DNA of 64,000 bases from Thiothrix subterranea (lineage in GTDB: Bacteria; Pseudomonadota; Gammaproteobacteria; Thiotrichales; Thiotrichaceae), in assembly GCF_016772315.1 (NCBI RefSeq), contig NZ_CP053482.1, positions 3,839,501 through 3,903,500 on the forward strand, given 5' to 3'. Below, piece after piece: positions 1 to 64,000 of the stretch. Made by a program: the position numbers and the translations under genes. Under the pieces are notes generated by a model, which was not told the DNA's origin, did not search any database, and worked only from the letters and a program-made list of their open reading frames with translations. Numbering within the stretch: position 1 is the first letter of the stretch; the number at the start of each line of letters is the position of its first letter.

Positions 1-1
1 A

Positions 2-115
2 CAAGCAGCGGAAGCATTTTTCATCTGGCGCGGGGTTAGACCGGATACTGCACCGGTTTTAACCCATTTGAGGGAAGAATTTCAGTCGCTTAGGGGCTAC
101 AATCCTATGACGTAG
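2..115 (+). CDS. 3' end of an unidentified gene (partial)
   Basis: From base 2 an open frame of 37 codons runs to a TAG at 113-115. The tail reads like a genuine protein C-terminus (it contains [10 protein letters not shown] and ends RGYNPMT), mixing aromatic, acidic and basic residues without low-complexity bias. The start lies outside the window, so no family can be named. It ends 26 bases before the CHAT gene and points the same way, so the two could be co-transcribed. The alternative is a chance frame, since only 114 bases are visible. Confidence 0.4.
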
Positions 116-141
116 ATACGAAAAAAAGCAGCGAGGGTTTT

Positions 142-3100
142 ATGTCTGACCAACCAGATTCAGTGCAAGCGACACCTGCATCACCGCCAGTGTCAGCCAT
201 TCTTATACCCGTCACGGATACGCCGCTGAGTCACTCGCAAGCGTTTCCCGCTGCATTAGGCGGAATATCCCGCAGTGGTGACGGTAGCGCCTACGATGAA
301 TTAATCAATCATCGGGTGGTGCACGTCACCAAAGTCTATGATTTATCAGCCAAACATTCACGTTCCACCGATCCCAGCCAAAAAGAGCAACACTTCTTGG
401 GCAACAACCAGCAGGTGTTAGCGCTCGAAGCCGAAGATGGCACGACCCTGTTTTTATCACCCGAACAATTGCGCGAACGCTTATCTACGCTGCCTGCGAG
501 TGGATTTGAGTTGCTGGATCTAAGCAAGCTCCGTGATACGACTGCTGCTTCACGGGGGTTAGGGGATTGGATTTGGTCAAAATTATCGGTCTTGGAATTA
601 GTCCCGGATAGTTTGGTGGCTGCGGCAAAAGACAAAGCACTGGAATACTTGGAAGAACGTTTGGGGGAAGAGCTGCGCGAGAAACTCGGTGATTTAGCGG
701 TTCCACAAGCATCCTGGCTGGGGGCGAAAGCCTTGATGCACGTGGTCGAATCCAAATTGGCGGGTGAGCCGGGTTTATACCAGTGGAAAACGGAGCGTTT
801 GCGCCACAGTGATCGGGTTGATCCCAGTGTTAGCCATTCGCCCTACCAAGGGCTGGTGGAGGCGGCGCAACAGGGCAAGCCGATTTTGGTGTTTATCCAC
901 GGGACGGCTTCGCATACGTTTGGCAGTTTTGGCGATTTGCGTTCTGGGAAAGATGGGGCGTGGGAGCAACTGACGCGGTGTTTCGGTGAGCATGTTTACG
1001 GCTTTGAACACCGCACGTTTTCCCAAAGCCCGATTGAAAACGTGTTGGAATTGGTGGAACTGCTACCCAAAAATACCACCTTGTCGGTAGTGACACATTC
1101 ACGCGGCGGCTTGGTCGGGGATTTATTGTGTTTGGGCAATCTGAAAGACGCTGAAATCAAGCGTTACTATCACAAAGCGCCGCTGGATCGTCAGGGCCGC
1201 CGCCAAACCGAAACCGCCGTTGAGAGCCAATTACGCGAACGCCTTGCTAAAGAAGAACAAGCGCAGTTGTGCCGTTTACGGCAATTGCTGGGTGAAAAGC
1301 AATTCACGATTCAGCGCTATGTGCGGGTCGCTTGCCCAGCGGCGGGTACGTCGATTTTGTCAGAAAACCTCGATGTGTTTTGTTCCAGCCTGTTGTCGCT
1401 GTTCAATATGGCAGCCAGCATGGTGCCGGTGGTCGGCGGGGTTATTGGCAGTAATATTTTGTCGGTGGTGCGGCGTTTGGTGCTGGAAATCGTGCAAAAG
1501 CGCATCGATCCGCATTTGATTCCGGGGCTGGAGGCGATGTTGCCGGATTCACCGCTGGCAGCGTTACTGGCGCAAGCGTCGCGGCGCGATAATATCAAAA
1601 TGGCGGTGATTTCTGGGGATGCGGAAGGCGGTGCTTTGCTCAAACGCATTATTACCTTGTTCGCGGATTGGGTTATTTTTGACAATTTCGATCATGATTT
1701 GGTAGTGGATTCGCAATCCATGCGTGGCGGTTTGGCGCGGCGGGGCATGACGTATGAGTGCTTTGTGCGCGGTGGCGATGTTAGCCATGTGCATTACTTT
1801 ATGCGGGATAGAACCCGTGCGGCGCTGTATCTGTGGTTAACGCACCCACAACCGGAAACCTTGCCGGGCTTTAATTTATTGCCGATGGATAGCGCCTTCC
1901 TCAAAGAAGTGGCTTGGGAAGCACCGCCACTTTCACGGGATGCGGGTGTGGATACGCGCCCAGTCTTGTTCTATTTGCCGGGGCTGATGGGGTCGCATTT
2001 GGAGGTGTATGCCAGCGGTGACAATAAACCCGGTGAAGGCAATCGCATTTGGTTTGATCCGACCGATTTATTTGTCGGGGGGCTGAGCCTGCTTACCCTT
2101 GATGAGAAACACTCGAATGTGCGCCCTGAGGGGATTTTCAGTCGTTATTACGGCGATTTGGCGAATCATTTGACGAGCACGTTTCAGGTAATTCCGTTTG
2201 CTTACGACTGGCGGGATGATTTGCACAAGGCAGCGGCTGATCTTGCCAATAAGATTCGGCAGGAACTGGCTAAACAGCCGCAGCGCCCAATCAGCCTGTT
2301 AGCCCATAGCATGGGCGGGTTGGTGGCACGTTTAATGATTGCGTTGAACCCAGACTTGTGGGACGAGATGGTGAAGCGCCCGGGTTGCCGTTTTGTGATG
2401 TTGGGTACGCCTAATCACGGTTCGCACATGGTGGTTGAGGCATTGCTGGGGAAAGCGGATTCGGTGCGTAATTTGGCGCGTTTTGATTTCCGGCATGATA
2501 TGAATGAGTTGTTGGGAATCATTGGTGGTTTTACAGGGTTGTTGCAGTTGTTACCCCGCCCCGGCTTTCAAGATGTCGGGATGGATAGCGCTAATGCGCC
2601 GCTGGATTATTTTCAGTCCAGCGAATGGCGTGATGCCAAAGGTCGTAATCAAGACCGTTGGTTTGGCGATGCATTATGCGCCGAGCCATCCGATGCGGCA
2701 TTGCAGCTTGCCAGCAAATTTTGGGCAGCGTTGCAAGATCAAACCGATAACGGTATTAAACACGCGCAACAGATTGCGTATGTTTTTGGGGCGGATAAGC
2801 ATACCCCGTGCGGTTTGACCCTGCATGAAGCCGAGCGTTGGCAAATGTTGGGGACGCAACAAGGCGATGGGACGGTGACGTGGGCGTCAGGTAAATTGCC
2901 GGGTTTGGCGAATACGTGGTTTATGCCGGTCGATCATGCGCGTTTGACGTGTGATAAACGCTATTTCAACGCCATTACCGCCTTGCTGTTGACGGGCAAA
3001 ACGGATGCGTTGACGCAGCAATTGCCCAGTACTTCACGCGGGATGCGTAGTGTCTACCCTTACGAGCCGCGTCCGGTATTGCGCCCCAGTAATGAAGAGC

Positions 3101-6100
3101 TGGAAATGGCGTTTTTCCGCACCACACCGCAACGTGAGTTGAATCAAGACCTTGCGCAGGCGTTGCAGGTGAGTGTGTATGCGATGGATTTACGCTTTAC
3201 CCAACACCCGATCATTTGTGGGCATTACCTTGCCGATGGCATTGCGGGTACGGAGGCGCAAATTGATCAACACTTGTTGGATGGCGCTTTAACCCAGCGT
3301 TCGCGTTTGGGCATTTATGCAGGCGATAGCGGCACTAACACGATTGTGCTGAAAGCCCGTAGCCCCGAAGACCGCAAGCGGGGGACGCGCCATGGGGCGA
3401 TTATTGTAGGCTTGGGTGAGTGGAATACGATCACGGCACAAACGATTGCCGAAACGGTGCGGGATGGAGTGTTGGAATATTTGTTGTACAGCGCGGAACA
3501 TGATGTCGCATTGGATAGCAATGCCACCATTAAGCCGCTGATACTCAACAGTTTGCTGGTCGGTTACAACTCCACCGCCCACATTAGTATTGTGTCATCC
3601 ATTGATGCGATTGTGCGCGGGGTGTGTGCCGCGAATCAGCAATTCCGCAATACCAAACTCAAGCCGGGCTTGTGTGTGGGCGAATTGCGTTTTGTGGAAT
3701 TTTTCCTCGATACCGCGATTACGGCGGCTCATGCGGTGCGTGAATTGCCGTTACGGGTAGAAAAGGATCTGGAGCGTTTGGAAGCGCGGGTGATTCCCGC
3801 CAGTGAGTTGAAGTTCTACAAAGAAGCGCCCCGGCAACGTCTGAGTGAACGTTCGGCTGGCGGCTACTGGGCGCGGCTTATGATCACCAATGATGATGAT
3901 ACAGCGGAAACGAACGCCATTGCGAAAAAGCTGAAATACGTGTTTCTCTCCGAACGCGCCCGTGCCGAGGCGATTGAGCACATGCGCCAGCCCGGTTTGA
4001 TTGAGGCATTGATCCGTGAACAAGTGACCAAGCCGTCGTATGATGCCGATGTGTGTCGCACCTTGTTTCAATTAATGATTCCCTTGGATTTCAAAACGGC
4101 AGCGCGGCAAACCGAGCAATTGCTGTTGGTATTGGATGCGTACACCGCCAACTTGCCGTGGGAAATGCTGCAAGCGGATGATGAGCCATTGGCATTGAAA
4201 ATGGCGATGGTGCGGCAATTGGTGGCGTTGCGTTACCGCAAAACAGTGCGTGGCAGCCTGAAAAATACCGCGTGTGTGATCGGGAATCCGGCAACGACGG
4301 GGTTTTTCCGGCATTACCCCGTGGATAATCAACCGCGTAGCCCAACGGGTGATGGTAGCTTGGCTTCTTTGCGCGGGGCAACGGAGGAGGCGCACGCTGT
4401 GGCGCAGGCATTGCGTACCGCTAATTACGCGGTGGAAACGCTTTATCCCGCGTCGTCTAATGCCGCGCCGGAACACACCGCGATTCAAGTATTCAACACG
4501 CTATTCAAGCGCCCGTATCGCATTTTGATGATTGCCGCGCACGGGGTGGTGGGAATCGTCGGGAAAGATGGGGTCGAGCGCAGTGGGGTGGTGCTCTCTG
4601 ATGGGGTGATGATCACGGCGGCTGAAGTGGGGCAAATGGAAGTGGTGCCGGATTTGGTGTTCCTCAATTGCTGCCATTTGGGTGAAATCAGCCAGATGCC
4701 ATACAGCAGTTATAATCGCTTGGCTTACGGGGTTTCGCGCGAATTGATCGAAATGGGGGTGCGGTGCGTGATTGCGGCGGGCTGGGCAGTCGATGATCAG
4801 GCCGCCAAAAGTTTTTCGACGGAATTCTTCCGCCAGTTTGTGGAAAGCAATCAACCGTTTGGTGCTGCGGTGTTTCGCGCCCGCAAACACGTTCACCAGA
4901 ATTACCCGAATTCCAATACGTGGGGCGCGTATCAAGCTTACGGCGATCCTGTTTATGTTTTGGATAATAGTGAAATAGCGCCCAAACACCGCGAAGTCTG
5001 GACGCCGGTTGCCCCGCAGGAATTGCTGATCAAATTGGAAGATTTGCGCATCAGTCATCAGCATTGCACCAATACGAGTCAAAAGTTGTCTTTTGCAGCG
5101 TTGCAAGAGCGCATTAGCTGCCTGTTGAAAGCAGTACCGAGTGAGTGGCTGGATAAGCCTGATGTGCAATACAAGTTGGGGCATGTGTACGCGGAATGGG
5201 GCTGTGATGGTTATGAAGCAGCGTTGGAGGCTTACCGCAAAGCGATTCAGGCCGATAGCCGCAACGGGCAAGTGCCACTCGCTGCTTTTGAGCAATTATC
5301 AAATATCGAAGTGCGTCATGTGGCTAGTTTGTCCCAAAAACTGTGTGCGCAATTGATGACGCTGGATGCCAGCCAGATGCAAGACGCGGTTCGCTGTAAA
5401 GCACTGCGTCAGGATTTGCGTCAATACCCCGACTGGTTAAAGCGCATTGATAAAGCAGTAGAGCGTTTGGAAAATCTGTTCGCCTTGCAGCCGTTGGATG
5501 ACGAGGCGAAAATCCCACCGTCGCAGGCAGAACGTTACAGTTTGATTGGCAGCGCTTGGAAGCGTAAGGCACAAGTGCAGGCTAATATTGATGAAATTTT
5601 ACAGTTTTTACAGTTATTGTCGCCAAAATCTGGTTCGGATAAACACTTATTGGTTGATCTGCTCGAATGTGAGAGTAAGTTACAGAAAAAGCTAACAACA
5701 CTGTCTGATTGGTCGAAGGTTGCGCATTCCTTGGCGTGCAGCAGTAAGGCGTATAAAAAAGGCGAAAACATGACCTTTAATGGCGAGTTTAACGCTTATC
5801 CCTTGCTCAATCGCTTGCAATTGCAGGGGGTATTAGCACCGCAACAAGACGCAGAGGCGCGTGAAAAACACATGGCGTTGGCGCGTCAGGCACAGGCTCA
5901 TGCGCGGCAATGTTTCCAGAATTCGTATGATTTCTTTGATGCGGTCATGGTGGCTGATGCAGAGGTGGCGTTGTACTTATTGCAAGCCGATTATAACGAT
6001 GAGAATGTTGGGCGCTTAGTCGGCGCGTATCAGGAAGCCATGCACAAAGTTTCCAAAACGGCGCGTGAATTGGGGTCGGTGATTGAGCAATTGCATTTTC

Positions 6101-6225
6101 TGGCACGCTTAACGGCAATGCGCGACCGTGAAACTGGCAGCACGGCAGGATCACCGTGCAGCACTATTTTGGATAAAGTGGCAAAAACCTTGCAAAATTA
6201 TCAGAGTGGTGCATCAATTCAATAA
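142..6225 (+). CDS. Giant alpha/beta-hydrolase - CHAT caspase-like - TPR protein
   Basis: This 2027-residue protein has no signal peptide and is probably cytoplasmic. Residues about 245-560 form a first alpha/beta-hydrolase unit with an oxyanion-type FIHGTAS and a THSRGG elbow (Ser320). Residues about 610-960 form a second, LCAT/PGAP1-like lipase unit, with LPGLMGS near its start and the nucleophile elbow AHSMGG (Ser723). Residues about 1030-1200 resemble the module that often precedes CHAT domains (CGHYLADGI, RSRLGIYAGD). A CHAT domain follows, with a plausible His1467 (IAAHG) and Cys1511 (LNCCHLG) protease dyad. The C-terminus, from about 1660, is helical and TPR-like. CHAT proteins are caspase relatives used in conflict and regulated-death systems. 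A lipase plus protease on one chain suggests a membrane-attacking effector under proteolytic control; that role is inference. Start ATG 142 follows a GCGAGGG ribosome site. The last 12 bases overlap convergent yceF. Confidence 0.85.
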   Translation: MSDQPDSVQATPASPPVSAILIPVTDTPLSHSQAFPAALGGISRSGDGSAYDELINHRVVHVTKVYDLSAKHSRSTDPSQKEQHFLGNNQQVLALEAEDGTTLFLSPEQLRERLSTLPASGFELLDLSKLRDTTAASRGLGDWIWSKLSVLELVPDSLVAAAKDKALEYLEERLGEELREKLGDLAVPQASWLGAKALMHVVESKLAGEPGLYQWKTERLRHSDRVDPSVSHSPYQGLVEAAQQGKPILVFIHGTASHTFGSFGDLRSGKDGAWEQLTRCFGEHVYGFEHRTFSQSPIENVLELVELLPKNTTLSVVTHSRGGLVGDLLCLGNLKDAEIKRYYHKAPLDRQGRRQTETAVESQLRERLAKEEQAQLCRLRQLLGEKQFTIQRYVRVACPAAGTSILSENLDVFCSSLLSLFNMAASMVPVVGGVIGSNILSVVRRLVLEIVQKRIDPHLIPGLEAMLPDSPLAALLAQASRRDNIKMAVISGDAEGGALLKRIITLFADWVIFDNFDHDLVVDSQSMRGGLARRGMTYECFVRGGDVSHVHYFMRDRTRAALYLWLTHPQPETLPGFNLLPMDSAFLKEVAWEAPPLSRDAGVDTRPVLFYLPGLMGSHLEVYASGDNKPGEGNRIWFDPTDLFVGGLSLLTLDEKHSNVRPEGIFSRYYGDLANHLTSTFQVIPFAYDWRDDLHKAAADLANKIRQELAKQPQRPISLLAHSMGGLVARLMIALNPDLWDEMVKRPGCRFVMLGTPNHGSHMVVEALLGKADSVRNLARFDFRHDMNELLGIIGGFTGLLQLLPRPGFQDVGMDSANAPLDYFQSSEWRDAKGRNQDRWFGDALCAEPSDAALQLASKFWAALQDQTDNGIKHAQQIAYVFGADKHTPCGLTLHEAERWQMLGTQQGDGTVTWASGKLPGLANTWFMPVDHARLTCDKRYFNAITALLLTGKTDALTQQLPSTSRGMRSVYPYEPRPVLRPSNEELEMAFFRTTPQRELNQDLAQALQVSVYAMDLRFTQHPIICGHYLADGIAGTEAQIDQHLLDGALTQRSRLGIYAGDSGTNTIVLKARSPEDRKRGTRHGAIIVGLGEWNTITAQTIAETVRDGVLEYLLYSAEHDVALDSNATIKPLILNSLLVGYNSTAHISIVSSIDAIVRGVCAANQQFRNTKLKPGLCVGELRFVEFFLDTAITAAHAVRELPLRVEKDLERLEARVIPASELKFYKEAPRQRLSERSAGGYWARLMITNDDDTAETNAIAKKLKYVFLSERARAEAIEHMRQPGLIEALIREQVTKPSYDADVCRTLFQLMIPLDFKTAARQTEQLLLVLDAYTANLPWEMLQADDEPLALKMAMVRQLVALRYRKTVRGSLKNTACVIGNPATTGFFRHYPVDNQPRSPTGDGSLASLRGATEEAHAVAQALRTANYAVETLYPASSNAAPEHTAIQVFNTLFKRPYRILMIAAHGVVGIVGKDGVERSGVVLSDGVMITAAEVGQMEVVPDLVFLNCCHLGEISQMPYSSYNRLAYGVSRELIEMGVRCVIAAGWAVDDQAAKSFSTEFFRQFVESNQPFGAAVFRARKHVHQNYPNSNTWGAYQAYGDPVYVLDNSEIAPKHREVWTPVAPQELLIKLEDLRISHQHCTNTSQKLSFAALQERISCLLKAVPSEWLDKPDVQYKLGHVYAEWGCDGYEAALEAYRKAIQADSRNGQVPLAAFEQLSNIEVRHVASLSQKLCAQLMTLDASQMQDAVRCKALRQDLRQYPDWLKRIDKAVERLENLFALQPLDDEAKIPPSQAERYSLIGSAWKRKAQVQANIDEILQFLQLLSPKSGSDKHLLVDLLECESKLQKKLTTLSDWSKVAHSLACSSKAYKKGENMTFNGEFNAYPLLNRLQLQGVLAPQQDAEAREKHMALARQAQAHARQCFQNSYDFFDAVMVADAEVALYLLQADYNDENVGRLVGAYQEAMHKVSKTARELGSVIEQLHFLARLTAMRDRETGSTAGSPCSTILDKVAKTLQNYQSGASIQ

Positions 6226-6798
6226 GCTGATGCCGACTGTTCGCAACATCTCACTTAAACGAATCAGCGGCAACCCCATCAAGGCGCTGGGGTCGTCGCC
6301 ATGCATACGCTTAAATAAAGTGATTCCTAGGCTTTCCGAACGGAAACTGCCTGCGCAATTATAGGGCTGGTCTTTGTGTAAGTATGCATCTATTTCCGCA
6401 TCGCTCAATTCACGGAAATCCACCGCAAATGGCACAACATCCAACTGATACGAACCATCACGGCTGTCATACAAGCACAAGCCCGTCAGGAACGCGACCG
6501 TTTGCCCAGAGGCGTTTTGCAATTGCTTGACGGCATTTTCATGATTGCCCGGTTTGCCGATCACTTGCTCGTGTAAAACTGCACACTGATCCGAACCAAT
6601 AATCAACGCATCAGGGTATTGCGCTGCGACCGCTTGCGCTTTTTGCAAGGATAAGCGTAACACCATGTCACGCGCACTTTCGCCCGCTAGACGGATTTCA
6701 TCAATATCCGGTGCAGCAGTCTCGAAGGGGCAATGCAGGCGTTGCATCAGTTCGCGGCGGTAGGGGGAGGTCGAGCCAAGGATCAAAGTTCGCGTCAT
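6214..6798 (-). CDS. yceF: Maf-family nucleotide pyrophosphatase (YceF type)
   Basis: Members of the Maf family hydrolyse non-canonical nucleoside triphosphates; the YceF branch prefers 7-methyl-GTP, giving the monophosphate and pyrophosphate. The 194-residue length is typical. The N-terminal substrate loop GSTSPYRRELM, the catalytic IIGSDQ segment and the CAGSFRSE region are all present. Placement divergent from yceD-rpmF-plsX-fabH matches Escherichia coli, which supports the YceF assignment over Maf/YhdE. Its 3' end overlaps the convergent CHAT gene by 12 bases. Confidence 0.9.
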   Translation of the reverse strand: MTRTLILGSTSPYRRELMQRLHCPFETAAPDIDEIRLAGESARDMVLRLSLQKAQAVAAQYPDALIIGSDQCAVLHEQVIGKPGNHENAVKQLQNASGQTVAFLTGLCLYDSRDGSYQLDVVPFAVDFRELSDAEIDAYLHKDQPYNCAGSFRSESLGITLFKRMHGDDPSALMGLPLIRLSEMLRTVGISLLN

Positions 6799-6833
6799 CG
6801 TTTAAAGTATCCCAATAAAAAAACAGAAATTTC

Positions 6834-6863
6834 TTTACACATTATAGGCTGGATTCATATAAT
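6834..6863 (+). promoter_or_regulatory. Sigma70 promoter of the yceD-rpmF operon
   Basis: A TTTACA -35 box (6834-6839) and a perfect TATAAT -10 box (6858-6863) are separated by 18 bases. Transcription should begin around 6869-6871, only two to four bases before the yceD ATG at 6873. The predicted message is therefore leaderless or nearly so, and no Shine-Dalgarno could fit. Confidence 0.7.
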
Positions 6864-6872
6864 CCCGCGCTT

Positions 6873-7418
6873 ATGTTGAACAGACTACCCGTAGACGTTA
6901 ATCCCTTTAAACTGATTGAGCAAGGAAGATGCTTAGTCGGTGTTGTGCCGTTGCAGCAATTACCGCGTTTAGCGGCGCTTGCTTTAGATGGAACGGAGGA
7001 TATGGCCGTAACCTTGGATTTCACCCGCAGTGCTGGTGGTCGTCCAATGATCAAGGGACATATCCGTGGCAAATTACTGTTGGAATGCCAACGTTGTATG
7101 CAGCCCGTGACGATTAACCTTGATGCGCCCGTACAAGTAGCACTGACAACGTTTGAGTCGGATGAACGCCCCGAACAAGAAGGCTTAGAGGCTTGGTTGA
7201 TCGAGGACGAACGGCTGTTTATACAGGATTTCGTTGAAGATGAAATTCTTCTGGCTCTGCCTTTAGTGGCAAAGCATGAGCAGTGTGAACCGTTGCGCAA
7301 GTTGATTGAAGCCTTGCCGTCGGATGAGCCTGTTACAGAAAATGAGCAAGAGGATGTTGCGGCTAGCGCCAAGAAAAATCCCTTTGCAGTGTTAAAAAAT
7401 TGGAAAAAACCGGAGTAA
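6873..7418 (+). CDS. yceD: YceD (DUF177), 23S rRNA accumulation protein
   Basis: YceD/DUF177 proteins are widely conserved, linked to 23S rRNA accumulation, and encoded directly before ribosomal protein L32. The 181 residues contain the family's CQRCMQPV motif in the middle, an acidic segment, EDEILLALPLV, and a C-terminal NPFAVLKNWKK. The ATG at 6873 fits the family N-terminus, although it lies almost at the predicted transcription start. rpmF begins six bases after its stop. Confidence 0.9.
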   Translation: MLNRLPVDVNPFKLIEQGRCLVGVVPLQQLPRLAALALDGTEDMAVTLDFTRSAGGRPMIKGHIRGKLLLECQRCMQPVTINLDAPVQVALTTFESDERPEQEGLEAWLIEDERLFIQDFVEDEILLALPLVAKHEQCEPLRKLIEALPSDEPVTENEQEDVAASAKKNPFAVLKNWKKPE

Positions 7419-7424
7419 CAGACT

Positions 7425-7619
7425 ATGGCAGTCGGTCAAGCTCGAATGACTCGTTCAAAACGCGGTATGCGCCGTTCACACGATGCACTTTCTAACCCTA
7501 CTTTGTCAGTGGATGCAACCACCGGTGAAACACACTTGCGTCATCACATGACTAAAGACGGTTTCTACCGTGGTCGTCAAATCATCAAAACGGCGGTTGC
7601 TGCGGATGACGAAGCGTAA
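7425..7619 (+). CDS. rpmF: 50S ribosomal protein L32
   Basis: This 64-residue basic protein starts [20 protein letters not shown], the standard L32 N-terminus, and continues with [15 protein letters not shown]. It is a structural protein of the large ribosomal subunit. The zinc-binding cysteines of some L32 forms are absent, so this is the Cys-minus type common in proteobacteria. It is co-transcribed with yceD and followed by a strong terminator hairpin before plsX. Confidence 0.97.
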
Positions 7620-7659
7620 GTGGTAACACCACGCGCTTTTTCTTGACACAATCGACTAG

Positions 7660-7688
7660 AATCGCGGGCTTGACCCGCGATTTTTTTT
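7660..7688 (+). terminator. Rho-independent terminator between rpmF and plsX
   Basis: A perfect nine-base stem (AATCGCGGG at 7660-7668, CCCGCGATT at 7674-7682) with a five-base loop is followed by more T residues to 7688. It lies inside what is usually one operon, so it probably attenuates read-through and lets L32 be made in excess over PlsX. A smaller inverted repeat (GTGGT-aac-ACCAC, 7620-7632) lies just upstream. Confidence 0.8.
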
Positions 7689-7704
7689 CAGGAAAGGGGA
7701 TAGT

Positions 7705-8733
7705 ATGGCTGAACGGTATCGCATCGCGCTGGATGCGATGGGTGGGGATCATGGGCTGTCAGTGGTAGTACCTGCCGCTTTGGAAGCTTTGAAACAACAC
7801 AAGGATATTGCCTTGATCTTGGTGGGCGATGAAGCTCAGATCACTGCCGAATTGACGCAACACAAAGCCACACTGACAGACAATCTCAGCATACGCCACG
7901 CCTCGCAAGTGGTGCAGATGGATGAAGCGCCAGCCACTGCCCTGAAAAACAAAAAAGATTCCTCCATGCGCGTCGCCATTAATTTGGTAAAAGCGGGTGA
8001 AGCCGACGCAGCGGTGAGCGCAGGCAATACCGGCGCACTCATGGCAACCGGACGTTTCGTGTTGAAAACCTTACCCGGTATTGACCGCCCCGCGATTTGC
8101 AGTATTTTGCCGTCGATGAAAGGGCATACCCACATGCTCGACTTGGGCGCGAACGTCGATTCCGAAGCGGAACACCTTTACCAGTTCGCTCTCATGGGTT
8201 CAGAACTCACCAAAGCCATCGACAATAACCCTAATCCCCGTGTCGGCTTGCTGAATATCGGGCAAGAAGCCATCAAAGGTAATGAGCAAGTCAAAGCTGC
8301 TAATGCCTTATTGCAAGGTAGCCCGTTGAATTACATCGGTTATGTGGAAGGCGACGACATCTATTTGGGCAATGTCGATGTGGTGGTGTGCGATGGTTTT
8401 GTGGGCAATGTTGCGCTCAAAACCAGCGAAGGTTTGGCGAAGATGATTTCCGCGCACCTCAAGCAAGGTTTTAAAGCCAACCTGTTTACTAAAATAGCTG
8501 CATTAATTTCTTTACCCGTGTTGAAATCATTCCGCAACAAATTTGACCCTAGAAGCTATAATGGTGCAAGTTTGCTGGGGCTACAGGGTATTGTAGTTAA
8601 AAGCCACGGCGGTGCGGATAGTGTGGCGTATGCGAATGCGATCAGCATTGCCCGCACCGAAATTATCGAAAAAGTCCCCCAGCGTATTCATAAGCAGTTA
8701 GAAAATTTGCTCGCACAGAGGCAGACAGCATGA
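7705..8733 (+). CDS. plsX: Phosphate acyltransferase PlsX
   Basis: PlsX converts acyl-ACP and phosphate into acyl-phosphate, the acyl donor for PlsY in phospholipid synthesis, as a peripheral membrane enzyme. The 342 residues begin with the hallmark [10 protein letters not shown] and contain [33 protein letters not shown] and [11 protein letters not shown], all family signatures. A good ribosome site (AGGAAAGGGG) precedes the ATG. The stop overlaps the fabH start (ATGA), indicating translational coupling. Confidence 0.97.
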
Positions 8734-9698
8734 TCTATTCTCGTATTACCGGTACTGGCAGTTACTTGCCAGAAAAGATTCTGACCAATAAAGACCTCGA
8801 AAAAATGGTCGATACCACCGATGAGTGGATTTTTGAACGTACTGGTATCCGTGAACGTCATGTCGTCGAAACGGAAAGCGCCTCTGATCTGGCGGAACAC
8901 GCTGCCCGCCGTGCCTTGGAAATGGCGGGGAAGCGCCCCGAAGATGTTGACCTGATTATTGTCGGCACATCCACCCCCGACTTGGTGTTTCCGAGCACCG
9001 CTTGTTTGCTGCAAAACAAGCTCGGTATTCGCAATGGCGCAGCGGCGTTTGATGTGAATGCCGCGTGTGCTGGTTTTGTGTTTGCCTTGAGTATTGCTGA
9101 CAAGTTTGTGCGCACCGGCACCAGCAAATGCGCCTTGGTCGTGGGCGCAGAAGCCATGTCAAAGATCCTGAACTGGGAAGATCGCGGGACGTGCATTTTG
9201 TTCGGCGATGGCGCAGGTGCGGTGGTGATCGAAGCCAGCGAAGAGGCAGGCATCCTTTCCACACACGTTCATGCGGATGGTGCTTACGACCAGCTCTTAA
9301 ATGTGAATGGCGGTATTTCACGCAATCAAGACGCATTGCGCAGCGATGGCCCACAGATGCAAATGCGCGGCAACGAAGTCTTTAAGGTTGCCGTCAATAC
9401 CTTAGGGCGCATTGTGGATGAAACGCTTGAAGCTAACGGCATGACCAAAGCTGACGTGAATTGGTTAGTGCCGCATCAAGCCAATATCCGCATTATTCAA
9501 GCCACCGCGAAAAAATTGGATATGTCGATGGATCACGTCGTGGTCACAGTCGAGTCACACGGCAATACGTCCTCCGCCTCGGTGCCATTGGCATTGGATA
9601 CTGCCGTGCGTGACGGACGTATCAAACGCGGCGAAATCATTTTGCTGGAAGCCTTCGGTGGCGGCTTTACGTGGGGTTCGGCGCTAGTGAAGTTCTAA
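8730..9698 (+). CDS. fabH: 3-oxoacyl-ACP synthase III (FabH)
   Basis: FabH condenses acetyl-CoA with malonyl-ACP to start type II fatty-acid synthesis. The 322-residue protein has the catalytic triad context: Cys113 in AACAGF, His in PHQANIRI and Asn in SHGNTSSAS. The C-terminal [16 protein letters not shown] is also typical. It overlaps plsX by four bases. The usual next gene, fabD, is absent here; a CYTH phosphatase gene follows instead, starting on the last base of the fabH stop codon. Confidence 0.97.
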
Positions 9699-10183
9699 TG
9701 GCGACCGAAATCGAACGTAAATTTTTACTGGTATCGGATGCGTGGCGAGCCTTAATCAGCCGCTCGGAATCTTTCCGCCAAGGCTATTTGAGCAGCAGCA
9801 AGCGAGCCTCCGTGCGGGTGCGCATTGCTGATGACACCGCGACGCTCAATATAAAAGGCATGACCTTGGGCGTCCAACGCCCTGAATACGAATACGAAAT
9901 CCCGTTGCCTGACGCGACGGAATTGTTAGATCAGTTGTGCGAACGCCCACTGATTGAAAAGACCCGCCATTTCATCGAGTTTGGCGGCAAACTGTGGGAA
10001 ATAGATGAATTCCACGGTGACAACGCAGGCTTAATTGTCGCGGAAGTCGAACTCGATGCACCGGATGAAGTAATCCCCATGCCCGACTGGGCAGGTGCAG
10101 ACGTTTCACATTTGGAACGCTATTACAACGTCCGTCTTACGCAATATCCCTACAGCCAATGGTCGGCTGAGGAACGAGGTTAA
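9698..10183 (+). CDS. CYTH-domain triphosphatase/adenylate-cyclase-like protein
   Basis: The protein begins [11 protein letters not shown], the ExExK signature of the CYTH superfamily (class IV adenylate cyclases, thiamine triphosphatases and inorganic triphosphatases). Alternating charged strands such as [27 protein letters not shown] and LIVAEVEL build the tunnel-fold barrel. In bacteria this short single-domain form is most often a tripolyphosphatase; the substrate is not decided by sequence alone. The ATG at 9698 overlaps the fabH TAA by one base and is preferred over an upstream in-frame start at 9671 that lies inside fabH and adds non-family residues. Confidence 0.85.
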
Positions 10184-10190
10184 TTACACA

Positions 10191-11537
10191 ATGCTATTTT
10201 CTGAACTCGGCTTGTCCGAGCCGCTGTTGCGTGCCATCAGCGAACAGGGTTACGACACCCCCACTCCTATCCAAGCACAAGGCATTCCTGCTGTTCTGTC
10301 CGGTCGCGACATTATGGCGGCGGCGCAAACCGGCACGGGTAAAACCGCTGGTTTCACCTTACCGATGCTGCATTTGCTCTCGGCTAACGGCAATGCGCCC
10401 AAATCCAATCATATCCGAGCCTTAGTGCTGACGCCGACCCGCGAACTGGCTGCTCAAGTCGGTGAAAGCGTGCGCGATTACGGCAAAAACCTGCCGCTGA
10501 CTTCTACCGTCGTATTTGGTGGTGTGAGTGCCAACCCGCAAATGATGGCGTTACGCCGTGGTTTGGATATTCTGGTGGCAACACCGGGGCGTTTGCTGGA
10601 TTTATACGACCAGAACGCGGTGAAATTTTCCCAAGTGGAAATGCTGGTGTTGGACGAAGCAGATCGCATGTTGGACATGGGGTTCATCCGCGACATCCGC
10701 AAAATTCTGGCGTTGTTGCCGAAACGTCGCCAAACGTTGATGTTTTCCGCGACGTTCTCCGACGACATCGTGGCGCTGACCAAGGGTTTATTGAATAACC
10801 CTGTGCAAATCTCAGTTAGCCCACGCAATGCGGCGGCGAATACCGTGACGCAATCGGTTTTCTTGGTGGATAAAGCGCGTAAAACTGCGTTGTTGAGCCA
10901 CTTAATCCGTGAAAATCAGTGGGAACAGGTGTTGGTGTTCTCGCGCACCAAACACGGTGCCAACCGTTTGGCTGAAAAGCTCGAACGCGATGGCGTAACC
11001 GCTGCTGCGATCCACGGCAACAAAAGCCAAGGCGCACGTACCAAAGCACTGGCGGATTTCAAACAAGGCAATATCCGCGTACTGGTAGCGACTGACATCG
11101 CGGCGCGTGGCTTGGATATTGAGCAATTGCCACACGTCATCAACTTCGAGTTGCCGAACGTGTCGGAAGATTATGTGCACCGTATCGGGCGTACTGGGCG
11201 TGCGGGCGCAACGGGTGAAGCGATTTCCTTGGTCGAACCGGAAGAATACGGTTTTCTCAAAGGCATCGAAAAGCTCATTAAGCAGCAATTGCCCCGTGAA
11301 CCGTTGCCCACGATCAGCGTTGCCCCGACCCGTGCGTTGACGGCCGCCGAGATTGCCAAAGATGCGGAAGCGGATCGTCCGCGCCCTGCGCAACATCGCC
11401 CCGCTAACCGTCGTAGCAGCTCGCAGAAGAGTGATGTCCGCAAAGCCGCTGGTTTGCCGCCGGTGAAGAAAGCCGAAGGTGCCGCAGCGAGCAAGCCGCG
11501 TCGCCGTCGCCCTAACAAGCCGAAAGCGGTCGCGTAA
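10191..11537 (+). CDS. rhlE: DEAD-box ATP-dependent RNA helicase, RhlE type
   Basis: DEAD-box helicases unwind short RNA duplexes in ribosome assembly and RNA decay. The motifs are in order: Q motif ([11 protein letters not shown]), Walker A ([11 protein letters not shown]), [18 protein letters not shown] in [27 protein letters not shown] and [10 protein letters not shown]. The basic C-terminal tail ([10 protein letters not shown]) resembles RhlE. The ATG at 10191 follows GAACGAGG and gives 448 residues; the frame stays open further upstream, but only inside the CYTH gene. Confidence 0.93.
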
Positions 11538-11555
11538 ATAGCTTACTTATTAATG

Positions 11556-11601
11556 TAATGTCGGATACTGTAGTCACAGCCCGACATTAAGTGTCTATAA
11601 T
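11556..11601 (+). promoter_or_regulatory. Long hairpin and promoter before the ATPase/Toprim/DUF262 island
   Basis: TAATGTCGG (11556-11564) pairs perfectly with CCGACATTA (11581-11589), and CTGT/ACAG can pair inside the loop. No T run follows on the plus strand, so it is a poor terminator and may instead be an operator. A TATAAT -10 box lies at 11596-11601, with a weak -35 candidate (GTCACA, 11573-11578) 17 bases upstream inside the second hairpin arm. A dimeric regulator bound to the palindrome would block this promoter; that is inference. Confidence 0.5.
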
Positions 11602-11644
11602 AAGCCGATGATGTTTCCGTGATGTGTTCAGAAGGAGTTATGCT

Positions 11645-12889
11645 ATGCCTCTTTTTAGTGTAGAAGTTGAAGGTTATCGAGCCTTCCGTGACAAGGCTAA
11701 AATTGATATACATCCGTTAACACTTCTTTATGGTGAGAACCAAGCAGGCAAAAGCACCTTGCTGCGCTTATTGGTTTTGTTAGCTGACTCACTTTATTCT
11801 GGTCGTGGTCTTTTAAATTTGCATAGCTCGGTTATTCCGAAAAACGTAGTCTTTAGAGACTTAGGTTGGTTAGGGGCGGGCAATGAGTCAAGTAAACCCA
11901 GTTTTAGCTTGAGTGGGCATAATGGTGCATCATTGACACTCAAGTTTGGCGATGAAGGCGGAGTTCTTGTTGATCGTATTACTTGCAAAAAAGAGCATAA
12001 TTTATTTGATGCATGGTTAGCAGGGCAGGTTCATCGAACTAATGAACATTTCCAAGGTTTGTATGAAGGTGAATATGGAGATCAAGAGTGGAGTGGCACG
12101 CTAAAATTTGAAAATTTAATACCTAAGGGACTTCCTGACGGTATCAATCAGATTGTTGCGTCTATTCAAGATGATTTCAGCAGGTTGGAATACATACAAT
12201 GGTTGGGTATTAATCGAATTATTGATGGAAATGGTGATGGTAGAGGGGCAGCTCGCTGTTGTCTGTCTGATGGTTCTGATTTAATTTCTCTTATTAAGGG
12301 CGATTTAGAAAAGCCAATTTTAGAGTCAGTTTCTACTTGGTTGAGACAGCAAGGTTTAGGGGAAAGCATTGTTATTCAGGAGTCTATTAATAATCCGCCT
12401 ATATTTGCCATTAAATCGAGACGAGGAGTAAAAGAGTTGCCTGCTTCTCTTGCTGGTGAAGGTGTTCGCTCTCTATTGCCCATTTTATTATGTATGGCAT
12501 GGGCAGAGATGAAGCAAGAAAGAACGCCTTCATTTCTTGCTATTGAAGAACCTGAATCGCATTTGCATCCGACTCTTCAAGTGAAATTCTTTGATCGTTT
12601 GGTTGAAACAATCAAATGTGGCATTCCTGTCGTTTTAGAGACGCATTCCGTTTATTTGCTGAGAGCTATGCAACTTGCTATTTTAGAAGGTAAATTGTCA
12701 ACTGATGATGTTGGACTTTATTGGGTTGGTCAAAAAGATGAGAACTCAGCTTCAGCTTCATTTGTCGAAAAAATAACGATTGAAAACGATGCAAGGCTAA
12801 GCGGTTGGCCACTAGGAACATTTGAAACAGAGCAAGAGCTTTCTTACGAAATCATGGACTTGCGCTGGAAAAAAGGTACAGACTCATGA
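11645..12889 (+). CDS. AAA/ABC-type ATPase of a putative defence operon
   Basis: The 414-residue protein has Walker A YGENQAGKST (about residues 29-38) right after an N-terminal strand (FSVEVEGYRAFRDKAKI) typical of the RecF/SMC/OLD-like AAA_21 and DUF3696 families. Walker B is LAIEEPESHLHP (Glu301, Glu302), followed by the switch ETHSVYLLRAM. ATPases of this class in prokaryotic immunity sense phage products and license a partner nuclease. The ATG at 11645 is preceded by AAGGAG (11632-11637); an in-frame GTG at 11624 lacks a ribosome site. The stop overlaps the next start (ATGA), so the two proteins are probably made in a fixed ratio. Base composition is clearly AT-richer than the flanking genes. 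Confidence 0.85.
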   Translation: MPLFSVEVEGYRAFRDKAKIDIHPLTLLYGENQAGKSTLLRLLVLLADSLYSGRGLLNLHSSVIPKNVVFRDLGWLGAGNESSKPSFSLSGHNGASLTLKFGDEGGVLVDRITCKKEHNLFDAWLAGQVHRTNEHFQGLYEGEYGDQEWSGTLKFENLIPKGLPDGINQIVASIQDDFSRLEYIQWLGINRIIDGNGDGRGAARCCLSDGSDLISLIKGDLEKPILESVSTWLRQQGLGESIVIQESINNPPIFAIKSRRGVKELPASLAGEGVRSLLPILLCMAWAEMKQERTPSFLAIEEPESHLHPTLQVKFFDRLVETIKCGIPVVLETHSVYLLRAMQLAILEGKLSTDDVGLYWVGQKDENSASASFVEKITIENDARLSGWPLGTFETEQELSYEIMDLRWKKGTDS

Positions 12890-13857
12890 TGATATGGATG
12901 GATGATGCACTATTTTCAGGGAGTCGTTATATTGATTGCTTGAGTGTATTGCATAATGCGGCTATTCGTGGTCATTCATTAACTATTTCAAATGATCCTT
13001 CCGCAAGACGAGGTTCACCTAACTTTGATGAATGGAAGCGCTCTTTATCGGAAAAAATTAAACATGAAGTCGATAATATACTGGATAAACTAAAAGTAAT
13101 TCCATCAAATATAGCTGATCGCGGATTTTCTAAGCGTTTGCTTATTACAAATCGGGAATTTTCTATTAGTAACGTTTGTTTTGTCCGTCTTGATGAAGCG
13201 GTTCGTGCCGTTTCATTACCACTACACATACTGGTAGAAAATCAGATTAATGATGCTGCATTTTTGCGCCATGTGATGCCACCGGATTGTAGAGAAGAAT
13301 TAGAAAAATTGGAGAGACGGGGGCAAATACGTTATATTCAAGGTGGGGGACTTACAGAGATTCTAAAACTTATTAAGTTTCACATTAAGGATGATAACTC
13401 GCGTTTAGTATTTGGTTTGCCTGCTGATGTATGGAAATTACTTCATTTTATTATTTATGATCATGATGGAAAGACAAGTGATTCTCCAAGTTATGATTCT
13501 AAGAAAACATATTTAATATGTGAAGATAATGACATGCTTCATAGAAGTCATCGGTTGATGCGTAAGTCACAGGAGAATTATATTCCTGTCGATGCTTTGA
13601 AAGAAATTGTCAATTTTAAGAAAAAAATTAATAATTCTCAAAAAGAAGAAACACAGAGAAATATAGGATCGTATGAAAAAAGTGGTGATAAGCGATTCTT
13701 TGAAGATGTTGTGAAATTATCATCTAATGAAAAACTGTTTAAGAGCGTTTTCGGAGAAGATGCTTATGAAGAAATTTGGAAAGATGAGTGGTTTGAAAAA
13801 GATGGTTCTTGGCCTGAAATGAGAAAATTGGCTGAATCAATTGTATCATCTATGTAA
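12886..13857 (+). CDS. Toprim-like protein of unknown family, ATPase partner
   Basis: I do not recognise a named family. The 323-residue protein contains LHILVENQINDAAFL (Glu118, Asp123) and, 64 residues on, FIIYDHDG (Asp182, Asp184). A lone Glu after a hydrophobic strand followed by a DxD after a second strand is the Toprim nuclease pattern seen in OLD, Gabija GajA and PARIS AriB. No signal peptide or membrane segment is visible. It overlaps the ATPase by four bases and is very AT-rich (13 G/C of 60 at 13621-13680), with a Lys/Glu-rich C-terminal third. A split ATPase-Toprim pair would function like a two-chain OLD nuclease. The Toprim call rests only on these motifs and spacing. Confidence 0.6.
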   Translation: MMIWMDDALFSGSRYIDCLSVLHNAAIRGHSLTISNDPSARRGSPNFDEWKRSLSEKIKHEVDNILDKLKVIPSNIADRGFSKRLLITNREFSISNVCFVRLDEAVRAVSLPLHILVENQINDAAFLRHVMPPDCREELEKLERRGQIRYIQGGGLTEILKLIKFHIKDDNSRLVFGLPADVWKLLHFIIYDHDGKTSDSPSYDSKKTYLICEDNDMLHRSHRLMRKSQENYIPVDALKEIVNFKKKINNSQKEETQRNIGSYEKSGDKRFFEDVVKLSSNEKLFKSVFGEDAYEEIWKDEWFEKDGSWPEMRKLAESIVSSM

Positions 13858-13877
13858 CTAATTTTTAGGGAATCTTT

Positions 13878-15476
13878 ATGGCTTTTTATGAAAAACAACC
13901 TTTTATCCAGCCACTCTATCAATTAGTGAGCGAGGTGATGCGAGGCGATGTTCGAGTACCACGTTTTCAACGTGCTGGAACTCAAGATACGTGGAGTCCA
14001 GATCAACGTGGTGATCTACTGGATAGCTTGTATCGAGGTTATCCGGTAGGAACAATTTTGTTGTGGTCTACAAATGATACTATTACAACAATTGATGAAG
14101 TTGGTGGTTATAAAATTCCTCGCAGAGAGGATGGCACAACATTGCGCTTGTTATTAGATGGGCATCAACGCTTGTCAACGTTAGTGCAAATCCTTGGTGC
14201 TGGATTGGAAGCCGATATTGAACGCTCTGGTAAGAAAGATGAAGTAGATAATAATGAAAGATGGTTTTTTGATTTAAACGGTAATGATCAGCAAAGTCGT
14301 GAGCGTTTTATTCTATTAAAGCCAAACGTGAACCCCGATGATGCGCAATTACCGATAGATATATTGTTAAACAGATTTAAGCTAAACAAATGGATTCGGG
14401 ATCATCGTGATTTAACAGATGAACAAATCAAGGATGTGGATAGTTTGCGTGATAGATTGCGTGAATATCAGATACCTGTGGCTGTGTTGGTTGCTGATTC
14501 CTTAGATGAAGCTACGGTGAGTTTTAAACGAATAAACTCTAGTGGTACTCCGATGGATGATTTTAATATGGTTGCTGCGCTGGCATTCCAAAATAATTTT
14601 GATTTAAGAGATGTTTTTGAATCTGCTAAAATAAAACTATTAGCGGATTTTGGTAAGTGGCAAGACACACCTGATTTAGACCTTCTTAGAATATGTGCTG
14701 GTATTTTAGATGATAAACCAGCGAACATCAAGGTTGAAAATTTAGCTAAGAAATTAGATCAAAAATTGATTGACAAGGCTATTGGTGGAGCAGCTAAAGC
14801 AAGTCAATTACTAACATTATGCGGTGTGCATGGGCCGGAAGCCTTGCCTTATTCTTGGCAATTAATAACGTTAGCTATTGTGTTAGAAAAAGAGGGCATT
14901 AATACAGAAAGCGAAAACACTAAAAAGGCCGTAGAAAAATGGTTTTGGTTAACAACGTATGGTGAGGTGTTTGCAGGTGTAAATTCAGCTATTTACAAAA
15001 GAAGTAGTGAAGCACTTAAAGAGATGTTGTCAGGTAATGGCTATGAAAAGATGGACAGAGATATTACGAAAAAAGTGCGTCCTGTCCAAAAATTTGATTT
15101 CCGAGCCGTGCGTTCTAAAGCCTGTGCATTATTAATGGCACGTCAATATGATGACGGTCATCTTGATGGCGAAGCTCATAAGGCTTTTGCGACAGGACGA
15201 ACGGCTATGCAACCATTATCAAAAGATGGCAAACGTTCTAATTGGTGGGATTTAGCTATTGTACCAACGGAATTGGTTAAAGTACGTGATGTATTGCGTC
15301 GAAAAGAACAAGGTAGTGCCAATGCAGAAGATAATGATATTTTATACAGACTTGGTATGGTGAATACCTCTGATGCCAATATCACTATAAATGATATGCT
15401 TCTGGCTCGGAAAGCATTATTTTTAGGTCTTGAGAAGACGTTTGTGGAAGAATTAGGGTTAGATTGGGTAGAGTGA
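13878..15476 (+). CDS. DUF262 (GmrS-like/ParB-like fold) protein
   Basis: The 532-residue protein begins with a DUF262 domain: RVPRFQRAG near the start, LLDSLYRGYPVGTILLW, then the signature LLLDGHQRLSTL (canonical DGQQR with His for Gln), and later FKRINSSGTPMDD. DUF262 is the ParB/Srx-fold N-terminal half of GmrSD type IV restriction enzymes and of other anti-phage proteins such as BrxU, and hydrolyses NTP. The HNH (DUF1524) nuclease half expected in GmrD is not visible in the C-terminus, so nuclease activity may come from the Toprim-like neighbour. It lies 20 bases after the preceding gene and ends nine bases before hisC. Confidence 0.85.
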   Translation: MAFYEKQPFIQPLYQLVSEVMRGDVRVPRFQRAGTQDTWSPDQRGDLLDSLYRGYPVGTILLWSTNDTITTIDEVGGYKIPRREDGTTLRLLLDGHQRLSTLVQILGAGLEADIERSGKKDEVDNNERWFFDLNGNDQQSRERFILLKPNVNPDDAQLPIDILLNRFKLNKWIRDHRDLTDEQIKDVDSLRDRLREYQIPVAVLVADSLDEATVSFKRINSSGTPMDDFNMVAALAFQNNFDLRDVFESAKIKLLADFGKWQDTPDLDLLRICAGILDDKPANIKVENLAKKLDQKLIDKAIGGAAKASQLLTLCGVHGPEALPYSWQLITLAIVLEKEGINTESENTKKAVEKWFWLTTYGEVFAGVNSAIYKRSSEALKEMLSGNGYEKMDRDITKKVRPVQKFDFRAVRSKACALLMARQYDDGHLDGEAHKAFATGRTAMQPLSKDGKRSNWWDLAIVPTELVKVRDVLRRKEQGSANAEDNDILYRLGMVNTSDANITINDMLLARKALFLGLEKTFVEELGLDWVE

Positions 15477-15485
15477 GTAAAACGA

Positions 15486-16616
15486 ATGCAAACGACTGTT
15501 GATTTCAAAACACTGGCGGTAACGGGCGTGCAAGCCTTGCATCCTTACCAACCGGGCAAACCCATCGAAGAGCTGGAGCGCGAACTGGGGATTACCAATA
15601 TCCTCAAACTGGCTTCCAACGAAAATCCCCTCGGCGCAAGCCCCAAAGCGCAAGCGGCGATGGCGGCGGTACTTAAATCGCTGGAACTCTATCCCGATGG
15701 CAGTGGCTACCAGTTAAAGGCGGCGACTGCGGACAAGTTTGGTCTGCAAAGCTCACAAATCACTTTAGGTAACGGCTCTAACGACGTGCTGGACATCATT
15801 GCCCGTGTGTTTTTAGATAATAGCCGTGCCGCCGTCTTCTCAGAATACGCCTTTGCGGTTTACCCGATTGTAATTCAAGCCGTGGGCGCAGAATTGCAAC
15901 CTGCCAAAGCGAATCCGCCCAGCCATGACACCATGCCTTACGGGCATAATCTGGCAAACCTTGCCGCGAAAATCACCGACAAAACCCGATTAGTGTTCAT
16001 TGCGAACCCAAATAATCCGACAGGGACGTGGTTGGGTAAGGAGGAGCTGCACCGTTTTCTAAGCCGCGTGCCGAATGATGTCATCGTCGTCATCGACGAA
16101 GCCTATACCGAATACGTGACCGACCCGACCTTCCCGAATGCGTTGGCGTGGCTCGCGGAATTCCCGAATCTGATTGTGACGCGCACGTTTTCCAAGATTT
16201 ACGGTTTGGCGGGGGTGCGGGTCGGTTATGCCGCCTCTAGCTCTGCGATTGCGGATATGCTGAATCGGGTGCGTCAGCCGTTTAACGTGAATTCACTGGC
16301 TTTGGCGGCGGCGCAAGCGGCGTTGGGGGATGATGATTTCCTTGAACGTAGTGTGGCGACGAATGCGGCAGGTTTGCAGCAATGGTTTGCGGCGTGTGCT
16401 GAGAATGGTTGGGAATACATGCCGACAGCGGGCAATTTTATCACCATTAATATGCAGCGTCCGGCGGCACCGTTATATGATGCGTTGTTGCGCGAAGGCG
16501 TGATTGTGCGCCCGATTGGTGGGTATGGTTTGCCGCAACATTTGCGGATTACGGTTGGTACGGCGGCGCAGAATACGCGCTGTATCAAGGCGTTGCAGAA
16601 GGTTCTTACCGCGTGA
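15486..16616 (+). CDS. hisC: Histidinol-phosphate aminotransferase (HisC2 type)
   Basis: This PLP-dependent fold-type I aminotransferase converts imidazole-acetol phosphate to histidinol phosphate. Copies next to tyrA and aroA usually serve aromatic amino-acid transamination as well. The 376 residues contain LASNENPLG, NPNNPTGTW, VVIDEAYTEY and the PLP-lysine region TRTFSKIYGLAGVRVGY. It overlaps tyrA by four bases. The expected upstream neighbours (serC, pheA) are missing: the AT-rich island ends nine bases before its ATG. Composition switches abruptly to 32 G/C of 60 at 15541-15600. Confidence 0.95.
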   Translation: MQTTVDFKTLAVTGVQALHPYQPGKPIEELERELGITNILKLASNENPLGASPKAQAAMAAVLKSLELYPDGSGYQLKAATADKFGLQSSQITLGNGSNDVLDIIARVFLDNSRAAVFSEYAFAVYPIVIQAVGAELQPAKANPPSHDTMPYGHNLANLAAKITDKTRLVFIANPNNPTGTWLGKEELHRFLSRVPNDVIVVIDEAYTEYVTDPTFPNALAWLAEFPNLIVTRTFSKIYGLAGVRVGYAASSSAIADMLNRVRQPFNVNSLALAAAQAALGDDDFLERSVATNAAGLQQWFAACAENGWEYMPTAGNFITINMQRPAAPLYDALLREGVIVRPIGGYGLPQHLRITVGTAAQNTRCIKALQKVLTA

Positions 16617-17476
16617 TTAAGAAATTGGTTATCTTTGGTGTCGGGTTGATCGGTGGGTCGCTGGCGTTGGCGTTGCGTGACGCACATTTCTGCGAAACGG
16701 TGGTGGGGTGCAGTCGCAATGCGGCGCACTTGCAAAAAGCGGTGGATTTGGGGGTGATCGACAGCTTCAGCCTTGACCCAGCAGAGGCGGTACGCGATGC
16801 CGATATGGTATTGCTGGCGGTGCCGATGGGCGCAATGCGGCACTTATTGCAGCAAATCAAACCGGCATTGTCGGCGGATGCGATTCTTACCGATGCAGGC
16901 AGCACCAAAGGCAGTATCGTGGCGGAAGTGGCGCAGGTGTTTGGCGCGGATTTCACCCGTTTTGTGCCAGGGCATCCGATTGCAGGGCGTGAAAAGAGCG
17001 GGGTGGAAGCGGCAATTCCTGATTTGTACGTCAACCGCCGCGTGATTTTGACCCCGCAGGCGCACACGGATGCGGATGCGATTGCCAAAGTGGAAGCGAT
17101 GTGGCGCGTGACGGGCGCATTGCTGGAACAAATGCCGGTAGAATTGCACGATCAGGTGTTGGCAGCGACCAGCCATTTGCCGCATGTGCTGGCGTTTTCG
17201 CTGGTGGATACGCTGCTGAATATGCCGCAGCGGGAAGATATTTTGCGCTATGCGGCGGGTGGATTTCGCGATTTTACGCGGATTGCATCGAGCGATCCGG
17301 TGATGTGGCGGGATATTTGCCTGACCAACAAGGCGGCGATTCTGGCGGTGATTGCGGCTTTCCAACACAATCTGGGCGAATTTGCCGCGCTGATTGAGGC
17401 GCAAGATGGCGAATCGCTGCACAATCGCATGGCAAATGCCAAACAAGCCCGCGACAATTATGTTGCTTCACTTTGA
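16613..17476 (+). CDS. tyrA: Prephenate dehydrogenase
   Basis: TyrA oxidatively decarboxylates prephenate to 4-hydroxyphenylpyruvate in tyrosine synthesis. The 287-residue single-domain form has an N-terminal Rossmann motif FGVGLIGGSLALAL, then DAGSTKGSIV, FVPGHPIAGREKSG and the helical dimerisation domain with LPHVLAFSLV and FRDFTRIASSDPVMWRDI. It starts with GTG inside the end of hisC (GTGA), so it is translationally coupled. No chorismate mutase or ACT domain is fused. Confidence 0.95.
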   Translation: MIKKLVIFGVGLIGGSLALALRDAHFCETVVGCSRNAAHLQKAVDLGVIDSFSLDPAEAVRDADMVLLAVPMGAMRHLLQQIKPALSADAILTDAGSTKGSIVAEVAQVFGADFTRFVPGHPIAGREKSGVEAAIPDLYVNRRVILTPQAHTDADAIAKVEAMWRVTGALLEQMPVELHDQVLAATSHLPHVLAFSLVDTLLNMPQREDILRYAAGGFRDFTRIASSDPVMWRDICLTNKAAILAVIAAFQHNLGEFAALIEAQDGESLHNRMANAKQARDNYVASL

Positions 17477-17499
17477 AGTTAGGAATCCATTCAAGGTTA

Positions 17500-18438
17500 T
17501 CAGTGCATCCACTCCACCATGTCGGCGATCACTTCGTCACCGTTTAAATCCCGTCCCAGCATGTGCCAGCCTTGCGGATAACGGATAAACCGCGTTTTGC
17601 CAGATTTTGGTAGGCGTTGCCACAAGCGTTCAATCGGCTTTTTCGGGATAATCTGGTCTTTATCGCCATACAGTAGCAACACCGGCAAGCTAAGGCTGTC
17701 TGCTGCGCTATACGCTTTGTCCATTAAATCCACGACGCCATTGAGCGTGTCGATGCGTGTGCCTTTGATCATCCACGGGCTTTTCCAGATACGGCGCAAC
17801 ATGACTGTGTTGTCAGTGGGGCGAATTGCGAGGCTTTCACCCGTTGGTTTCCAGCCCGGCGTCAGGCGCAACGCGGCTTGGTGCGCCCAACGTTGGTAAA
17901 ACGGTTGAGTAGCGCGTGTCCATACCGCAGGGGCGGCAAGGATAATACCGTCAGCATCCAATTTCCCCTGTGCGGCGGCTAACAATGTCACTGCTCCGCC
18001 CATTGAAAAACCCAGTACGTAAAGTGGTCGGTCTGGGTACGTTTGACGCAACTGGCTGGCAGCTTCGCGGGCATCGTGCGCCATGCGTTCCGCACTCGAC
18101 CATAAGCCGCGATACGGTGAACGCCCAAAGCCGCGCTGATCGTATGCCCATACCTCAACGCCGTGTTGAGCGAGCGTTTCACACATTTCGTCAAACGCTC
18201 CGGCGTATTCGTTGAGGCCGTGGATCAGCAATAACGTCGCTTTGGGTGTGCTATGTGCTTGCCAGTGGGTCATTACTAACTCCGTGCCATCGCTGGTGCG
18301 TAGCAGTGGCTGTTGCACCAGTGCGGGCGGTGCTTGCGTGGTTTTGAGCGGAATACTGGCGGGTGTGCAGGCACTCAACCCGCTGATTACAACAATCAAC
18401 AGCAGTATCGCACCGCTGGAGAGCAATAAATTTACCAT
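17500..18438 (-). CDS. Alpha/beta-hydrolase lipoprotein, monoacylglycerol-lipase-like
   Basis: The 312-residue protein starts with a hydrophobic segment ending in LSAC, a plausible lipobox, so it is probably a membrane-anchored lipoprotein. The Hydrolase_4 core has LLIHGLNEYAGAF (oxyanion region), AYDQRGFGRSP, the nucleophile elbow GFSMGG, LLLYGDKDQIIP (Asp) and a late GWHML His. This pattern matches monoacylglycerol lipases and lysophospholipases. It is transcribed against the tyrA-aroA operon and splits it, so aroA needs its own promoter. Confidence 0.88.
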   Translation of the reverse strand: MVNLLLSSGAILLLIVVISGLSACTPASIPLKTTQAPPALVQQPLLRTSDGTELVMTHWQAHSTPKATLLLIHGLNEYAGAFDEMCETLAQHGVEVWAYDQRGFGRSPYRGLWSSAERMAHDAREAASQLRQTYPDRPLYVLGFSMGGAVTLLAAAQGKLDADGIILAAPAVWTRATQPFYQRWAHQAALRLTPGWKPTGESLAIRPTDNTVMLRRIWKSPWMIKGTRIDTLNGVVDLMDKAYSAADSLSLPVLLLYGDKDQIIPKKPIERLWQRLPKSGKTRFIRYPQGWHMLGRDLNGDEVIADMVEWMH

Positions 18439-18597
18439 TTAACCGGGTGTCCAGCCGTTAAAAAACGCGATTATGCCATACCTTAAAATGAAGATTGCGG
18501 ACAAAGCTTCTGTTGCAACTTGGCAAAGCTTATGGCGTATGTTTGAATGCCAACCTAGTTTTTTACGCATAACGACACACGATACAGGAAAACCCGC

Positions 18598-19920
18598 GTG
18601 AGCCATTCCAGCACCAACCTACAATTCAACGTCCAACCCGGTGGCAGCTTGCAAGGCAAGGTGCGCGTTCCCGGTGACAAATCCATTTCCCACCGTTCCA
18701 TAATGCTCGGTTCACTGGCAGAAGGCACAACCCACGTCAGCGGTTTTTTGCAAGGTGAAGATTGTCTTTGTACCCTGAATGCGTTTCGCAGCATGGGCGT
18801 GAGCATCGAAGGCCCCACCGATGATGGCAAAGTAACCATCCACGGGGTAGGGCTGCATGGCTTGCAAGCTCCGTCGGGCGATTTGGATATGGGCAATTCC
18901 GGCACATCCATGCGCCTAATGTCCGGTTTGATGAGCGGGCAAGCGTTTGATGTGCGCATGACGGGTGATGCCTCGCTATCCAAGCGCCCGATGAAGCGTG
19001 TGACCGTGCCGTTAGCCAGTATGGGCGCGAACATTGATGCGACCGCAACCGGCACGCCGCCGTTATTGGTACATGGCGGCAGCCCGTTGCACGGCATCCA
19101 TTACGACATGCCGATGGCAAGCGCACAGGTGAAATCCTCGCTATTGTTGGCGGGTTTGTATGCGCAAGGCGAAACCTCGGTGACTGAGCCAGCGCCAACC
19201 CGTGACCATACTGAACGCATGTTGCGCGGCTTTGGTTATGCGGTGAAAACCGACGGCAATCACATCAGCCTGCAAGGTGGCGGCAAACTCACCGCCACGG
19301 ATATTGATGTGCCTTCTGACATTTCCTCCGCCGCCTTTTTCATGGTAGGTGCAAGCATTGCCCTCGGTTCTGATCTGACCATCGAACACGTCGGCATGAA
19401 TCCGACCCGTACCGGCGTGATAGACATTTTGCGCTTGATGGGGGCAAACCTCGAAATCTTGAATGAGCGCGAAGTCGGCGGTGAACCGGTCGCGGATATT
19501 CGGGTACGTTCGGCGCAATTGCACGGTATTCAGATTCCTGAAGCCTTAGTGCCGCTGGCAATTGATGAATTCCCATCCTTGTTTATTGCGGCAGCGTTTG
19601 CAGAAGGGCAGACCGTGCTAACGGGAGCGGAAGAATTGCGCGTCAAAGAAAGTGACCGGATTCAGGTGATGGCGGATGGCTTGCTTGCGTGTGGCGTGGA
19701 TGCGCAACCCACTCCAGACGGCATTATCATCAACCCCGGCAACTTCAGCGGTGGCACGATTGACAGTCACGGCGATCATCGCATTGCGATGTCGTTTGCC
19801 ATGGCAGCCTTACGCGCCACGCAACCGATTACGATCAATGACTGCGCGAATGTGAATACCTCGTTTCCCGGCTTTGTGGAGTTGGCGGCAAACGCGGGCG
19901 TGAGGATTACAACGCTATGA
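18598..19920 (+). CDS. aroA: 3-phosphoshikimate 1-carboxyvinyltransferase (EPSP synthase)
   Basis: AroA joins phosphoenolpyruvate and shikimate-3-phosphate in the shikimate pathway. The 440 residues show PGDKSISHRSIML, LDMGNSGTSMRLM, ASAQVKSSLLLAGL, DEFPSLFIAAAFAEG and the C-terminal DSHGDHRIAMSFAMA. The GTG start at 18598 has ACAGGA upstream. The 159 bases before it separate it from the divergent lipase gene and must hold its promoter, though I see no clear -35/-10 pair there. The stop overlaps the cmk ATG. Confidence 0.96.
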   Translation: MSHSSTNLQFNVQPGGSLQGKVRVPGDKSISHRSIMLGSLAEGTTHVSGFLQGEDCLCTLNAFRSMGVSIEGPTDDGKVTIHGVGLHGLQAPSGDLDMGNSGTSMRLMSGLMSGQAFDVRMTGDASLSKRPMKRVTVPLASMGANIDATATGTPPLLVHGGSPLHGIHYDMPMASAQVKSSLLLAGLYAQGETSVTEPAPTRDHTERMLRGFGYAVKTDGNHISLQGGGKLTATDIDVPSDISSAAFFMVGASIALGSDLTIEHVGMNPTRTGVIDILRLMGANLEILNEREVGGEPVADIRVRSAQLHGIQIPEALVPLAIDEFPSLFIAAAFAEGQTVLTGAEELRVKESDRIQVMADGLLACGVDAQPTPDGIIINPGNFSGGTIDSHGDHRIAMSFAMAALRATQPITINDCANVNTSFPGFVELAANAGVRITTL

Positions 19921-20570
19921 ATACGCTCATTCCTGTGATCACGATTGATGGCCCGGCTGGAGCTGGTAAAGGCACGATTGCGTGTATGCTGGCGGATAAA
20001 CTCGGCTGGCACATGCTTGATAGCGGCGCTATTTACCGGGTGGCGGCAGTGGCGGCTTTGCGTCGCAACCTGAATCTGCAAGATGAAACCGCGTTGGCGG
20101 CGATGATTCCCACCCTGAATATCGCGTTCAAAAATGGTGAGGCATGGCTGAACGGTGACATTATTACCAGCGAAATTCGCAACGAAACCTGTGCCAGTGC
20201 GACGTCGCAAATCGCGGTATTGCCTGCGGTACGGGCAGCATTATTGGAGTTGCAACGCCAGTTTTGCCAGCTTCCCGGTTTGGTTGCCGATGGGCGCGAT
20301 ATGGGTACGGTGGTGTTTCCTAGGGCTACCCACAAGTTTTATCTCACCGCCAGTGCTGAAATTCGTGCAGAACGTCGCCTGAAACAGTTGAGCCAACAAG
20401 GACTTAGTGCTAAACTCTGTGACCTAATTCAAGAGATCAATGCTCGCGACGAACGCGATACCAACCGCCCGGTAGCTCCCTTAAAACCTGCCGCTGATGC
20501 GTTGGTTATCGACACCAGTTCGTTGGATCAAGCCGAAGTGTTTGCCACCGTGCTGCACTACGTCGTTTAA
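19917..20570 (+). CDS. cmk: Cytidylate kinase
   Basis: Cmk phosphorylates CMP and dCMP. The 217-residue protein has the P-loop IDGPAGAGKGTIACMLA, the substrate motif LDSGAIYRVAA, VADGRDMGTVVFP and RDERDTNRPVAPL. It overlaps aroA by four bases and precedes rpsA, the standard gammaproteobacterial order. A hairpin with T5 follows its stop. Confidence 0.95.
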   Translation: MNTLIPVITIDGPAGAGKGTIACMLADKLGWHMLDSGAIYRVAAVAALRRNLNLQDETALAAMIPTLNIAFKNGEAWLNGDIITSEIRNETCASATSQIAVLPAVRAALLELQRQFCQLPGLVADGRDMGTVVFPRATHKFYLTASAEIRAERRLKQLSQQGLSAKLCDLIQEINARDERDTNRPVAPLKPAADALVIDTSSLDQAEVFATVLHYVV

Positions 20571-20600
20571 GCATTGCATTGAATCCCGTATTTTCTAGGG

Positions 20601-20628
20601 AGCCCTGACAGGAAGTCTGGGCTTTTTG
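20601..20628 (+). terminator. Hairpin between cmk and rpsA
   Basis: AGCCC (20601-20605) pairs with GGGCT (20619-20623), and GAC/GTC extends the stem past one mismatch. TTTTT follows immediately. It either terminates the aroA-cmk transcript or attenuates read-through into rpsA. Confidence 0.6.
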
Positions 20629-20694
20629 CGTTTTAACCCGTCAATGCAGGATGCGAGTGACGATAACTCATTTTATTAACAGGTATTTTTATTC

Positions 20695-22362
20695 ATGACT
20701 GAAAGTTTTGCTGAACTGTTTGAAGAGAGCCTCTCTTACACCCAAATGCAACCTGGCGCTCTGCTGAATGCAACAGTTCTCGAAGTCCGCTCCGATTTCA
20801 TTATCGTGAGCGCTGGCTTGAAATCCGAAGGTGTTATTCCTGCTGAGCAGTTCAGAAATGAACGCGGCGAAATCAACGTTAAAGTCGGCGATTTGGTTGA
20901 AGTAGCACTGGATACCGTCGAAGACGGTTTCGGTGAGACGCGCCTTTCCCGTGAAAAAGCCCGTCGCCTGCGTGCTTGGGAAATTCTGGAAGAAGCTTTC
21001 ACCAACGAAGAAATCATCACCGGTATCATTACCGGCAAAGTTAAGGGTGGTTTCGTGGTTGAGTTGGGTGATATTCGTGCATTCTTGCCGGGTTCACTGG
21101 TTGATGTACGTCCAGTCCGCGATACTTCTTACTTGGAAAACAAGGAACTGGAATTCAAGCTCATCAAGCTGGATCAGAAGCGCAACAACGTCGTGGTTTC
21201 ACGCCGTGCAGTCGTTGAAGAAGAATACAGTGCAGAACGCGATGCGCTGATGGAAAACCTGCAAGAAGGTCAAGTCATCAAAGGCGTGGTCAAAAACCTC
21301 ACCGATTACGGTGCGTTCCTCGACCTCGGCGGCATCGACGGTCTGTTGCACATTACCGATATGGCTTGGAAGCGCGTCAAGCATCCTTCTGAAGTGGTTA
21401 ATATCGGTGACGAAATTGACGTTAAAGTCCTCAAGTTCGACCGCGATAAGAACCGCGTTTCACTGGGTCTGAAGCAATTGGGTGAAGATCCATGGCAAGA
21501 TCTGGTTCGTCGTTACCCGGCTGGCACGCGCATCTTTGGTAAGGTCAGCAACCTGACCGACTACGGCTGCTTCGTGGAAATCGAAGACGGTGTTGAAGGT
21601 CTGGTACACGTTTCTGAAATGGATTGGACTAACAAAAACGTCAACCCTGCCAAAGTCGTAGCACTGGGTGACGAAACGGAAGTCATGATTCTCGACATCG
21701 ACGCAGAACGCCGCCGCATTTCACTGGGCATGAAGCAATGCCAAGCGAACCCTTGGGATGAATTTGCGGGTACTCGCAACAAGGGCGACCGCGTTTCCGG
21801 TAAGATCAAGTCGATCACTGACTTCGGTATCTTTATCGGTTTGGACGGTGGCATCGACGGTCTGGTGCACTTGTCTGACATTTCTTGGAACGTTCCCGGT
21901 GAAGAAGCCGTGCGCAGCTACAAGAAAGGCGACGAAGTGGAAGCGGTTGTATTGGCTGTTGATCCAGAACGTGAACGCATTTCCCTCGGCATCAAGCAGA
22001 TGGAACAAGACCCGTTCTCCAACTTCGTGGCAGCCCATTCTAAAGGCAGCGTCGTGAAAGGTACTGTGGTTGAAGTCACGCCTAAAGCCGCGAAAATCGA
22101 CTTGGGCGAAGGCATCGAAGGCATTTTGCGTGCTTCAGAACTGTCACGCGACCGCGTTGAAGATGCTCGCACGCTGCTGAAAGAAGGCGATACCGTTGAA
22201 GCGAAATTCATGGGTGTTGATCGCAAGACTCGCGCCATCAACCTGTCTATTAAGGCGAAGGATGATGAAGATGAATCACGTTTGATGCGTGAATACACCG
22301 GACGTTCTACCAGCACGGGTACGTCACTGGGTGACATCTTCAAGGAACAGATGGGCGAATAA
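20695..22362 (+). CDS. rpsA: 30S ribosomal protein S1
   Basis: S1 carries mRNA to the 30S subunit. The 555 residues contain six S1 RNA-binding repeats; [38 protein letters not shown] and [18 protein letters not shown] mark repeats three to five. Each ends with a conserved segment such as RVSLGLKQL or RISLGIKQM. The 132 bases from the cmk stop hold the hairpin above and presumably the rpsA promoter and autoregulatory leader. Confidence 0.97.
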
Positions 22363-22413
22363 TATTCTCCATCAGGATGGCACGCAGGTCAGGGATGACC
22401 TATAGTTCAGGCG

Positions 22414-22440
22414 GTGCAGATGTTCTATCTGCACTGTTTT
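22414..22440 (+). terminator. Rho-independent terminator after rpsA
   Basis: A perfect eight-base stem (GTGCAGAT 22414-22421, ATCTGCAC 22427-22434) with a GTTCT loop is followed by TGTTTT. It lies between rpsA and ihfB. Confidence 0.75.
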
Positions 22441-22502
22441 CCAAGACTGGAAAGCTGCAACAACGATTATGACAACCCGTCGTTTGTTCAGGAGTGGAAT
22501 GG

Positions 22503-22808
22503 ATGACCAAATCTGAAATCATTGATATTCTGTCACGCAAGCAAAGCCATCTTAGCACCCGCGATGTGGAATCTTCGGTTAAACTGTTGCTCGATAAAAT
22601 GAGCGAATCACTGTCGAGTGGCGGGCGCATTGAAGTCCGAGGTTTTGGCAGTTTTTCCCTGCACCATCGCGCAGCGCGTAAAGGCCGTAATCCTAAAACG
22701 GGTGATCAGGTGGCGTTACCGCCAAAACACGTGCCGCATTTCAAGCCGGGCAAGGAATTGCGCGAGCGGGTGAATGAATCGCGTGTTAGTTACCCGGTTC
22801 AGGATTAA
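22503..22808 (+). CDS. ihfB: Integration host factor beta subunit
   Basis: IhfB dimerises with IhfA to bend DNA in recombination, replication and transcription. The 101-residue protein begins [10 protein letters not shown] and contains [23 protein letters not shown], the DNA-bending beta arm. The ATG at 22503 has GGAG at 22491-22494; an in-frame ATG at 22494 would place that site inside the coding region. A strong terminator follows. Confidence 0.96.
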
Positions 22809-22833
22809 TATTCCTATATTGTGGTAATAGAAA

Positions 22834-22858
22834 GGGGAGGCACACAGCCTCCTTTTTT
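22834..22858 (+). terminator. Rho-independent terminator after ihfB
   Basis: GGAGGC (22836-22841) and GCCTCC (22847-22852) enclose an ACACA loop and are followed by six T residues, with further G-T and A-T pairing at the base. lapB starts 14 bases after it, so lapB needs read-through or a promoter inside ihfB. Confidence 0.85.
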
Positions 22859-22872
22859 ACATCTAAGGCATT

Positions 22873-24024
22873 ATGCAAGAAATTCTATTTTTACTCCTGC
22901 CCATCGCGTTTTATTCCGGTTGGCACGCGGCGCGTAAGCGTTACAAAGAACGTCAAGAACAACAGCGTCAGGATGTTCCGCAACGTTTTGTGCAGGGCAT
23001 TAACTACCTGTTGAGCGAAGAACCCGACAAAGCCCTGGACGTGTTTCTTAATTACGCCGAGGTGGATGAACACACCGCGAATACTTTTCTATTGCTGGGA
23101 AATTTGTTCCGCAATCGCGGTGAAATTAATCGCGCATTACGCATTCACCAAAATTTAGTGGCACGCTCCGATTTGAGCAAAGCGCAACGCACGGCGGCAA
23201 TGTTGGCCTTGGGCGAAGACTTTTTTGCGGCAGGCTTGCTGGATCGTGCCGAAAGCGTGTTCAGTGAATTGCTTAAAGATGACCCGAAACACGCCGATGC
23301 GTGTGAGCCATTGCGCAATATTTACGAACAATTGCACGAGTGGAATAAGGCGATTGAGATCGCCCAATTAGCGCAGCAGCGCAGCAAAGTTGATCACAGC
23401 CGCTTGATTGCGCATTATTATTGCGAACTGGCGGTACAGGAATTGCAGAAGCAAAACTTGTTCCGTGCGGAAGAAACCATTAAGAAAGCCGCGAAAAGTT
23501 ATTCCGCTGCCTCCAGAGTGCTGGTGCTCAACGCTGATCTGGCTTATGCCCGCAATCAGCGCGAGGAAGCCTTGAATTTTTACCGTCAGGCAATTGAAAA
23601 AGACACGCGCTTGATTGGGATGTTATTCAATCAATTGGTCAATAAGTTTAATCAGAAAGACGAATTGGAAAACCTGTATCAATTTATTCAACAGACTTTT
23701 GCGAAAACGCAAGATGCGAAGCTGTTTGGTTATTTGCTGCAATTGGCGCACAAATTGGGAAAACTGTCCGATATGCGCGTGCAAGTCGGGGAGTATTTAA
23801 CCAAAGGCAAACCCAGCCTCAATACTTTGGCGCACGCTACCGATGTGTTGTCGGCGTTGTGGCAAGAAGAAAAAGTGTGCGATATTGCTCAATTACAAAC
23901 GGCTTTGCAGCGTTTGTCTGCCAGCCAACCGGATTTCCAGTGCGCCCAGTGTGGGTATAAAATGCACGGTTACTTATGGCGCTGTCCCGCGTGTCACCAT
24001 TGGGATACTGTTAGCAACGTTTAA
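22873..24024 (+). CDS. lapB: Lipopolysaccharide assembly protein LapB (YciM)
   Basis: LapB is an inner-membrane TPR protein that brings LpxC to FtsH and so tunes LPS synthesis. The 383 residues comprise an N-terminal anchor ([15 protein letters not shown]), a tandem TPR array, and a C-terminal rubredoxin-like zinc knuckle ([10 protein letters not shown] ... CPACHHWD). Its place between ihfB and pyrF is typical. The small lapA gene normally just upstream is absent; only the ihfB terminator occupies that space. Confidence 0.93.
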
Positions 24025-24041
24025 TTTGTCAGGATGATTGC

Positions 24042-24734
24042 ATGTCTAGCCGTTTGATTATTGCCCTCGATTTTGCCACAGCGGAACAAGCATTGGCGTT
24101 TGTTGCGCCACTTACCCCGTCACAATGCAAGCTTAAAGTCGGTTTTGAGTTATTTGTCGCCGCAGGCCCTGCGTTTGTGCGTCAATTAACCGCGCGTGGC
24201 TTTGACGTGTTTCTGGATCTAAAATTTCACGACATTCCCAACACGGTAGCGTCGGCGTGTAAAGCGGCGGCGGGTTTGGGGGTGTGGATGCTTAATGTTC
24301 ATGCATCCGGTGGTACTAAGATGATGCAAGCGGCGCGTGAAGCCTTGCAGGGGTTTGCTAACCCACCCAAGTTGATTGCCGTGACGGTGTTAACGTCGAT
24401 GGATAAGGCGCAATTGTCCGGCACGGGTATCACCGTCGAACCTGCCCAACAGGTGCAACATTTAGCGCAATTGACGGCGGACAGTGGTTTGGATGGCGTG
24501 GTGTGTTCGGCACAGGAAGCGGCAATGTTACGCCAACGCCTAGGAAACGATTTCTTGCTGGTAACGCCCGGTATTCGCCCGACGGGGAGTGATCAGGGTG
24601 ATCAATCCCGCGTCATGACACCCGCTCAGGCGCGGGAAGCGGGCGTCAGTTACGTGGTGGTGGGGCGACCGATTACCCAAGCATCCGATCCACAGGCGGT
24701 GATTGCAGCGATTAATCTTGAACTGGGGTCTTAG
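24042..24734 (+). CDS. pyrF: Orotidine 5'-phosphate decarboxylase
   Basis: PyrF makes UMP from OMP. The 230-residue TIM barrel contains [21 protein letters not shown] and the catalytic [11 protein letters not shown], then VTVLTSMD and [17 protein letters not shown]. The C-terminal [14 protein letters not shown] binds the phosphate. It lies 17 bases after lapB. Its last four bases overlap the convergent hflD end. Confidence 0.97.
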
Positions 24735-25363
24735 TTCAAAAACCGCTGCGCCTCTTTTTGCATCGCGCCCCGCGAGAAGATGAGCTTCCAGCGATTCCCA
24801 CCCGCCTGCCGCCACAATAAGGCGGCACGGATGCCTGCCAGTAATAAGGCGCGAATTTTTGCCGCATTTTCGGGGTTGGCGAGGTGGTTTTGGTCGCCTT
24901 TAATCATAATGCGCGGTCCCAGTTTGCTGACCGTAGTGCTGTAGATTTCAGCGAGTCGCGCAATCATATTGGGGTGAGTCATGGCGAAAAAGTCCAGTTG
25001 TTGCTGGGCGTTTTCGATATTTTTGAGCAAGGACTGGAACATATCCGGGTCGTTGGCGAGTTTCTTTTCCAGATACAGCAAATTAACCGCGTAACGGGTG
25101 GCTTCGATGTCTTTGGGTTTGCCATCAGGATTCAGATTGCTCGCGCCGAGTTGATACATCAGCACTCGAAAGCCAGTGCGAAGCTTGTCGATGCCACCGT
25201 AGAGCGCTTCGGGGGTGGCGTCGTCTTCTGTCAAGATACTGTTGATGCAGGCTTCAAACAGTTCGCTATCGACATTGCCGCGTGCGGCAATTTGCGTGAC
25301 ACCTTCGACACACTGGAACAGCGCAGCGAGGGCAAGGGTTCGGTTACGGTTATTGGCTTCCAC
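24731..25363 (-). CDS. hflD: HflD, high-frequency lysogenization protein homologue
   Basis: HflD is a peripheral inner-membrane protein known in Escherichia coli for binding phage lambda CII; its host role is not clear. The 210 helical residues match the family in length and in motifs such as [16 protein letters not shown] and [18 protein letters not shown]. It lies downstream of mnmA on the same strand, the conserved order. The purB gene that usually follows is not here; convergent pyrF takes its place. Confidence 0.9.
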
Positions 25364-25435
25364 AGGTTTTTGTTAAATCCGATTTGACTATGTGTGGTGA
25401 GAATAAGGGTTTATGCAGATAATTCAAGTTAGCCC

Positions 25436-26999
<1,564 letters not shown>

Positions 27000-27034
27000 A
27001 GTGGGCATCCTTCGGGGCGAAAATGCGTATTCTA

Positions 27035-27063
27035 CACATAACTACCCTGCATTGGTCTATAAT
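27035..27063 (+). promoter_or_regulatory. Putative sucA promoter
   Basis: A perfect TATAAT lies at 27058-27063, 37 bases before the sucA ATG. The hexamer 17 bases upstream (CACATA, 27035-27040) is a weak -35 match, so an activator may be needed. Confidence 0.5.
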
Positions 27064-27100
27064 GCACCCGTTAAAATAAACCGATAATCAGGGTACGGGT

Positions 27101-29863
27101 ATGATGGATGAATCTTTCCTCGACGGCGAACACGCGCTTTTTCTCGAACAATTGTATGAGCGCTATCAGCAAGACCCCCACAGCATAGACCCGCAATGGC
27201 AAGCCTATTTTCAGCGCTTGGATGCCGAGCCTGTTACCAGCAGCTTTGCGCCTAATGCGAACCATGGCAACGGCAAAGCCTTGGCACAACGCAGCGAACA
27301 ATTGCACGTATCGCGCATGATTAATGCCTACCGTTACTTGGGGCATCTGGAAGCCAACACCAACCCCTTGGGTGATTACGCTTACAAAGTGGGCGTACCG
27401 CAATTGATGCTGGAACACCACGGGCTGGAAAATGTTGACCCTGATACGGTATTCGACCCCGGCACTTTTAATCTCACCGCCAAACCGACGCTCGGCAATA
27501 TCGTGCACGCACTACGCGAAACGTATTTGCGCACCATCGGTTTTGAATACATGCATATTTTGGATGTGCAAGAAAAACGCTGGCTGCAACAACGCATTGA
27601 ACCGAACATGGGGCGTGGCAAACTGACCCACCCCGAACGCCGCAAAATCCTCGAACAACTCACCGCAGCGGAAGGTTTTGAACAATATTTGCACCGCCGT
27701 TACGTTGGGCAAAAGCGCTTCGGTCTGGAAGGCGGCGAAAGCTTGATTCCACTCTTGCAAACCCTGATCCACGAAGGTGGCAAGCAAGGTTTGCAGGAAA
27801 TCGTCATCGGCATGGCGCACCGGGGGCGTTTAAACGTGCTCACTAATGTGCTGTGCAAGCCTGCGGGCGATTTGTTTGGCGAATTTGAGGGCAAGGTTGA
27901 GGAAACATACACCGGCGACGTCAAATACCACAAAGGTTTTTCTGGCAATGTCAGCACCGAAGGTGGCCCGATGCACTTGGTGTTAGCGTTCAACCCTTCG
28001 CATCTGGAAATCGTCAGCCCGGTAATGGAAGGTTCGGTACGCGCTCGCCAAGACCGGCGTGAAGACAAAGACGGCGACCAGGTATTGGGCATTTCGATCC
28101 ACGGTGATGCCGCGTTCGCAGGGCAGGGCGTGGTGATGGAAACCTTTAACATGGCGCAAACCCGTGGCTACCGTACTCGCGGCACGATTCACATTGTGAT
28201 CAATAACCAGATTGGTTTCACCACCAGCACGGTGTCGGATAGCCGTTCGACGTATTACCCGACCGACGTGGCGAAAATGATCAATGCGCCGATTTTCCAC
28301 GTCAATGGCGATGACCCCGAAGCCGTGGTCTATGTCACGCAAGTGGCGCTCGAATACCGCCAGTTGTTCCAGAAAGACGTGGTAATCGACTTGGTGTGTT
28401 ACCGCCGCTTGGGGCATAACGAAGCGGATGAACCGAACATGACCCAGCCGGTGATGTACAGCACGATTCGCAGCTTACCGACGACCCGTGCCAAATACGC
28501 GATGCGCCTTGCAGAAGCCGGAGTCGTGAGTGAAAGCGGGGCGAAAGGCTTGATCGACGCTTACCGCACCAAACTGTCGAATGGTGGCGTTACGTGCTGC
28601 AATAGCCAAACACGCACGGGTTTGCCAGCGGAATTGCAAACGCATTGGAAAGCCTTCGTTGGGCAACCTTGGCGGCAGCACATTGATACGACGTGTTCCG
28701 CAGAACGCATTCACAGCATTAGTGCGGGCTGGATCAGCAATATTCCGGCTGATTTTGTGGTGCATCCGCGTGTGTTCAAAGTGCTGGAAGCGCGGGCGGC
28801 AATGGGGCGTGGTGAACAACTGGCCGACTGGGGTTTTGGCGAAAATTTAGCGTATGCGACCTTGGTGGAAGAGGGCTTTGACGTGCGTTTGTCGGGGCAG
28901 GATTGCGGGCGCGGCACGTTTTCACACCGGCACGCGGTATTGCACCACCAGCAGCGCCGCGAACAGTGGATTCCGGTGCAACACACCACGGATTTCCAAG
29001 CCAAATTTACGGTGATCGACTCGGTGCTCTCCGAAGAGGCAGTGTTGGCATTTGAATACGGTTATGCCACGGCGGAACCGGATACGCTGGTGATTTGGGA
29101 GGCGCAATTCGGCGACTTCGTGAACGGGGCGCAGGTAGTAATTGACCAATTCATCAGTTCCGGTGAGCAGAAATGGCAGCGTTTGTGTGGGCTGGTGATG
29201 TTCTTGCCACACGGCTTGGAAGGGCAGGGGCCGGAACATTCCTCGGCGCGTCTGGAACGCTTTGTGCAGTTGGCGGCACAGGAAAACATGCACATTTGCA
29301 TTCCGTCCAACCCCGCGCAGGTATTCCACATGCTGCGGCGGCAAATGATGCGTAAATACCGCAAGCCGTTGATTGTGTTTACCCCGAAAAGTTTATTGCG
29401 CCACCCGCTGGCGGTTAGCCCGTTGGAAGATTTCACCTTGGGGCAGTTTGAAGTGGTGTTGGATGATGTAGACATCACCGATGTGGAGGCGAAAGAGCAC
29501 GTGAAGCGGGTGATTTTGTGCAGCGGCAAGGTGTTTTACGACTTGCTGGAAGAGCGCCGTAAACATGCCATGGTGGATACTGCCATCATTCGCTTGGAAC
29601 AGCTTTACCCGTTTCCCGCGCAAGAATTGGTGGATGTGATGGAGTATTACCCGAACGTTAAAACCGTGATTTGGTGTCAGGAAGAACCGGTCAATCAAGG
29701 CGCGTGGAACGGCATTAAACACCGTTTCGAGGCGTATGATTATACCGAAGTGGTGTGCGTGAGCCGCCCGGCGATGGCCGCGCCTGCGGTGGGGTCATTG
29801 TATATGCACCAGCGGCAGCAGCAGGCGTTGGTGCGCGAAGCGTTGGGGTTGAATGGGGATTAA
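27101..29863 (+). CDS. sucA: 2-oxoglutarate dehydrogenase E1 component
   Basis: SucA is the thiamine-diphosphate E1 that decarboxylates 2-oxoglutarate in the TCA cycle. The 920 residues begin with the typical DESFLDGEHALFLEQLYERY and contain GMAHRGRLNVL, FNPSHLE, GDAAFAGQGVV, NNQIGFTT, YRRLGHNEADEP, LSGQDCGRGTFSHRH, and the C-terminal WCQEEPVNQGAWNGI. Length and order are normal. sucB and lpd, which usually follow, are absent: only 87 bases separate the stop from an unrelated gene, so E2 and E3 must be encoded elsewhere. Confidence 0.97.
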   Translation: MMDESFLDGEHALFLEQLYERYQQDPHSIDPQWQAYFQRLDAEPVTSSFAPNANHGNGKALAQRSEQLHVSRMINAYRYLGHLEANTNPLGDYAYKVGVPQLMLEHHGLENVDPDTVFDPGTFNLTAKPTLGNIVHALRETYLRTIGFEYMHILDVQEKRWLQQRIEPNMGRGKLTHPERRKILEQLTAAEGFEQYLHRRYVGQKRFGLEGGESLIPLLQTLIHEGGKQGLQEIVIGMAHRGRLNVLTNVLCKPAGDLFGEFEGKVEETYTGDVKYHKGFSGNVSTEGGPMHLVLAFNPSHLEIVSPVMEGSVRARQDRREDKDGDQVLGISIHGDAAFAGQGVVMETFNMAQTRGYRTRGTIHIVINNQIGFTTSTVSDSRSTYYPTDVAKMINAPIFHVNGDDPEAVVYVTQVALEYRQLFQKDVVIDLVCYRRLGHNEADEPNMTQPVMYSTIRSLPTTRAKYAMRLAEAGVVSESGAKGLIDAYRTKLSNGGVTCCNSQTRTGLPAELQTHWKAFVGQPWRQHIDTTCSAERIHSISAGWISNIPADFVVHPRVFKVLEARAAMGRGEQLADWGFGENLAYATLVEEGFDVRLSGQDCGRGTFSHRHAVLHHQQRREQWIPVQHTTDFQAKFTVIDSVLSEEAVLAFEYGYATAEPDTLVIWEAQFGDFVNGAQVVIDQFISSGEQKWQRLCGLVMFLPHGLEGQGPEHSSARLERFVQLAAQENMHICIPSNPAQVFHMLRRQMMRKYRKPLIVFTPKSLLRHPLAVSPLEDFTLGQFEVVLDDVDITDVEAKEHVKRVILCSGKVFYDLLEERRKHAMVDTAIIRLEQLYPFPAQELVDVMEYYPNVKTVIWCQEEPVNQGAWNGIKHRFEAYDYTEVVCVSRPAMAAPAVGSLYMHQRQQQALVREALGLNGD

Positions 29864-29950
29864 ATGAGCCAGTCTCTTCTCATGGTCACGGATAAATTGT
29901 ATGGTGTATTTTGTGATGAATTACCGGCTGTCAATGCTAAAAGGTGAAAT

Positions 29951-30373
29951 ATGACGCACGCTATTACCATCAATGTATCGGATGCACTCTACCAGCAGTT
30001 GTATCAGGCGGCTTCTTTGTTCCAGCAGCCGACGGAAGCTATTATTATTGATAGCCTGCGCCATACTCTCCCGCCAATTTTTGAGGACATTCCTGCTGGG
30101 TATCAAAATGATGTTTTTCCGTTGTTGGCAATGAATGATCAAGAACTGCTTCAGGAGTCCCGTCGGATTTTTCCGCCGGAGCACTGGCAAAACTACGAAT
30201 CTTTATTGGAACAAAAGAAAACAGGGCAACTTCGTGCTGATGGCGAACAAGCGTTACAAGCATTAAAACGCGAGGCCGATGTGCTCACGTTCCGCCGCAG
30301 TTATGCCGCAGTGCTGTTGAAGCGGCGTGGCTATCGGATTGCCCCGCCGCGTGGGGAACTGCAAAGCGCATGA
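29951..30373 (+). CDS. Ribbon-helix-helix-like small protein, possible antitoxin/partner
   Basis: The 140 residues start with a beta strand and two helices (AITINVSDALYQQLYQAASLF, then TEAIIIDSLRHTL) resembling ribbon-helix-helix antitoxins. An acidic middle and a basic C-terminus (RRSYAAVLLKRRGYRIAPP) follow. From family memory, similar proteins often sit just before an HNH endonuclease whose start overlaps their stop. Here the overlapping ATG (ATGA at 30370-30373) opens only six codons before a stop, so the partner is missing. It is same-strand with the TIR gene 77 bases on; whether they work together is unknown. Confidence 0.6.
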   Translation: MTHAITINVSDALYQQLYQAASLFQQPTEAIIIDSLRHTLPPIFEDIPAGYQNDVFPLLAMNDQELLQESRRIFPPEHWQNYESLLEQKKTGQLRADGEQALQALKREADVLTFRRSYAAVLLKRRGYRIAPPRGELQSA

Positions 30374-30379
30374 GCGTTA

Positions 30380-30428
30380 CTGATAAGTAAGAAATCTTCT
30401 CCAATATCGTTTACTATCCGTTTATCAG
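30380..30428. repeat. Inverted repeat upstream of the TIR operon
   Basis: CTGATAA (30380-30386) and TTATCAG (30422-30428) form seven-base inverted arms 35 bases apart, and a further CTATCAG lies at 30436-30442. The set sits directly upstream of the TIR gene and could be an operator, but no regulator or clear promoter is evident. Confidence 0.3.
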
Positions 30429-30450
30429 CAACGGGCTATCAGTTAAGCAA

Positions 30451-31356
30451 ATGACCGACATTTTTATCAGTTACAGTTCCAAAGATCGTGAATGGGTTGC
30501 ACGGCTTGCCAAAGGGTTGGAAGCGCACGGCTATGAAGTGTGGTGGGATCCCGAAATTCTGCCGGGGCAACATTATCAGGATGTGATTCAAAAGGCGTTA
30601 CACGGGGCAACCTGCACGGTGGCAGTGTGGACACCTAATTCGGTGGCATCCGATTATGTGCGGGCTGAATGTTTGTGGGCATTTAACAAGCGCAATCTCA
30701 TCAGTGTGCTGGGTAAGGATACCGAGATACCGACCCCGTTTAATGCGATTCAGATCGCCGATTTGCGTCAGTGGCGGGGCAGTGCGGATGACGCGAATTT
30801 CCAGCGCTTACTGCGTGGCATCAAGTTTGTGCAAACAGGTAAGGCTGTGCCACCGTCTCAGCAGCCAGAGCCGCCTAAAAAATTCCTTTGGTTGCCGACA
30901 CTCTTGATCTCTGCTGCGGTGCTGGGCGGTAGTGGTATTTATTGGCAGTCCACGCAAATTGACCCTGTGAAGGAAGAATCGCCTGCAAGGCAGGCTTCTA
31001 CAGTGGTTGCTGCTCCACCCGTTACCATTGACCCTGCCCAAGTGCAAGCCGAAGCTGAACGCAAGGCAAAAGAAGCCCAAGCTAACGAATTGGCCCAAGC
31101 CAAGGCCACGCTGGAAGCAGATGATGAAAGTGCATGGCCTTCGGCTGTTGAGCGTCTGATTGATCTGGCAAAGAAAGGGGAAGGTGAGGCGATGTATCTG
31201 TTGGGGATTGTTTATCAGAAGGGGCGAGGCGCAGATAAAGACATAAAAGCCAGTTGTAAATTTTATAAAGACTCGGCTGAACGAGATAACGTTAAAGCTA
31301 ACGATCTATACAAGCAATTAAAGGAGGCAGTTGATGACCCCAAAATATGCCCTTAA
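30451..31356 (+). CDS. Membrane-anchored TIR-domain effector with Sel1-like C-terminus
   Basis: Residues 1-130 are a TIR domain: TDIFISYSSKDREWV, a WWDPEILPGQ loop, and the candidate catalytic Glu73 in SDYVRAECLWAF. Bacterial TIR domains with this Glu cleave NAD+ or make NAD-derived signals. Residues about 145-165 (FLWLPTLLISAAVLGGSGIYW region) form one membrane segment. An Ala/Lys/Glu-rich coiled coil (about 195-225) and one Sel1-like repeat (AMYLLGIVYQKGRGADKDIK) follow and should face the periplasm. The last 23 bases overlap the next ATG, whose ribosome site is inside this gene, so synthesis of the effector and the diversified protein is coupled. A TIR inside and protein-interaction repeats outside suggest a trans-membrane alarm. 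NADase activity is inferred, not shown. Confidence 0.85.
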   Translation: MTDIFISYSSKDREWVARLAKGLEAHGYEVWWDPEILPGQHYQDVIQKALHGATCTVAVWTPNSVASDYVRAECLWAFNKRNLISVLGKDTEIPTPFNAIQIADLRQWRGSADDANFQRLLRGIKFVQTGKAVPPSQQPEPPKKFLWLPTLLISAAVLGGSGIYWQSTQIDPVKEESPARQASTVVAAPPVTIDPAQVQAEAERKAKEAQANELAQAKATLEADDESAWPSAVERLIDLAKKGEGEAMYLLGIVYQKGRGADKDIKASCKFYKDSAERDNVKANDLYKQLKEAVDDPKICP

Positions 31357-32530
31357 ATCATCTTCCCGCCTGCATGGTTGGGGCGCTTACTTATTTGCTA
31401 CTTTGATTTTGAGTGTTGGCGTTGTGTGTGCTGAAACAGACCTCGATAAGCTTGCTGTTGAGGATGTTGAGAAAATAAAGCAGGAAAAAGCTGCTGAAGA
31501 AAAACGCCAGTATGATGAAAGGGTAAAGCGTGAAGCGAAAGAAGCTGCTGACAAAGCCAAAGCCGCTGCTGCAAAAGCCGAAGCTGCTCGCGTTGCTGAA
31601 TTACAGCAAAAGTGTGAAAAGAAAGGCGGTGATTGGAAAAAAGGCAAATGTGTGATGCCGCAGCCGAAGCCACCTGCTCCGAAGCCTATCCCTGCCCCTG
31701 CCCCAGAACCTGTTGCTGTGGTTGAGCCGCCTGCTTCGCGTCCTGTTGCTGGGAACAGCCAAGATATGCCGCATATGCTCCCGATCCCCGCTGGCACTTT
31801 TACAATGGGTTGTGTGGATGGGCGCGACAACGTAGAGGGCGTAGCGGCATGTGGTGGTGATGAAACACCAGCTCACGAAGTTACGATTAGTGCTTTTCAA
31901 ATGGCAAAAACTGAAACGACAGTAGGTCAATACATGGCTTGTGTCGATGTTGGTGTTTGCCCTGCTCCTGAATGGCTGGAGCCGAATGCACCTGATTATT
32001 ATAAAAAACTAGGTACGGGCTTGTCCGATTTCAATTATCCGATAGTCGGTGTGAGCTGGAATGACGCCAATACTTATGCCCAGTGGCTAAGCAAGGAGAC
32101 GGGTAAACCTTACCGTCTGCCGACTGAAGCAGAATGGGAATATGCAGCGCGAGGTGGTACGGATAGCGCTTATCCTTGGGGTAACAAAGCCAGCCATGAG
32201 TTTGCCAATTATGGCAAGGATGAATGTTGTGATGGATTGGCGAGCGGTAAGGATCAATGGGTTTATACCGCGCCTGTCGGGAGTTTTGCCGCGAATGGCT
32301 ATGGACTTCAGGACATGAATGGCAATGTGTATGAATGGGTGCTAGATACTTGGCATAGTGATTACAAAGGTGCGCCTGTTGATGGTAGTGCTTGGGAATC
32401 TGGCACTTACCGCGTGTTGCGCGGTGGCGCGTGGATCAACGATGCACGGAACGTGCGTTCCGCTAACCGTGACTACGACACGCCGGATGATCGGAGCCTC
32501 AACATGGGTTTCCGCCTCGTCCTCTCCTAG
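31334..32530 (+). CDS. DGR variable protein: exported FGE-fold hypervariable sensor
   Basis: The 398-residue product has a signal-like N-terminus (hydrophobic about 18-32, VVCA before ETD), a charged coiled coil (about 36-98), a Pro/Ala linker (about 107-136) and an FGE-sulfatase/SUMF1 domain (147-398) of the C-type-lectin-like fold. Fold motifs include PIPAGTFTMG, YRLPTEAEWEYAARGG, GLQDMNGNVYEW and RVLRGGAW. The C-terminal part lacks the Cys pair of true formylglycine-generating enzymes, so binding rather than catalysis is likely. The last 129 bases (residues 357-398) are the variable repeat, placing changeable residues on the ligand face and keeping the closing GFRLVLS fixed. ATG 31334 is preferred over an in-frame TTG at 31331 because AAGGAGG (31321-31327) is spaced six bases from it. 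Confidence 0.9.
   Translation: MTPKYALKSSSRLHGWGAYLFATLILSVGVVCAETDLDKLAVEDVEKIKQEKAAEEKRQYDERVKREAKEAADKAKAAAAKAEAARVAELQQKCEKKGGDWKKGKCVMPQPKPPAPKPIPAPAPEPVAVVEPPASRPVAGNSQDMPHMLPIPAGTFTMGCVDGRDNVEGVAACGGDETPAHEVTISAFQMAKTETTVGQYMACVDVGVCPAPEWLEPNAPDYYKKLGTGLSDFNYPIVGVSWNDANTYAQWLSKETGKPYRLPTEAEWEYAARGGTDSAYPWGNKASHEFANYGKDECCDGLASGKDQWVYTAPVGSFAANGYGLQDMNGNVYEWVLDTWHSDYKGAPVDGSAWESGTYRVLRGGAWINDARNVRSANRDYDTPDDRSLNMGFRLVLS
32402..32530 (+). repeat. DGR variable repeat (VR)
   Basis: This 129-base segment ends exactly at the TAG of the variable protein and aligns without gaps to 34243-34371. It differs at 32408, 32436, 32441, 32448, 32471, 32474, 32477, 32489, 32496, 32498, 32499 and 32506. 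In every case the template has A and the VR has G (7), T (4) or C (1). Eleven residues change. The last 24 bases (32507-32530) are identical to the template and A-free except in the stop codon, as expected for an initiation-of-mutagenic-homing (IMH) site. Confidence 0.95.
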
Positions 32531-32540
32531 GTCAAGTTGA

Positions 32541-32620
32541 GCCAAGTGCCGCCGGGGCGGCTCTTGTGGCGTGGGCAGCGTAGCCAAATGCGGGGGCGTT
32601 ACCGGAGTAGCCCCGCGTTT
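32541..32620 (+). other. Two hairpins just downstream of the VR
   Basis: GCCGCC (32548-32553) and GGCGGC (32556-32561) form a tight GC hairpin, extendable with GCCAAG and CTTGTGGC on its flanks, beginning 17 bases after the VR stop. A second hairpin pairs AAATGCGGGG (32586-32595) with CCCCGCGTTT (32611-32620) through ten pairs including one G-T. In phage BPP-1 and other DGRs a hairpin or cruciform just after the VR raises retrohoming, so the first is the likely counterpart. The template copy lacks it. Confidence 0.65.
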
Positions 32621-32651
32621 GGTGGAGCAGCACGCGCCACTCTTTGGGGGT

Positions 32652-32686
32652 GCAGGGGGTTTACCCCCTGCGTTGCGGATTTTTTG
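32652..32686 (+). terminator. Terminator-like hairpin between variable gene and HRDC gene
   Basis: GCAGGGGG (32652-32659), loop TTTA, and CCCCCTGC (32664-32671) form a perfect stem. A run of six T follows after a short gap (32681-32686). It would limit read-through from the target gene into the HRDC and RT genes, allowing separate expression levels. Confidence 0.6.
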
Positions 32687-32726
32687 GACGATGATCAAAT
32701 TATTTTTCCCAAGGAAGGGAGAGGTT

Positions 32727-33245
32727 ATGAAGCTAAAGTTTTTCAGCGTGAATGCGCTAGACCCAGAAGCCGATCAAGACAACCTTGATAGTTTTTGTAA
32801 CAGCCATCGGCTGGTGTCGGTGGATAAACGTTTCGTCGAAAATGGTGAGTTTTGTTTCTGGTCGGTGTGCGTGGTTTACCTTGAAGTTTCAGCATCCCCC
32901 GCCAAACCCACCGCAGCCCTCAACAAACGCGCCCAAGTCGATTACCGTGAAACCCTGAATGAGCAGGATTTTGCCGCATATTCCAAATTGCGTGAGTTAC
33001 GCAAGGCGTTAGCCGATAGCGACGGTGTGCCGATTTATGCCGTTTTCACCAATGCCCAACTGGCCGACATGGTAACAAACCGTGCCACCTCGCTAACCGC
33101 ATTAGGGGAAATAAACGGCATAGGCAGCGCCAAACTGGACAAATACGGCAAACATTTCACCAAATTGCTGCAAAACACCCTAACCGATGAAGCGGTCACC
33201 ACTACAACCCAAGCCGATGAAACGCCACTGCATCCGGCTGGCTGA
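32727..33245 (+). CDS. HRDC-domain DGR accessory protein
   Basis: The 172-residue protein has a conserved N-terminal beta-rich part (residues 1-55, MKLKFFSVNALDP ... WSVCVVYLE) and an HRDC domain (about 80-150) with VPIYAVFTNAQLADMV and LGEINGIGSAKLDKYG. HRDC domains bind nucleic acid. HRDC proteins are one of the known DGR accessory types, taking the place of Avd, and probably help the RT hold template RNA or target DNA. The ATG at 32727 follows GGGAGAGG; an open frame continues upstream to 32571 but runs through the hairpin spacer and lacks a ribosome site. Its end overlaps the RT frame by 59 bases. Confidence 0.88.
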   Translation: MKLKFFSVNALDPEADQDNLDSFCNSHRLVSVDKRFVENGEFCFWSVCVVYLEVSASPAKPTAALNKRAQVDYRETLNEQDFAAYSKLRELRKALADSDGVPIYAVFTNAQLADMVTNRATSLTALGEINGIGSAKLDKYGKHFTKLLQNTLTDEAVTTTTQADETPLHPAG

Positions 33246-34224
33246 CATAGCCGCCATCGACAATTTGACGCTGGCAGTCTGGAAAGCCGCCCGCAGCAAA
33301 CGCCACCGCCCCGATGTTATCCGCTTCACCACCCAACTCGACCAACACCTCCAGCAACTGGCGCAAGACATAGTGCAAGCCAAAGTGCCGTATGCCCGTT
33401 ACCGCGAGTTTTACATCCACGACCCTAAAGAACGCCTGATCCACGCCGCTTGTTTTGAAGACCGCGTGTTGCACCATGCCATCATGAATCTCGCTGAACC
33501 TGTGTTTGAACGGGCGCTAGTCCCAACCACCTACGCTTGCCGCCCGGACAAAGGTGTACACCGCGCCGTTGCCCAAGTGCAAGCTAACCTGCGGCGCTAT
33601 CCTTGGTATGTCAAAACCGATATTTCCGGCTATTTCCCCAGCATTGATCATCGAATTCTGCATGATTTACTGCAACGGCGTTTTAAAGGCGCTGATTTTC
33701 TGTTCCTACTTTGGCGTATCATTGATTCATACCACGCCAAACCCGATAAAGGTTTGCCGATTGGCTCTTTGACCTCACAGCATTTCGCTAACTACTATTT
33801 GGATGGTACAGACCGTTTCTTGCTCGAACACCTCAAGGTTCAGGCGCAAGTACGCTACATGGATGACACCCTGTTTTGGTGCAATAGCCGCGCAGAAGCC
33901 AACGAAAAACTGGCAGCCCTGCGTGAATATCTGCACGTTGAGCGCCAACTCCACATCAAACCCAACAGCCAAATCAACCGCAGCAGTGCAGGTGTCAGCT
34001 ATTGCGGCTACCGTATTTTGCCGGGGGCTATCTTGCTCAGTCGCCGTAAACGCCAGCGTTACCAGCAATTACGCCGCCAATGGGAACAGGCATGGCTGGA
34101 TGGGCAAATCACTGAATTGGTGTTACAGCAGGCTTACCAGTCGGTTCATGCCATCACCTTACACGCCGACAGTCAGGCATGGCGTAAACAAAACTTGCAG
34201 TTATATCCTTCACCCGCTATATGA
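33187..34224 (+). CDS. DGR reverse transcriptase
   Basis: The 345-residue RT has motif A in VKTDISGYFPSIDHRIL, a DGR-specific motif 4 IGSLTSQ (residues 192-198, in place of the QGxxxSP of retrons and group II introns) and the catalytic YMDD (224-227) in VRYMDDTLFW. N-terminal RT motifs AACFEDRVLHHAIMN and TYACRPDKGVHRAV are also DGR-like. No maturase, RNase H or integrase part is present. DGR RTs copy the template RNA with errors at adenines. All catalytic residues are intact. The ATG at 33187 overlaps the HRDC gene; ATG 33217 is an alternative start. The template repeat begins 18 bases after the stop. Confidence 0.95.
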   Translation: MKRSPLQPKPMKRHCIRLADIAAIDNLTLAVWKAARSKRHRPDVIRFTTQLDQHLQQLAQDIVQAKVPYARYREFYIHDPKERLIHAACFEDRVLHHAIMNLAEPVFERALVPTTYACRPDKGVHRAVAQVQANLRRYPWYVKTDISGYFPSIDHRILHDLLQRRFKGADFLFLLWRIIDSYHAKPDKGLPIGSLTSQHFANYYLDGTDRFLLEHLKVQAQVRYMDDTLFWCNSRAEANEKLAALREYLHVERQLHIKPNSQINRSSAGVSYCGYRILPGAILLSRRKRQRYQQLRRQWEQAWLDGQITELVLQQAYQSVHAITLHADSQAWRKQNLQLYPSPAI

Positions 34225-34242
34225 CTATTGGGTAATGGTCAA

Positions 34243-34371
34243 GGCACTAACCGCGTGTTGCGCGGTGGCGCGTGGAACAACAATGCACAGAACGTGCGTT
34301 CCGCTAACCGTAACAACAACACGCCGGATAATCGGAACAACAACATAGGTTTCCGCCTCGTCCTCTCCTAG
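34243..34371 (+). repeat. DGR template repeat (TR)
   Basis: This 129-base non-coding copy of the variable repeat lies on the same strand, downstream of the RT, and ends in the same IMH-like 24 bases (34348-34371). Read in the VR frame it is Asn-rich: 13 of 42 codons are AAC or AAT. Randomising the first two adenines of an AAY codon can give 15 amino acids and never a stop. The match may start two bases earlier (AA at 34241-34242 opposite CT), which is also adenine-only. Transcription from the RT message would supply the RNA copied by the RT. Confidence 0.95.
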
Positions 34372-34450
34372 CTCAAATGTCAGCAGTAGCGACACTTGAC
34401 CAGACCGTTATCCTGTCCGTGGTGTTTTGCATCGCGGCGAAAAGCCAATA

Positions 34451-34500
34451 CCCCACGGTATGCTAGTAGGCAGAGCCGAACGCTTACCGATGGGGTTTCT
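34451..34500 (+). terminator. Terminator-like hairpin behind the template repeat
   Basis: CCCCACGGTA (34451-34460) pairs with TACCG (34485-34489) and TGGGG (34491-34495) with one bulged A, and TTTCTT follows. It could end the RT-TR transcript or form a structural part of the template RNA. Confidence 0.5.
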
Positions 34501-34553
34501 TCGCCCATTTATGTTATTCTTCGCCTATCAGCAATTATTGAGGAAGCGTCAAC

Positions 34554-34997
34554 ATGGCGAATGTCGCTTACGATCAAGACCTCTACACATGGTCTTTGCA
34601 ACAGGCTGCACTGCTGCGCGAACGCAAGTTTGACCAAGTGGACTGGGAACACATCATCGAGGAAGTTGAGGACATGAGTAAGTCGGAAAAACGTGCCTTG
34701 CAGTCTTTTTTAGAAGCCTTACTCATGCACCTGTTGAAATGGCAATATCAGCCAGCGTATCAGGGGCGAAGCTGGAAATTTACGATCATTGAACAGCGTC
34801 AACGGATTGTCGGGCATCTCAAAGAGAATCCCGGTTTAAAAAGCAAGCTGTCTGCTTTAATTGAATCTGCTTACCGTTATGCGGTGTCTGGTGCAGTACG
34901 TGAAACTGGGCTTGCGCCGGAAATATTCCCCGAAACGTGTCCGTGGGATTACGAGCAGTTTATGGCTGATGATTTCTGGCCTGAACTCGATTCATAA
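34554..34997 (+). CDS. DUF29 family protein
   Basis: This 147-residue protein matches DUF29 throughout: YDQDLYTWSLQQAALLRERKFDQVDWEHIIEEVEDM, then KRALQSFLEALLMHLLKWQYQP and a C-terminal CPWDYEQFMADDFWPE. The family is helical, of unknown function, multi-copy and mobile in cyanobacteria and Thiotrichales. The start has GAGGAAG eight bases upstream. Its last 49 bases overlap the convergent dusB frame. Nothing links it mechanistically to the DGR other than position. Confidence 0.85.
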   Translation: MANVAYDQDLYTWSLQQAALLRERKFDQVDWEHIIEEVEDMSKSEKRALQSFLEALLMHLLKWQYQPAYQGRSWKFTIIEQRQRIVGHLKENPGLKSKLSALIESAYRYAVSGAVRETGLAPEIFPETCPWDYEQFMADDFWPELDS

Positions 34998-35980
34998 TTC
35001 AGCCGTTCATCCCGCACCAACAACGCCTGAAAATACGCATCCACAGCCTGCGCCTGCCCCGCTGTATTATCCTGCGCATACATCGCCTGCCGGAACGTAT
35101 TGCTGTCATGCAACCCATTGGTATACCAAGCAATATGTTTACGGGCGATGCGACACCCCGAATATTCCCCGTAAAACTGATACAGATCATCTAAATGCCC
35201 CAGCAATACCGCGTGGACTTCGGAAACGTTCGGCGGCGGCAATTCCTCGCCCGTTTGCAAATAATGCGCGATTTCCCGAAAAATCCACGGTCGCCCCTGC
35301 GCCGCTCGCCCGATCATAATGGCATCTGCCCCAGTCGCCTCCAGCACCGCCTTGGCTTTTTGCGGGCTATCAATGTCGCCATTAGCAATAATCGGAATTC
35401 TGACGTGGCGTTTCACTTCGCGAATCAGCTCATAACGCGCCTCACCTGTGTACATTTGTTCGCGCGTGCGCCCATGAATCGCCAATGCCGCAATGCCTGC
35501 CTGTTGCGCCATATCCGCAACCCGCAGAATATTTTCCTCACCATTGACGTATCCCAGACGGGTTTTCAGCGTCACCGGCACATCCACCGCAGACACCACC
35601 GCATCCAAAATTCGCTTAACCAAATCCTCATCTTGTAACAGCGCCGAACCCGCCAGCTTGCGGCAAACCTTGCGGGCAGGGCAACCCATGTTAATGTCCA
35701 CAATCTGCGCCCCATTCGCGACTTGATAACGCGCCGCTTCCGCCAACATCTCCGGTTCAGACCCCGCAATTTGTGCTGAAATCGGTGCAAGTTCCCCTTC
35801 GAAATCAGCGCGGTACAAGGATTTTTTCTGCGCGTACAAGGTCGCATCCACCGACATCATTTCGCTGACGGCATGACCTGCGCCAAAATGTTTGCATAAG
35901 GTACGGAACGGACGATCCGTCACGCCAGCCATCGGCGCAACAATCAGGTTGTTATCAAGTGTGTAAGAGCCAATTTTCAT
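34949..35980 (-). CDS. dusB: tRNA-dihydrouridine synthase B
   Basis: DusB is an FMN enzyme reducing U17 in the tRNA D-loop. The 343 residues have VAPMAGVTDRPFR, DINMGCPARKVCRKLAGSALL with the catalytic Cys, IHGRTREQMYTG, IANGDI and MIGRAAQGRPWIF. ATG 35980 (MKIGSYTLDN) is preferred to a TTG six codons upstream that gives non-family residues. The C-terminal 16 residues are encoded opposite the DUF29 end and look like a poor-quality extension, suggesting that arrival of the DUF29 gene altered the original 3' end. It follows the nucleotidyltransferase gene on the same strand after 14 bases. Confidence 0.93.
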   Translation of the reverse strand: MKIGSYTLDNNLIVAPMAGVTDRPFRTLCKHFGAGHAVSEMMSVDATLYAQKKSLYRADFEGELAPISAQIAGSEPEMLAEAARYQVANGAQIVDINMGCPARKVCRKLAGSALLQDEDLVKRILDAVVSAVDVPVTLKTRLGYVNGEENILRVADMAQQAGIAALAIHGRTREQMYTGEARYELIREVKRHVRIPIIANGDIDSPQKAKAVLEATGADAIMIGRAAQGRPWIFREIAHYLQTGEELPPPNVSEVHAVLLGHLDDLYQFYGEYSGCRIARKHIAWYTNGLHDSNTFRQAMYAQDNTAGQAQAVDAYFQALLVRDERLNYESSSGQKSSAINCS

Positions 35981-35994
35981 CGTGTTTAGACTTG

Positions 35995-36516
35995 TCAAAG
36001 AAGCCGTTCAAGTCTTATCAGCACAGTATCGCGCATAGTATCTTGACCAGATACTTTGTTTATCCGTTCCCTGATCAGATTGGCATCCACAATGCCGCTA
36101 CGAATAGCTGTTGCCACAAAGTCCATGTCTTTTTCCCGTCCAGCATACAATTTGCTGGTCATCAGATCATGTGGCTCTAAAAACAAGCCAACAACATTAT
36201 TGGTATTCGTGTTTGCAATCCTGATTAGGCGGCTTTCCCAGCCTTCGGGAAGTATCGCTGTCGTTTTATCCACACCATCAGCGTAGTACCCAAACGTTTC
36301 ATCAAACGGGGATAATTCACCCAATACACCGTCAATCAGGTCGGCGCGTTCAGGGTACTGGACAGGGATTAAATCTGCTTCGCGTGATTGCAAAAGAGCA
36401 GCCGGGGCTTCAGGGTAGCTGCCAAGGATCGACTGGCTACCAATGACAATGATTTCATTGCATTGTGTGATCGCCCCCGCAGCTCTGATCAAGTGTTCGA
36501 TTTCATAACGTTTCAT
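35995..36516 (-). CDS. DUF6036-like nucleotidyltransferase (possible toxin)
   Basis: The 173-residue protein begins MKRYEIEHLIRAAG and has IIVIGSQSILGSYP, the GS loop of nucleotidyltransferase folds. An acidic pair in READLIP and a PHDLMTSKLYAGREKDMDF segment, typical of AbiEii/DUF6036-type enzymes, follow. Such proteins are often the enzymatic half of toxin-antitoxin pairs. It overlaps the upstream small gene by 14 bases. The ATG at 36516 is chosen because upstream residues fall inside the neighbour's frame; no strong ribosome site is seen, so coupling is likely. Confidence 0.7.
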   Translation of the reverse strand: MKRYEIEHLIRAAGAITQCNEIIVIGSQSILGSYPEAPAALLQSREADLIPVQYPERADLIDGVLGELSPFDETFGYYADGVDKTTAILPEGWESRLIRIANTNTNNVVGLFLEPHDLMTSKLYAGREKDMDFVATAIRSGIVDANLIRERINKVSGQDTMRDTVLIRLERLL

Positions 36517-36826
36517 GAGTGTTCTTAAATTCGCGTAGGATTTCCCAGCGTTCATGGGCGGAAAGACATCCGGCAAATGGAGAATTCGAGCGTGCCAGCA
36601 CTGCGCTTTCGTCGTGGGAATCCAGAATGTTGATAATGTCTGTTATGGGCAAGGAGAGCTTTTGTTCCCAATCGGTGTAAGCCTGCCAATTACCGTTGTT
36701 GGCACGGTAACGCCGCAAGTTGGCGCGGGCAATACCGACCACCTGTTCAGGGTTGGCTTGCAGTTTTTCGATGACCCGCTGATGTAGCCGGTAAATGCGT
36801 TGTTCTATAAGGGTTTGTTTGTTCAT
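36503..36826 (-). CDS. Small helical protein paired with the nucleotidyltransferase
   Basis: The 107-residue, mostly helical protein (RIYRLHQRVIEKLQANPEQV, then NGNWQAYTDWEQKLSLPITDIINIL) has no motif I can name firmly. Its size, its position directly upstream of and overlapping a nucleotidyltransferase-fold gene, and its divergence from the next operon fit an antitoxin role. The C-terminus (CLSAHERWEILREF) recurs, from memory, in similar small partners of DUF6036 proteins. The function is inferred from context only. Confidence 0.6.
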   Translation of the reverse strand: MNKQTLIEQRIYRLHQRVIEKLQANPEQVVGIARANLRRYRANNGNWQAYTDWEQKLSLPITDIINILDSHDESAVLARSNSPFAGCLSAHERWEILREFKNTHETL

Positions 36827-36959
36827 TTGGCACAGAACGACAGGCTTAAAACAGCAAAGTACCGTGAAGGCTAAAAACTTGCAAGCCTCTAGCGTGCAGG
36901 ACAGTGATGTTGTGGTAAAGTATCCGCCCTATAAGAAACCACTTGTACGGAGATTTAGT

Positions 36960-37808
36960 GTGCGTTTAACCGTAGAACAATACCGCCAATGGGAACACAA
37001 AAAAGTCACGCTGTTGGGCATGTCTGGTGTTGGTAAAACCCATATTTCCAGTATGTTACGTGAGCATGACTGGTTTCATTATTCCGGTGACTACCGCATT
37101 GGTACGTGCTATCTGGATGAAGACATTCTCGATTTGATCAAAGAGCAGGCGATGAAAGTGCCGTTCCTGCGCGAATTATTGCGCAATGATTGGATCTACA
37201 TCCGCAATAATATCCGTGTGAATGATTTGGGGCCGGTGCTGTCATTCGTTGGCAAATTAGGCAATCCCGAACTCGGTGGCGTACCACTGGATGCGTTCAT
37301 TCAACGTCAGGCGCAATACCGCGAAGCCGAAATTGCCGCCATGCGTGATGTGCCGGAATTCATTCGCAAAGCCCAAACGATTTACGGCTATTCGCATTTC
37401 GTCAATGACGCTGGCGGCAGTTTGTGCGAGTTGGAAGAACCTGCGGTGTTTGATTTGTTGGCAGAAAATACCCTGATTTTGTACATCAAAGTCACCACGA
37501 AAGATGAAGAGCAAAAGCTCATCGACCGCGCACGTAGTGACCCAAAACCGTTGTATTACCGCCCGAATTTCCTGCGTGAACATTTGGCGGTGTACTTGCA
37601 AGAACAAGGGCTGCAATACGCTGCCGAAATGATCCCGGATGATTTCACGCGCTGGGTATTCCCGCGCTTGTTCCATTCGCGTTTGCCGCGTTACGAGGCG
37701 ATTGCACACGACTACGGCTACACGGTTACGTCTGAAGAAGCCGCGCAAGTGCGTGATGAAGCCGATTTCAATGCCTTGATTGAAATGGCGATTGCGCGTC
37801 ATGCTTGA
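36960..37808 (+). CDS. P-loop ATPase-like protein upstream of metA
   Basis: The 282-residue protein opens RLTVEQYRQWEHKKVTLLGMSGVGKTHISSML, with a Walker A (GMSGVGKT) about 20 residues in. An acidic FVNDAGGSLCELEE follows in the middle. The fold resembles small-molecule kinases and shikimate-kinase-like P-loop proteins, but no substrate motif is recognisable. GTG 36960 has GGAG seven bases upstream and fits the start of the conserved region; an open frame extends upstream to 36795 but crosses the divergent promoter region. It is probably co-transcribed with the MetA-family gene 27 bases on. Confidence 0.75.
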   Translation: MRLTVEQYRQWEHKKVTLLGMSGVGKTHISSMLREHDWFHYSGDYRIGTCYLDEDILDLIKEQAMKVPFLRELLRNDWIYIRNNIRVNDLGPVLSFVGKLGNPELGGVPLDAFIQRQAQYREAEIAAMRDVPEFIRKAQTIYGYSHFVNDAGGSLCELEEPAVFDLLAENTLILYIKVTTKDEEQKLIDRARSDPKPLYYRPNFLREHLAVYLQEQGLQYAAEMIPDDFTRWVFPRLFHSRLPRYEAIAHDYGYTVTSEEAAQVRDEADFNALIEMAIARHA

Positions 37809-37835
37809 GGTTGTTAGGTACGGGGAGGGATTCCT

Positions 37836-38921
37836 ATGCCATTAGTTGCACACACTGCATTGCCAACGTTTGAACGCCTGCGTCAAGAAGGCCAAACGGT
37901 TTTGAGCGAAGATTACGCTTTCAATCAGGATATTCGCGAGCTGCATATCGGTTTTCTGAACATGATGCCGGATGCGGCGTTGGCAGCAACCGAACGCCAG
38001 TTTTTCCGGCTGGTGGGCGAATCCAATCTGATTGCGCAATTTCACATTCACCCGTTCACGCTGGAAAGTTTGCCGCGCAGTGCCAAAGCGCAAGCTTACC
38101 TCGACCAATACTACGAAAAGTTTGCCGATTTGCGTGAACAAGGCTTGGATGCGCTGATCATTACCGGCGCAAACCCTGCCGCGCAACATCTGGAAGATGA
38201 ACCGTTTTGGGATGGTTTGTGCGAGGTAGTGGCTTGGGCGCAGGAAAATGTCACCTCTACCTTGTGTTCGTGTTTGGCAAGCCATGCGCTGGTGCAACAT
38301 TTGTGGGGAATCCGCCGCCGCCCGCTGGGATTCAAACGTTGGGGCGTGTACAGCCATGCCGTGACCATGCCGGAACACCCGCTGGTGAATGATTTGAATA
38401 CGCGCTTTGACGTGCCGCACTCGCGTTTCAATCAGATTGATCGGGCGGAACTGGAAGCTGTGGGCGTACAAATATTGGTGGAAAGTCAGGAGGCGGGCGT
38501 ACACATGGCGGTCAGCCCTGATCTGTTCCGCATGATTTTTCTGCAAGCGCACCCCGAATACGATCAGGTGAGTTTGCTGAAAGAATACCGCCGCGAAACC
38601 CTGCGTTGGTTTGACGGGGCGCGGGACGATTACCCGCCATTCCCCGAAAATTATTTGCGCCCCAAAGCCAAAGCGATTCTAACCGAATACCGCTTAGCGC
38701 AGGAAATAGCCAAGCGCCAAGGCAAACCCTTGCCGGATTTCCCCGAAACCTTGTTGCTGCCGATGTTGCACAATACTTGGCGAGATACCGCCAAAGTGTT
38801 TTACAGCAATTGGATCGGCAAGGTTTACCAAATCACCAATAACGACCGCCGTAAGCCATTTATGGAAGGTGTCGACCCCAATGACCCCTTAGGTTTACGT
38901 CAAACGCTGGAAATGCACTAG
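37836..38921 (+). CDS. metA: MetA-family homoserine O-acyltransferase
   Basis: The 361-residue protein is in the class-I-glutamine-amidotransferase-like MetA family, which acylates homoserine for methionine synthesis. It shows IGFLNMMPDAALAATERQF, DALIITGANP, a nucleophile region TLCSCLASHALVQHLWG and the His-Glu pair in QAHPEYD. In classical MetA the nucleophile is followed by WGAQA; here it is Cys-Leu-Ala-Ser-His, a divergent elbow. Acyl specificity (succinyl or acetyl) cannot be fixed from sequence alone. GGGGAGGGA before the ATG is a strong ribosome site. Confidence 0.85.
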   Translation: MPLVAHTALPTFERLRQEGQTVLSEDYAFNQDIRELHIGFLNMMPDAALAATERQFFRLVGESNLIAQFHIHPFTLESLPRSAKAQAYLDQYYEKFADLREQGLDALIITGANPAAQHLEDEPFWDGLCEVVAWAQENVTSTLCSCLASHALVQHLWGIRRRPLGFKRWGVYSHAVTMPEHPLVNDLNTRFDVPHSRFNQIDRAELEAVGVQILVESQEAGVHMAVSPDLFRMIFLQAHPEYDQVSLLKEYRRETLRWFDGARDDYPPFPENYLRPKAKAILTEYRLAQEIAKRQGKPLPDFPETLLLPMLHNTWRDTAKVFYSNWIGKVYQITNNDRRKPFMEGVDPNDPLGLRQTLEMH

Positions 38922-38930
38922 ACTAAGATA

Positions 38931-39950
38931 ATGAAAATTTGGAATTTTACCGTTTTATTGGTGTCATTAGTGCTATTGGTCGGCAGTTTGAAGGCATTGC
39001 TGGATTATTGGCAATACGACGAAATGGCGGCAGACGTGGCGCAATTGATGTTGCACCAAGTCAGCGCGGAAGACGTGCGTCAACAAGTGCAGGAAGCCAT
39101 TGCCAATAATAATCCCGCCGATGCGCGAATGTATTTAAGCCTTGCCCACACTTTTGGTTACGCGGTTGATCCCGCTGAGTTTGAGGCAGAATTGCAGCGT
39201 TTGGAATCACCACTCAATACCGCCCGCCGTACCGTTAATGATTTTGCCAGTGGTTTTGTCGAGGGTGAAGCCAGCAGCGGTGCTGGTGTGGCGGGCGCAA
39301 TCACTGCCGATTTTACCGTGGTGGGTGATGCCCGCGATTTATGGGCGCAATATCAATTGTATGCCAAGGGCGAACCAGTCAACGAATTGATTGTCACCTT
39401 GGCAGGGGTCGGGGTTGGCTTGACCGCTGCGACGGTGGCGAGTGCGGGGGCGGCTTCGCCCGCTAAAGGTGGTATTTCTACCACAAAATTGGCGGCACGC
39501 GCAGGCAAGCTGACACCGGGTTTTCAGCGTTTTCTGCTCAGGCAGGGTTCAGACGTGTTCGACTATAAAGGGTTTCTATTGGCGGCGCGTGCCGAAAAAA
39601 ATATGGATGGCATCAGTAAAGCTGCATTAAAAGCTTATAACCCGCAAGCAACGCGGGCGCTTCAACAAACGGCAGAACAGGTGAATACGATTCGCAAGGC
39701 CAGTTCTACCGCTGATGTCGTGCATGTATTGAAATACGTGGAAAATGGTGAAGATTTAATCCGTTTGGAAAAAATAAGCCTAAAATACGGCACAAACACC
39801 AAGGGTATCATGAAGTTTCTGGGGAAAAGTGCGTTGGGTACAGTGCGAGTGCTGCGTAAAACGGCTGAACTATTCATCAGTGCTTTTGCATCACTAGTAT
39901 CGCTTATCGCTTTTTTCGTTTCGCTTAGCGGCATAAAGCTTGCAAAATAA
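38931..39950 (+). CDS. Membrane protein of unknown function
   Basis: I do not recognise the family. The 339-residue protein has an N-terminal signal anchor (FTVLLVSLVLLVGSLKALL) and a helical soluble part. A glycine/alanine-rich hydrophobic stretch (LAGVGVGLTAATVASAGAASP) and a C-terminal hydrophobic segment (LFISAFASLVSLIAFFVSL) follow. The central GFVEGEASSGAGVAGAITADFTVVGDARDLWAQ looks membrane-active or toxin-like, but there is no catalytic motif. It begins nine bases after metA and may share its transcript. Confidence 0.7.
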   Translation: MKIWNFTVLLVSLVLLVGSLKALLDYWQYDEMAADVAQLMLHQVSAEDVRQQVQEAIANNNPADARMYLSLAHTFGYAVDPAEFEAELQRLESPLNTARRTVNDFASGFVEGEASSGAGVAGAITADFTVVGDARDLWAQYQLYAKGEPVNELIVTLAGVGVGLTAATVASAGAASPAKGGISTTKLAARAGKLTPGFQRFLLRQGSDVFDYKGFLLAARAEKNMDGISKAALKAYNPQATRALQQTAEQVNTIRKASSTADVVHVLKYVENGEDLIRLEKISLKYGTNTKGIMKFLGKSALGTVRVLRKTAELFISAFASLVSLIAFFVSLSGIKLAK

Positions 39951-40040
39951 TCTTATTAATCTGCCGTTAAGATTAAAATTTGGTCTAAACTTAGCACTCA
40001 GTTACGTTACTATTAATATTATTTCTAGCGCAGTAAGGTT

Positions 40041-41330
40041 ATGGGATTACTTGCTTTTAAAGATGCAGCACATCTGGTATCACGCACTGGCTTAGGCGCA
40101 GAATGGGATGCTATCAAACACTTGGAAGGGCGTTCCACACAAGATGCAGTCGAATGGGTATTGCACCCCAAACCTGAGGCATTGAAACCTGCTCCAGCGA
40201 TGACGCCATGGCTGAAGTTAGAACCCATGCGTTTGACCGACATGAAAAGTCGTAATTCCGCGTGGGCTATCTCACAACGCGAAGGCAAAAACTTGCAGGC
40301 GTGGTGGGTAGAGCAGATGTTAACCACAAAAACGCCATTTCTCGAACGCATGACCTTGTTTTGGCACAATCATTTCACCTCTTCCATTCAAAAAACCTTG
40401 CAGCCCAGTCTGTTGCACCAACAAAATTTATTGTTTCGCCGTTATGCATTGGGGAGTTTTGCGGAATTGTTGCAAGCGATTGCGCGTGATCCTGCCATGC
40501 TGATGTATTTGGATGGGCATCAAAATAACAAAAATCAGCCCAATGAAAATTTTGCCCGCGAATTGTTAGAATTATTTACCATCGGGCGCGGGCATTACCG
40601 TGAAACCGATGTGAAAGCGGCAACGCAAGCGTTTACGGGCTGGCGTGTTGATCATCAAACCGGCAAGTTTGTGATTCGCACTGATGAACATACCGAAGGG
40701 CAAGTGACCTTTTTGGGCAAAACCGGGCATTTCAAAGGCGATGACATTGTTAAGCTACTGCTGGCACACCCCCGCACAGCGGAACGCTTGACGGAAAAAT
40801 TCTGGTTGGCGTTTGTCAGCAATCGCCCCGACCCAGCATTGATTCGTGTTTGGGCGCAACAATTACAGCAATCGAATTACGACATTAAAGGCTTAATGCG
40901 CACGGTATTGAACAGTGAAGCATTTTGGGCAAGCGCAAACCGTGGCACTTTGGTGAAATCCCCCGTGGAATTGGTGCTTGGCACGGTACGTATGTTGCCT
41001 TACCCGCGCGAATCCACTCAAGAAATGCTGAATCTGTGCCGCCTGTTGGGTCAGGAATTATTCGACCCGCCCAACGTTAAAGGCTGGGCGGGGGGGGAAC
41101 ATTGGATCAGTACCCAAACCTTACTGGTACGCAACGCTTACCTTTCCAAATTGTCACGCGGTAATTTAAACGAAAAAGTCGCCAATGGGGTAAAACTCCC
41201 CGATGTACCCGCCGAGCAATTGGTCGAATGGTTATTACCCGTTAAACCCTTGAAACCGCTACCGCAAGCGCCGGGAGCGCTGCGCTTAGTGCGTGCGTTG
41301 CTGCTTGATCCAGCGTTTCAAGTGTCCTGA
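40041..41330 (+). CDS. DUF1800 family protein
   Basis: The 429 residues match DUF1800: AAHLVSRTGLGA near the start, FLERMTLFWHNHFTSS, YLDGHQNNKNQPNENFARELLELFTIGRGHYRETDVKAATQAFTGW in the centre, and FDPPNVKGWAGGEHWIS near the end. The family is of unknown function and almost always paired with a DUF1501 protein, as here. No clear signal peptide is visible although the partner is exported. Confidence 0.9.
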   Translation: MGLLAFKDAAHLVSRTGLGAEWDAIKHLEGRSTQDAVEWVLHPKPEALKPAPAMTPWLKLEPMRLTDMKSRNSAWAISQREGKNLQAWWVEQMLTTKTPFLERMTLFWHNHFTSSIQKTLQPSLLHQQNLLFRRYALGSFAELLQAIARDPAMLMYLDGHQNNKNQPNENFARELLELFTIGRGHYRETDVKAATQAFTGWRVDHQTGKFVIRTDEHTEGQVTFLGKTGHFKGDDIVKLLLAHPRTAERLTEKFWLAFVSNRPDPALIRVWAQQLQQSNYDIKGLMRTVLNSEAFWASANRGTLVKSPVELVLGTVRMLPYPRESTQEMLNLCRLLGQELFDPPNVKGWAGGEHWISTQTLLVRNAYLSKLSRGNLNEKVANGVKLPDVPAEQLVEWLLPVKPLKPLPQAPGALRLVRALLLDPAFQVS

Positions 41331-41355
41331 TACTCTTTATGCGGATGTTGATTAC

Positions 41356-42498
41356 ATGAACCGTCGCGAATTTATGGGAATGGCTGCCTTGCTGCCTTGG
41401 TTGACTGCTTTGCCTGCGGAAGTATTGGCAGTGCCTGCCCGCCCACAACAACGGGTTGTGGTGTTAGTCAAACTGGCTGGGGGCAATGATGGGTTGAATA
41501 CCCTGATTCCTCACAATGACCCGCTGTATTATCAACATCGCCCCACGATTGCAGTACCTAAGCATCAACTTATCGACATTGGTGAAGCACAGAGCTTGAA
41601 CCCTTACCTGAAAGCACTCAAACCCTGGTGGGATAAAGGCAATATGGCGTGGGTACAAGGGGTAGGTTATCCACACAGCACCTTATCGCATTTTCGTTCC
41701 AGCGATATTTGGGAAACAGCGGTGGATGCCAGTCAATACGCTGAAACGGGTTGGTTAGGTTCATTATTACCCGGTTGTAAGCCCGGTTTGCACGGCATTG
41801 CGATCGGTGACAGCAGCGGGCCGATGAACGGAAAAAACTGCAATACCATTGCGATGCAAAGCCCGCAGTCTTTCCTGAGTCAAATCAACCTGCTGGAAGA
41901 CATTCAGCCGGTGCGTACCAATTCGGTACTGGCACATATCACCAATGTGCATCACCAACTGTATGCAGCGGGTGAACAGTTAAGCACTAAATTGCAACGC
42001 CCGATGGCCTTAGGCGTCAATTTTTCTACCGGCAAATTAGGGCGGGAATTGGAAGCGGTTGCCAAGATGATTTTGACCGGCGTCGATGCAGCCGTATACA
42101 TGGTCACGCTGGACGGTTTTGATACCCACAGCAACCAAATGGCGGTACAGAGTAATTTACTGCATCAACTTGCCGGGGCGCTGGATTCGTTTGCGCAAGC
42201 CATGCAACGTGGCGGGCGCTGGAACGATGTCATGCTGATGACGTATTCCGAATTCGGGCGGCGTGTGCAAGAAAACCACGGCAAAGGCACTGACCACGGC
42301 ACGGCGTCGGTGCAATTGGTCATGGGCGGCAAGGTGCGCGGCGGCATTTACGGCGACGCACCCGATCTTAGCCGTTTGGATGGTGATGGCAATGTGCAAC
42401 ATACGGTCGATTTCCGCGCTGTCTATGGCACGGTATCCCAACGTTGGTTGGGGCAAGCCAGCCCTTGGGCTAAGTTTGGTACGCTGCCGTTTGTTTAA
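41356..42498 (+). CDS. DUF1501 family protein, Tat-exported
   Basis: The 380-residue protein begins MNRREFMGMAALLPWLTALPAEVLA, a twin-arginine signal with the RRxF core. The mature part has VVLVKLAGGNDGLNTLIPH, FRSSDIWETA, MVTLDGFDTHSNQ and MTYSEFGRRVQEN, diagnostic of DUF1501, a family with alkaline-phosphatase/sulfatase-like metal centres. ATG 41356 gives the correct Tat start; the frame open from 41293 lies in the DUF1800 3' end. Together with DUF1800 it forms a two-gene export-linked unit. Confidence 0.92.
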   Translation: MNRREFMGMAALLPWLTALPAEVLAVPARPQQRVVVLVKLAGGNDGLNTLIPHNDPLYYQHRPTIAVPKHQLIDIGEAQSLNPYLKALKPWWDKGNMAWVQGVGYPHSTLSHFRSSDIWETAVDASQYAETGWLGSLLPGCKPGLHGIAIGDSSGPMNGKNCNTIAMQSPQSFLSQINLLEDIQPVRTNSVLAHITNVHHQLYAAGEQLSTKLQRPMALGVNFSTGKLGRELEAVAKMILTGVDAAVYMVTLDGFDTHSNQMAVQSNLLHQLAGALDSFAQAMQRGGRWNDVMLMTYSEFGRRVQENHGKGTDHGTASVQLVMGGKVRGGIYGDAPDLSRLDGDGNVQHTVDFRAVYGTVSQRWLGQASPWAKFGTLPFV

Positions 42499-42556
42499 GT
42501 CTGAAGCGCTTTCCGGCATAATCGCGCCTTTCTCATTAGCATAGAAAGGCATTGCC

Positions 42557-43477
42557 ATGTGGTTCAAGAATCTGTACCTGCTGCGTTTGAGCAGTGATTT
42601 CGATCTCACGCCCGAAGCGCTACACGAAGCCCTTGAAAGCAAACCCTTTCTGGGCTGCGGCAATGAATTGCGCGAAGCCAGCGGTTGGGTATCACCGTTT
42701 GGGCGCAACAATGAGCAATTGGTATTGGCGACTAACGGTTGTATGTTACTGACCTTGGCGCATCAAGAAAAGTTGCTCCCGGCTTCGGTGGTGCGTGAAG
42801 AACTCGATACCTTGGTTGCCGACATCGAAGAAAAAGAAGCCCGCAAAATCGGTAAGCGCGAAAAACAAGATTTGCGCGATGAGATCGAATTTGAATTGCT
42901 GCCCAAAGCCTTCACCCGCACCAAAAAAATGGATGCTTGGCTGGATTTACCCAATAGCTGGATGATTATTAACAGCTCGTCCAACACACCAGCGGAACGC
43001 TTAACCCATTTGTTGCGCAATACCTTGGGCAGCTTGCCCGTTGCTCCCCCGAAAACCGATATGAGTCCAGCGGTACTTATGACGCAATGGTTGGCGGATG
43101 ATCACACCTTGCCCGCACCATTTACCTTGGGCGAAGCGTGCGAATTAAAAGGGCAGGGCGAGGCTAAAAGTGTGGCAACGTTTAAGCGCCACGAACTGAT
43201 GGCAGAAGAAGTGCAAGCGAATTTGGCAGCGGGTAAAACGGTGTCTAAACTCGCTTTAATCTGGGCAGACAAGATCAGTTTCGTCTTGACCGAAGATTTA
43301 GGGGTGCGTCAGGTGCGCTTCTTGGATGTGCTGGCCGACAACCTTAAGGATGCCGACCCGCAATCACGTGCTGAAAAGCTGGACATCGAATTCACCCTGA
43401 TGACGGGTGAAGTGACGCTGATGTTAGCCGATTTAATGCAATGTTTTACGGCAGAACCTGAACCAGAGCCTGCTTAA
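42557..43477 (+). CDS. rdgC: Recombination-associated protein RdgC
   Basis: RdgC is a ring-shaped DNA-binding protein that limits RecA. The 306 residues begin MWFKNLYLLRLSSDF and contain LGCGNELREASGWVSPFGR, LLPKAFTRTKKMDAWLD, and FTLGEACELKGQGE. Length and motifs are canonical. Its 3' end overlaps the convergent DUF349 gene by 32 bases. Confidence 0.95.
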   Translation: MWFKNLYLLRLSSDFDLTPEALHEALESKPFLGCGNELREASGWVSPFGRNNEQLVLATNGCMLLTLAHQEKLLPASVVREELDTLVADIEEKEARKIGKREKQDLRDEIEFELLPKAFTRTKKMDAWLDLPNSWMIINSSSNTPAERLTHLLRNTLGSLPVAPPKTDMSPAVLMTQWLADDHTLPAPFTLGEACELKGQGEAKSVATFKRHELMAEEVQANLAAGKTVSKLALIWADKISFVLTEDLGVRQVRFLDVLADNLKDADPQSRAEKLDIEFTLMTGEVTLMLADLMQCFTAEPEPEPA

Positions 43478-45707
43478 TTTTTTCGATCCGCGCTGTCTGG
43501 CTGGCAAGGGAAGTCGCGGGCATTCCCCCCAAAGCATACCACTGTTTTAAAACAGGTAACGCATGAGCACTGGGTTGCGCGGTTTCTTTGCGGCTACGCA
43601 TGGTTTCTGAGAGTTGCGCGACTTGATATTTGAGGCGCGTGGCTTGAAATTCGGCAGGGCTTTCCAGCGCTAACAGAATTTCCAGTTGCAAGCACAATAA
43701 TTCACCTGTGTTGCGGTTTTCAATTTGCGCATCAGCACTGGTGTCCGCTTGTTTGTGTTGCGCGGATTGGGCAGCAAGGGCTTCCAAGTCGGCACGTTGC
43801 TGCTGCTGACGTGCCAGTTCGCGTTGACGCTGTTCTTCAGACTGACGGGTGGTTTCTGCTAATTGCGCATCGCGTTCTTGCTGTTGTTGCTGGCGTTCTT
43901 CACGCGCACGCGCAAACAGGGTGTCGATCGGTTCACGGAATTGTTTCCACAAACGTTGTTCGTCGGAAGGGCGCGAACTGAGGCTAATTTGCCATTGGGT
44001 TTGCAGCATTTTGGCTTGCTCAATGGCTTGTGCGGTGTTGGGGGAACCCAGCAGGGCTTTGGCTTGTTCGACCAGTTGGCTGCGTTCCTGCCAGTTGCGG
44101 GCGCGTTCGGCTTTAAAGTGGGTTTCTAGCGCATCCATCGCCGCATTGAAGCGGTCATTGACGTTTTTCCAGTCTTTGTGGCTGACAGTTCCAGCGGCTT
44201 TCCAATGTTTGCGGGAATCGTTGAGGGCGATTTGTAGCGCCCGCCAATCGGGATTTTCCCAGTTGGTCTCTGCATGTAAGGCTTCGAGTTGGGCGCAAAT
44301 GGTGTTGCGTTGTTCGAGGTGCGTGGCACGTTGTTGCGCTTGTTCGGCAAAATATTGTTTGCTGGGTTCGTAAGCGGCGGTGGCGTTGCTGTCAAAGGCT
44401 TTCCACAGCGTGTGTTGTTGCCCCGGTTCGAGCTGGGACAGTTTGCGCCATTCTTCCCGTAAGGAATGGATTTTCTTGGCACGTTCTTGGGGGTCAAGTT
44501 CTGCATCGGTGCGCAGGTGTTCTGCTGTTTCGATCAATTGTTTACGTACTTGATCCGTACCCCAACGCCGCCAGTCTTGAATTTCCCGCAGAAAGGGGGC
44601 GAGTGCTTGCAGACGGCGTTGGAAAAAGGCTTGGTCTTTGCCGGGGATGTGCGTGGCCTGTTTGAGATTTTCTCTGAGGGTTTTATGCACTTCAACGGCT
44701 TCGCCGTATTGTTCGGCTTCTAAATAAGCTTCCAGCGTTTTCAAGCTGTGGTGTAAGTCGGCTAGGGTTTGCTCTTGTTGAGCTTGTTGTTGCTGGCGGT
44801 TCTTGCGGGCGGCGGCTTCGCGTTGCTGTTCTTGTTCGAGACGCTCTTGTTGGGCTTGTGCGGCGGCTTCGGCTTGCTGTTGGGCTTCGGCAGCTAAACG
44901 CGCTTGTTCAGCGGCTTGTTGGGCTTGCAATTGTTGTTGCTGGGTGTGTTCGGTTTCCCAGGTTTGCAGGCGTTGTTGAAAATCGGTCAACGCTTCTTGG
45001 AAGCGTTGTTGTTGGGCTTCATTAGCGGTTTTGCTGATTTTTTGCCAGCGTTGTTCCAGTACTTTGACGCGGGTTTTTTCTTGCGCCCAGCGTTGGGTGT
45101 TGCCGAGGGTTTCGGCTTCGGCACAGAGTGCGTCGATGTCGGCTTGTTGTTTGTGCTGATGTTGCACAATGTCTTCGCGTTCTTTGAGCAATTGGCGCAG
45201 GCGTTTATTATTTTTGCCGTGCAGCTTTTCCAAGGCTTGAAGTTGCGCCAAGTCATGAATCTGAGCAGCAGCGCTGTATTGAATCTCTTTGGAGGTGTCG
45301 TTACTGGCAATAGAGAACAATAATTCTTGGTCGTCCAGCTTGGCGATGGCTTGATGACGCAATTTAACGCCCCGCATCGAATCACGCGCAATGCTGCGGA
45401 GGAGCGCGGGATTCTGTAGCCAAGCAAAGACTTCCGTCAGTAAATGGTCGTGGCGGTGATCAGTCGCCGCCAAACCAATAACACGTTGACGGGCGCGTTC
45501 ACCAATCGAACCCGCCGTGTGACCCATTTGCACCAAGGTCGGAATGTGGTGCAAACGGGTAATGGCTTCCATGCGTACATCACTGTCAGGATCGCTTTGA
45601 GCAATCTTGATCAATTCCATGCTGTCACCGGCAAGGCTCGCCAGTGATTTTACGCGGACACTGGCATCAGCGTGTTGCCATTTTGGTTTAAAGAACTTCC
45701 CTAACAT
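43446..45707 (-). CDS. HEAT-repeat and DUF349 protein
   Basis: The 753-residue protein starts with short HEAT-like repeats (SLASLAGDSMELIKIAQSDPDSDVRMEAITRL). A long Gln/Ala/Glu coiled coil (about 190-310) follows, then DUF349 repeats with their WK and W-x-x-F spacing (WKAFDSNATAAYEPSKQYF, WKNVNDRFNAAMDALETHF, LWKQFREPIDTLFARAREER). DUF349 proteins are of uncertain function, with suggested links to ribosomes or helicases. A second Gln-rich coiled coil occupies the C-terminus. It follows metG on the same strand after 25 bases. Confidence 0.85.
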   Translation of the reverse strand: MLGKFFKPKWQHADASVRVKSLASLAGDSMELIKIAQSDPDSDVRMEAITRLHHIPTLVQMGHTAGSIGERARQRVIGLAATDHRHDHLLTEVFAWLQNPALLRSIARDSMRGVKLRHQAIAKLDDQELLFSIASNDTSKEIQYSAAAQIHDLAQLQALEKLHGKNNKRLRQLLKEREDIVQHQHKQQADIDALCAEAETLGNTQRWAQEKTRVKVLEQRWQKISKTANEAQQQRFQEALTDFQQRLQTWETEHTQQQQLQAQQAAEQARLAAEAQQQAEAAAQAQQERLEQEQQREAAARKNRQQQQAQQEQTLADLHHSLKTLEAYLEAEQYGEAVEVHKTLRENLKQATHIPGKDQAFFQRRLQALAPFLREIQDWRRWGTDQVRKQLIETAEHLRTDAELDPQERAKKIHSLREEWRKLSQLEPGQQHTLWKAFDSNATAAYEPSKQYFAEQAQQRATHLEQRNTICAQLEALHAETNWENPDWRALQIALNDSRKHWKAAGTVSHKDWKNVNDRFNAAMDALETHFKAERARNWQERSQLVEQAKALLGSPNTAQAIEQAKMLQTQWQISLSSRPSDEQRLWKQFREPIDTLFARAREERQQQQQERDAQLAETTRQSEEQRQRELARQQQQRADLEALAAQSAQHKQADTSADAQIENRNTGELLCLQLEILLALESPAEFQATRLKYQVAQLSETMRSRKETAQPSAHALPVLKQWYALGGMPATSLASQTARIEKIKQALVQVLP

Positions 45708-45732
45708 ACTATTCTTCGTCTTATTGTTGGCG

Positions 45733-47790
45733 TTACTTTACGCGCATTCCGGGTTCTGCACCCTTGTCAGGTGTCAGGATGAATAAATCTTTACCGCCGG
45801 GGCCTGCTGCCAACACCATGCCTTCGGATACGCCAAAGCGCATTTTACGGGGGGCAAGGTTGGCGACCATCACGGTGTAACGACCTTCCAGATCGGCCGG
45901 GTCGTAAGCGGATTTTATCCCGGCAAACACGTTGCGGGTTTCACCGCCCAGATCAAGGGTCAATTGTACCAGCTTATCCGCGCCTTTGACGTGTTCCGCT
46001 TTAACGATTTTAGCAATGCGTAAGTCGATTTTGGCAAAATCGTCGTAGTCAATGGTGGGGCTGATGGGGTCGTCGGTCAGGTGTTGAGTACTGTTCCCTT
46101 CGACTTCGCTCAGGGAGCGGTTATCTGTTTGGTTGCTGAGCGTAGCCGAAGCATTGTCTTCGAGCATGGCTTCGACCATTGCCGGTTCAACACGAGTCAT
46201 CAGGGCTTTGAACGTGGCAATTTCGCTGCCAATCAGCGGAGTCGCAACACTTGCCCAAGTCAGTTCACCGGCATTGAGGAAGCTTTCTGCGTCCACCGCC
46301 AATTGTGGGAGAACCGGCTTGAGGTAGCTCACAATCGCCCGGAACATATTGATGCCTTGGGTGCAAACGCTTTGCACTTCGGCAAGGCGTTCCGGGTCTT
46401 TGGCGAGTACCCACGGCTTTTGTTCGTCAACGTATTGGTTGGCCTTGTCAGCCAAACCCATGATTTCGCGCATGGCCTGACCGTAGCGGCGGGTTTCGTA
46501 AAGTTCGGCGATACGCTCAGAGGCATCGCTAAATTCCTGATATAACGCGGAGTCAGGCAGTGTATCAGCCAATTTGTTGTCAAATCGCTTGTTGATGAAA
46601 CCGGCGCAGCGCGAGGCAATATTAACCACTTTGCCGACTAAATCGCTGTTGACCCGTGCCACGAAATCTTCGAGGTTAAGGTCAATGTCATCCACGCCAT
46701 TGCTGAGTTTGCTGGCGAAATAATAGCGTAACCATTCCGGGTTCAAATGCTTGAGGTAGCTTTCGGCTTGAATAAATGTGCCGCGTGATTTGGACATTTT
46801 CGCGCCGTTCACCGTCAAAAAGCCGTGGCAATGTACCGCGCTGGGGGTGCGGAAACCCGCGCCATGCAACAGGGCAGGCCAAAACAGCGTGTGGAAATAG
46901 GCAATGTCTTTGCCGATGAAGTGATACACCTCGGCGGTGGAATCGGGTTTCCAGAAGCTATCAAAATCCAGCCCGGTACGGTCACACAGGTTTTTGAAGC
47001 TGGCTAAATAACCAATCGGCGCATCCAGCCACACGTAAAAATATTTGTCATCAGTGTCGGGAATTTTAAAGCCCCAGTAAGGCGCGTCGCGGGAAACATC
47101 CCAATCGCTCAAGCCTTGATCTGACTCAAACCATTCCATTTGCTTATTGGCGATTTCTTTTTGTACCGCGCCGCTGGCAAGGAATTCGCGCAGGAAGGTT
47201 TCAAAATGCCCCAGCTTAAAGAAATAGTGGTCGGTTTCTTTTTCAATCGGAGTCGTGCCGGAAATTGCCGACACCGCATTTTTCAAATCAGTCGGGGAAT
47301 AAGTCGCACCGCAAGCTTCGCAGTTATCACCGTATTGATCCGCCGCGCCACAACGTGGGCATTCGCCTTTAATAAAACGGTCGGGCAGGAACATTTTCGC
47401 TTGCGCATCGTAAGCTTGGCGAATGGTGCGTTTTTCAATATGCCCATTGTCACGCGCCGCCTTGTAGATGAATTCGGCGAAATGGCGGTTTTCGTCGGAG
47501 TGCGTGGTGTAGTAATTGTCGAAACCGACCCGAAACCCTGCAAAATCACGCTGATGTTCCGCGCCAATGCGGGCAATCAATTGTTCTGGGGTAATGCCTT
47601 CTTGTTGCGCCCGGAGCATGATTGGCGTGCCGTGCGTGTCATCCGCGCACACATAGTGGCATTCATTGCCGCGCAAACGTTGAAAACGCGCCCAAATATC
47701 CGTCTGGATGTATTCGACCATGTGACCAATATGGATTGGGCCATTGGCGTAGGGCAGGGCACTGGTGATGAGGATTTTTCTTGGCTGCAT
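45733..47790 (-). CDS. metG: Methionyl-tRNA synthetase
   Basis: The 685-residue class I synthetase has [23 protein letters not shown] (HIGH), a zinc knuckle ([18 protein letters not shown]), the KMSKS loop in [11 protein letters not shown] and a C-terminal tRNA-binding OB fold ([21 protein letters not shown]). In the linker before the OB fold lie about 20 residues (around 547-565, RSLSEVEG and flanks) encoded by an inserted palindromic repeat. The reading frame is preserved, so the enzyme should be functional. Confidence 0.97.
46096..46153. repeat. Palindromic repeat inserted in metG
   Basis: CTTCGACTTCGCTCAG (46098-46113) and the reverse complement of CTGAGCGTAGCCGAAG (46136-46151) match at 14 of 16 positions, with a 22-base loop. 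Elements of this sequence type occur as dispersed palindromes in several bacteria. Here it sits in frame within a domain linker. Confidence 0.7.
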
Positions 47791-47914
47791 GGCTGTCTTT
47801 AAAGGCTTCTGATAGGGACGCGATAAAGTAGCAGGTTGTGGGGGTTTGTGCCACTGGTTGGCATCGAAACACTACCATTAGTAAATTCAATGAATATTTT
47901 AGTGATAGTTACCA

Positions 47915-47920
47915 TATAAT
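47915..47920 (+). promoter_or_regulatory. Putative -10 box for the lipoprotein pair
   Basis: A perfect TATAAT lies 49 bases before the first lipoprotein ATG in an AT-rich stretch. No good -35 hexamer is seen at 16-18 bases, so confidence is modest. Confidence 0.4.
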
Positions 47921-47969
47921 ATTTGATTGAAACCATAAACCCCAATTAACCACTTATAGGTAATAAATC

Positions 47970-49277
47970 ATGAATATGAACAGTGTCAGCGTTCATACGT
48001 TCAATAAAACCTCTATCGCTAAACAAGGGCAGTTACTCTTGGCGGGCATTGTAATGTCATCATTGCTCACCGCTTGTGGTGGCAGTAGCGGGCCTTCCGC
48101 AGAAGAATTGGCTGCACAAGCAGCGCTTGCTGCCCAAGTAGCAGCGAATAAAGCGGCAGCGGATGCGGCAACAGCGGCAGCACTGGTTCAGGCCGCAGCC
48201 GATAAAGCGGCGGCAGATGCCAAGGCAGAAGAGGAGCGCCAAGCTGCGCTAACAGCAGCGCGTAAAGAAACTCAAGACAGTGTAAAGCAGGTAGAAACCG
48301 ATACCAAAGCAGCACAGGCAGCCAGTTCTATTGCCGGATACGCGCTATTACAAGCTAAACAGCAAGGCGCAGCTTACCCAGAAGTTGCTGAAGCATTAGC
48401 CGAAACACAAGCATTTGCTGATCAAGCTAAGCAGGCTGTCGAACAAGCACTGGCACAGAAAGCTTTGGCGACGGCAGCGGCAACCAATGCGGAAACTGCC
48501 CTAAGCCTTGCAGACGTGACAGCATTTGCCGAACAAGCTAAAAATGCTGCGCTCAGTACCAAAGAAGCCCGCGTCGCTGCGGAAAAAGCACGTGATGCCA
48601 CGCAAAAAGCAGCAGCAGAAGTCAGTGCTGGCGTTAAACTTGCGGAAGCTGCCAGGCGTTACGCCAAATTGGACGCCAGTGGTAATGAATTACCACTTAA
48701 CGCAACGTCATGGTCTTGCTTGAAAGACAAGCAGACCGGCTTGGTTTGGGAGACCAAAACCGATGATGGCAGTTTCCGGGATAAAGATTGGCGTTACCGT
48801 CACATGCATAACTATGGCGGTTATGGCAATACAGTGGATACGAAAGGTCAAGTATTATGCCGTGGGCTTGATACGTGTGATGCTTATTCTTACATGAATG
48901 CGGTGAATGGTGCGGGATTATGTGGCAGAAATTCTTGGCGTATTCCGCTGAAAAGTGAGCTGGGCAGTATTGCGCAAATCAATGGGGGCGGCACACCCCC
49001 GCATATTAATCAGGAAGTTTTCCCCGATATTGTCTATAAACCCTATGTTGCTGCTTATTGCGCGATGAATACCAACACGGGGGCTGATGCCGAACACAAC
49101 TACCAAGGTGTTGATTATGGCTTGCCGTTATTAAACGGTACCCAAACCAAAGAAAACTTGGAAAACAGTATTTTGATTCCTTTGCGTTATTACGGGGAAA
49201 TCAAAGATGGTTTGGTGGACAACCCTGGTAATGCATCTAACTGGATTTGTTACACCCGTATGGTGAGTTCTCGTTAA
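47970..49277 (+). CDS. DUF1566 (Lcl-like) surface lipoprotein A
   Basis: The 435-residue protein has a lipoprotein signal (LLLAGIVMSSLLTACGG, Cys lipobox), then a long Ala/Lys/Gln-rich helical stalk (about 45-230). A C-terminal DUF1566/Lcl-C domain (about 245-435) follows with TGLVWETKTDDG, the repeated WRYRHMHNYGGYG, GRNSWRIPLKSEL and YQGVDYGLPL. DUF1566 adopts a C-type-lectin-like fold and often serves in surface binding. Several Cys in the domain suggest disulfides outside the cytoplasm. It is a close paralogue of the next gene, so the pair arose by tandem duplication. Confidence 0.85.
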   Translation: MNMNSVSVHTFNKTSIAKQGQLLLAGIVMSSLLTACGGSSGPSAEELAAQAALAAQVAANKAAADAATAAALVQAAADKAAADAKAEEERQAALTAARKETQDSVKQVETDTKAAQAASSIAGYALLQAKQQGAAYPEVAEALAETQAFADQAKQAVEQALAQKALATAAATNAETALSLADVTAFAEQAKNAALSTKEARVAAEKARDATQKAAAEVSAGVKLAEAARRYAKLDASGNELPLNATSWSCLKDKQTGLVWETKTDDGSFRDKDWRYRHMHNYGGYGNTVDTKGQVLCRGLDTCDAYSYMNAVNGAGLCGRNSWRIPLKSELGSIAQINGGGTPPHINQEVFPDIVYKPYVAAYCAMNTNTGADAEHNYQGVDYGLPLLNGTQTKENLENSILIPLRYYGEIKDGLVDNPGNASNWICYTRMVSSR

Positions 49278-49318
49278 TTTAGGCTAACTCTACATTACTC
49301 ATTTATAGGTCATGAATC

Positions 49319-50623
49319 ATGAATATGAACAAAATTAACGTTCATACGCTTAATAAAAGCACGGCTGCAAAACAAGGGCAGTTACTACTGGCGGGCATTG
49401 TAATGTCATCATTGCTCACTGCTTGTGGTGGCAGCAGTGGGCCTTCCGCAGAAGAATTGGCGGCGCAAGCCGCGATTGCAGCACAGGCCGCAGCCGATAA
49501 AGCAGCGGCGGATGCTGCAACAGCGGCAGCACTTGTTAAGGCAGAAGAGGATCGCCAAGCTAATATGGCGACGGCTCGTCAACAAATCAAAGATATTGCT
49601 GGTCAGGTGGAAACCGACACCAAAGCAACACAATCGGCTAATTCGATTGCGGGCTATTCGTTATTGCTTGCTAAACAGGAAGGCTCAAGTTACCCAGAGG
49701 CGGCTGGCGCATTAGCCGAAACACAGGCATTTGCGGATCAGGCTAAACAAGCAACGGATCAAGCGCTGGCACAGAAAGCCTTAGTAACGACGGCTGTAAG
49801 CGATGCCGACACTGTGACAACGCTCGATGGCATTCAGGCGTTGTTACAGCAAGTGCAAGCGGCAGCACTTAGTGTGAAAGCGGCACGAACGGCAGCAGAA
49901 CAAGCGCGGGATGCTACGCAAAAAGCGGCGGAACAAGTCAGGGCTGAAGTTAAATTGGCAGAGGCTTCTAAACGCTATACGAAGCTTGACAGTGCAGGCA
50001 ATGTGCTGCCTGCTTCTGCTCCGTCATGGGAATGTGTTAAGGAAAATGCTACCGGGAAAGTGTGGGAATCCAAAACGAATGATAATGGGCTACGTGACCG
50101 TGACTGGCGCTATCGGCATTTTCACAATTATGCCGGTTATGCCAGCACTAGGGACAGCACTGGCGCAATATTGTGTCAGGTGCTTGGCAATTGTGACGCT
50201 TACAGTTATGTGAATGCCGTCAACAACTCCGGCGGCTTGTGTGGCAGATCGCAATGGCGTTTGCCAACCATGGAAGAGCTGTTGAATTTAGTCCAAGTGA
50301 ATGATAACGGGCAACGCCCCAACATTGACTTGAAATTTTTCCCGGATACAGTCAATGCGGCTAATAAAGCTGCCTATTGTTCTGAAAACTTAGCACGCAT
50401 GGCTACGGATTGCGGGTATCCCGCAGGAACACCAGTGAATAAGAGTGCTGACGGGCGCATTGAATGTAACTATCAAGGCGTCGATTATGGTTTACCAATC
50501 AGTGCTGATAACGCGCGCGGTGGCAGTATGGTGGCATTGCGTCATTACGGCGAAGTGCCGGATGGCTTGCCGACTTATTCCACTAATAACTGGATTTGTT
50601 ATGCCCGACTGATTAGCAACTGA
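49319..50623 (+). CDS. DUF1566 surface lipoprotein B, 3' end altered by an IS
   Basis: The 434-residue protein repeats the layout of its neighbour: identical LLLAGIVMSSLLTACGG lipobox, Ala-rich stalk, and DUF1566 domain (TGKVWESKTNDNG, WRYRHFHNYAGYA, GRSQWRLPTMEEL, YQGVDYGLPI). Leader and 5' untranslated segments of the two genes also match (TTATAGGT before each start). An insertion sequence starts at base 50620, inside the last sense codon, and supplies the TGA stop. Without the IS the frame would read Asn-Phe-stop, so only one residue was lost. Confidence 0.85.
   Translation: MNMNKINVHTLNKSTAAKQGQLLLAGIVMSSLLTACGGSSGPSAEELAAQAAIAAQAAADKAAADAATAAALVKAEEDRQANMATARQQIKDIAGQVETDTKATQSANSIAGYSLLLAKQEGSSYPEAAGALAETQAFADQAKQATDQALAQKALVTTAVSDADTVTTLDGIQALLQQVQAAALSVKAARTAAEQARDATQKAAEQVRAEVKLAEASKRYTKLDSAGNVLPASAPSWECVKENATGKVWESKTNDNGLRDRDWRYRHFHNYAGYASTRDSTGAILCQVLGNCDAYSYVNAVNNSGGLCGRSQWRLPTMEELLNLVQVNDNGQRPNIDLKFFPDTVNAANKAAYCSENLARMATDCGYPAGTPVNKSADGRIECNYQGVDYGLPISADNARGGSMVALRHYGEVPDGLPTYSTNNWICYARLISN
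50613..50619 (+). repeat. Target-site duplication, left copy
   Basis: TTAGCAA here is repeated at 51728-51734, directly flanking both ends of the insertion sequence. Confidence 0.75.
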
Positions 50624-51727
50624 TGTTACGCAGCCCTAAGCACCTGTAGCTCATCAAAAGCGCCCCGAATTGCCTTGGCGTAGAGTTTTGCCCGTAAAGC
50701 AAAGTGGTTAAGATGCTTGCTGATGGTCAAACACTCCATTTTGAAGACAGCGACGATGGAGGCGAATAAGTGATTCGCTTGTGTTTTAGCGGTGTGTGCA
50801 GGGGATTTCGCAAATGCCGCATTGGATTTGAGCGATTTATGGAAGACCTCGACTTTCCACCGTTTTTGGTAGGTTGTCGTGATTTCGTCCCACTCTACCG
50901 CCAACTGGCTACAAACCAGATACAAAATGCCAGTGCTGCCGTCTTTGTTCGTAAAGATTTGCCGAGCGAGCTTGACGGGGAAGGTTAGCCCCTTCAAGTA
51001 GCCCGTGATGGCTTTTTGTTCTGTCCATGCCAATTGGTCGAGCCGTGTGTAACGGTTTTCCTTCCGATCTTTTTCGCTTAATGCGACTAATCGGTTACTT
51101 TTCAATGCCATAATGAAGTCCTTTTGCCGTTTCTCCTTGATGTGTTCCATATTCTCGGCGGAGGCGAACCAAATGTCGTTCAACACCCATGAAAATTTCA
51201 GTTGGTTTTGAATGCAGGTGTCAATCATGGAGCGCATTTGCTCATTTTTGGTGACATCGCTGCACCGTTTTTCTTGGCGGGTCTTGATGTCGCAGAAACG
51301 GAATGGCTTCCGTATCAGTTCAAATGCAACCGGAATGGATGCGCCGTTGCTGTGATACAGGCAGTTTAACAAGTTGATTCCCTTGATATTGCGTCCTTTA
51401 CAGTGGTCGTAATGCCAACAAATCAGGTCGTTTTCGTCCATGTAGGGCTTTTCTTGCACCGTATCGTCGATGATCAGGATGCCATCGGCTGATTCGACCT
51501 CCCTGACGGTCTTTTTTACCTGTTTCCACAGGTCTTTCGAGGTGTATTCATCCCCCGAAAGAAAACGACTGATCGCATCGTGGCTAATTTCGCCGTCCAA
51601 TAGTTGGGATAAACCCGTTGCTGTGGCGTAGCCAAAAGTCACGGTTAGGTAGTCGGTGTAGAGATCAAGACGTGTTTGGTTCATACCTGAAATATAGTGG
51701 ATGGAAGCTGCGTCTGCGTAACATCAG
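50620..51727 (-). mobile_element. Insertion sequence with 14-bp terminal inverted repeats
   Basis: The element is 1108 bases long, bounded by perfect 14-base inverted repeats CTGATGTTACGCAG (50620-50633 and, complementary, 51714-51727). Seven-base direct repeats TTAGCAA lie immediately outside, giving exact borders. It encodes one transposase on the minus strand whose stop lies inside the left repeat. Perfect ends and an open transposase frame suggest a recent insertion. I did not see another copy in the window. Confidence 0.88.
50626..51684 (-). CDS. DDE transposase, IS4/IS701-like
   Basis: The 352-residue protein has an N-terminal DNA-binding part and an RNase-H-fold core: first Asp in GILIIDDTVQEKPY, second in WVLNDIWFASAENM, and a candidate Glu in YQKRWKVEVFHKSLKS (YREK-type region). 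This matches the IS4-like superfamily; IS701 is the closest family from memory, but a seven-base target duplication is not its usual size, so the family is left open. No frameshift or internal stop is visible. Confidence 0.88.
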   Translation of the reverse strand: MNQTRLDLYTDYLTVTFGYATATGLSQLLDGEISHDAISRFLSGDEYTSKDLWKQVKKTVREVESADGILIIDDTVQEKPYMDENDLICWHYDHCKGRNIKGINLLNCLYHSNGASIPVAFELIRKPFRFCDIKTRQEKRCSDVTKNEQMRSMIDTCIQNQLKFSWVLNDIWFASAENMEHIKEKRQKDFIMALKSNRLVALSEKDRKENRYTRLDQLAWTEQKAITGYLKGLTFPVKLARQIFTNKDGSTGILYLVCSQLAVEWDEITTTYQKRWKVEVFHKSLKSNAAFAKSPAHTAKTQANHLFASIVAVFKMECLTISKHLNHFALRAKLYAKAIRGAFDELQVLRAA

Positions 51728-51765
51728 TTAGCAATTTCTAAATATATTGAGCTGTTGGCTGGCTA

Positions 51766-51799
51766 GGGACGTCCTGTTTTTTACAAGACGCCCTTTTTT
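51766..51799 (+). terminator. Terminator of the lipoprotein operon, displaced by the IS
   Basis: GGG-A-CGTCCTGT (51766-51777) pairs with ACAAGACGCCC (51783-51793) with one bulge and one mismatch around a T6 loop, then TTTTTT follows. It is oriented to stop plus-strand transcripts from the lipoprotein genes. The IS now separates it from them by about 1.1 kb. Confidence 0.65.
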
Positions 51800-51811
51800 A
51801 TGGCGTATGGT

Positions 51812-54800
51812 TTATTGCAACCCACCTTTCACAATGTAGTTTGCCGCGAAACCACTGTTGAGCGGGTGCAGCAGGATATTACCCACCAACAGCGTGGTGT
51901 CATTGCCCGGCCCAGTAAACAACGTTTTGCCATCAAAGTTGATGTCGGTGTTGATGTAGCCCGTTAGGATATGGTTGGTATTGCTTTGCGTATTATCGCC
52001 AGCAGTAATCACGCGCCCTAGCAGGCTGGTAACATCATTATTCGGGCCATTAGCGCTTAAGGTATTGCTCACATTAATATCGCCAGCCCACATTAGTGCT
52101 ACCGTGCCAGTAATAATGCGGGTTTCATCGCCACTGACCAGCATTGAGCTTGAAGCGAAATTAAGCATTTTTGCGGTGCTACTCAAGCTGATAGGGCTGG
52201 CGCTTACCATGCCGAGGTGATTGCGGTGACGCACACTCACGTAGTAATTACCTGCTTTAACCTTCGCAAAGTGCAACAGGTTAGAGCCGGTTTGCGAATC
52301 CACGACATCGCCATCCCGTTGCAGAATTAGCGCTCGGCTTGCTACCACGGTATCAAGACCAGTACGTAATTCAACCAGTATCCAATCGACGATTGCATCG
52401 TTGCCCGCCATTTCTTGAACCATCGTGCTGAGTGTTTCAGTGCCAGCGTATTTAAACGGATCCGCCTGATACGGTTGTGTATTGGGCAATAAGCCTAAGG
52501 TATTCAAGGTGTCTACCATCAATGCCGTTTTGCTGTCATAAGCACCTTGTAACATGGCACGCACGCTTACCGTCACACCATCATCTGCGGTGTTGTTGAC
52601 GACACTCACTTTGAACAGTTTACTGCTGCTTAAACCGCCGGTATCGGTAACGGCAATCTCCACTTCGTAAACGTTATCGCGGTTAGCATCCATCGGCGCG
52701 TCATAATCAGGCATGACGCGGAAACGCAATAAGCCGGTGCTGGGGTCTATTTCAAAATTGGCACTGTCTGCGCCGCCGCTGATACGGTAGCTCAGTTTGT
52801 CATTGGCATCGGAATCTTGCGCTGCCACCGTCAATACAGTTTTACTGGTGTCTTCGGTGACGCTCAGGCTGGTGGTTGAGGTGATCGCGGGCGCTTCATT
52901 GGTATTCATTACCCGCACGCTGACATCGCGCACGTATTTTGCACCATCCACGGTGGTCGCCGTGATTTCCAAGTCATAGACGTTATCTTTGTCGCTATCC
53001 ATCGGTGATTCGTAATTGCCCGGCGGCAAGGTCAGACTCGGTGGCGGCGCGGCGCGGGTGTCAATTTCCGTACCTTCAGCATCAGCCGATTTGGTAATGA
53101 TGACGCTATTAACAATAAATTTAACCGTTGCACAGTCTAAGGTCGCGCCGGGGGTCGGGTTGGTAATCGTGAAGAAGTTACCGTCGCTACCACCACTGAT
53201 GACATAAGTAATGGGGTTGCCATTGGAATCTTTGGCTTCCAATAATTTGATCACCGTCGTTACATTGGTTTCATCAATGACCATATTGGCGCCGCTGGTC
53301 GTGTCATCAATCAGGCTGTCACAGACTTGGATGGTAATGCCATCTTTTATGCCGGAAAACTCCGACGTAGAACCATACGTGCTGGCGTCGATTTTCTGTG
53401 TCAGCGTAACGCTGATGTAAGCACCTTGCGCCACGGTTATTGTGCTGTTGAGCGTGCCTTTGAAATTCAAGCTGCCAGTACCGGGGTGACTGAGGTCTTT
53501 GCTGCCAATCAAGGTTTGGCCTTCACCATTGCCGGATGCGTCTTTGGCGGCGCTGGTAAAGAATTCAATACGGTAATCACCTGCCGCCACATCCAAGTTG
53601 AAGTCATACGTCACAACCTTAGTGCCATTCGCGCCGAAGGAGTTAACTTTGACGTCTGGGTAATTGAGCAGATTATTGGGGCCAGAATCCGCATCACCGG
53701 CGTCATTAGCCGTTACCCCGAAACCGTTTTCGTCGCCACCGACCAAATCAATACCCAACCCGGTATTGGCGTAAATGCTGTTACCGAGGAAGCTGTTATT
53801 GGTGGTTGCACCCTGTACATTGATGCCATCACCACTGAAATTGGTAATAGCGAGATTGAGGACTTGACTACCCGTGCTGCCAGTAACCAATGTTAAGCCA
53901 TTGCCCGCACCACCGTTGCCATTCAATTGAATGACAGGAGCGGCGCTCGTGCTATTGAAAGTCGCTTGTTTGCTGCCATCCAACACCAGAGGTTTGTTGA
54001 TGTCAGGCAATGCGCTGTTTAGGGCGATTTTCCAAACACCCGCATTGTAATTCGGGTCGCTGGTGGACAGTTCTAAAATGGCGTTTTCTTTGCCAGCGGT
54101 GCGCCCAACTTGTGCCAGTGTCGCATCACCATCCAACAGGTTGGCGTTCAATAAGAACTGACGGAGCGAACCCGCGCCGCTGTCATTGGTGTTGGTCACG
54201 GTGTCGAAGTTGAAGCCGAAGTTGACATTGCTGAGATTGGCATTGCTCAACGTAATGGCTTGGCTGAATGCCGTGCTCGCGGTACTCACATTGTTAACGC
54301 CGTCAGTACGGTAGGTCATAACCCCGCGTTCTGAACCGTTGGAGCCGGGGCGGGTCGAGTGCACGCTGGCATTTACCGCTTGCACACTGTATGTACCTAC
54401 GGGGATGTCGGTGAAAATGTAGCTACCATCGGCTGCTGTGGCGGCGGTGGCGAGTACGTTATTGCTGGCATCGCGTAGCTCGACGCTGGCACCACTAATG
54501 CCCGTCATGCCCGCCGTTGCCGCATTGAACGCCCGCCCATTGCCACCACCGTAATTCACGTCTTCGTAGATTTTACCGGCAACATCGTACACTTCCAGCA
54601 GCAGAACAGTGGGAGAGAATTCTGAAGTGCCGGAATTGCTGAGTGTGGCGGTGGCGGTCATGCTGTCACCCGTTACAAACCCTGCCGGAGTTGGAATGGT
54701 GACAGTGAAGGCGTTCATGCCGGTGTGGTTGTTGCCATCCGCGTCGGTGGCAATGGCGCACGTTGCGGTGTCGGTATCGCTGGCGCTGCCTTCCTCAAAG

Positions 54801-57800
54801 CTGGCAAGGTAGGTTTGGCCTTCACCGTAATCTTTGGATTTGCCGAATTTGTTATCGCCCGGTGTGGCTTTGCCACCAGCACTAACGTCGGCCTCAAACA
54901 GTTCTACGGTTGTTGCGCCCGCTATTCCTGCGGGTGCACAGCCTTTGATAATCAAGTTGCCACCACTTTCAGTGATATTAGCGAGTATGGGGAAGTTGAG
55001 CAGGTCGTTAGTGCCGGTGTCTGCATCATTGGCATCGTTCACGGTAATACCGTTACCACCGAGGTCAATGCCTAATTTGCCGTTGGCGTAGATTTTGTTG
55101 CCTAACATGCTGGTCGCTTTAGTCCCATCTGTGCCGCCGACTGTTATGCCATCCCCGCTATTGTAGGCAATCAGATTGCCTGCGCTACCGCTACCGCCAA
55201 TCAGGTTTGGCCCTAAGGGGCTAATAACGGTGATGCCGCTATCGCCATTGCCACGGTTGATAGCGCCGGTTGGATCAGTACCGATGTGATTTGAAGCAAT
55301 CAGGTTGTTTTGAGATTGCACCACTTGAATACCCGCCATTTTAAAGCGGTTGATCGCGAAGTATTTCACCGTGCTGCCATTGGTCGCGCCATTTAATGCA
55401 AGACCATTGGTGTAGTTTCCGGCGTTGCTGCCATTTAATTCAATGACAGGGCGGTTGGCGAAGGTGAATGCGGGAGCAGTCGTTCGCGCCGGTTGGGTAG
55501 AGGCATCGAGGATAATGTCATTGCCCAGCGCGGGCAGGGCGCTTTGTACCGCGATGCTCCAATATTGGTTGGCGGCATTGTAGTTAAGGTCGCTGGTGGA
55601 TAATTCCAAAATGGCATTGTCTTTGCCAGCGGTGCGCCCGGTTTGTGCCAGTGTGCTGTCGTTACCCAATAAGTTGGCGTTGAGGATGAACTGGCGTAAT
55701 GAACCTTGTCCGCTGTCATTGGTGTTGACGACGGTATTGAAGTTAAAGCCGAAGCTGGGTTCTTTAACGGGGTTGAATACCGGCCCTTTAAAGATGGGAT
55801 CATCTTCGTCAATGCTGGCACTTTTAACCACACCACTTAAGATCGTGATCGGCTGTACCGACTGTGCTTGCGCCCCGCCAGAAAGCAGGAGCGTGTTGGT
55901 ATTCAGTGTTTGGTTCGTGGTATTTGCGGGCGCATCCGCACTGCTTGGTTTGCGCCCACCAATTTCGTTAACGACATCGGTTGTACCATCGGTGCGGAAG
56001 GTTTGAATGCCACGTTCTGCACCACTAGAACCAGTACGGGTGGATTTGACCGTATCGTTGACGGCTCGCACGTAATACGCCCCATCGGTAACGCCAGTAA
56101 AGGTATAAATACCGCCAGTATCGGTGGTGGCGCTGTTTACAAAATTACCAGAAGCGTTATACAGCTCGACTCGTGCGCCCGCGATACCCACTGTGCCGGT
56201 TGTGCCAAATGGACGACCTGCACCACCGCCGTAGTTCACGTCTTCAAAGATTTTACCCGTAAAGTCGCCGACTTCCTGTAACGTCAGGGTGGGTGAAAAC
56301 TCAGACGTGCCAGATGCAGCGAGGGTAGCCGTTGCCGTCAAGGTATCGCCGGTCACAAAACCCGCTGGCGTCGGGATGGTGACGTTGAAAGCTTTCATGC
56401 CGGTTTGGTTGTTGCCGTCAGCATCGGTTGCCAGTGCGCAGTTGGCAGCATCTGTATCGGCTGCACTGCCTTCGACAAAGCTGGCAAGATAGGTTTGGCC
56501 TTCACCGTAGTCTTTGCTCTTGCCAACTTTGTTGTCGCCCGGTATGGCTTTGCCGCCGGTGCTGACGTCGGCTTCAAACAGTTCCACACTTGCGCCAGTG
56601 GGGGCGCAGCCTTTCACGGTCAGGTTGCCGCTGGCAATACTGAGGTCAGACATGAGCGGGAAATTGAGTAGGTTGTTTGCACCGGTATCAGCGTCGTTGG
56701 CATCGTTGACGGTAACGCCGTTGTTGCCGAGGTCGATACCCAGATTACCATTGTTGTAAATGCTATTGCCGCTAATGACGTTGTTAATGTTGGTAGCGTT
56801 CGCCGCCAGTTTGATGCCACCGCCGGTATTGTTGGCAATGGTGTTGGCTTGACCGGCTGCTGTACCACCGATCTGGTGATTGCTGGATCCGCCATAGCTC
56901 ATGATACCGGGGCCGGTATTGCCAATGGCTTCGCCATTGATGCCTACTCCGATGCGATTGCCCCGAATGGTGTAACCACTGGTGAGGATAGAACCATTGG
57001 TAAAGCCGATTTGGATGCCATCGCCTGCGTTGCCTGCAATGACGTTATCCAGCACCACACTGTCGTTAGCGCTTTCTAAGTCAAGACCACCGGCTTGGTT
57101 GCCCAGTGCCGCAGTACCGGTGACATTTGTGCCGATGAAGTTGTTTTGAATCGTGCCAGCGGTTGCGCCGGTATCGTAGGCGATACCCCAGCGCAAATTG
57201 CCGGAAATAATATTGCGTTTCGCAGGTGTCGTACCGCCGATAATGCTGGTGGCGGTATCGGCGTATTCCAGCATGATGCCCTGACCGTTGGCATCGGCAG
57301 TACCATCCGGTTTTACCCCAATATAGTTGGATTCCACTACGGTACGCGCCGCCGCCACATTGATGGCACGGTTCATATTGCTGGTGCGGAAGCCGGTGAT
57401 GGATAGGCCGCGTACCGTGCTGTCCGGTGCGTTGTAGGCAATCGAAACCCCAAGGGCATCCAGTCCGGTAACGGGCGAGATGCGGATACGCGGGATGCCC
57501 GGCGTGCCTGCGGTGTAACCGGGTTGGGTTGTACCGTCAATAATTAAAGGAGCGGTAATGTCGGGCAGTTTGCTATTAACCGTAATGTTACAGGTTGTAC
57601 CGCCACAAATATCCGCCCGTCCTTGCGGGTCGCCACTGGCTGGGATGTTGAAGACCAACACTTCCTTGCTCAAGGCCGTATTCACACCGTAATTGCTATC
57701 CGGTTGCGCCATGCCGGTATTCGCTAACAGATTGGCATTGAGGATACCTTGGCGCAATGAACCTTGCCCGCTGTCATTGGTATTGACGACAGTGCTGAAG

Positions 57801-60800
57801 TTGAAGCCGAAGTTCGCGCCGGTAATGTCAGTGCTTGCGATCGTTATCGGTTGGACGGATTGTGCCTGACCACCACCGGAGAGGGTGAAGGTAGCAGTGT
57901 TTAGCGTCTGGTTAGTGGTATTCGCGGCGGCATCAACCAGCGCAGGTTTACGTCCGCCGACTTCATTGTTTACGTCGGTTGTGCCGTCGCTGCGGTGAGT
58001 TTGAATGGCGCGTTCTGCCGCTGTAGAGCCTGCACGGGTAGAGCTAACGGTGTCATTGACGACACGCACGTAATAATTACCAGCGGCAACATTTGTAAAG
58101 CTGTACGGGCCACCATCAACGGTGGTCGTGCTGTTAACAAATGCGCCGGTTGAATCGTAGAGTTCTACGCGAACGCCTAGAATGCCAGCAATACCGGGTG
58201 TACTGAGTGGACGACCTACGCCGCCGCCGTAGTTTTTGTCTTCAAACACTTTTCCCGAAATAATTTTGCCAGTAGCACAACTAGAGCCAGCCGCATACAT
58301 CGCAGGTACGATAATATCCTGACGGCTGGTACTGGTCATATTCCACAGCCAAAAGATGTTTTGCATCTGATATTGCGTTTGACCGTTAGCACCGTTGATT
58401 CGATCAATGACGACACGGGCGATATTTTTCATGGCTGCTTGTTGCGCAGAGGAATAGTTACCGTTGCTATCAATTTGGGCATCCATTGAAGCTAGACTTT
58501 CATTCCAGTGGGTGTAGAACCACGTCATGTAAGTCATCAAATCATCTAGCCGCTGTTGGTTTTTACCTGTGTCAAAGGCAGCCGCGATCTGGAAAATGAT
58601 GTCTGGGTCAGCGAGGGCTGAATAGCAACGACTGAGCTTTTCTTTTTTCAGGGCGGTTAGCGATTGCCTGTCGGATGCGTTGACGACGTAGTTATCGCCT
58701 GCTAGTGGATCTTGATCAGATTTTTCCGCGCAATAGCCCGTTACTTGTTTTCCCCCAAACAGGAAGTCATAGGCGTTGGGGTGAGAGTTGGCGACACTTT
58801 CATCGGAAACACCACTACTATTAACATCCAAGCAGCCGGTGGCGGCGGTGTTGGTGAAACCAAAGTCATAGCCAGATGCTGTATTGCCGGAAGTTGGGCT
58901 GGTTACGTTGATGATCCAATTGTTACCAGAGAGGCTGGCATCGGAATCAAGGGTGTCATCGCTACCCGCATTCAAGGTGGCAAGACTCCAATTGGTGAGG
59001 GGCGCTTGGGCATCGAGTTTGAGGAGGCGTAGCTGGTAGTTGGTAGCGGCTTGCATACCACTGGCATTGGTGAATTGGTATTCACCGCTGGCATTGGTGG
59101 TAGTTGTCACTACGACGCTACTGGTTGCTGGGTTGTAGAGTTCGATTTTTGCGCCTTCGATAGCGGCTGTGATGCCATCGTTTTGAATACCATCAGTATT
59201 GGTATCGAACCAGACTTTGCCCGAAATAGTACTGGGCGCTTCATTGGATTGATACCCGAAGTCTAAGCCGTGGTTATTTTGCCCTGAACTACCCACTGTG
59301 AAATTGATGACGGCATTGCCACCACTAACCGTTGCATCCGAATCCCGAATATCCGTTTGGTAATTATTATCGGTTTTGCTGTCAGCGTTTTGTGTGGTTA
59401 GAGTGTAAGTATTGAGGCTGGTTTGCGTATTGTTGACGCTCAAGCTACAACTTTCACCGCTGCCCATGAAGGTGGCATTGCCGCCCGCTTTATTCGAGAA
59501 GTAGTATTCGCCTTGTGCATTGGTCGCTGCCGTGGCGTTATCCGCGCCGCAAGCCAGTGTGACGTTGACATTGGCGATGCCTGCTTCGTTTGCATCTTGC
59601 AGGCCGTCTTTGTCCGTATCCAGCCACACGCGGTTGCCGATTTCAGTGGGAGCAGGGTCACACAGCACTTCTAAGTCGCCAAGCCCCACTGCTTTTCCGA
59701 GGAAACGGTTATCTTCACCGTAAAGTTGGAGGCCGCTATTGCGCGTTCCTGTCCGGTTATCCAGCCATATTGTACCGCCCGTGGTGATATTGAACGGGTT
59801 CATCGCGTTCAGAGCAACTTCTTGCTTACCCGGTATCAGTGCCAAGGCACCGAATACGTTTTCGGTATGCCCCGCAAATTTTTCACCGCCGTAGAACTCA
59901 CCACCCCCAGGACCACCGTAAGGCCAAGCAGGATCAGTGCCGGTTTTCACCCCTTCACCTGCAATGCCGTTAGCCGTCCCTGCGTTTTCCACTGTGTAAG
60001 CACCCGTTGTCGCATTGTAGCTTGCCTTCAACAATTCGCCGTTGGAAAATATCCCATAGAAACGTGTAGAGCTGGTATCGGTGCCATAATTATACTGCCC
60101 AAATTGCAGGCCACTACGGTCAATGAAGCCGAGTAACATGTCGCCATTGGTATCGAATTCAATACCACTAAGCATGAGTTGTGCATCATCCACCCAGTCG
60201 GCCGAGCCATGGTCGCCCAAAGTCAATGCCGACAGGCTGCTAACCCATGGAATATTGTAACGTGAGTATTCAGACGACCGCATGTGGTCAGCATGCCATC
60301 TTGGGTAATTCAGCGGAACGTTCAGCTTTTCCGTCCAGCTTGTGCCGTCATAAGCGTGGATGGATGCTTTCAGGTCAGCGCTGCTGCCACCATTTTCGCC
60401 GGTACAGGTAATGCCCGCGTGCAATTTGCCTCGGTAATATTTCAGCGCAAAGGGGCGTGCAACTCCCTTGGTGCAACTGACCGCAGGTAGGCTGATTTCG
60501 CTGGCAGTGGTCGGAATGGTGCCATTGGAATTATAGGTGGTCAGATCAACTTTGATGACTTTGCGGGAATACAAGTTGCTGACGTATAGCGTGTTGCCAT
60601 CATCTGATAACTCAATATCACCTAAACCTTCCTTGCCTACTTTGTCAAACATTGTTGGGTCATGGCTGGGCGAATAAGGATCGCCTGACAGATTACGGTC
60701 GCTATTGCTGCCAACTGAGCCGACATCAATTCCGGGTAGTGTATCTAAATTGAGGAAAGTGCTGACGACCGGGTTTGTACCGGAGTAATTGATGACGTAG

Positions 60801-63800
60801 AGACCACCGATACCTAATGAACCAAGGCCAACATGACGTCTGAGCATCGCCGCTGCAAAAGCTTTCTTGTTGTGGCGGTTGTAGGCCAAGCCCCAGATAC
60901 TGCCCACTTGAGAGCCAAGTGCATCCTGCTTCAACGTCGGCGGGGCGATACCGGAATCACTGTAATTAAAGGATAGCAGTGCAGCAAAGCTACCTGCCAT
61001 GTTCGTGCCGCTGGCTAAATTATCACCGTTGATATAGCGAGCCGTCAGCAGTTTCGGGTCAGCTTGGCAATAATCCACAGGGTTATAAACGCCAAGATTT
61101 GCATCACAGGTGGCATTAACCGTGACAAATCGCGTGTTACTATTGGCATTTGTGCCAGAAGTGCCCACTTCAATTCCAGCGGGCAAGTTGGTGAATTCCA
61201 ATCGGTATGACGCACCATTGGTTAATCCCGTGAACTTGTACCAGCCGTCAGCATCCGTTGTGGTGCTCGCAGCGGTATTGCTGCTGTTGTAGGCAGTCAC
61301 AGTAATTCCAGCAAGCCCTATTTCACCGCTTTCACGGGTACCATTCTGGTTATAGTCTTGGAAAACAATGCCCCCAAAGTGACCGCTACTGGCATTACAA
61401 GCGCCAGCCGTATCGTCGTCAATAATGCTGCCTTGCGGTGGCTGCGGGTATGAGCCGTTTATGTATTGGGCATTGATCACATTGGTGATATTCAGGCTAA
61501 TTTTTTCATTCGGCTCAACCGTGGTATCGCCGACTACTGGCACGGAAATGACGCTGCCATTGGCACCGATTGGAATGGTCAGCGTACCAGTTTTTGCTTG
61601 ATAGTCGTTATTGGCTAGGGTTGCCGTGCCATCCGTGGTGGTGTAGTTGAAGCTGACTCCCCCAGATGGAGCCGCAGCACTCAATTGCACCGGGAAATTT
61701 AGGTAACTGAGGCCACTATTGCCTTCTTTCACTACCGCATCGCTGACACTTAGCAAGGTGGTGGGGCTTGCGTCGCAGTCTATTGTTTTAAGCAGCAAGT
61801 CATCAAAGATGATGCGGTTGGCAACGCCGTTAGCGACCCCTGCTTTGGTGACATCGTAAAGGTAGAAACGTAAATAATACGTTTTGTTAGATGATAAGTT
61901 GACCGGCGTATCCAAATCATAGTGGCTGATGTAGAAATTCTCATATAGAGGGCCTTCGCTTACATCACCTCCCACTGTTGGATTATCCTCATCAATTTGA
62001 ATCATATTCTTGACGATGGCAGGCGAAGTGAACGTCGGATTATCATCAAGCTGAATTTGCATCTTGTACTTGCCGCTGTGCTGCCAAGTATTGGTTGGCG
62101 CTAACGTTGACATTGCCACACCGTACAGGATGTGTTCGCTGGTCAAGGAGGCTTGCGTGGTAAAGCTGTATTGGAAATATTTGTTGCTACTGATGGCTTG
62201 TGCCAGGGTTGAGGGTACAGTGGCGGCTTCTGTATACAACTCCCAATCTGTCTCGCCAGTGGTCAGATTGGAACTCACTTCGTTAGCAGCCGATGCTATC
62301 AAGCCGGTGTTTAAAATCGCAGGGACAGGATGACCGCCCAGCACTTGGCTGGATGGCGTATACGGGTTGTGATTCCAAGTAATGCTGGAATTGACACCAG
62401 TGGTAGTTGGCGGTGGCGGCGAACAGGCCAACACAGGTGCGGGCTGATCAAATCCAAAATTCTGGTTAGCCGTTATGCTGTTTGCTGCCACGGTAACGCT
62501 GGCTAATGGGTTGGTCGTGCCAATACTGGAACCGGATGGCAGGTCGGCATCGGTGGTATCCACTTCAACCTGATAAGTACCTACTGCCAGCCCCGGAACC
62601 GTATAAGTACCGCTGGCATTCGTGGTTGCTGTTTTCAGCAGCGTGGTTTTAGCGCTGTTATATACCCTAACGGTGATATTGGGTAGCTTGGTTTCTGAAG
62701 CATCCAAGGCATTGTTGGTATTGCTGTCAGTGTAAACTGTGCCGCTGATAGTCCCGTAAGACTGACAAACTTGTGTGTAGGACACGCCATTCACCCACAT
62801 GGCTGACCCGCTGTAAACCAGCCGGATATAGCGAGCGCCGCCAGCAGGGATGGTGTATGCCTTGTAAGCCAGAACGCTGTTGGAAGTGGATGCACTGCTC
62901 AACGTTGAGACTGCGGAATAACTGGAATTATTCAAAGAAGTGCTGACAGCCGCACGGGACGAAGCGTTAGTACGTGCCATGGACAATGAAACGCTGCTAA
63001 CGCCGGGAATCGTCGTTCCCAAGTCGAGTATCAAGGTTCCGCCAGCGCCATTCAATTTGGCTGAATTGGATGTGGTAGCACCAGTGCCGCTGCTTGCTAG
63101 TGCGCCGGTTGCTGTTGTGGTGTTGTTCACAGAGCCAGTGCTGGTGGCGGTGACAGCATTTCCTGATTGAGTCGCGACATACGTACCGGCTGGGCAAACG
63201 CCAGTTGCCGGGGCATCAAACCCAAAATTCTGGTTGGCGGTTGTGCTGTTTGCTGCCACGGTAACGCTTGCTAAGGGGTTGCTTGTGCCAATGGTTGCGC
63301 CTACTGGCAGGTCGGCATCGGTGGTATCTGCGCTAATTTTATAAGTAAGGGCGGGGTCTAAGTCGCCGAAACTGTAAGAACCATCGGCTGCGGTGTTAGT
63401 GGTGTCAATAGTGACACCCGTCGCGTTATTCAGCAAAGAAACGGTAATGGAACCAATGCCGGATTCGGTGGCGGAATCAAAAGCATTGTTAGTGTTGCTA
63501 TCGGTGTAAACCGTGCCGCTGATGGTGCCGGTCGTCGATGGATTCGCAAAAGCTTTGTAACTGGCGGTACAGGTGGTCGGTGCATCCAGTTCTGTCGGGC
63601 GGGTAAATATTATACGCACAGTATTGGTCGGTGCGGTATTTTGAAAGTCAAAAAACTGTGAACCCGTCTGTGTTTCATCGTAAAAATTAATTTTGTCACT
63701 AGTGCTATTACCCGTGAAAGCTCCCTGATTAGTGGTTGAGCCAGAGAAGATCATGGCTCCACTACCCGTAACGTTAGCATTATTGATGAAATCGTAACCC

Positions 63801-64000
63801 GCAACCTTGGCATTCGGACCATTACGGAATACCCCCGAACCATTATGCTGCCACTTGTTGTTGGGTTTGGTGATCAGGATCGTTCCGTTATTAGTCACGT
63901 TCGGGTTGTTGCTGTTAAACCCGTTATAAGATACAAGTGTGCAATTATTGATAATGGTCGCACTGGAATTCATGTTGATGAAGTTTTTGGCATATGCCCG
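51812..64000 (-). CDS. Giant multidomain surface/adhesin protein (5' end outside window)
   Basis: The frame is open from the window edge; at least 4062 residues are visible and the true start is not in the window. Read from the N-terminal side: beta-helix-like start; SdrD-B/Cna-B-type repeats near 63540-63290, 62750-62470, 61385-61130, 59650-59440 and 59240-59000 (GTVYTDSNTNN, FQDYNQNG, VWLDTDKDGLQD); a Calx-beta domain near 61765-61470; a beta-propeller-like region near 61070-59670. Three long tandem units follow, with SdrB plus parallel beta-helix segments (NDSGQGSLRQ). Then come cadherin-like domains near 53050-52600 (EDTSKTVLTVAAQDSDANDKLSYRISGG). The C-terminus has dockerin-like Asp/Asn loops (AGDINVS, GYINTDINFDGK, TGPGNDTT). 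Such proteins mediate surface attachment or sheath structure with bound calcium. No sorting or secretion gene is visible nearby. Confidence 0.85.
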   Translation of the reverse strand, partial: RAYAKNFINMNSSATIINNCTLVSYNGFNSNNPNVTNNGTILITKPNNKWQHNGSGVFRNGPNAKVAGYDFINNANVTGSGAMIFSGSTTNQGAFTGNSTSDKINFYDETQTGSQFFDFQNTAPTNTVRIIFTRPTELDAPTTCTASYKAFANPSTTGTISGTVYTDSNTNNAFDSATESGIGSITVSLLNNATGVTIDTTNTAADGSYSFGDLDPALTYKISADTTDADLPVGATIGTSNPLASVTVAANSTTANQNFGFDAPATGVCPAGTYVATQSGNAVTATSTGSVNNTTTATGALASSGTGATTSNSAKLNGAGGTLILDLGTTIPGVSSVSLSMARTNASSRAAVSTSLNNSSYSAVSTLSSASTSNSVLAYKAYTIPAGGARYIRLVYSGSAMWVNGVSYTQVCQSYGTISGTVYTDSNTNNALDASETKLPNITVRVYNSAKTTLLKTATTNASGTYTVPGLAVGTYQVEVDTTDADLPSGSSIGTTNPLASVTVAANSITANQNFGFDQPAPVLACSPPPPTTTGVNSSITWNHNPYTPSSQVLGGHPVPAILNTGLIASAANEVSSNLTTGETDWELYTEAATVPSTLAQAISSNKYFQYSFTTQASLTSEHILYGVAMSTLAPTNTWQHSGKYKMQIQLDDNPTFTSPAIVKNMIQIDEDNPTVGGDVSEGPLYENFYISHYDLDTPVNLSSNKTYYLRFYLYDVTKAGVANGVANRIIFDDLLLKTIDCDASPTTLLSVSDAVVKEGNSGLSYLNFPVQLSAAAPSGGVSFNYTTTDGTATLANNDYQAKTGTLTIPIGANGSVISVPVVGDTTVEPNEKISLNITNVINAQYINGSYPQPPQGSIIDDDTAGACNASSGHFGGIVFQDYNQNGTRESGEIGLAGITVTAYNSSNTAASTTTDADGWYKFTGLTNGASYRLEFTNLPAGIEVGTSGTNANSNTRFVTVNATCDANLGVYNPVDYCQADPKLLTARYINGDNLASGTNMAGSFAALLSFNYSDSGIAPPTLKQDALGSQVGSIWGLAYNRHNKKAFAAAMLRRHVGLGSLGIGGLYVINYSGTNPVVSTFLNLDTLPGIDVGSVGSNSDRNLSGDPYSPSHDPTMFDKVGKEGLGDIELSDDGNTLYVSNLYSRKVIKVDLTTYNSNGTIPTTASEISLPAVSCTKGVARPFALKYYRGKLHAGITCTGENGGSSADLKASIHAYDGTSWTEKLNVPLNYPRWHADHMRSSEYSRYNIPWVSSLSALTLGDHGSADWVDDAQLMLSGIEFDTNGDMLLGFIDRSGLQFGQYNYGTDTSSTRFYGIFSNGELLKASYNATTGAYTVENAGTANGIAGEGVKTGTDPAWPYGGPGGGEFYGGEKFAGHTENVFGALALIPGKQEVALNAMNPFNITTGGTIWLDNRTGTRNSGLQLYGEDNRFLGKAVGLGDLEVLCDPAPTEIGNRVWLDTDKDGLQDANEAGIANVNVTLACGADNATAATNAQGEYYFSNKAGGNATFMGSGESCSLSVNNTQTSLNTYTLTTQNADSKTDNNYQTDIRDSDATVSGGNAVINFTVGSSGQNNHGLDFGYQSNEAPSTISGKVWFDTNTDGIQNDGITAAIEGAKIELYNPATSSVVVTTTTNASGEYQFTNASGMQAATNYQLRLLKLDAQAPLTNWSLATLNAGSDDTLDSDASLSGNNWIINVTSPTSGNTASGYDFGFTNTAATGCLDVNSSGVSDESVANSHPNAYDFLFGGKQVTGYCAEKSDQDPLAGDNYVVNASDRQSLTALKKEKLSRCYSALADPDIIFQIAAAFDTGKNQQRLDDLMTYMTWFYTHWNESLASMDAQIDSNGNYSSAQQAAMKNIARVVIDRINGANGQTQYQMQNIFWLWNMTSTSRQDIIVPAMYAAGSSCATGKIISGKVFEDKNYGGGVGRPLSTPGIAGILGVRVELYDSTGAFVNSTTTVDGGPYSFTNVAAGNYYVRVVNDTVSSTRAGSTAAERAIQTHRSDGTTDVNNEVGGRKPALVDAAANTTNQTLNTATFTLSGGGQAQSVQPITIASTDITGANFGFNFSTVVNTNDSGQGSLRQGILNANLLANTGMAQPDSNYGVNTALSKEVLVFNIPASGDPQGRADICGGTTCNITVNSKLPDITAPLIIDGTTQPGYTAGTPGIPRIRISPVTGLDALGVSIAYNAPDSTVRGLSITGFRTSNMNRAINVAAARTVVESNYIGVKPDGTADANGQGIMLEYADTATSIIGGTTPAKRNIISGNLRWGIAYDTGATAGTIQNNFIGTNVTGTAALGNQAGGLDLESANDSVVLDNVIAGNAGDGIQIGFTNGSILTSGYTIRGNRIGVGINGEAIGNTGPGIMSYGGSSNHQIGGTAAGQANTIANNTGGGIKLAANATNINNVISGNSIYNNGNLGIDLGNNGVTVNDANDADTGANNLLNFPLMSDLSIASGNLTVKGCAPTGASVELFEADVSTGGKAIPGDNKVGKSKDYGEGQTYLASFVEGSAADTDAANCALATDADGNNQTGMKAFNVTIPTPAGFVTGDTLTATATLAASGTSEFSPTLTLQEVGDFTGKIFEDVNYGGGAGRPFGTTGTVGIAGARVELYNASGNFVNSATTDTGGIYTFTGVTDGAYYVRAVNDTVKSTRTGSSGAERGIQTFRTDGTTDVVNEIGGRKPSSADAPANTTNQTLNTNTLLLSGGAQAQSVQPITILSGVVKSASIDEDDPIFKGPVFNPVKEPSFGFNFNTVVNTNDSGQGSLRQFILNANLLGNDSTLAQTGRTAGKDNAILELSTSDLNYNAANQYWSIAVQSALPALGNDIILDASTQPARTTAPAFTFANRPVIELNGSNAGNYTNGLALNGATNGSTVKYFAINRFKMAGIQVVQSQNNLIASNHIGTDPTGAINRGNGDSGITVISPLGPNLIGGSGSAGNLIAYNSGDGITVGGTDGTKATSMLGNKIYANGKLGIDLGGNGITVNDANDADTGTNDLLNFPILANITESGGNLIIKGCAPAGIAGATTVELFEADVSAGGKATPGDNKFGKSKDYGEGQTYLASFEEGSASDTDTATCAIATDADGNNHTGMNAFTVTIPTPAGFVTGDSMTATATLSNSGTSEFSPTVLLLEVYDVAGKIYEDVNYGGGNGRAFNAATAGMTGISGASVELRDASNNVLATAATAADGSYIFTDIPVGTYSVQAVNASVHSTRPGSNGSERGVMTYRTDGVNNVSTASTAFSQAITLSNANLSNVNFGFNFDTVTNTNDSGAGSLRQFLLNANLLDGDATLAQVGRTAGKENAILELSTSDPNYNAGVWKIALNSALPDINKPLVLDGSKQATFNSTSAAPVIQLNGNGGAGNGLTLVTGSTGSQVLNLAITNFSGDGINVQGATTNNSFLGNSIYANTGLGIDLVGGDENGFGVTANDAGDADSGPNNLLNYPDVKVNSFGANGTKVVTYDFNLDVAAGDYRIEFFTSAAKDASGNGEGQTLIGSKDLSHPGTGSLNFKGTLNSTITVAQGAYISVTLTQKIDASTYGSTSEFSGIKDGITIQVCDSLIDDTTSGANMVIDETNVTTVIKLLEAKDSNGNPITYVISGGSDGNFFTITNPTPGATLDCATVKFIVNSVIITKSADAEGTEIDTRAAPPPSLTLPPGNYESPMDSDKDNVYDLEITATTVDGAKYVRDVSVRVMNTNEAPAITSTTSLSVTEDTSKTVLTVAAQDSDANDKLSYRISGGADSANFEIDPSTGLLRFRVMPDYDAPMDANRDNVYEVEIAVTDTGGLSSSKLFKVSVVNNTADDGVTVSVRAMLQGAYDSKTALMVDTLNTLGLLPNTQPYQADPFKYAGTETLSTMVQEMAGNDAIVDWILVELRTGLDTVVASRALILQRDGDVVDSQTGSNLLHFAKVKAGNYYVSVRHRNHLGMVSASPISLSSTAKMLNFASSSMLVSGDETRIITGTVALMWAGDINVSNTLSANGPNNDVTSLLGRVITAGDNTQSNTNHILTGYINTDINFDGKTLFTGPGNDTTLLVGNILLHPLNSGFAANYIVKGGLQ
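53400..58270 (-). repeat. Long tandem repeats inside the adhesin gene
   Basis: Three diverged copies of a 1.2-2.0-kb unit begin near 58270, 56265 and 54590, each opening with a (V/I)(F/Y)EDxNYGGG motif. Each runs through an SdrB-like domain and a NDSGQGSLRQ (or NDSGAGSLRQ) beta-helix part. Shared sub-blocks such as VELFEADVS and KDYGEGQTYLASF recur near 56590-56460 and 54910-54790. Approximate borders are by eye. Confidence 0.75.

What the first reader, a model, noticed from the sequence alone, without database searches (positions are those of the whole stretch)
11556..15476. Candidate undescribed defence operon: AAA ATPase + Toprim-like + DUF262
Three tightly packed, AT-rich genes (four-base overlap, then a 20-base gap) sit between core genes rhlE and hisC. 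The ATPase resembles OLD/DUF3696 proteins, the second protein shows a Toprim-type Glu and DxD, and the third has the GmrS-like DUF262 signature without a visible HNH half. Known systems fuse ATPase and Toprim (Gabija, OLD), pair an ATPase with DUF4435 (PARIS), or use DUF262-DUF1524 (GmrSD). This exact three-part set matches none that I know.
Basis: partly seen in the sequence, partly recalled or inferred. Interest (0 to 1): 0.78.

Follow-up and report, generated by a model that had tools for sequence, protein, structure and literature searches.

The report
ATPase–Toprim–DUF262 defence operon (PDC-M55 type)
A foreign-looking three-gene cassette, dropped between two housekeeping genes, encodes a likely anti-phage system that joins a two-piece OLD-type nuclease to a DNA-reading protein; its kind is already listed, untested, in a defence database.

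Summary
Three same-strand genes (A 11645-12889, B 12886-13857, C 13878-15476; 4-base overlap, 20-base gap) form an AT-rich insert between rhlE and hisC. In 5 of 15 sister genomes rhlE and hisC lie 86 bp apart; here that spacer is replaced up to hisC's ATG.

A is an OLD-family ABC ATPase. B, unrecognised by Pfam, models as an OLD-type Toprim in its C-terminal two thirds: the top 17 structural rows are OLD, PARIS, Gabija or retron Eco2, with E118, D192 and D194 at the acidic positions. C is a GmrS-type DUF262 protein without a recognisable HNH half.

The set is already listed: PADLOC-DB holds it as candidate PDC-M55, a class that papers I read call unpublished and unvalidated. The closest tested relative, Menshen, shares related ATPase and DUF262 subunits but has a different third protein and gene order. 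All 15 operons read keep the order A-B-C.

Most likely it works like PARIS with a DUF262 reader added; trigger and nuclease target are untested.

The parts
11539..15485 (.). foreign insert (about 3.95 kb) that replaces the 86-bp rhlE-hisC spacer seen in five sister genomes
   Evidence: junctions read by eye against five empty sites; identity ends one base after the rhlE stop (11537) and resumes at the hisC ATG (15486); GC 0.38
11556..11589 (.). inverted repeat AATGTCGG..CCGACATT with inner CTGT/ACAG, overlapping the promoter-like site; possible operator or hairpin
   Evidence: single-strand DNA fold z -3.4; the arms with this spacing occur once in the genome
11573..11601 (+). promoter-like site GTCACA-17-TATAAT upstream of A
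   Evidence: 10 of 12 consensus matches, but the region holds about as many such sites as shuffles (14 found, 11.8 expected)
11645..12889 (+). gene A: OLD-family ABC ATPase, 414 aa from the ATG (mechanical GTG start 11624)
   Evidence: AAA_15 5.6e-25; NsnB 1.7e-36, PDC-M55A 2.5e-34; Walker A GxNxxGKS, Walker B Glu (E308, GTG numbering) and THS motif kept in 13 of 13
12886..13857 (+). gene B: OLD-type Toprim nuclease subunit, 323 aa; residues 108-323 Toprim, 1-107 without an assigned fold
   Evidence: PDC-M55B 4.4e-7; model pLDDT 81; Z 10.3 to OLD Toprim, 8.5 to the PARIS complex chain; invariant E118, D123, D192, E230 in 13 rows
13878..15476 (+). gene C: DUF262 (GmrS-type) protein, 532 aa, with helical C-terminal part and no recognisable HNH/DUF1524
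   Evidence: GmrSD_N 9e-24; PDC-M55C 1.3e-61; FQR, DGHQR, FxxxN motifs; BrxU Z 14.8
15486..16616 (+). hisC, flanking housekeeping gene, now directly downstream of C without its usual leader

Best explanation
A horizontally acquired three-subunit anti-phage system of the catalogued candidate type PDC-M55. A and B together are a split OLD module, arranged like PARIS AriA-AriB. [quoted passage not shown] C is a GmrS-type DUF262 protein (ParB-like NTPase fold) that probably senses the invader, most likely by reading modified or otherwise abnormal DNA with its NTPase as a switch; having no recognisable nuclease half of its own, it hands the signal to A-B instead of cutting. B, once freed or activated, cuts nucleic acid (phage or host DNA, or host tRNA as AriB does) and stops the infection, probably by abortive infection. 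Supported here: the conserved three-gene operon, the families, the predicted Toprim fold with its acidic residues, the missing HNH signature in C, and insertion into a site that is empty in five sister species. Inferred: complex formation, who senses, what is cut, and defence itself.
For: Families. B Toprim: the top 17 structural rows (one row per entry, 50 shown, 280 chains with Z of 2 or more) are all OLD, PARIS, Gabija or retron Eco2 proteins, Z 10.3-5.2 within residues 105-323; the next row is Z 4.8 and unrelated. Profile comparison of B with six OLD Toprim domains fetched by Pfam PF20469 (six of nine such loci, see Tried and rejected): 75.6% probability, E 2.4e-5 for one comparison, with the motif Glu and DxD in register; NsnC, C and reversed-B controls gave 0.1%. 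Operon: A-B-C on one strand in 15 of 15 operons read, window included; gaps or overlaps within 20 bases except L027 (52-base B-C overlap) and L085 (110-base A-B overlap), both by mechanical starts. A groups with Menshen NsnB apart from OLD ATPases (93/92), NsnB being one clade (100/100). C folds like BrxU and SspE. Defence setting: type I restriction genes beside L022, two mad3-like proteins beside L020, a cytosine-C5 methylase overlapping C by 4 bases in L023, carriage on a mobilizable plasmid. In PARIS, AriA senses and AriB is a released Toprim tRNase (PMC11455837 whole text; PMC12409363 passages).
Against: I found no phage test of this set. B scores on no Toprim family model in Pfam (window B and four relatives), PF20469 does not ring anywhere in the window's genome (G000 row), and B finds no solved Toprim by sequence; Foldseek E-values are weak (best 2.2e-2, none at 0.001 or below). 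In one of 13 B proteins (L021) the DxD reads DxE. The insert sits between housekeeping genes, and 6 of the 10 proteins scanned (five of the nine that neighbour A-B-C operons) had no PADLOC match at 1e-8. C-type DUF262 proteins also occur without A or B (4 of 6 plasmid records opened, of 36 matched). No evidence was gathered on trigger or substrate.
Confidence: 0.6

Rival explanations
1. It is a subtype of Menshen in which the third subunit (NsnC) has been replaced by a Toprim protein, and it works as Menshen does.
For: A's best PADLOC hit is NsnB; A and NsnB group together; C and NsnA DUF262 profiles match at 98.5% over 201 columns; [quoted passage not shown]
Against: B and NsnC do not match (hhalign 0.1%), and NsnC did not match OLD Toprim domains (0.1%). 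Gene order differs: ATPase-Toprim-DUF262 against DUF262-ATPase-NsnC in 10 of 11 Menshen loci read; the eleventh (L051) meets its contig end before the DUF262 gene. No mixed locus among these 11 and the 15 A-B-C operons. Four genomes (G244, G252, G292, G371) hold both a PDC-M55B and an NsnC match on different contigs.
Confidence: 0.2
2. A modification-dependent (type IV-like) restriction system: C reads modified phage DNA and A-B cut that DNA directly, without killing the cell.
For: C carries the three GmrSD NTPase motifs and a BrxU-like fold; GrwAB of Vibrio cholerae is a two-protein DUF262 system of this kind (PMC12137116 passages); one locus carries a coupled C5 methylase.
Against: C lacks a recognisable HNH half (the GrwA partner in GrwAB has one). 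The split ATPase-Toprim layout resembles PARIS, whose effector attacks tRNA. A methylase overlapping C was noted in one locus only, and not every neighbour was scanned.
Confidence: 0.25
3. A stand-alone toxin-antitoxin or plasmid-stability module, not an anti-phage system.
For: PARIS itself is described as a toxin-antitoxin pair (PMC11455837); two copies were read on plasmid records.
Against: The window copy is chromosomal by context; three large subunits with a DNA-reading type protein are unusual for plain addiction modules (general knowledge); relatives Menshen and PARIS are defence systems.
Confidence: 0.1
4. An ordinary DNA-repair or regulatory operon of the host.
For: ABC ATPases and Toprim folds also occur in repair proteins (general knowledge).
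Against: Foreign base composition, absent from the rhlE-hisC site of five sister species, B found in 1 of 193 relatives, the window's own genome, patchy elsewhere.
Confidence: 0.05

Closest known systems
PDC-M55 (PADLOC-DB 2.0.0 phage defence candidate)
   Same: All three proteins match its A, B and C models; A-B-C order and spacing as in the loci its B model finds.
   Different: Divergent member: the window B matches only the middle of PDC-M55B (profile 78-217 of 315, 4.4e-7) and is 19-25% identical to 11 of the other 12 B proteins, 44% to Candidatus Electronema. PDC-M55 has no description that I found, and its models carry no function label in the output.
Menshen (NsnABC)
   Same: Related ATPase (NsnB) and DUF262 subunits (NsnA).
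   Different: Different third protein (NsnC, no match to B or to OLD Toprim) and different gene order. C is 532 aa with a long helical part; the NsnA model has 385 positions.
PARIS (AriA-AriB)
   Same: ABC ATPase and Toprim nuclease on separate neighbouring genes; a PARIS chain is the best structural match to B after the OLD Toprims (Z 8.5).
   Different: PARIS as described has two components, no DUF262 subunit; B has about 100 residues ahead of the Toprim Glu (E118 against E26 in AriB); A scores lower with AriA (89.0 bits) than with NsnB (124.7 bits).
OLD / Gabija GajA
   Same: Same ATPase and Toprim families; a fused protein (L052) carries B's IENYIP motif and its ATPase sits next to the A+NsnB group in the tree.
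   Different: There both domains are one chain. Gabija adds a UvrD-like helicase (PMC10568477 passages); the window neighbours are rhlE (DEAD-box) and hisC, and I did not search the other loci for GajB.
GmrSD / BrxU / SspE / GrwA
   Same: DUF262 fold and FQR, DGxQR, FxxxN motifs.
   Different: C has no recognisable DUF1524/HNH nuclease half.

Membership tests
PDC-M55 (PADLOC-DB) | matches to models A, B and C in one locus | tested here: met
   2.5e-34, 4.4e-7, 1.3e-61; PADLOC's own score and coverage cut-offs for the system were not available
PDC-M55 (PADLOC-DB) | conserved A-B-C gene order | tested here: met
   15 of 15 operons read, window included
PDC-M55 (PADLOC-DB) | anti-phage activity | not testable with these tools
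   papers read in passages call the PDC systems unpublished or unvalidated; no main text in the library names PDC-M55
Menshen | NsnB-type ATPase | tested here: met
   NsnB 1.7e-36; tree
Menshen | NsnA-type DUF262 protein | tested here: inconclusive
   related, but NsnA scores only 7.7e-7 against 1.3e-61 for PDC-M55C; profiles match over the DUF262 part
Menshen | NsnC subunit | tested here: not met
   no NsnC match in the window's genome (G000 row); B against NsnC 0.1%
PARIS | AriA-type ATPase beside a separate Toprim (DUF4435-type) protein | tested here: inconclusive
   layout and fold fit; AriA model 1.3e-25 but NsnB better; no DUF4435 match for B
OLD-type Toprim nuclease (B) | Toprim fold | tested here: met
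   predicted model: Z 10.3, 175 aligned residues, rmsd 3.5 with 6nk8; the 17 best rows all of the OLD/PARIS/Gabija/Eco2 group. Foldseek alone was weak
OLD-type Toprim nuclease (B) | acidic metal-binding residues (Glu, DxD) | tested here: met
   E118 and D192 in 13 of 13, D194 in 12 of 13; aligned with the OLD VEG Glu and DxD
OLD-type Toprim nuclease (B) | nuclease activity | not testable with these tools
   needs purified protein
GmrSD (C) | DUF262 with QR, DGxQR and FxxxN motifs | tested here: met
   GmrSD_N 9e-24; motif residues in the invariant list of 10 rows; one row left out of that alignment, L024, deviates at two motifs (WRR, LQRGN)
GmrSD (C) | DUF1524 His-Me nuclease half | tested here: not met
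   no Pfam match; helical C-terminal part in the model, partly at low confidence; the only column after residue 380 with four or more His (7 of 12 rows) is Leu in the window

The most novel reading that the evidence does not exclude
A two-piece OLD nuclease (ATPase plus Toprim) placed under the control of a GmrS-type DNA-modification reader that has lost its own nuclease. This would be a hybrid of PARIS-type abortive infection and type IV restriction, in which the DUF262 subunit is a pure sensor and, in at least one locus, is tied to a DNA methylase that may mark self. Exchange of the third part (Toprim here, NsnC in Menshen) around a related ATPase-DUF262 pair would make that pair a general alarm core with swappable effectors.
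Probability: 0.3. Interest if true: 0.7.

Novelty: new member of a known kind. Interest (0 to 1): 0.45.

Why it matters
It gives a catalogued candidate, for which I found no description, a concrete anatomy: its unlabelled middle protein is an OLD-type Toprim, so the set is a split OLD module plus a DUF262 reader. It links PARIS/OLD, Menshen and GmrSD in one operon and makes a testable prediction: the DUF262 subunit senses and the Toprim subunit kills. If right, DUF262 proteins without HNH (also in Menshen) may be sensors for separate effectors.

Tried and rejected
Toprim by sequence models alone: Pfam gives B no Toprim hit, nor four relatives; PF20469 does not match the window's genome; PDB sequence search gave only chance matches; Foldseek E-values were weak, with unrelated LacI-type folds interleaved. 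The Toprim claim rests on the VIA-align ranking plus profile comparison. The stronger hhalign result (96.4%, E 1.4e-9) used a set with two proteins found through B-family profiles, so I repeated it without them (75.6%). The six OLD proteins kept were those of the nine PF20469 loci that passed a script filter for a P-loop and a VEG..D/E motif; L075, L077 and L078 did not pass and were not used, also not in the tree.

B as NsnC: rejected. Whether NsnC holds a Toprim, as a review says of a Menshen component, was not seen in my NsnC set: of three NsnC proteins scanned none had a Pfam match over its cut-off, and the 11-row profile gave 0.1% against OLD Toprim.

BrxU aligned over C's whole length but with rmsd 18.6, and parts of the model after residue 440 are under pLDDT 50, so a degenerate HNH-type fold there is not excluded.

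Searches that found nothing: B in plasmids by tblastn, the locus in E. coli genomes, C in viral contigs. C in phages gave 3 partial matches, not followed.

The Menshen domain paper (Li et al. 2025, doi 10.1093/nar/gkaf357) was seen only as a reference-list entry and is not held. Its title speaks of domain polymorphism of Menshen, so it may describe Toprim variants; this is the main gap in the novelty check. The ABC-ATPase survey of Krishnan et al. 2020 is not held either; a held paper says that Aravind and colleagues had described Toprim-linked OLD-ABC operons and their neighbourhoods (PMC12839542 passages). Millman et al. 2022 (Menshen) was known to me only through reviews.

Rows dropped: L070 (28-base match) from the sister set; L026 (short C) from the C alignments, L019 and L024 also from A2; the L016 fragment and L028 from operon counts; L044 and L051 from the NsnA alignment; L037 and the NsnC matches without a locus were not fetched (11 of 22 matched places were read).
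Full report
WHAT IS THERE. One search confirms three tightly packed + strand genes between rhlE (stop 11537) and hisC (ATG 15486). Gene A most likely starts at the ATG 11645, which has AGGAG seven bases upstream. A and B overlap by 4 bases; B and C are 20 bases apart. The insert has GC 0.380; 523 overlapping windows of the same length elsewhere in the 64 kb have a minimum of 0.483 and a mean of 0.516. Third-position GC is 0.24-0.30 against 0.58-0.64 in rhlE, fabH, hisC and tyrA.

INSERTION. hisC was found in all 16 genomes of the genus searched, the window's own included. In 5 of the 15 others, rhlE lies directly upstream with an 86-bp spacer; in the other ten rhlE was not found within the fetched stretch. 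Reading the five empty sites beside the window, identity ends one base after the rhlE stop and resumes at the hisC ATG. The cassette therefore replaced hisC's leader, and hisC (a single match in this genome) now follows C by 9 bases. No terminator-like site was found between them on this strand. Inference: hisC is probably read from the cassette, so the cassette is likely transcribed in normal growth. B was found in 1 of 193 relatives (the genome itself), and a B-family profile matched 2 of 274 genomes of the class: the genome itself and a fused OLD-type protein.

PROTEIN A. Pfam AAA_15 5.6e-25 and AAA_21 3e-18; DUF3696 below its cut-off. PADLOC: NsnB 1.7e-36, PDC-M55A 2.5e-34, AriA 1.3e-25, GajA 7.2e-17. 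Walker A, Walker B Glu and a THS motif are kept in 13 of 13 family members. In a tree of 34 ATPases (15 A, 11 NsnB, 8 OLD) A and NsnB group apart from OLD (93/92) and NsnB is one clade (100/100); A as one clade is not supported (35/34). OLD rows have long branches, so this is indicative.

PROTEIN B. No Toprim hit in Pfam. An alignment of 13 B proteins has 13 invariant positions including E118, D123, D192, E230, Y232 and P234, with D194 in 12 of 13. The AlphaFold2 model (pLDDT 81, pTM 0.82) was compared with solved structures: 6nk8 OLD Toprim Z 10.3 (175 residues, rmsd 3.5), two other OLD Toprims 9.3 and 9.0, PARIS 8.5 and 7.9, Thermus OLD 7.9, retron Eco2 6.5, Gabija 6.6-5.2; the first 17 rows are all of this group and the next is Z 4.8. 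The tool warns that Z under 8 can be a common arrangement; five chains reach 8. Foldseek's own scores were weak, best 2.2e-2 with an OLD nuclease. Profile-profile comparison with six OLD proteins found by PF20469 (six of nine loci) gave 75.6%, E 2.4e-5, and about 0.1% for three controls. A fused ATPase-Toprim protein found by the B profile (L052) has the same IENYIP motif after its DSD, and its ATPase sits next to A+NsnB in the tree. So A and B look like a split OLD protein. Residues 1-107 of B are less confident in the model and have no assigned fold.

PROTEIN C. GmrSD_N 9e-24. The motif residues Q31 R32, D94 G95 Q97 R98, F216 and N220 are invariant in the ten-row alignment; L024, outside that alignment, deviates at two motifs. 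The model (pLDDT 77, pTM 0.65) matches BrxU (Z 14.8 over 462 residues, but rmsd 18.6), SspE (8.2), DndI (6.8) and ParB-type folds (about 5). The C-terminal 130 residues are mostly helical in the model, partly at low confidence, with no conserved His. So the NTPase/reader half is present and the nuclease half is not recognisable.

CO-OCCURRENCE. The PDC-M55B model matched 11 of 398 genomes of the phylum, own genome included, at 14 places. Twelve of the 14 lie in A-B-C operons (one with a shortened C, L026), one is a fragment beside an A fragment on the contig of an intact copy (L016, in L017), and one is a fused ATPase-Toprim protein (L028). Adding Candidatus Electronema (L002) and two of six plasmid records opened (Paracoccus yeei pYEE5 and Nonomuraea) gives 15 operons, all A-B-C on one strand. 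The other four of the six plasmid records had a C-like DUF262 protein without a detected A or B within 6 kb; 36 plasmid records matched C in all. So intact B was found only with A and C, while C also has other settings.

RELATION TO MENSHEN. NsnC matched 17 of 200 genomes. In 10 of 11 loci read the order is DUF262-ATPase-NsnC; L051 meets its contig end before the DUF262 gene. C and NsnA match over the DUF262 part (98.5%) and A is close to NsnB, but NsnC and B do not match. Four genomes (G244, G252, G292, G371) have both a PDC-M55B and an NsnC match, on different contigs, as expected of two separate systems. It is a sibling of Menshen by two of three parts, not a member by the third.

KNOWN OR NEW. 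The three-part set is catalogued as PDC-M55 in PADLOC-DB 2.0.0. Papers I read in passages call PDC systems unpublished candidates (PMC11811056), not experimentally validated (PMC10855318) and unvalidated, found by guilt-by-embedding (PMC12988326). No main text in the library names PDC-M55. Two papers hold DUF262, TOPRIM and 'defense system' together: PMC10952713, read in passages, does not describe this set in them; PMC3710099 was seen only as a listing. A search for DUF262, ATPase and phage since 2022 listed nine papers, of which I read two in passages (PMC12137116, PMC10952713). A paper on Menshen domain polymorphism could not be read and may change this.

MECHANISM. By analogy with PARIS (PMC11455837 whole text; PMC12409363 passages), A is expected to hold B inactive and release or activate it on a trigger; AriB is a two-metal Toprim tRNase. 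By analogy with GmrSD, BrxU and GrwAB (PMC10952713 and PMC12137116 passages), C is expected to use NTP binding to report modified DNA. The C5 methylase overlapping C in one locus fits a role in reading DNA modification, but it is one of 15 operons. None of these steps was tested.

Noticed in passing
window 142-6225 (+): A 2027-aa protein with alpha/beta-hydrolase-type matches (DUF7379, DUF676, PGAP1) and a CHAT caspase-like domain at 1304-1602; possibly another defence or cell-death effector in the same window.
   Followed up: partly
window 11556-11589: Inverted repeat with inner CTGT/ACAG over the promoter-like site of gene A; the stretch folds better than all but 1 of 200 shuffles and its outer arms at this spacing occur once in the genome. 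May be an operator.
   Followed up: partly
window 15476-15486: The insertion removed the conserved leader of hisC, which now starts 9 bases after C's stop; a core amino-acid gene may depend on the defence cassette for transcription.
   Followed up: partly
L024 484-5730 (-): C is in one open frame with a stretch that reads by eye as TIR and NB-ARC, followed by WD40 repeats (1748 aa; WD40 by Pfam). Its own DUF262 motifs are partly degenerate.
   Followed up: partly
L019 4444-6693 (+): C carries a C-terminal tetratricopeptide-repeat extension that runs to the contig end.
   Followed up: no
L023 3445-4632 (-): A cytosine-C5 DNA methylase overlaps the end of C by 4 bases, as a fourth gene of the operon.
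   Followed up: partly
L020 97-3701 (+): Two neighbouring proteins with mad3-type matches (methylation-associated defence) stand beside an A-B-C operon.
   Followed up: no
L083 4985-7578 (+): On a Klebsiella pneumoniae plasmid a C-like DUF262 protein directly follows a gene with a putAbiC abortive-infection domain, a possible different two-gene system.
   Followed up: no
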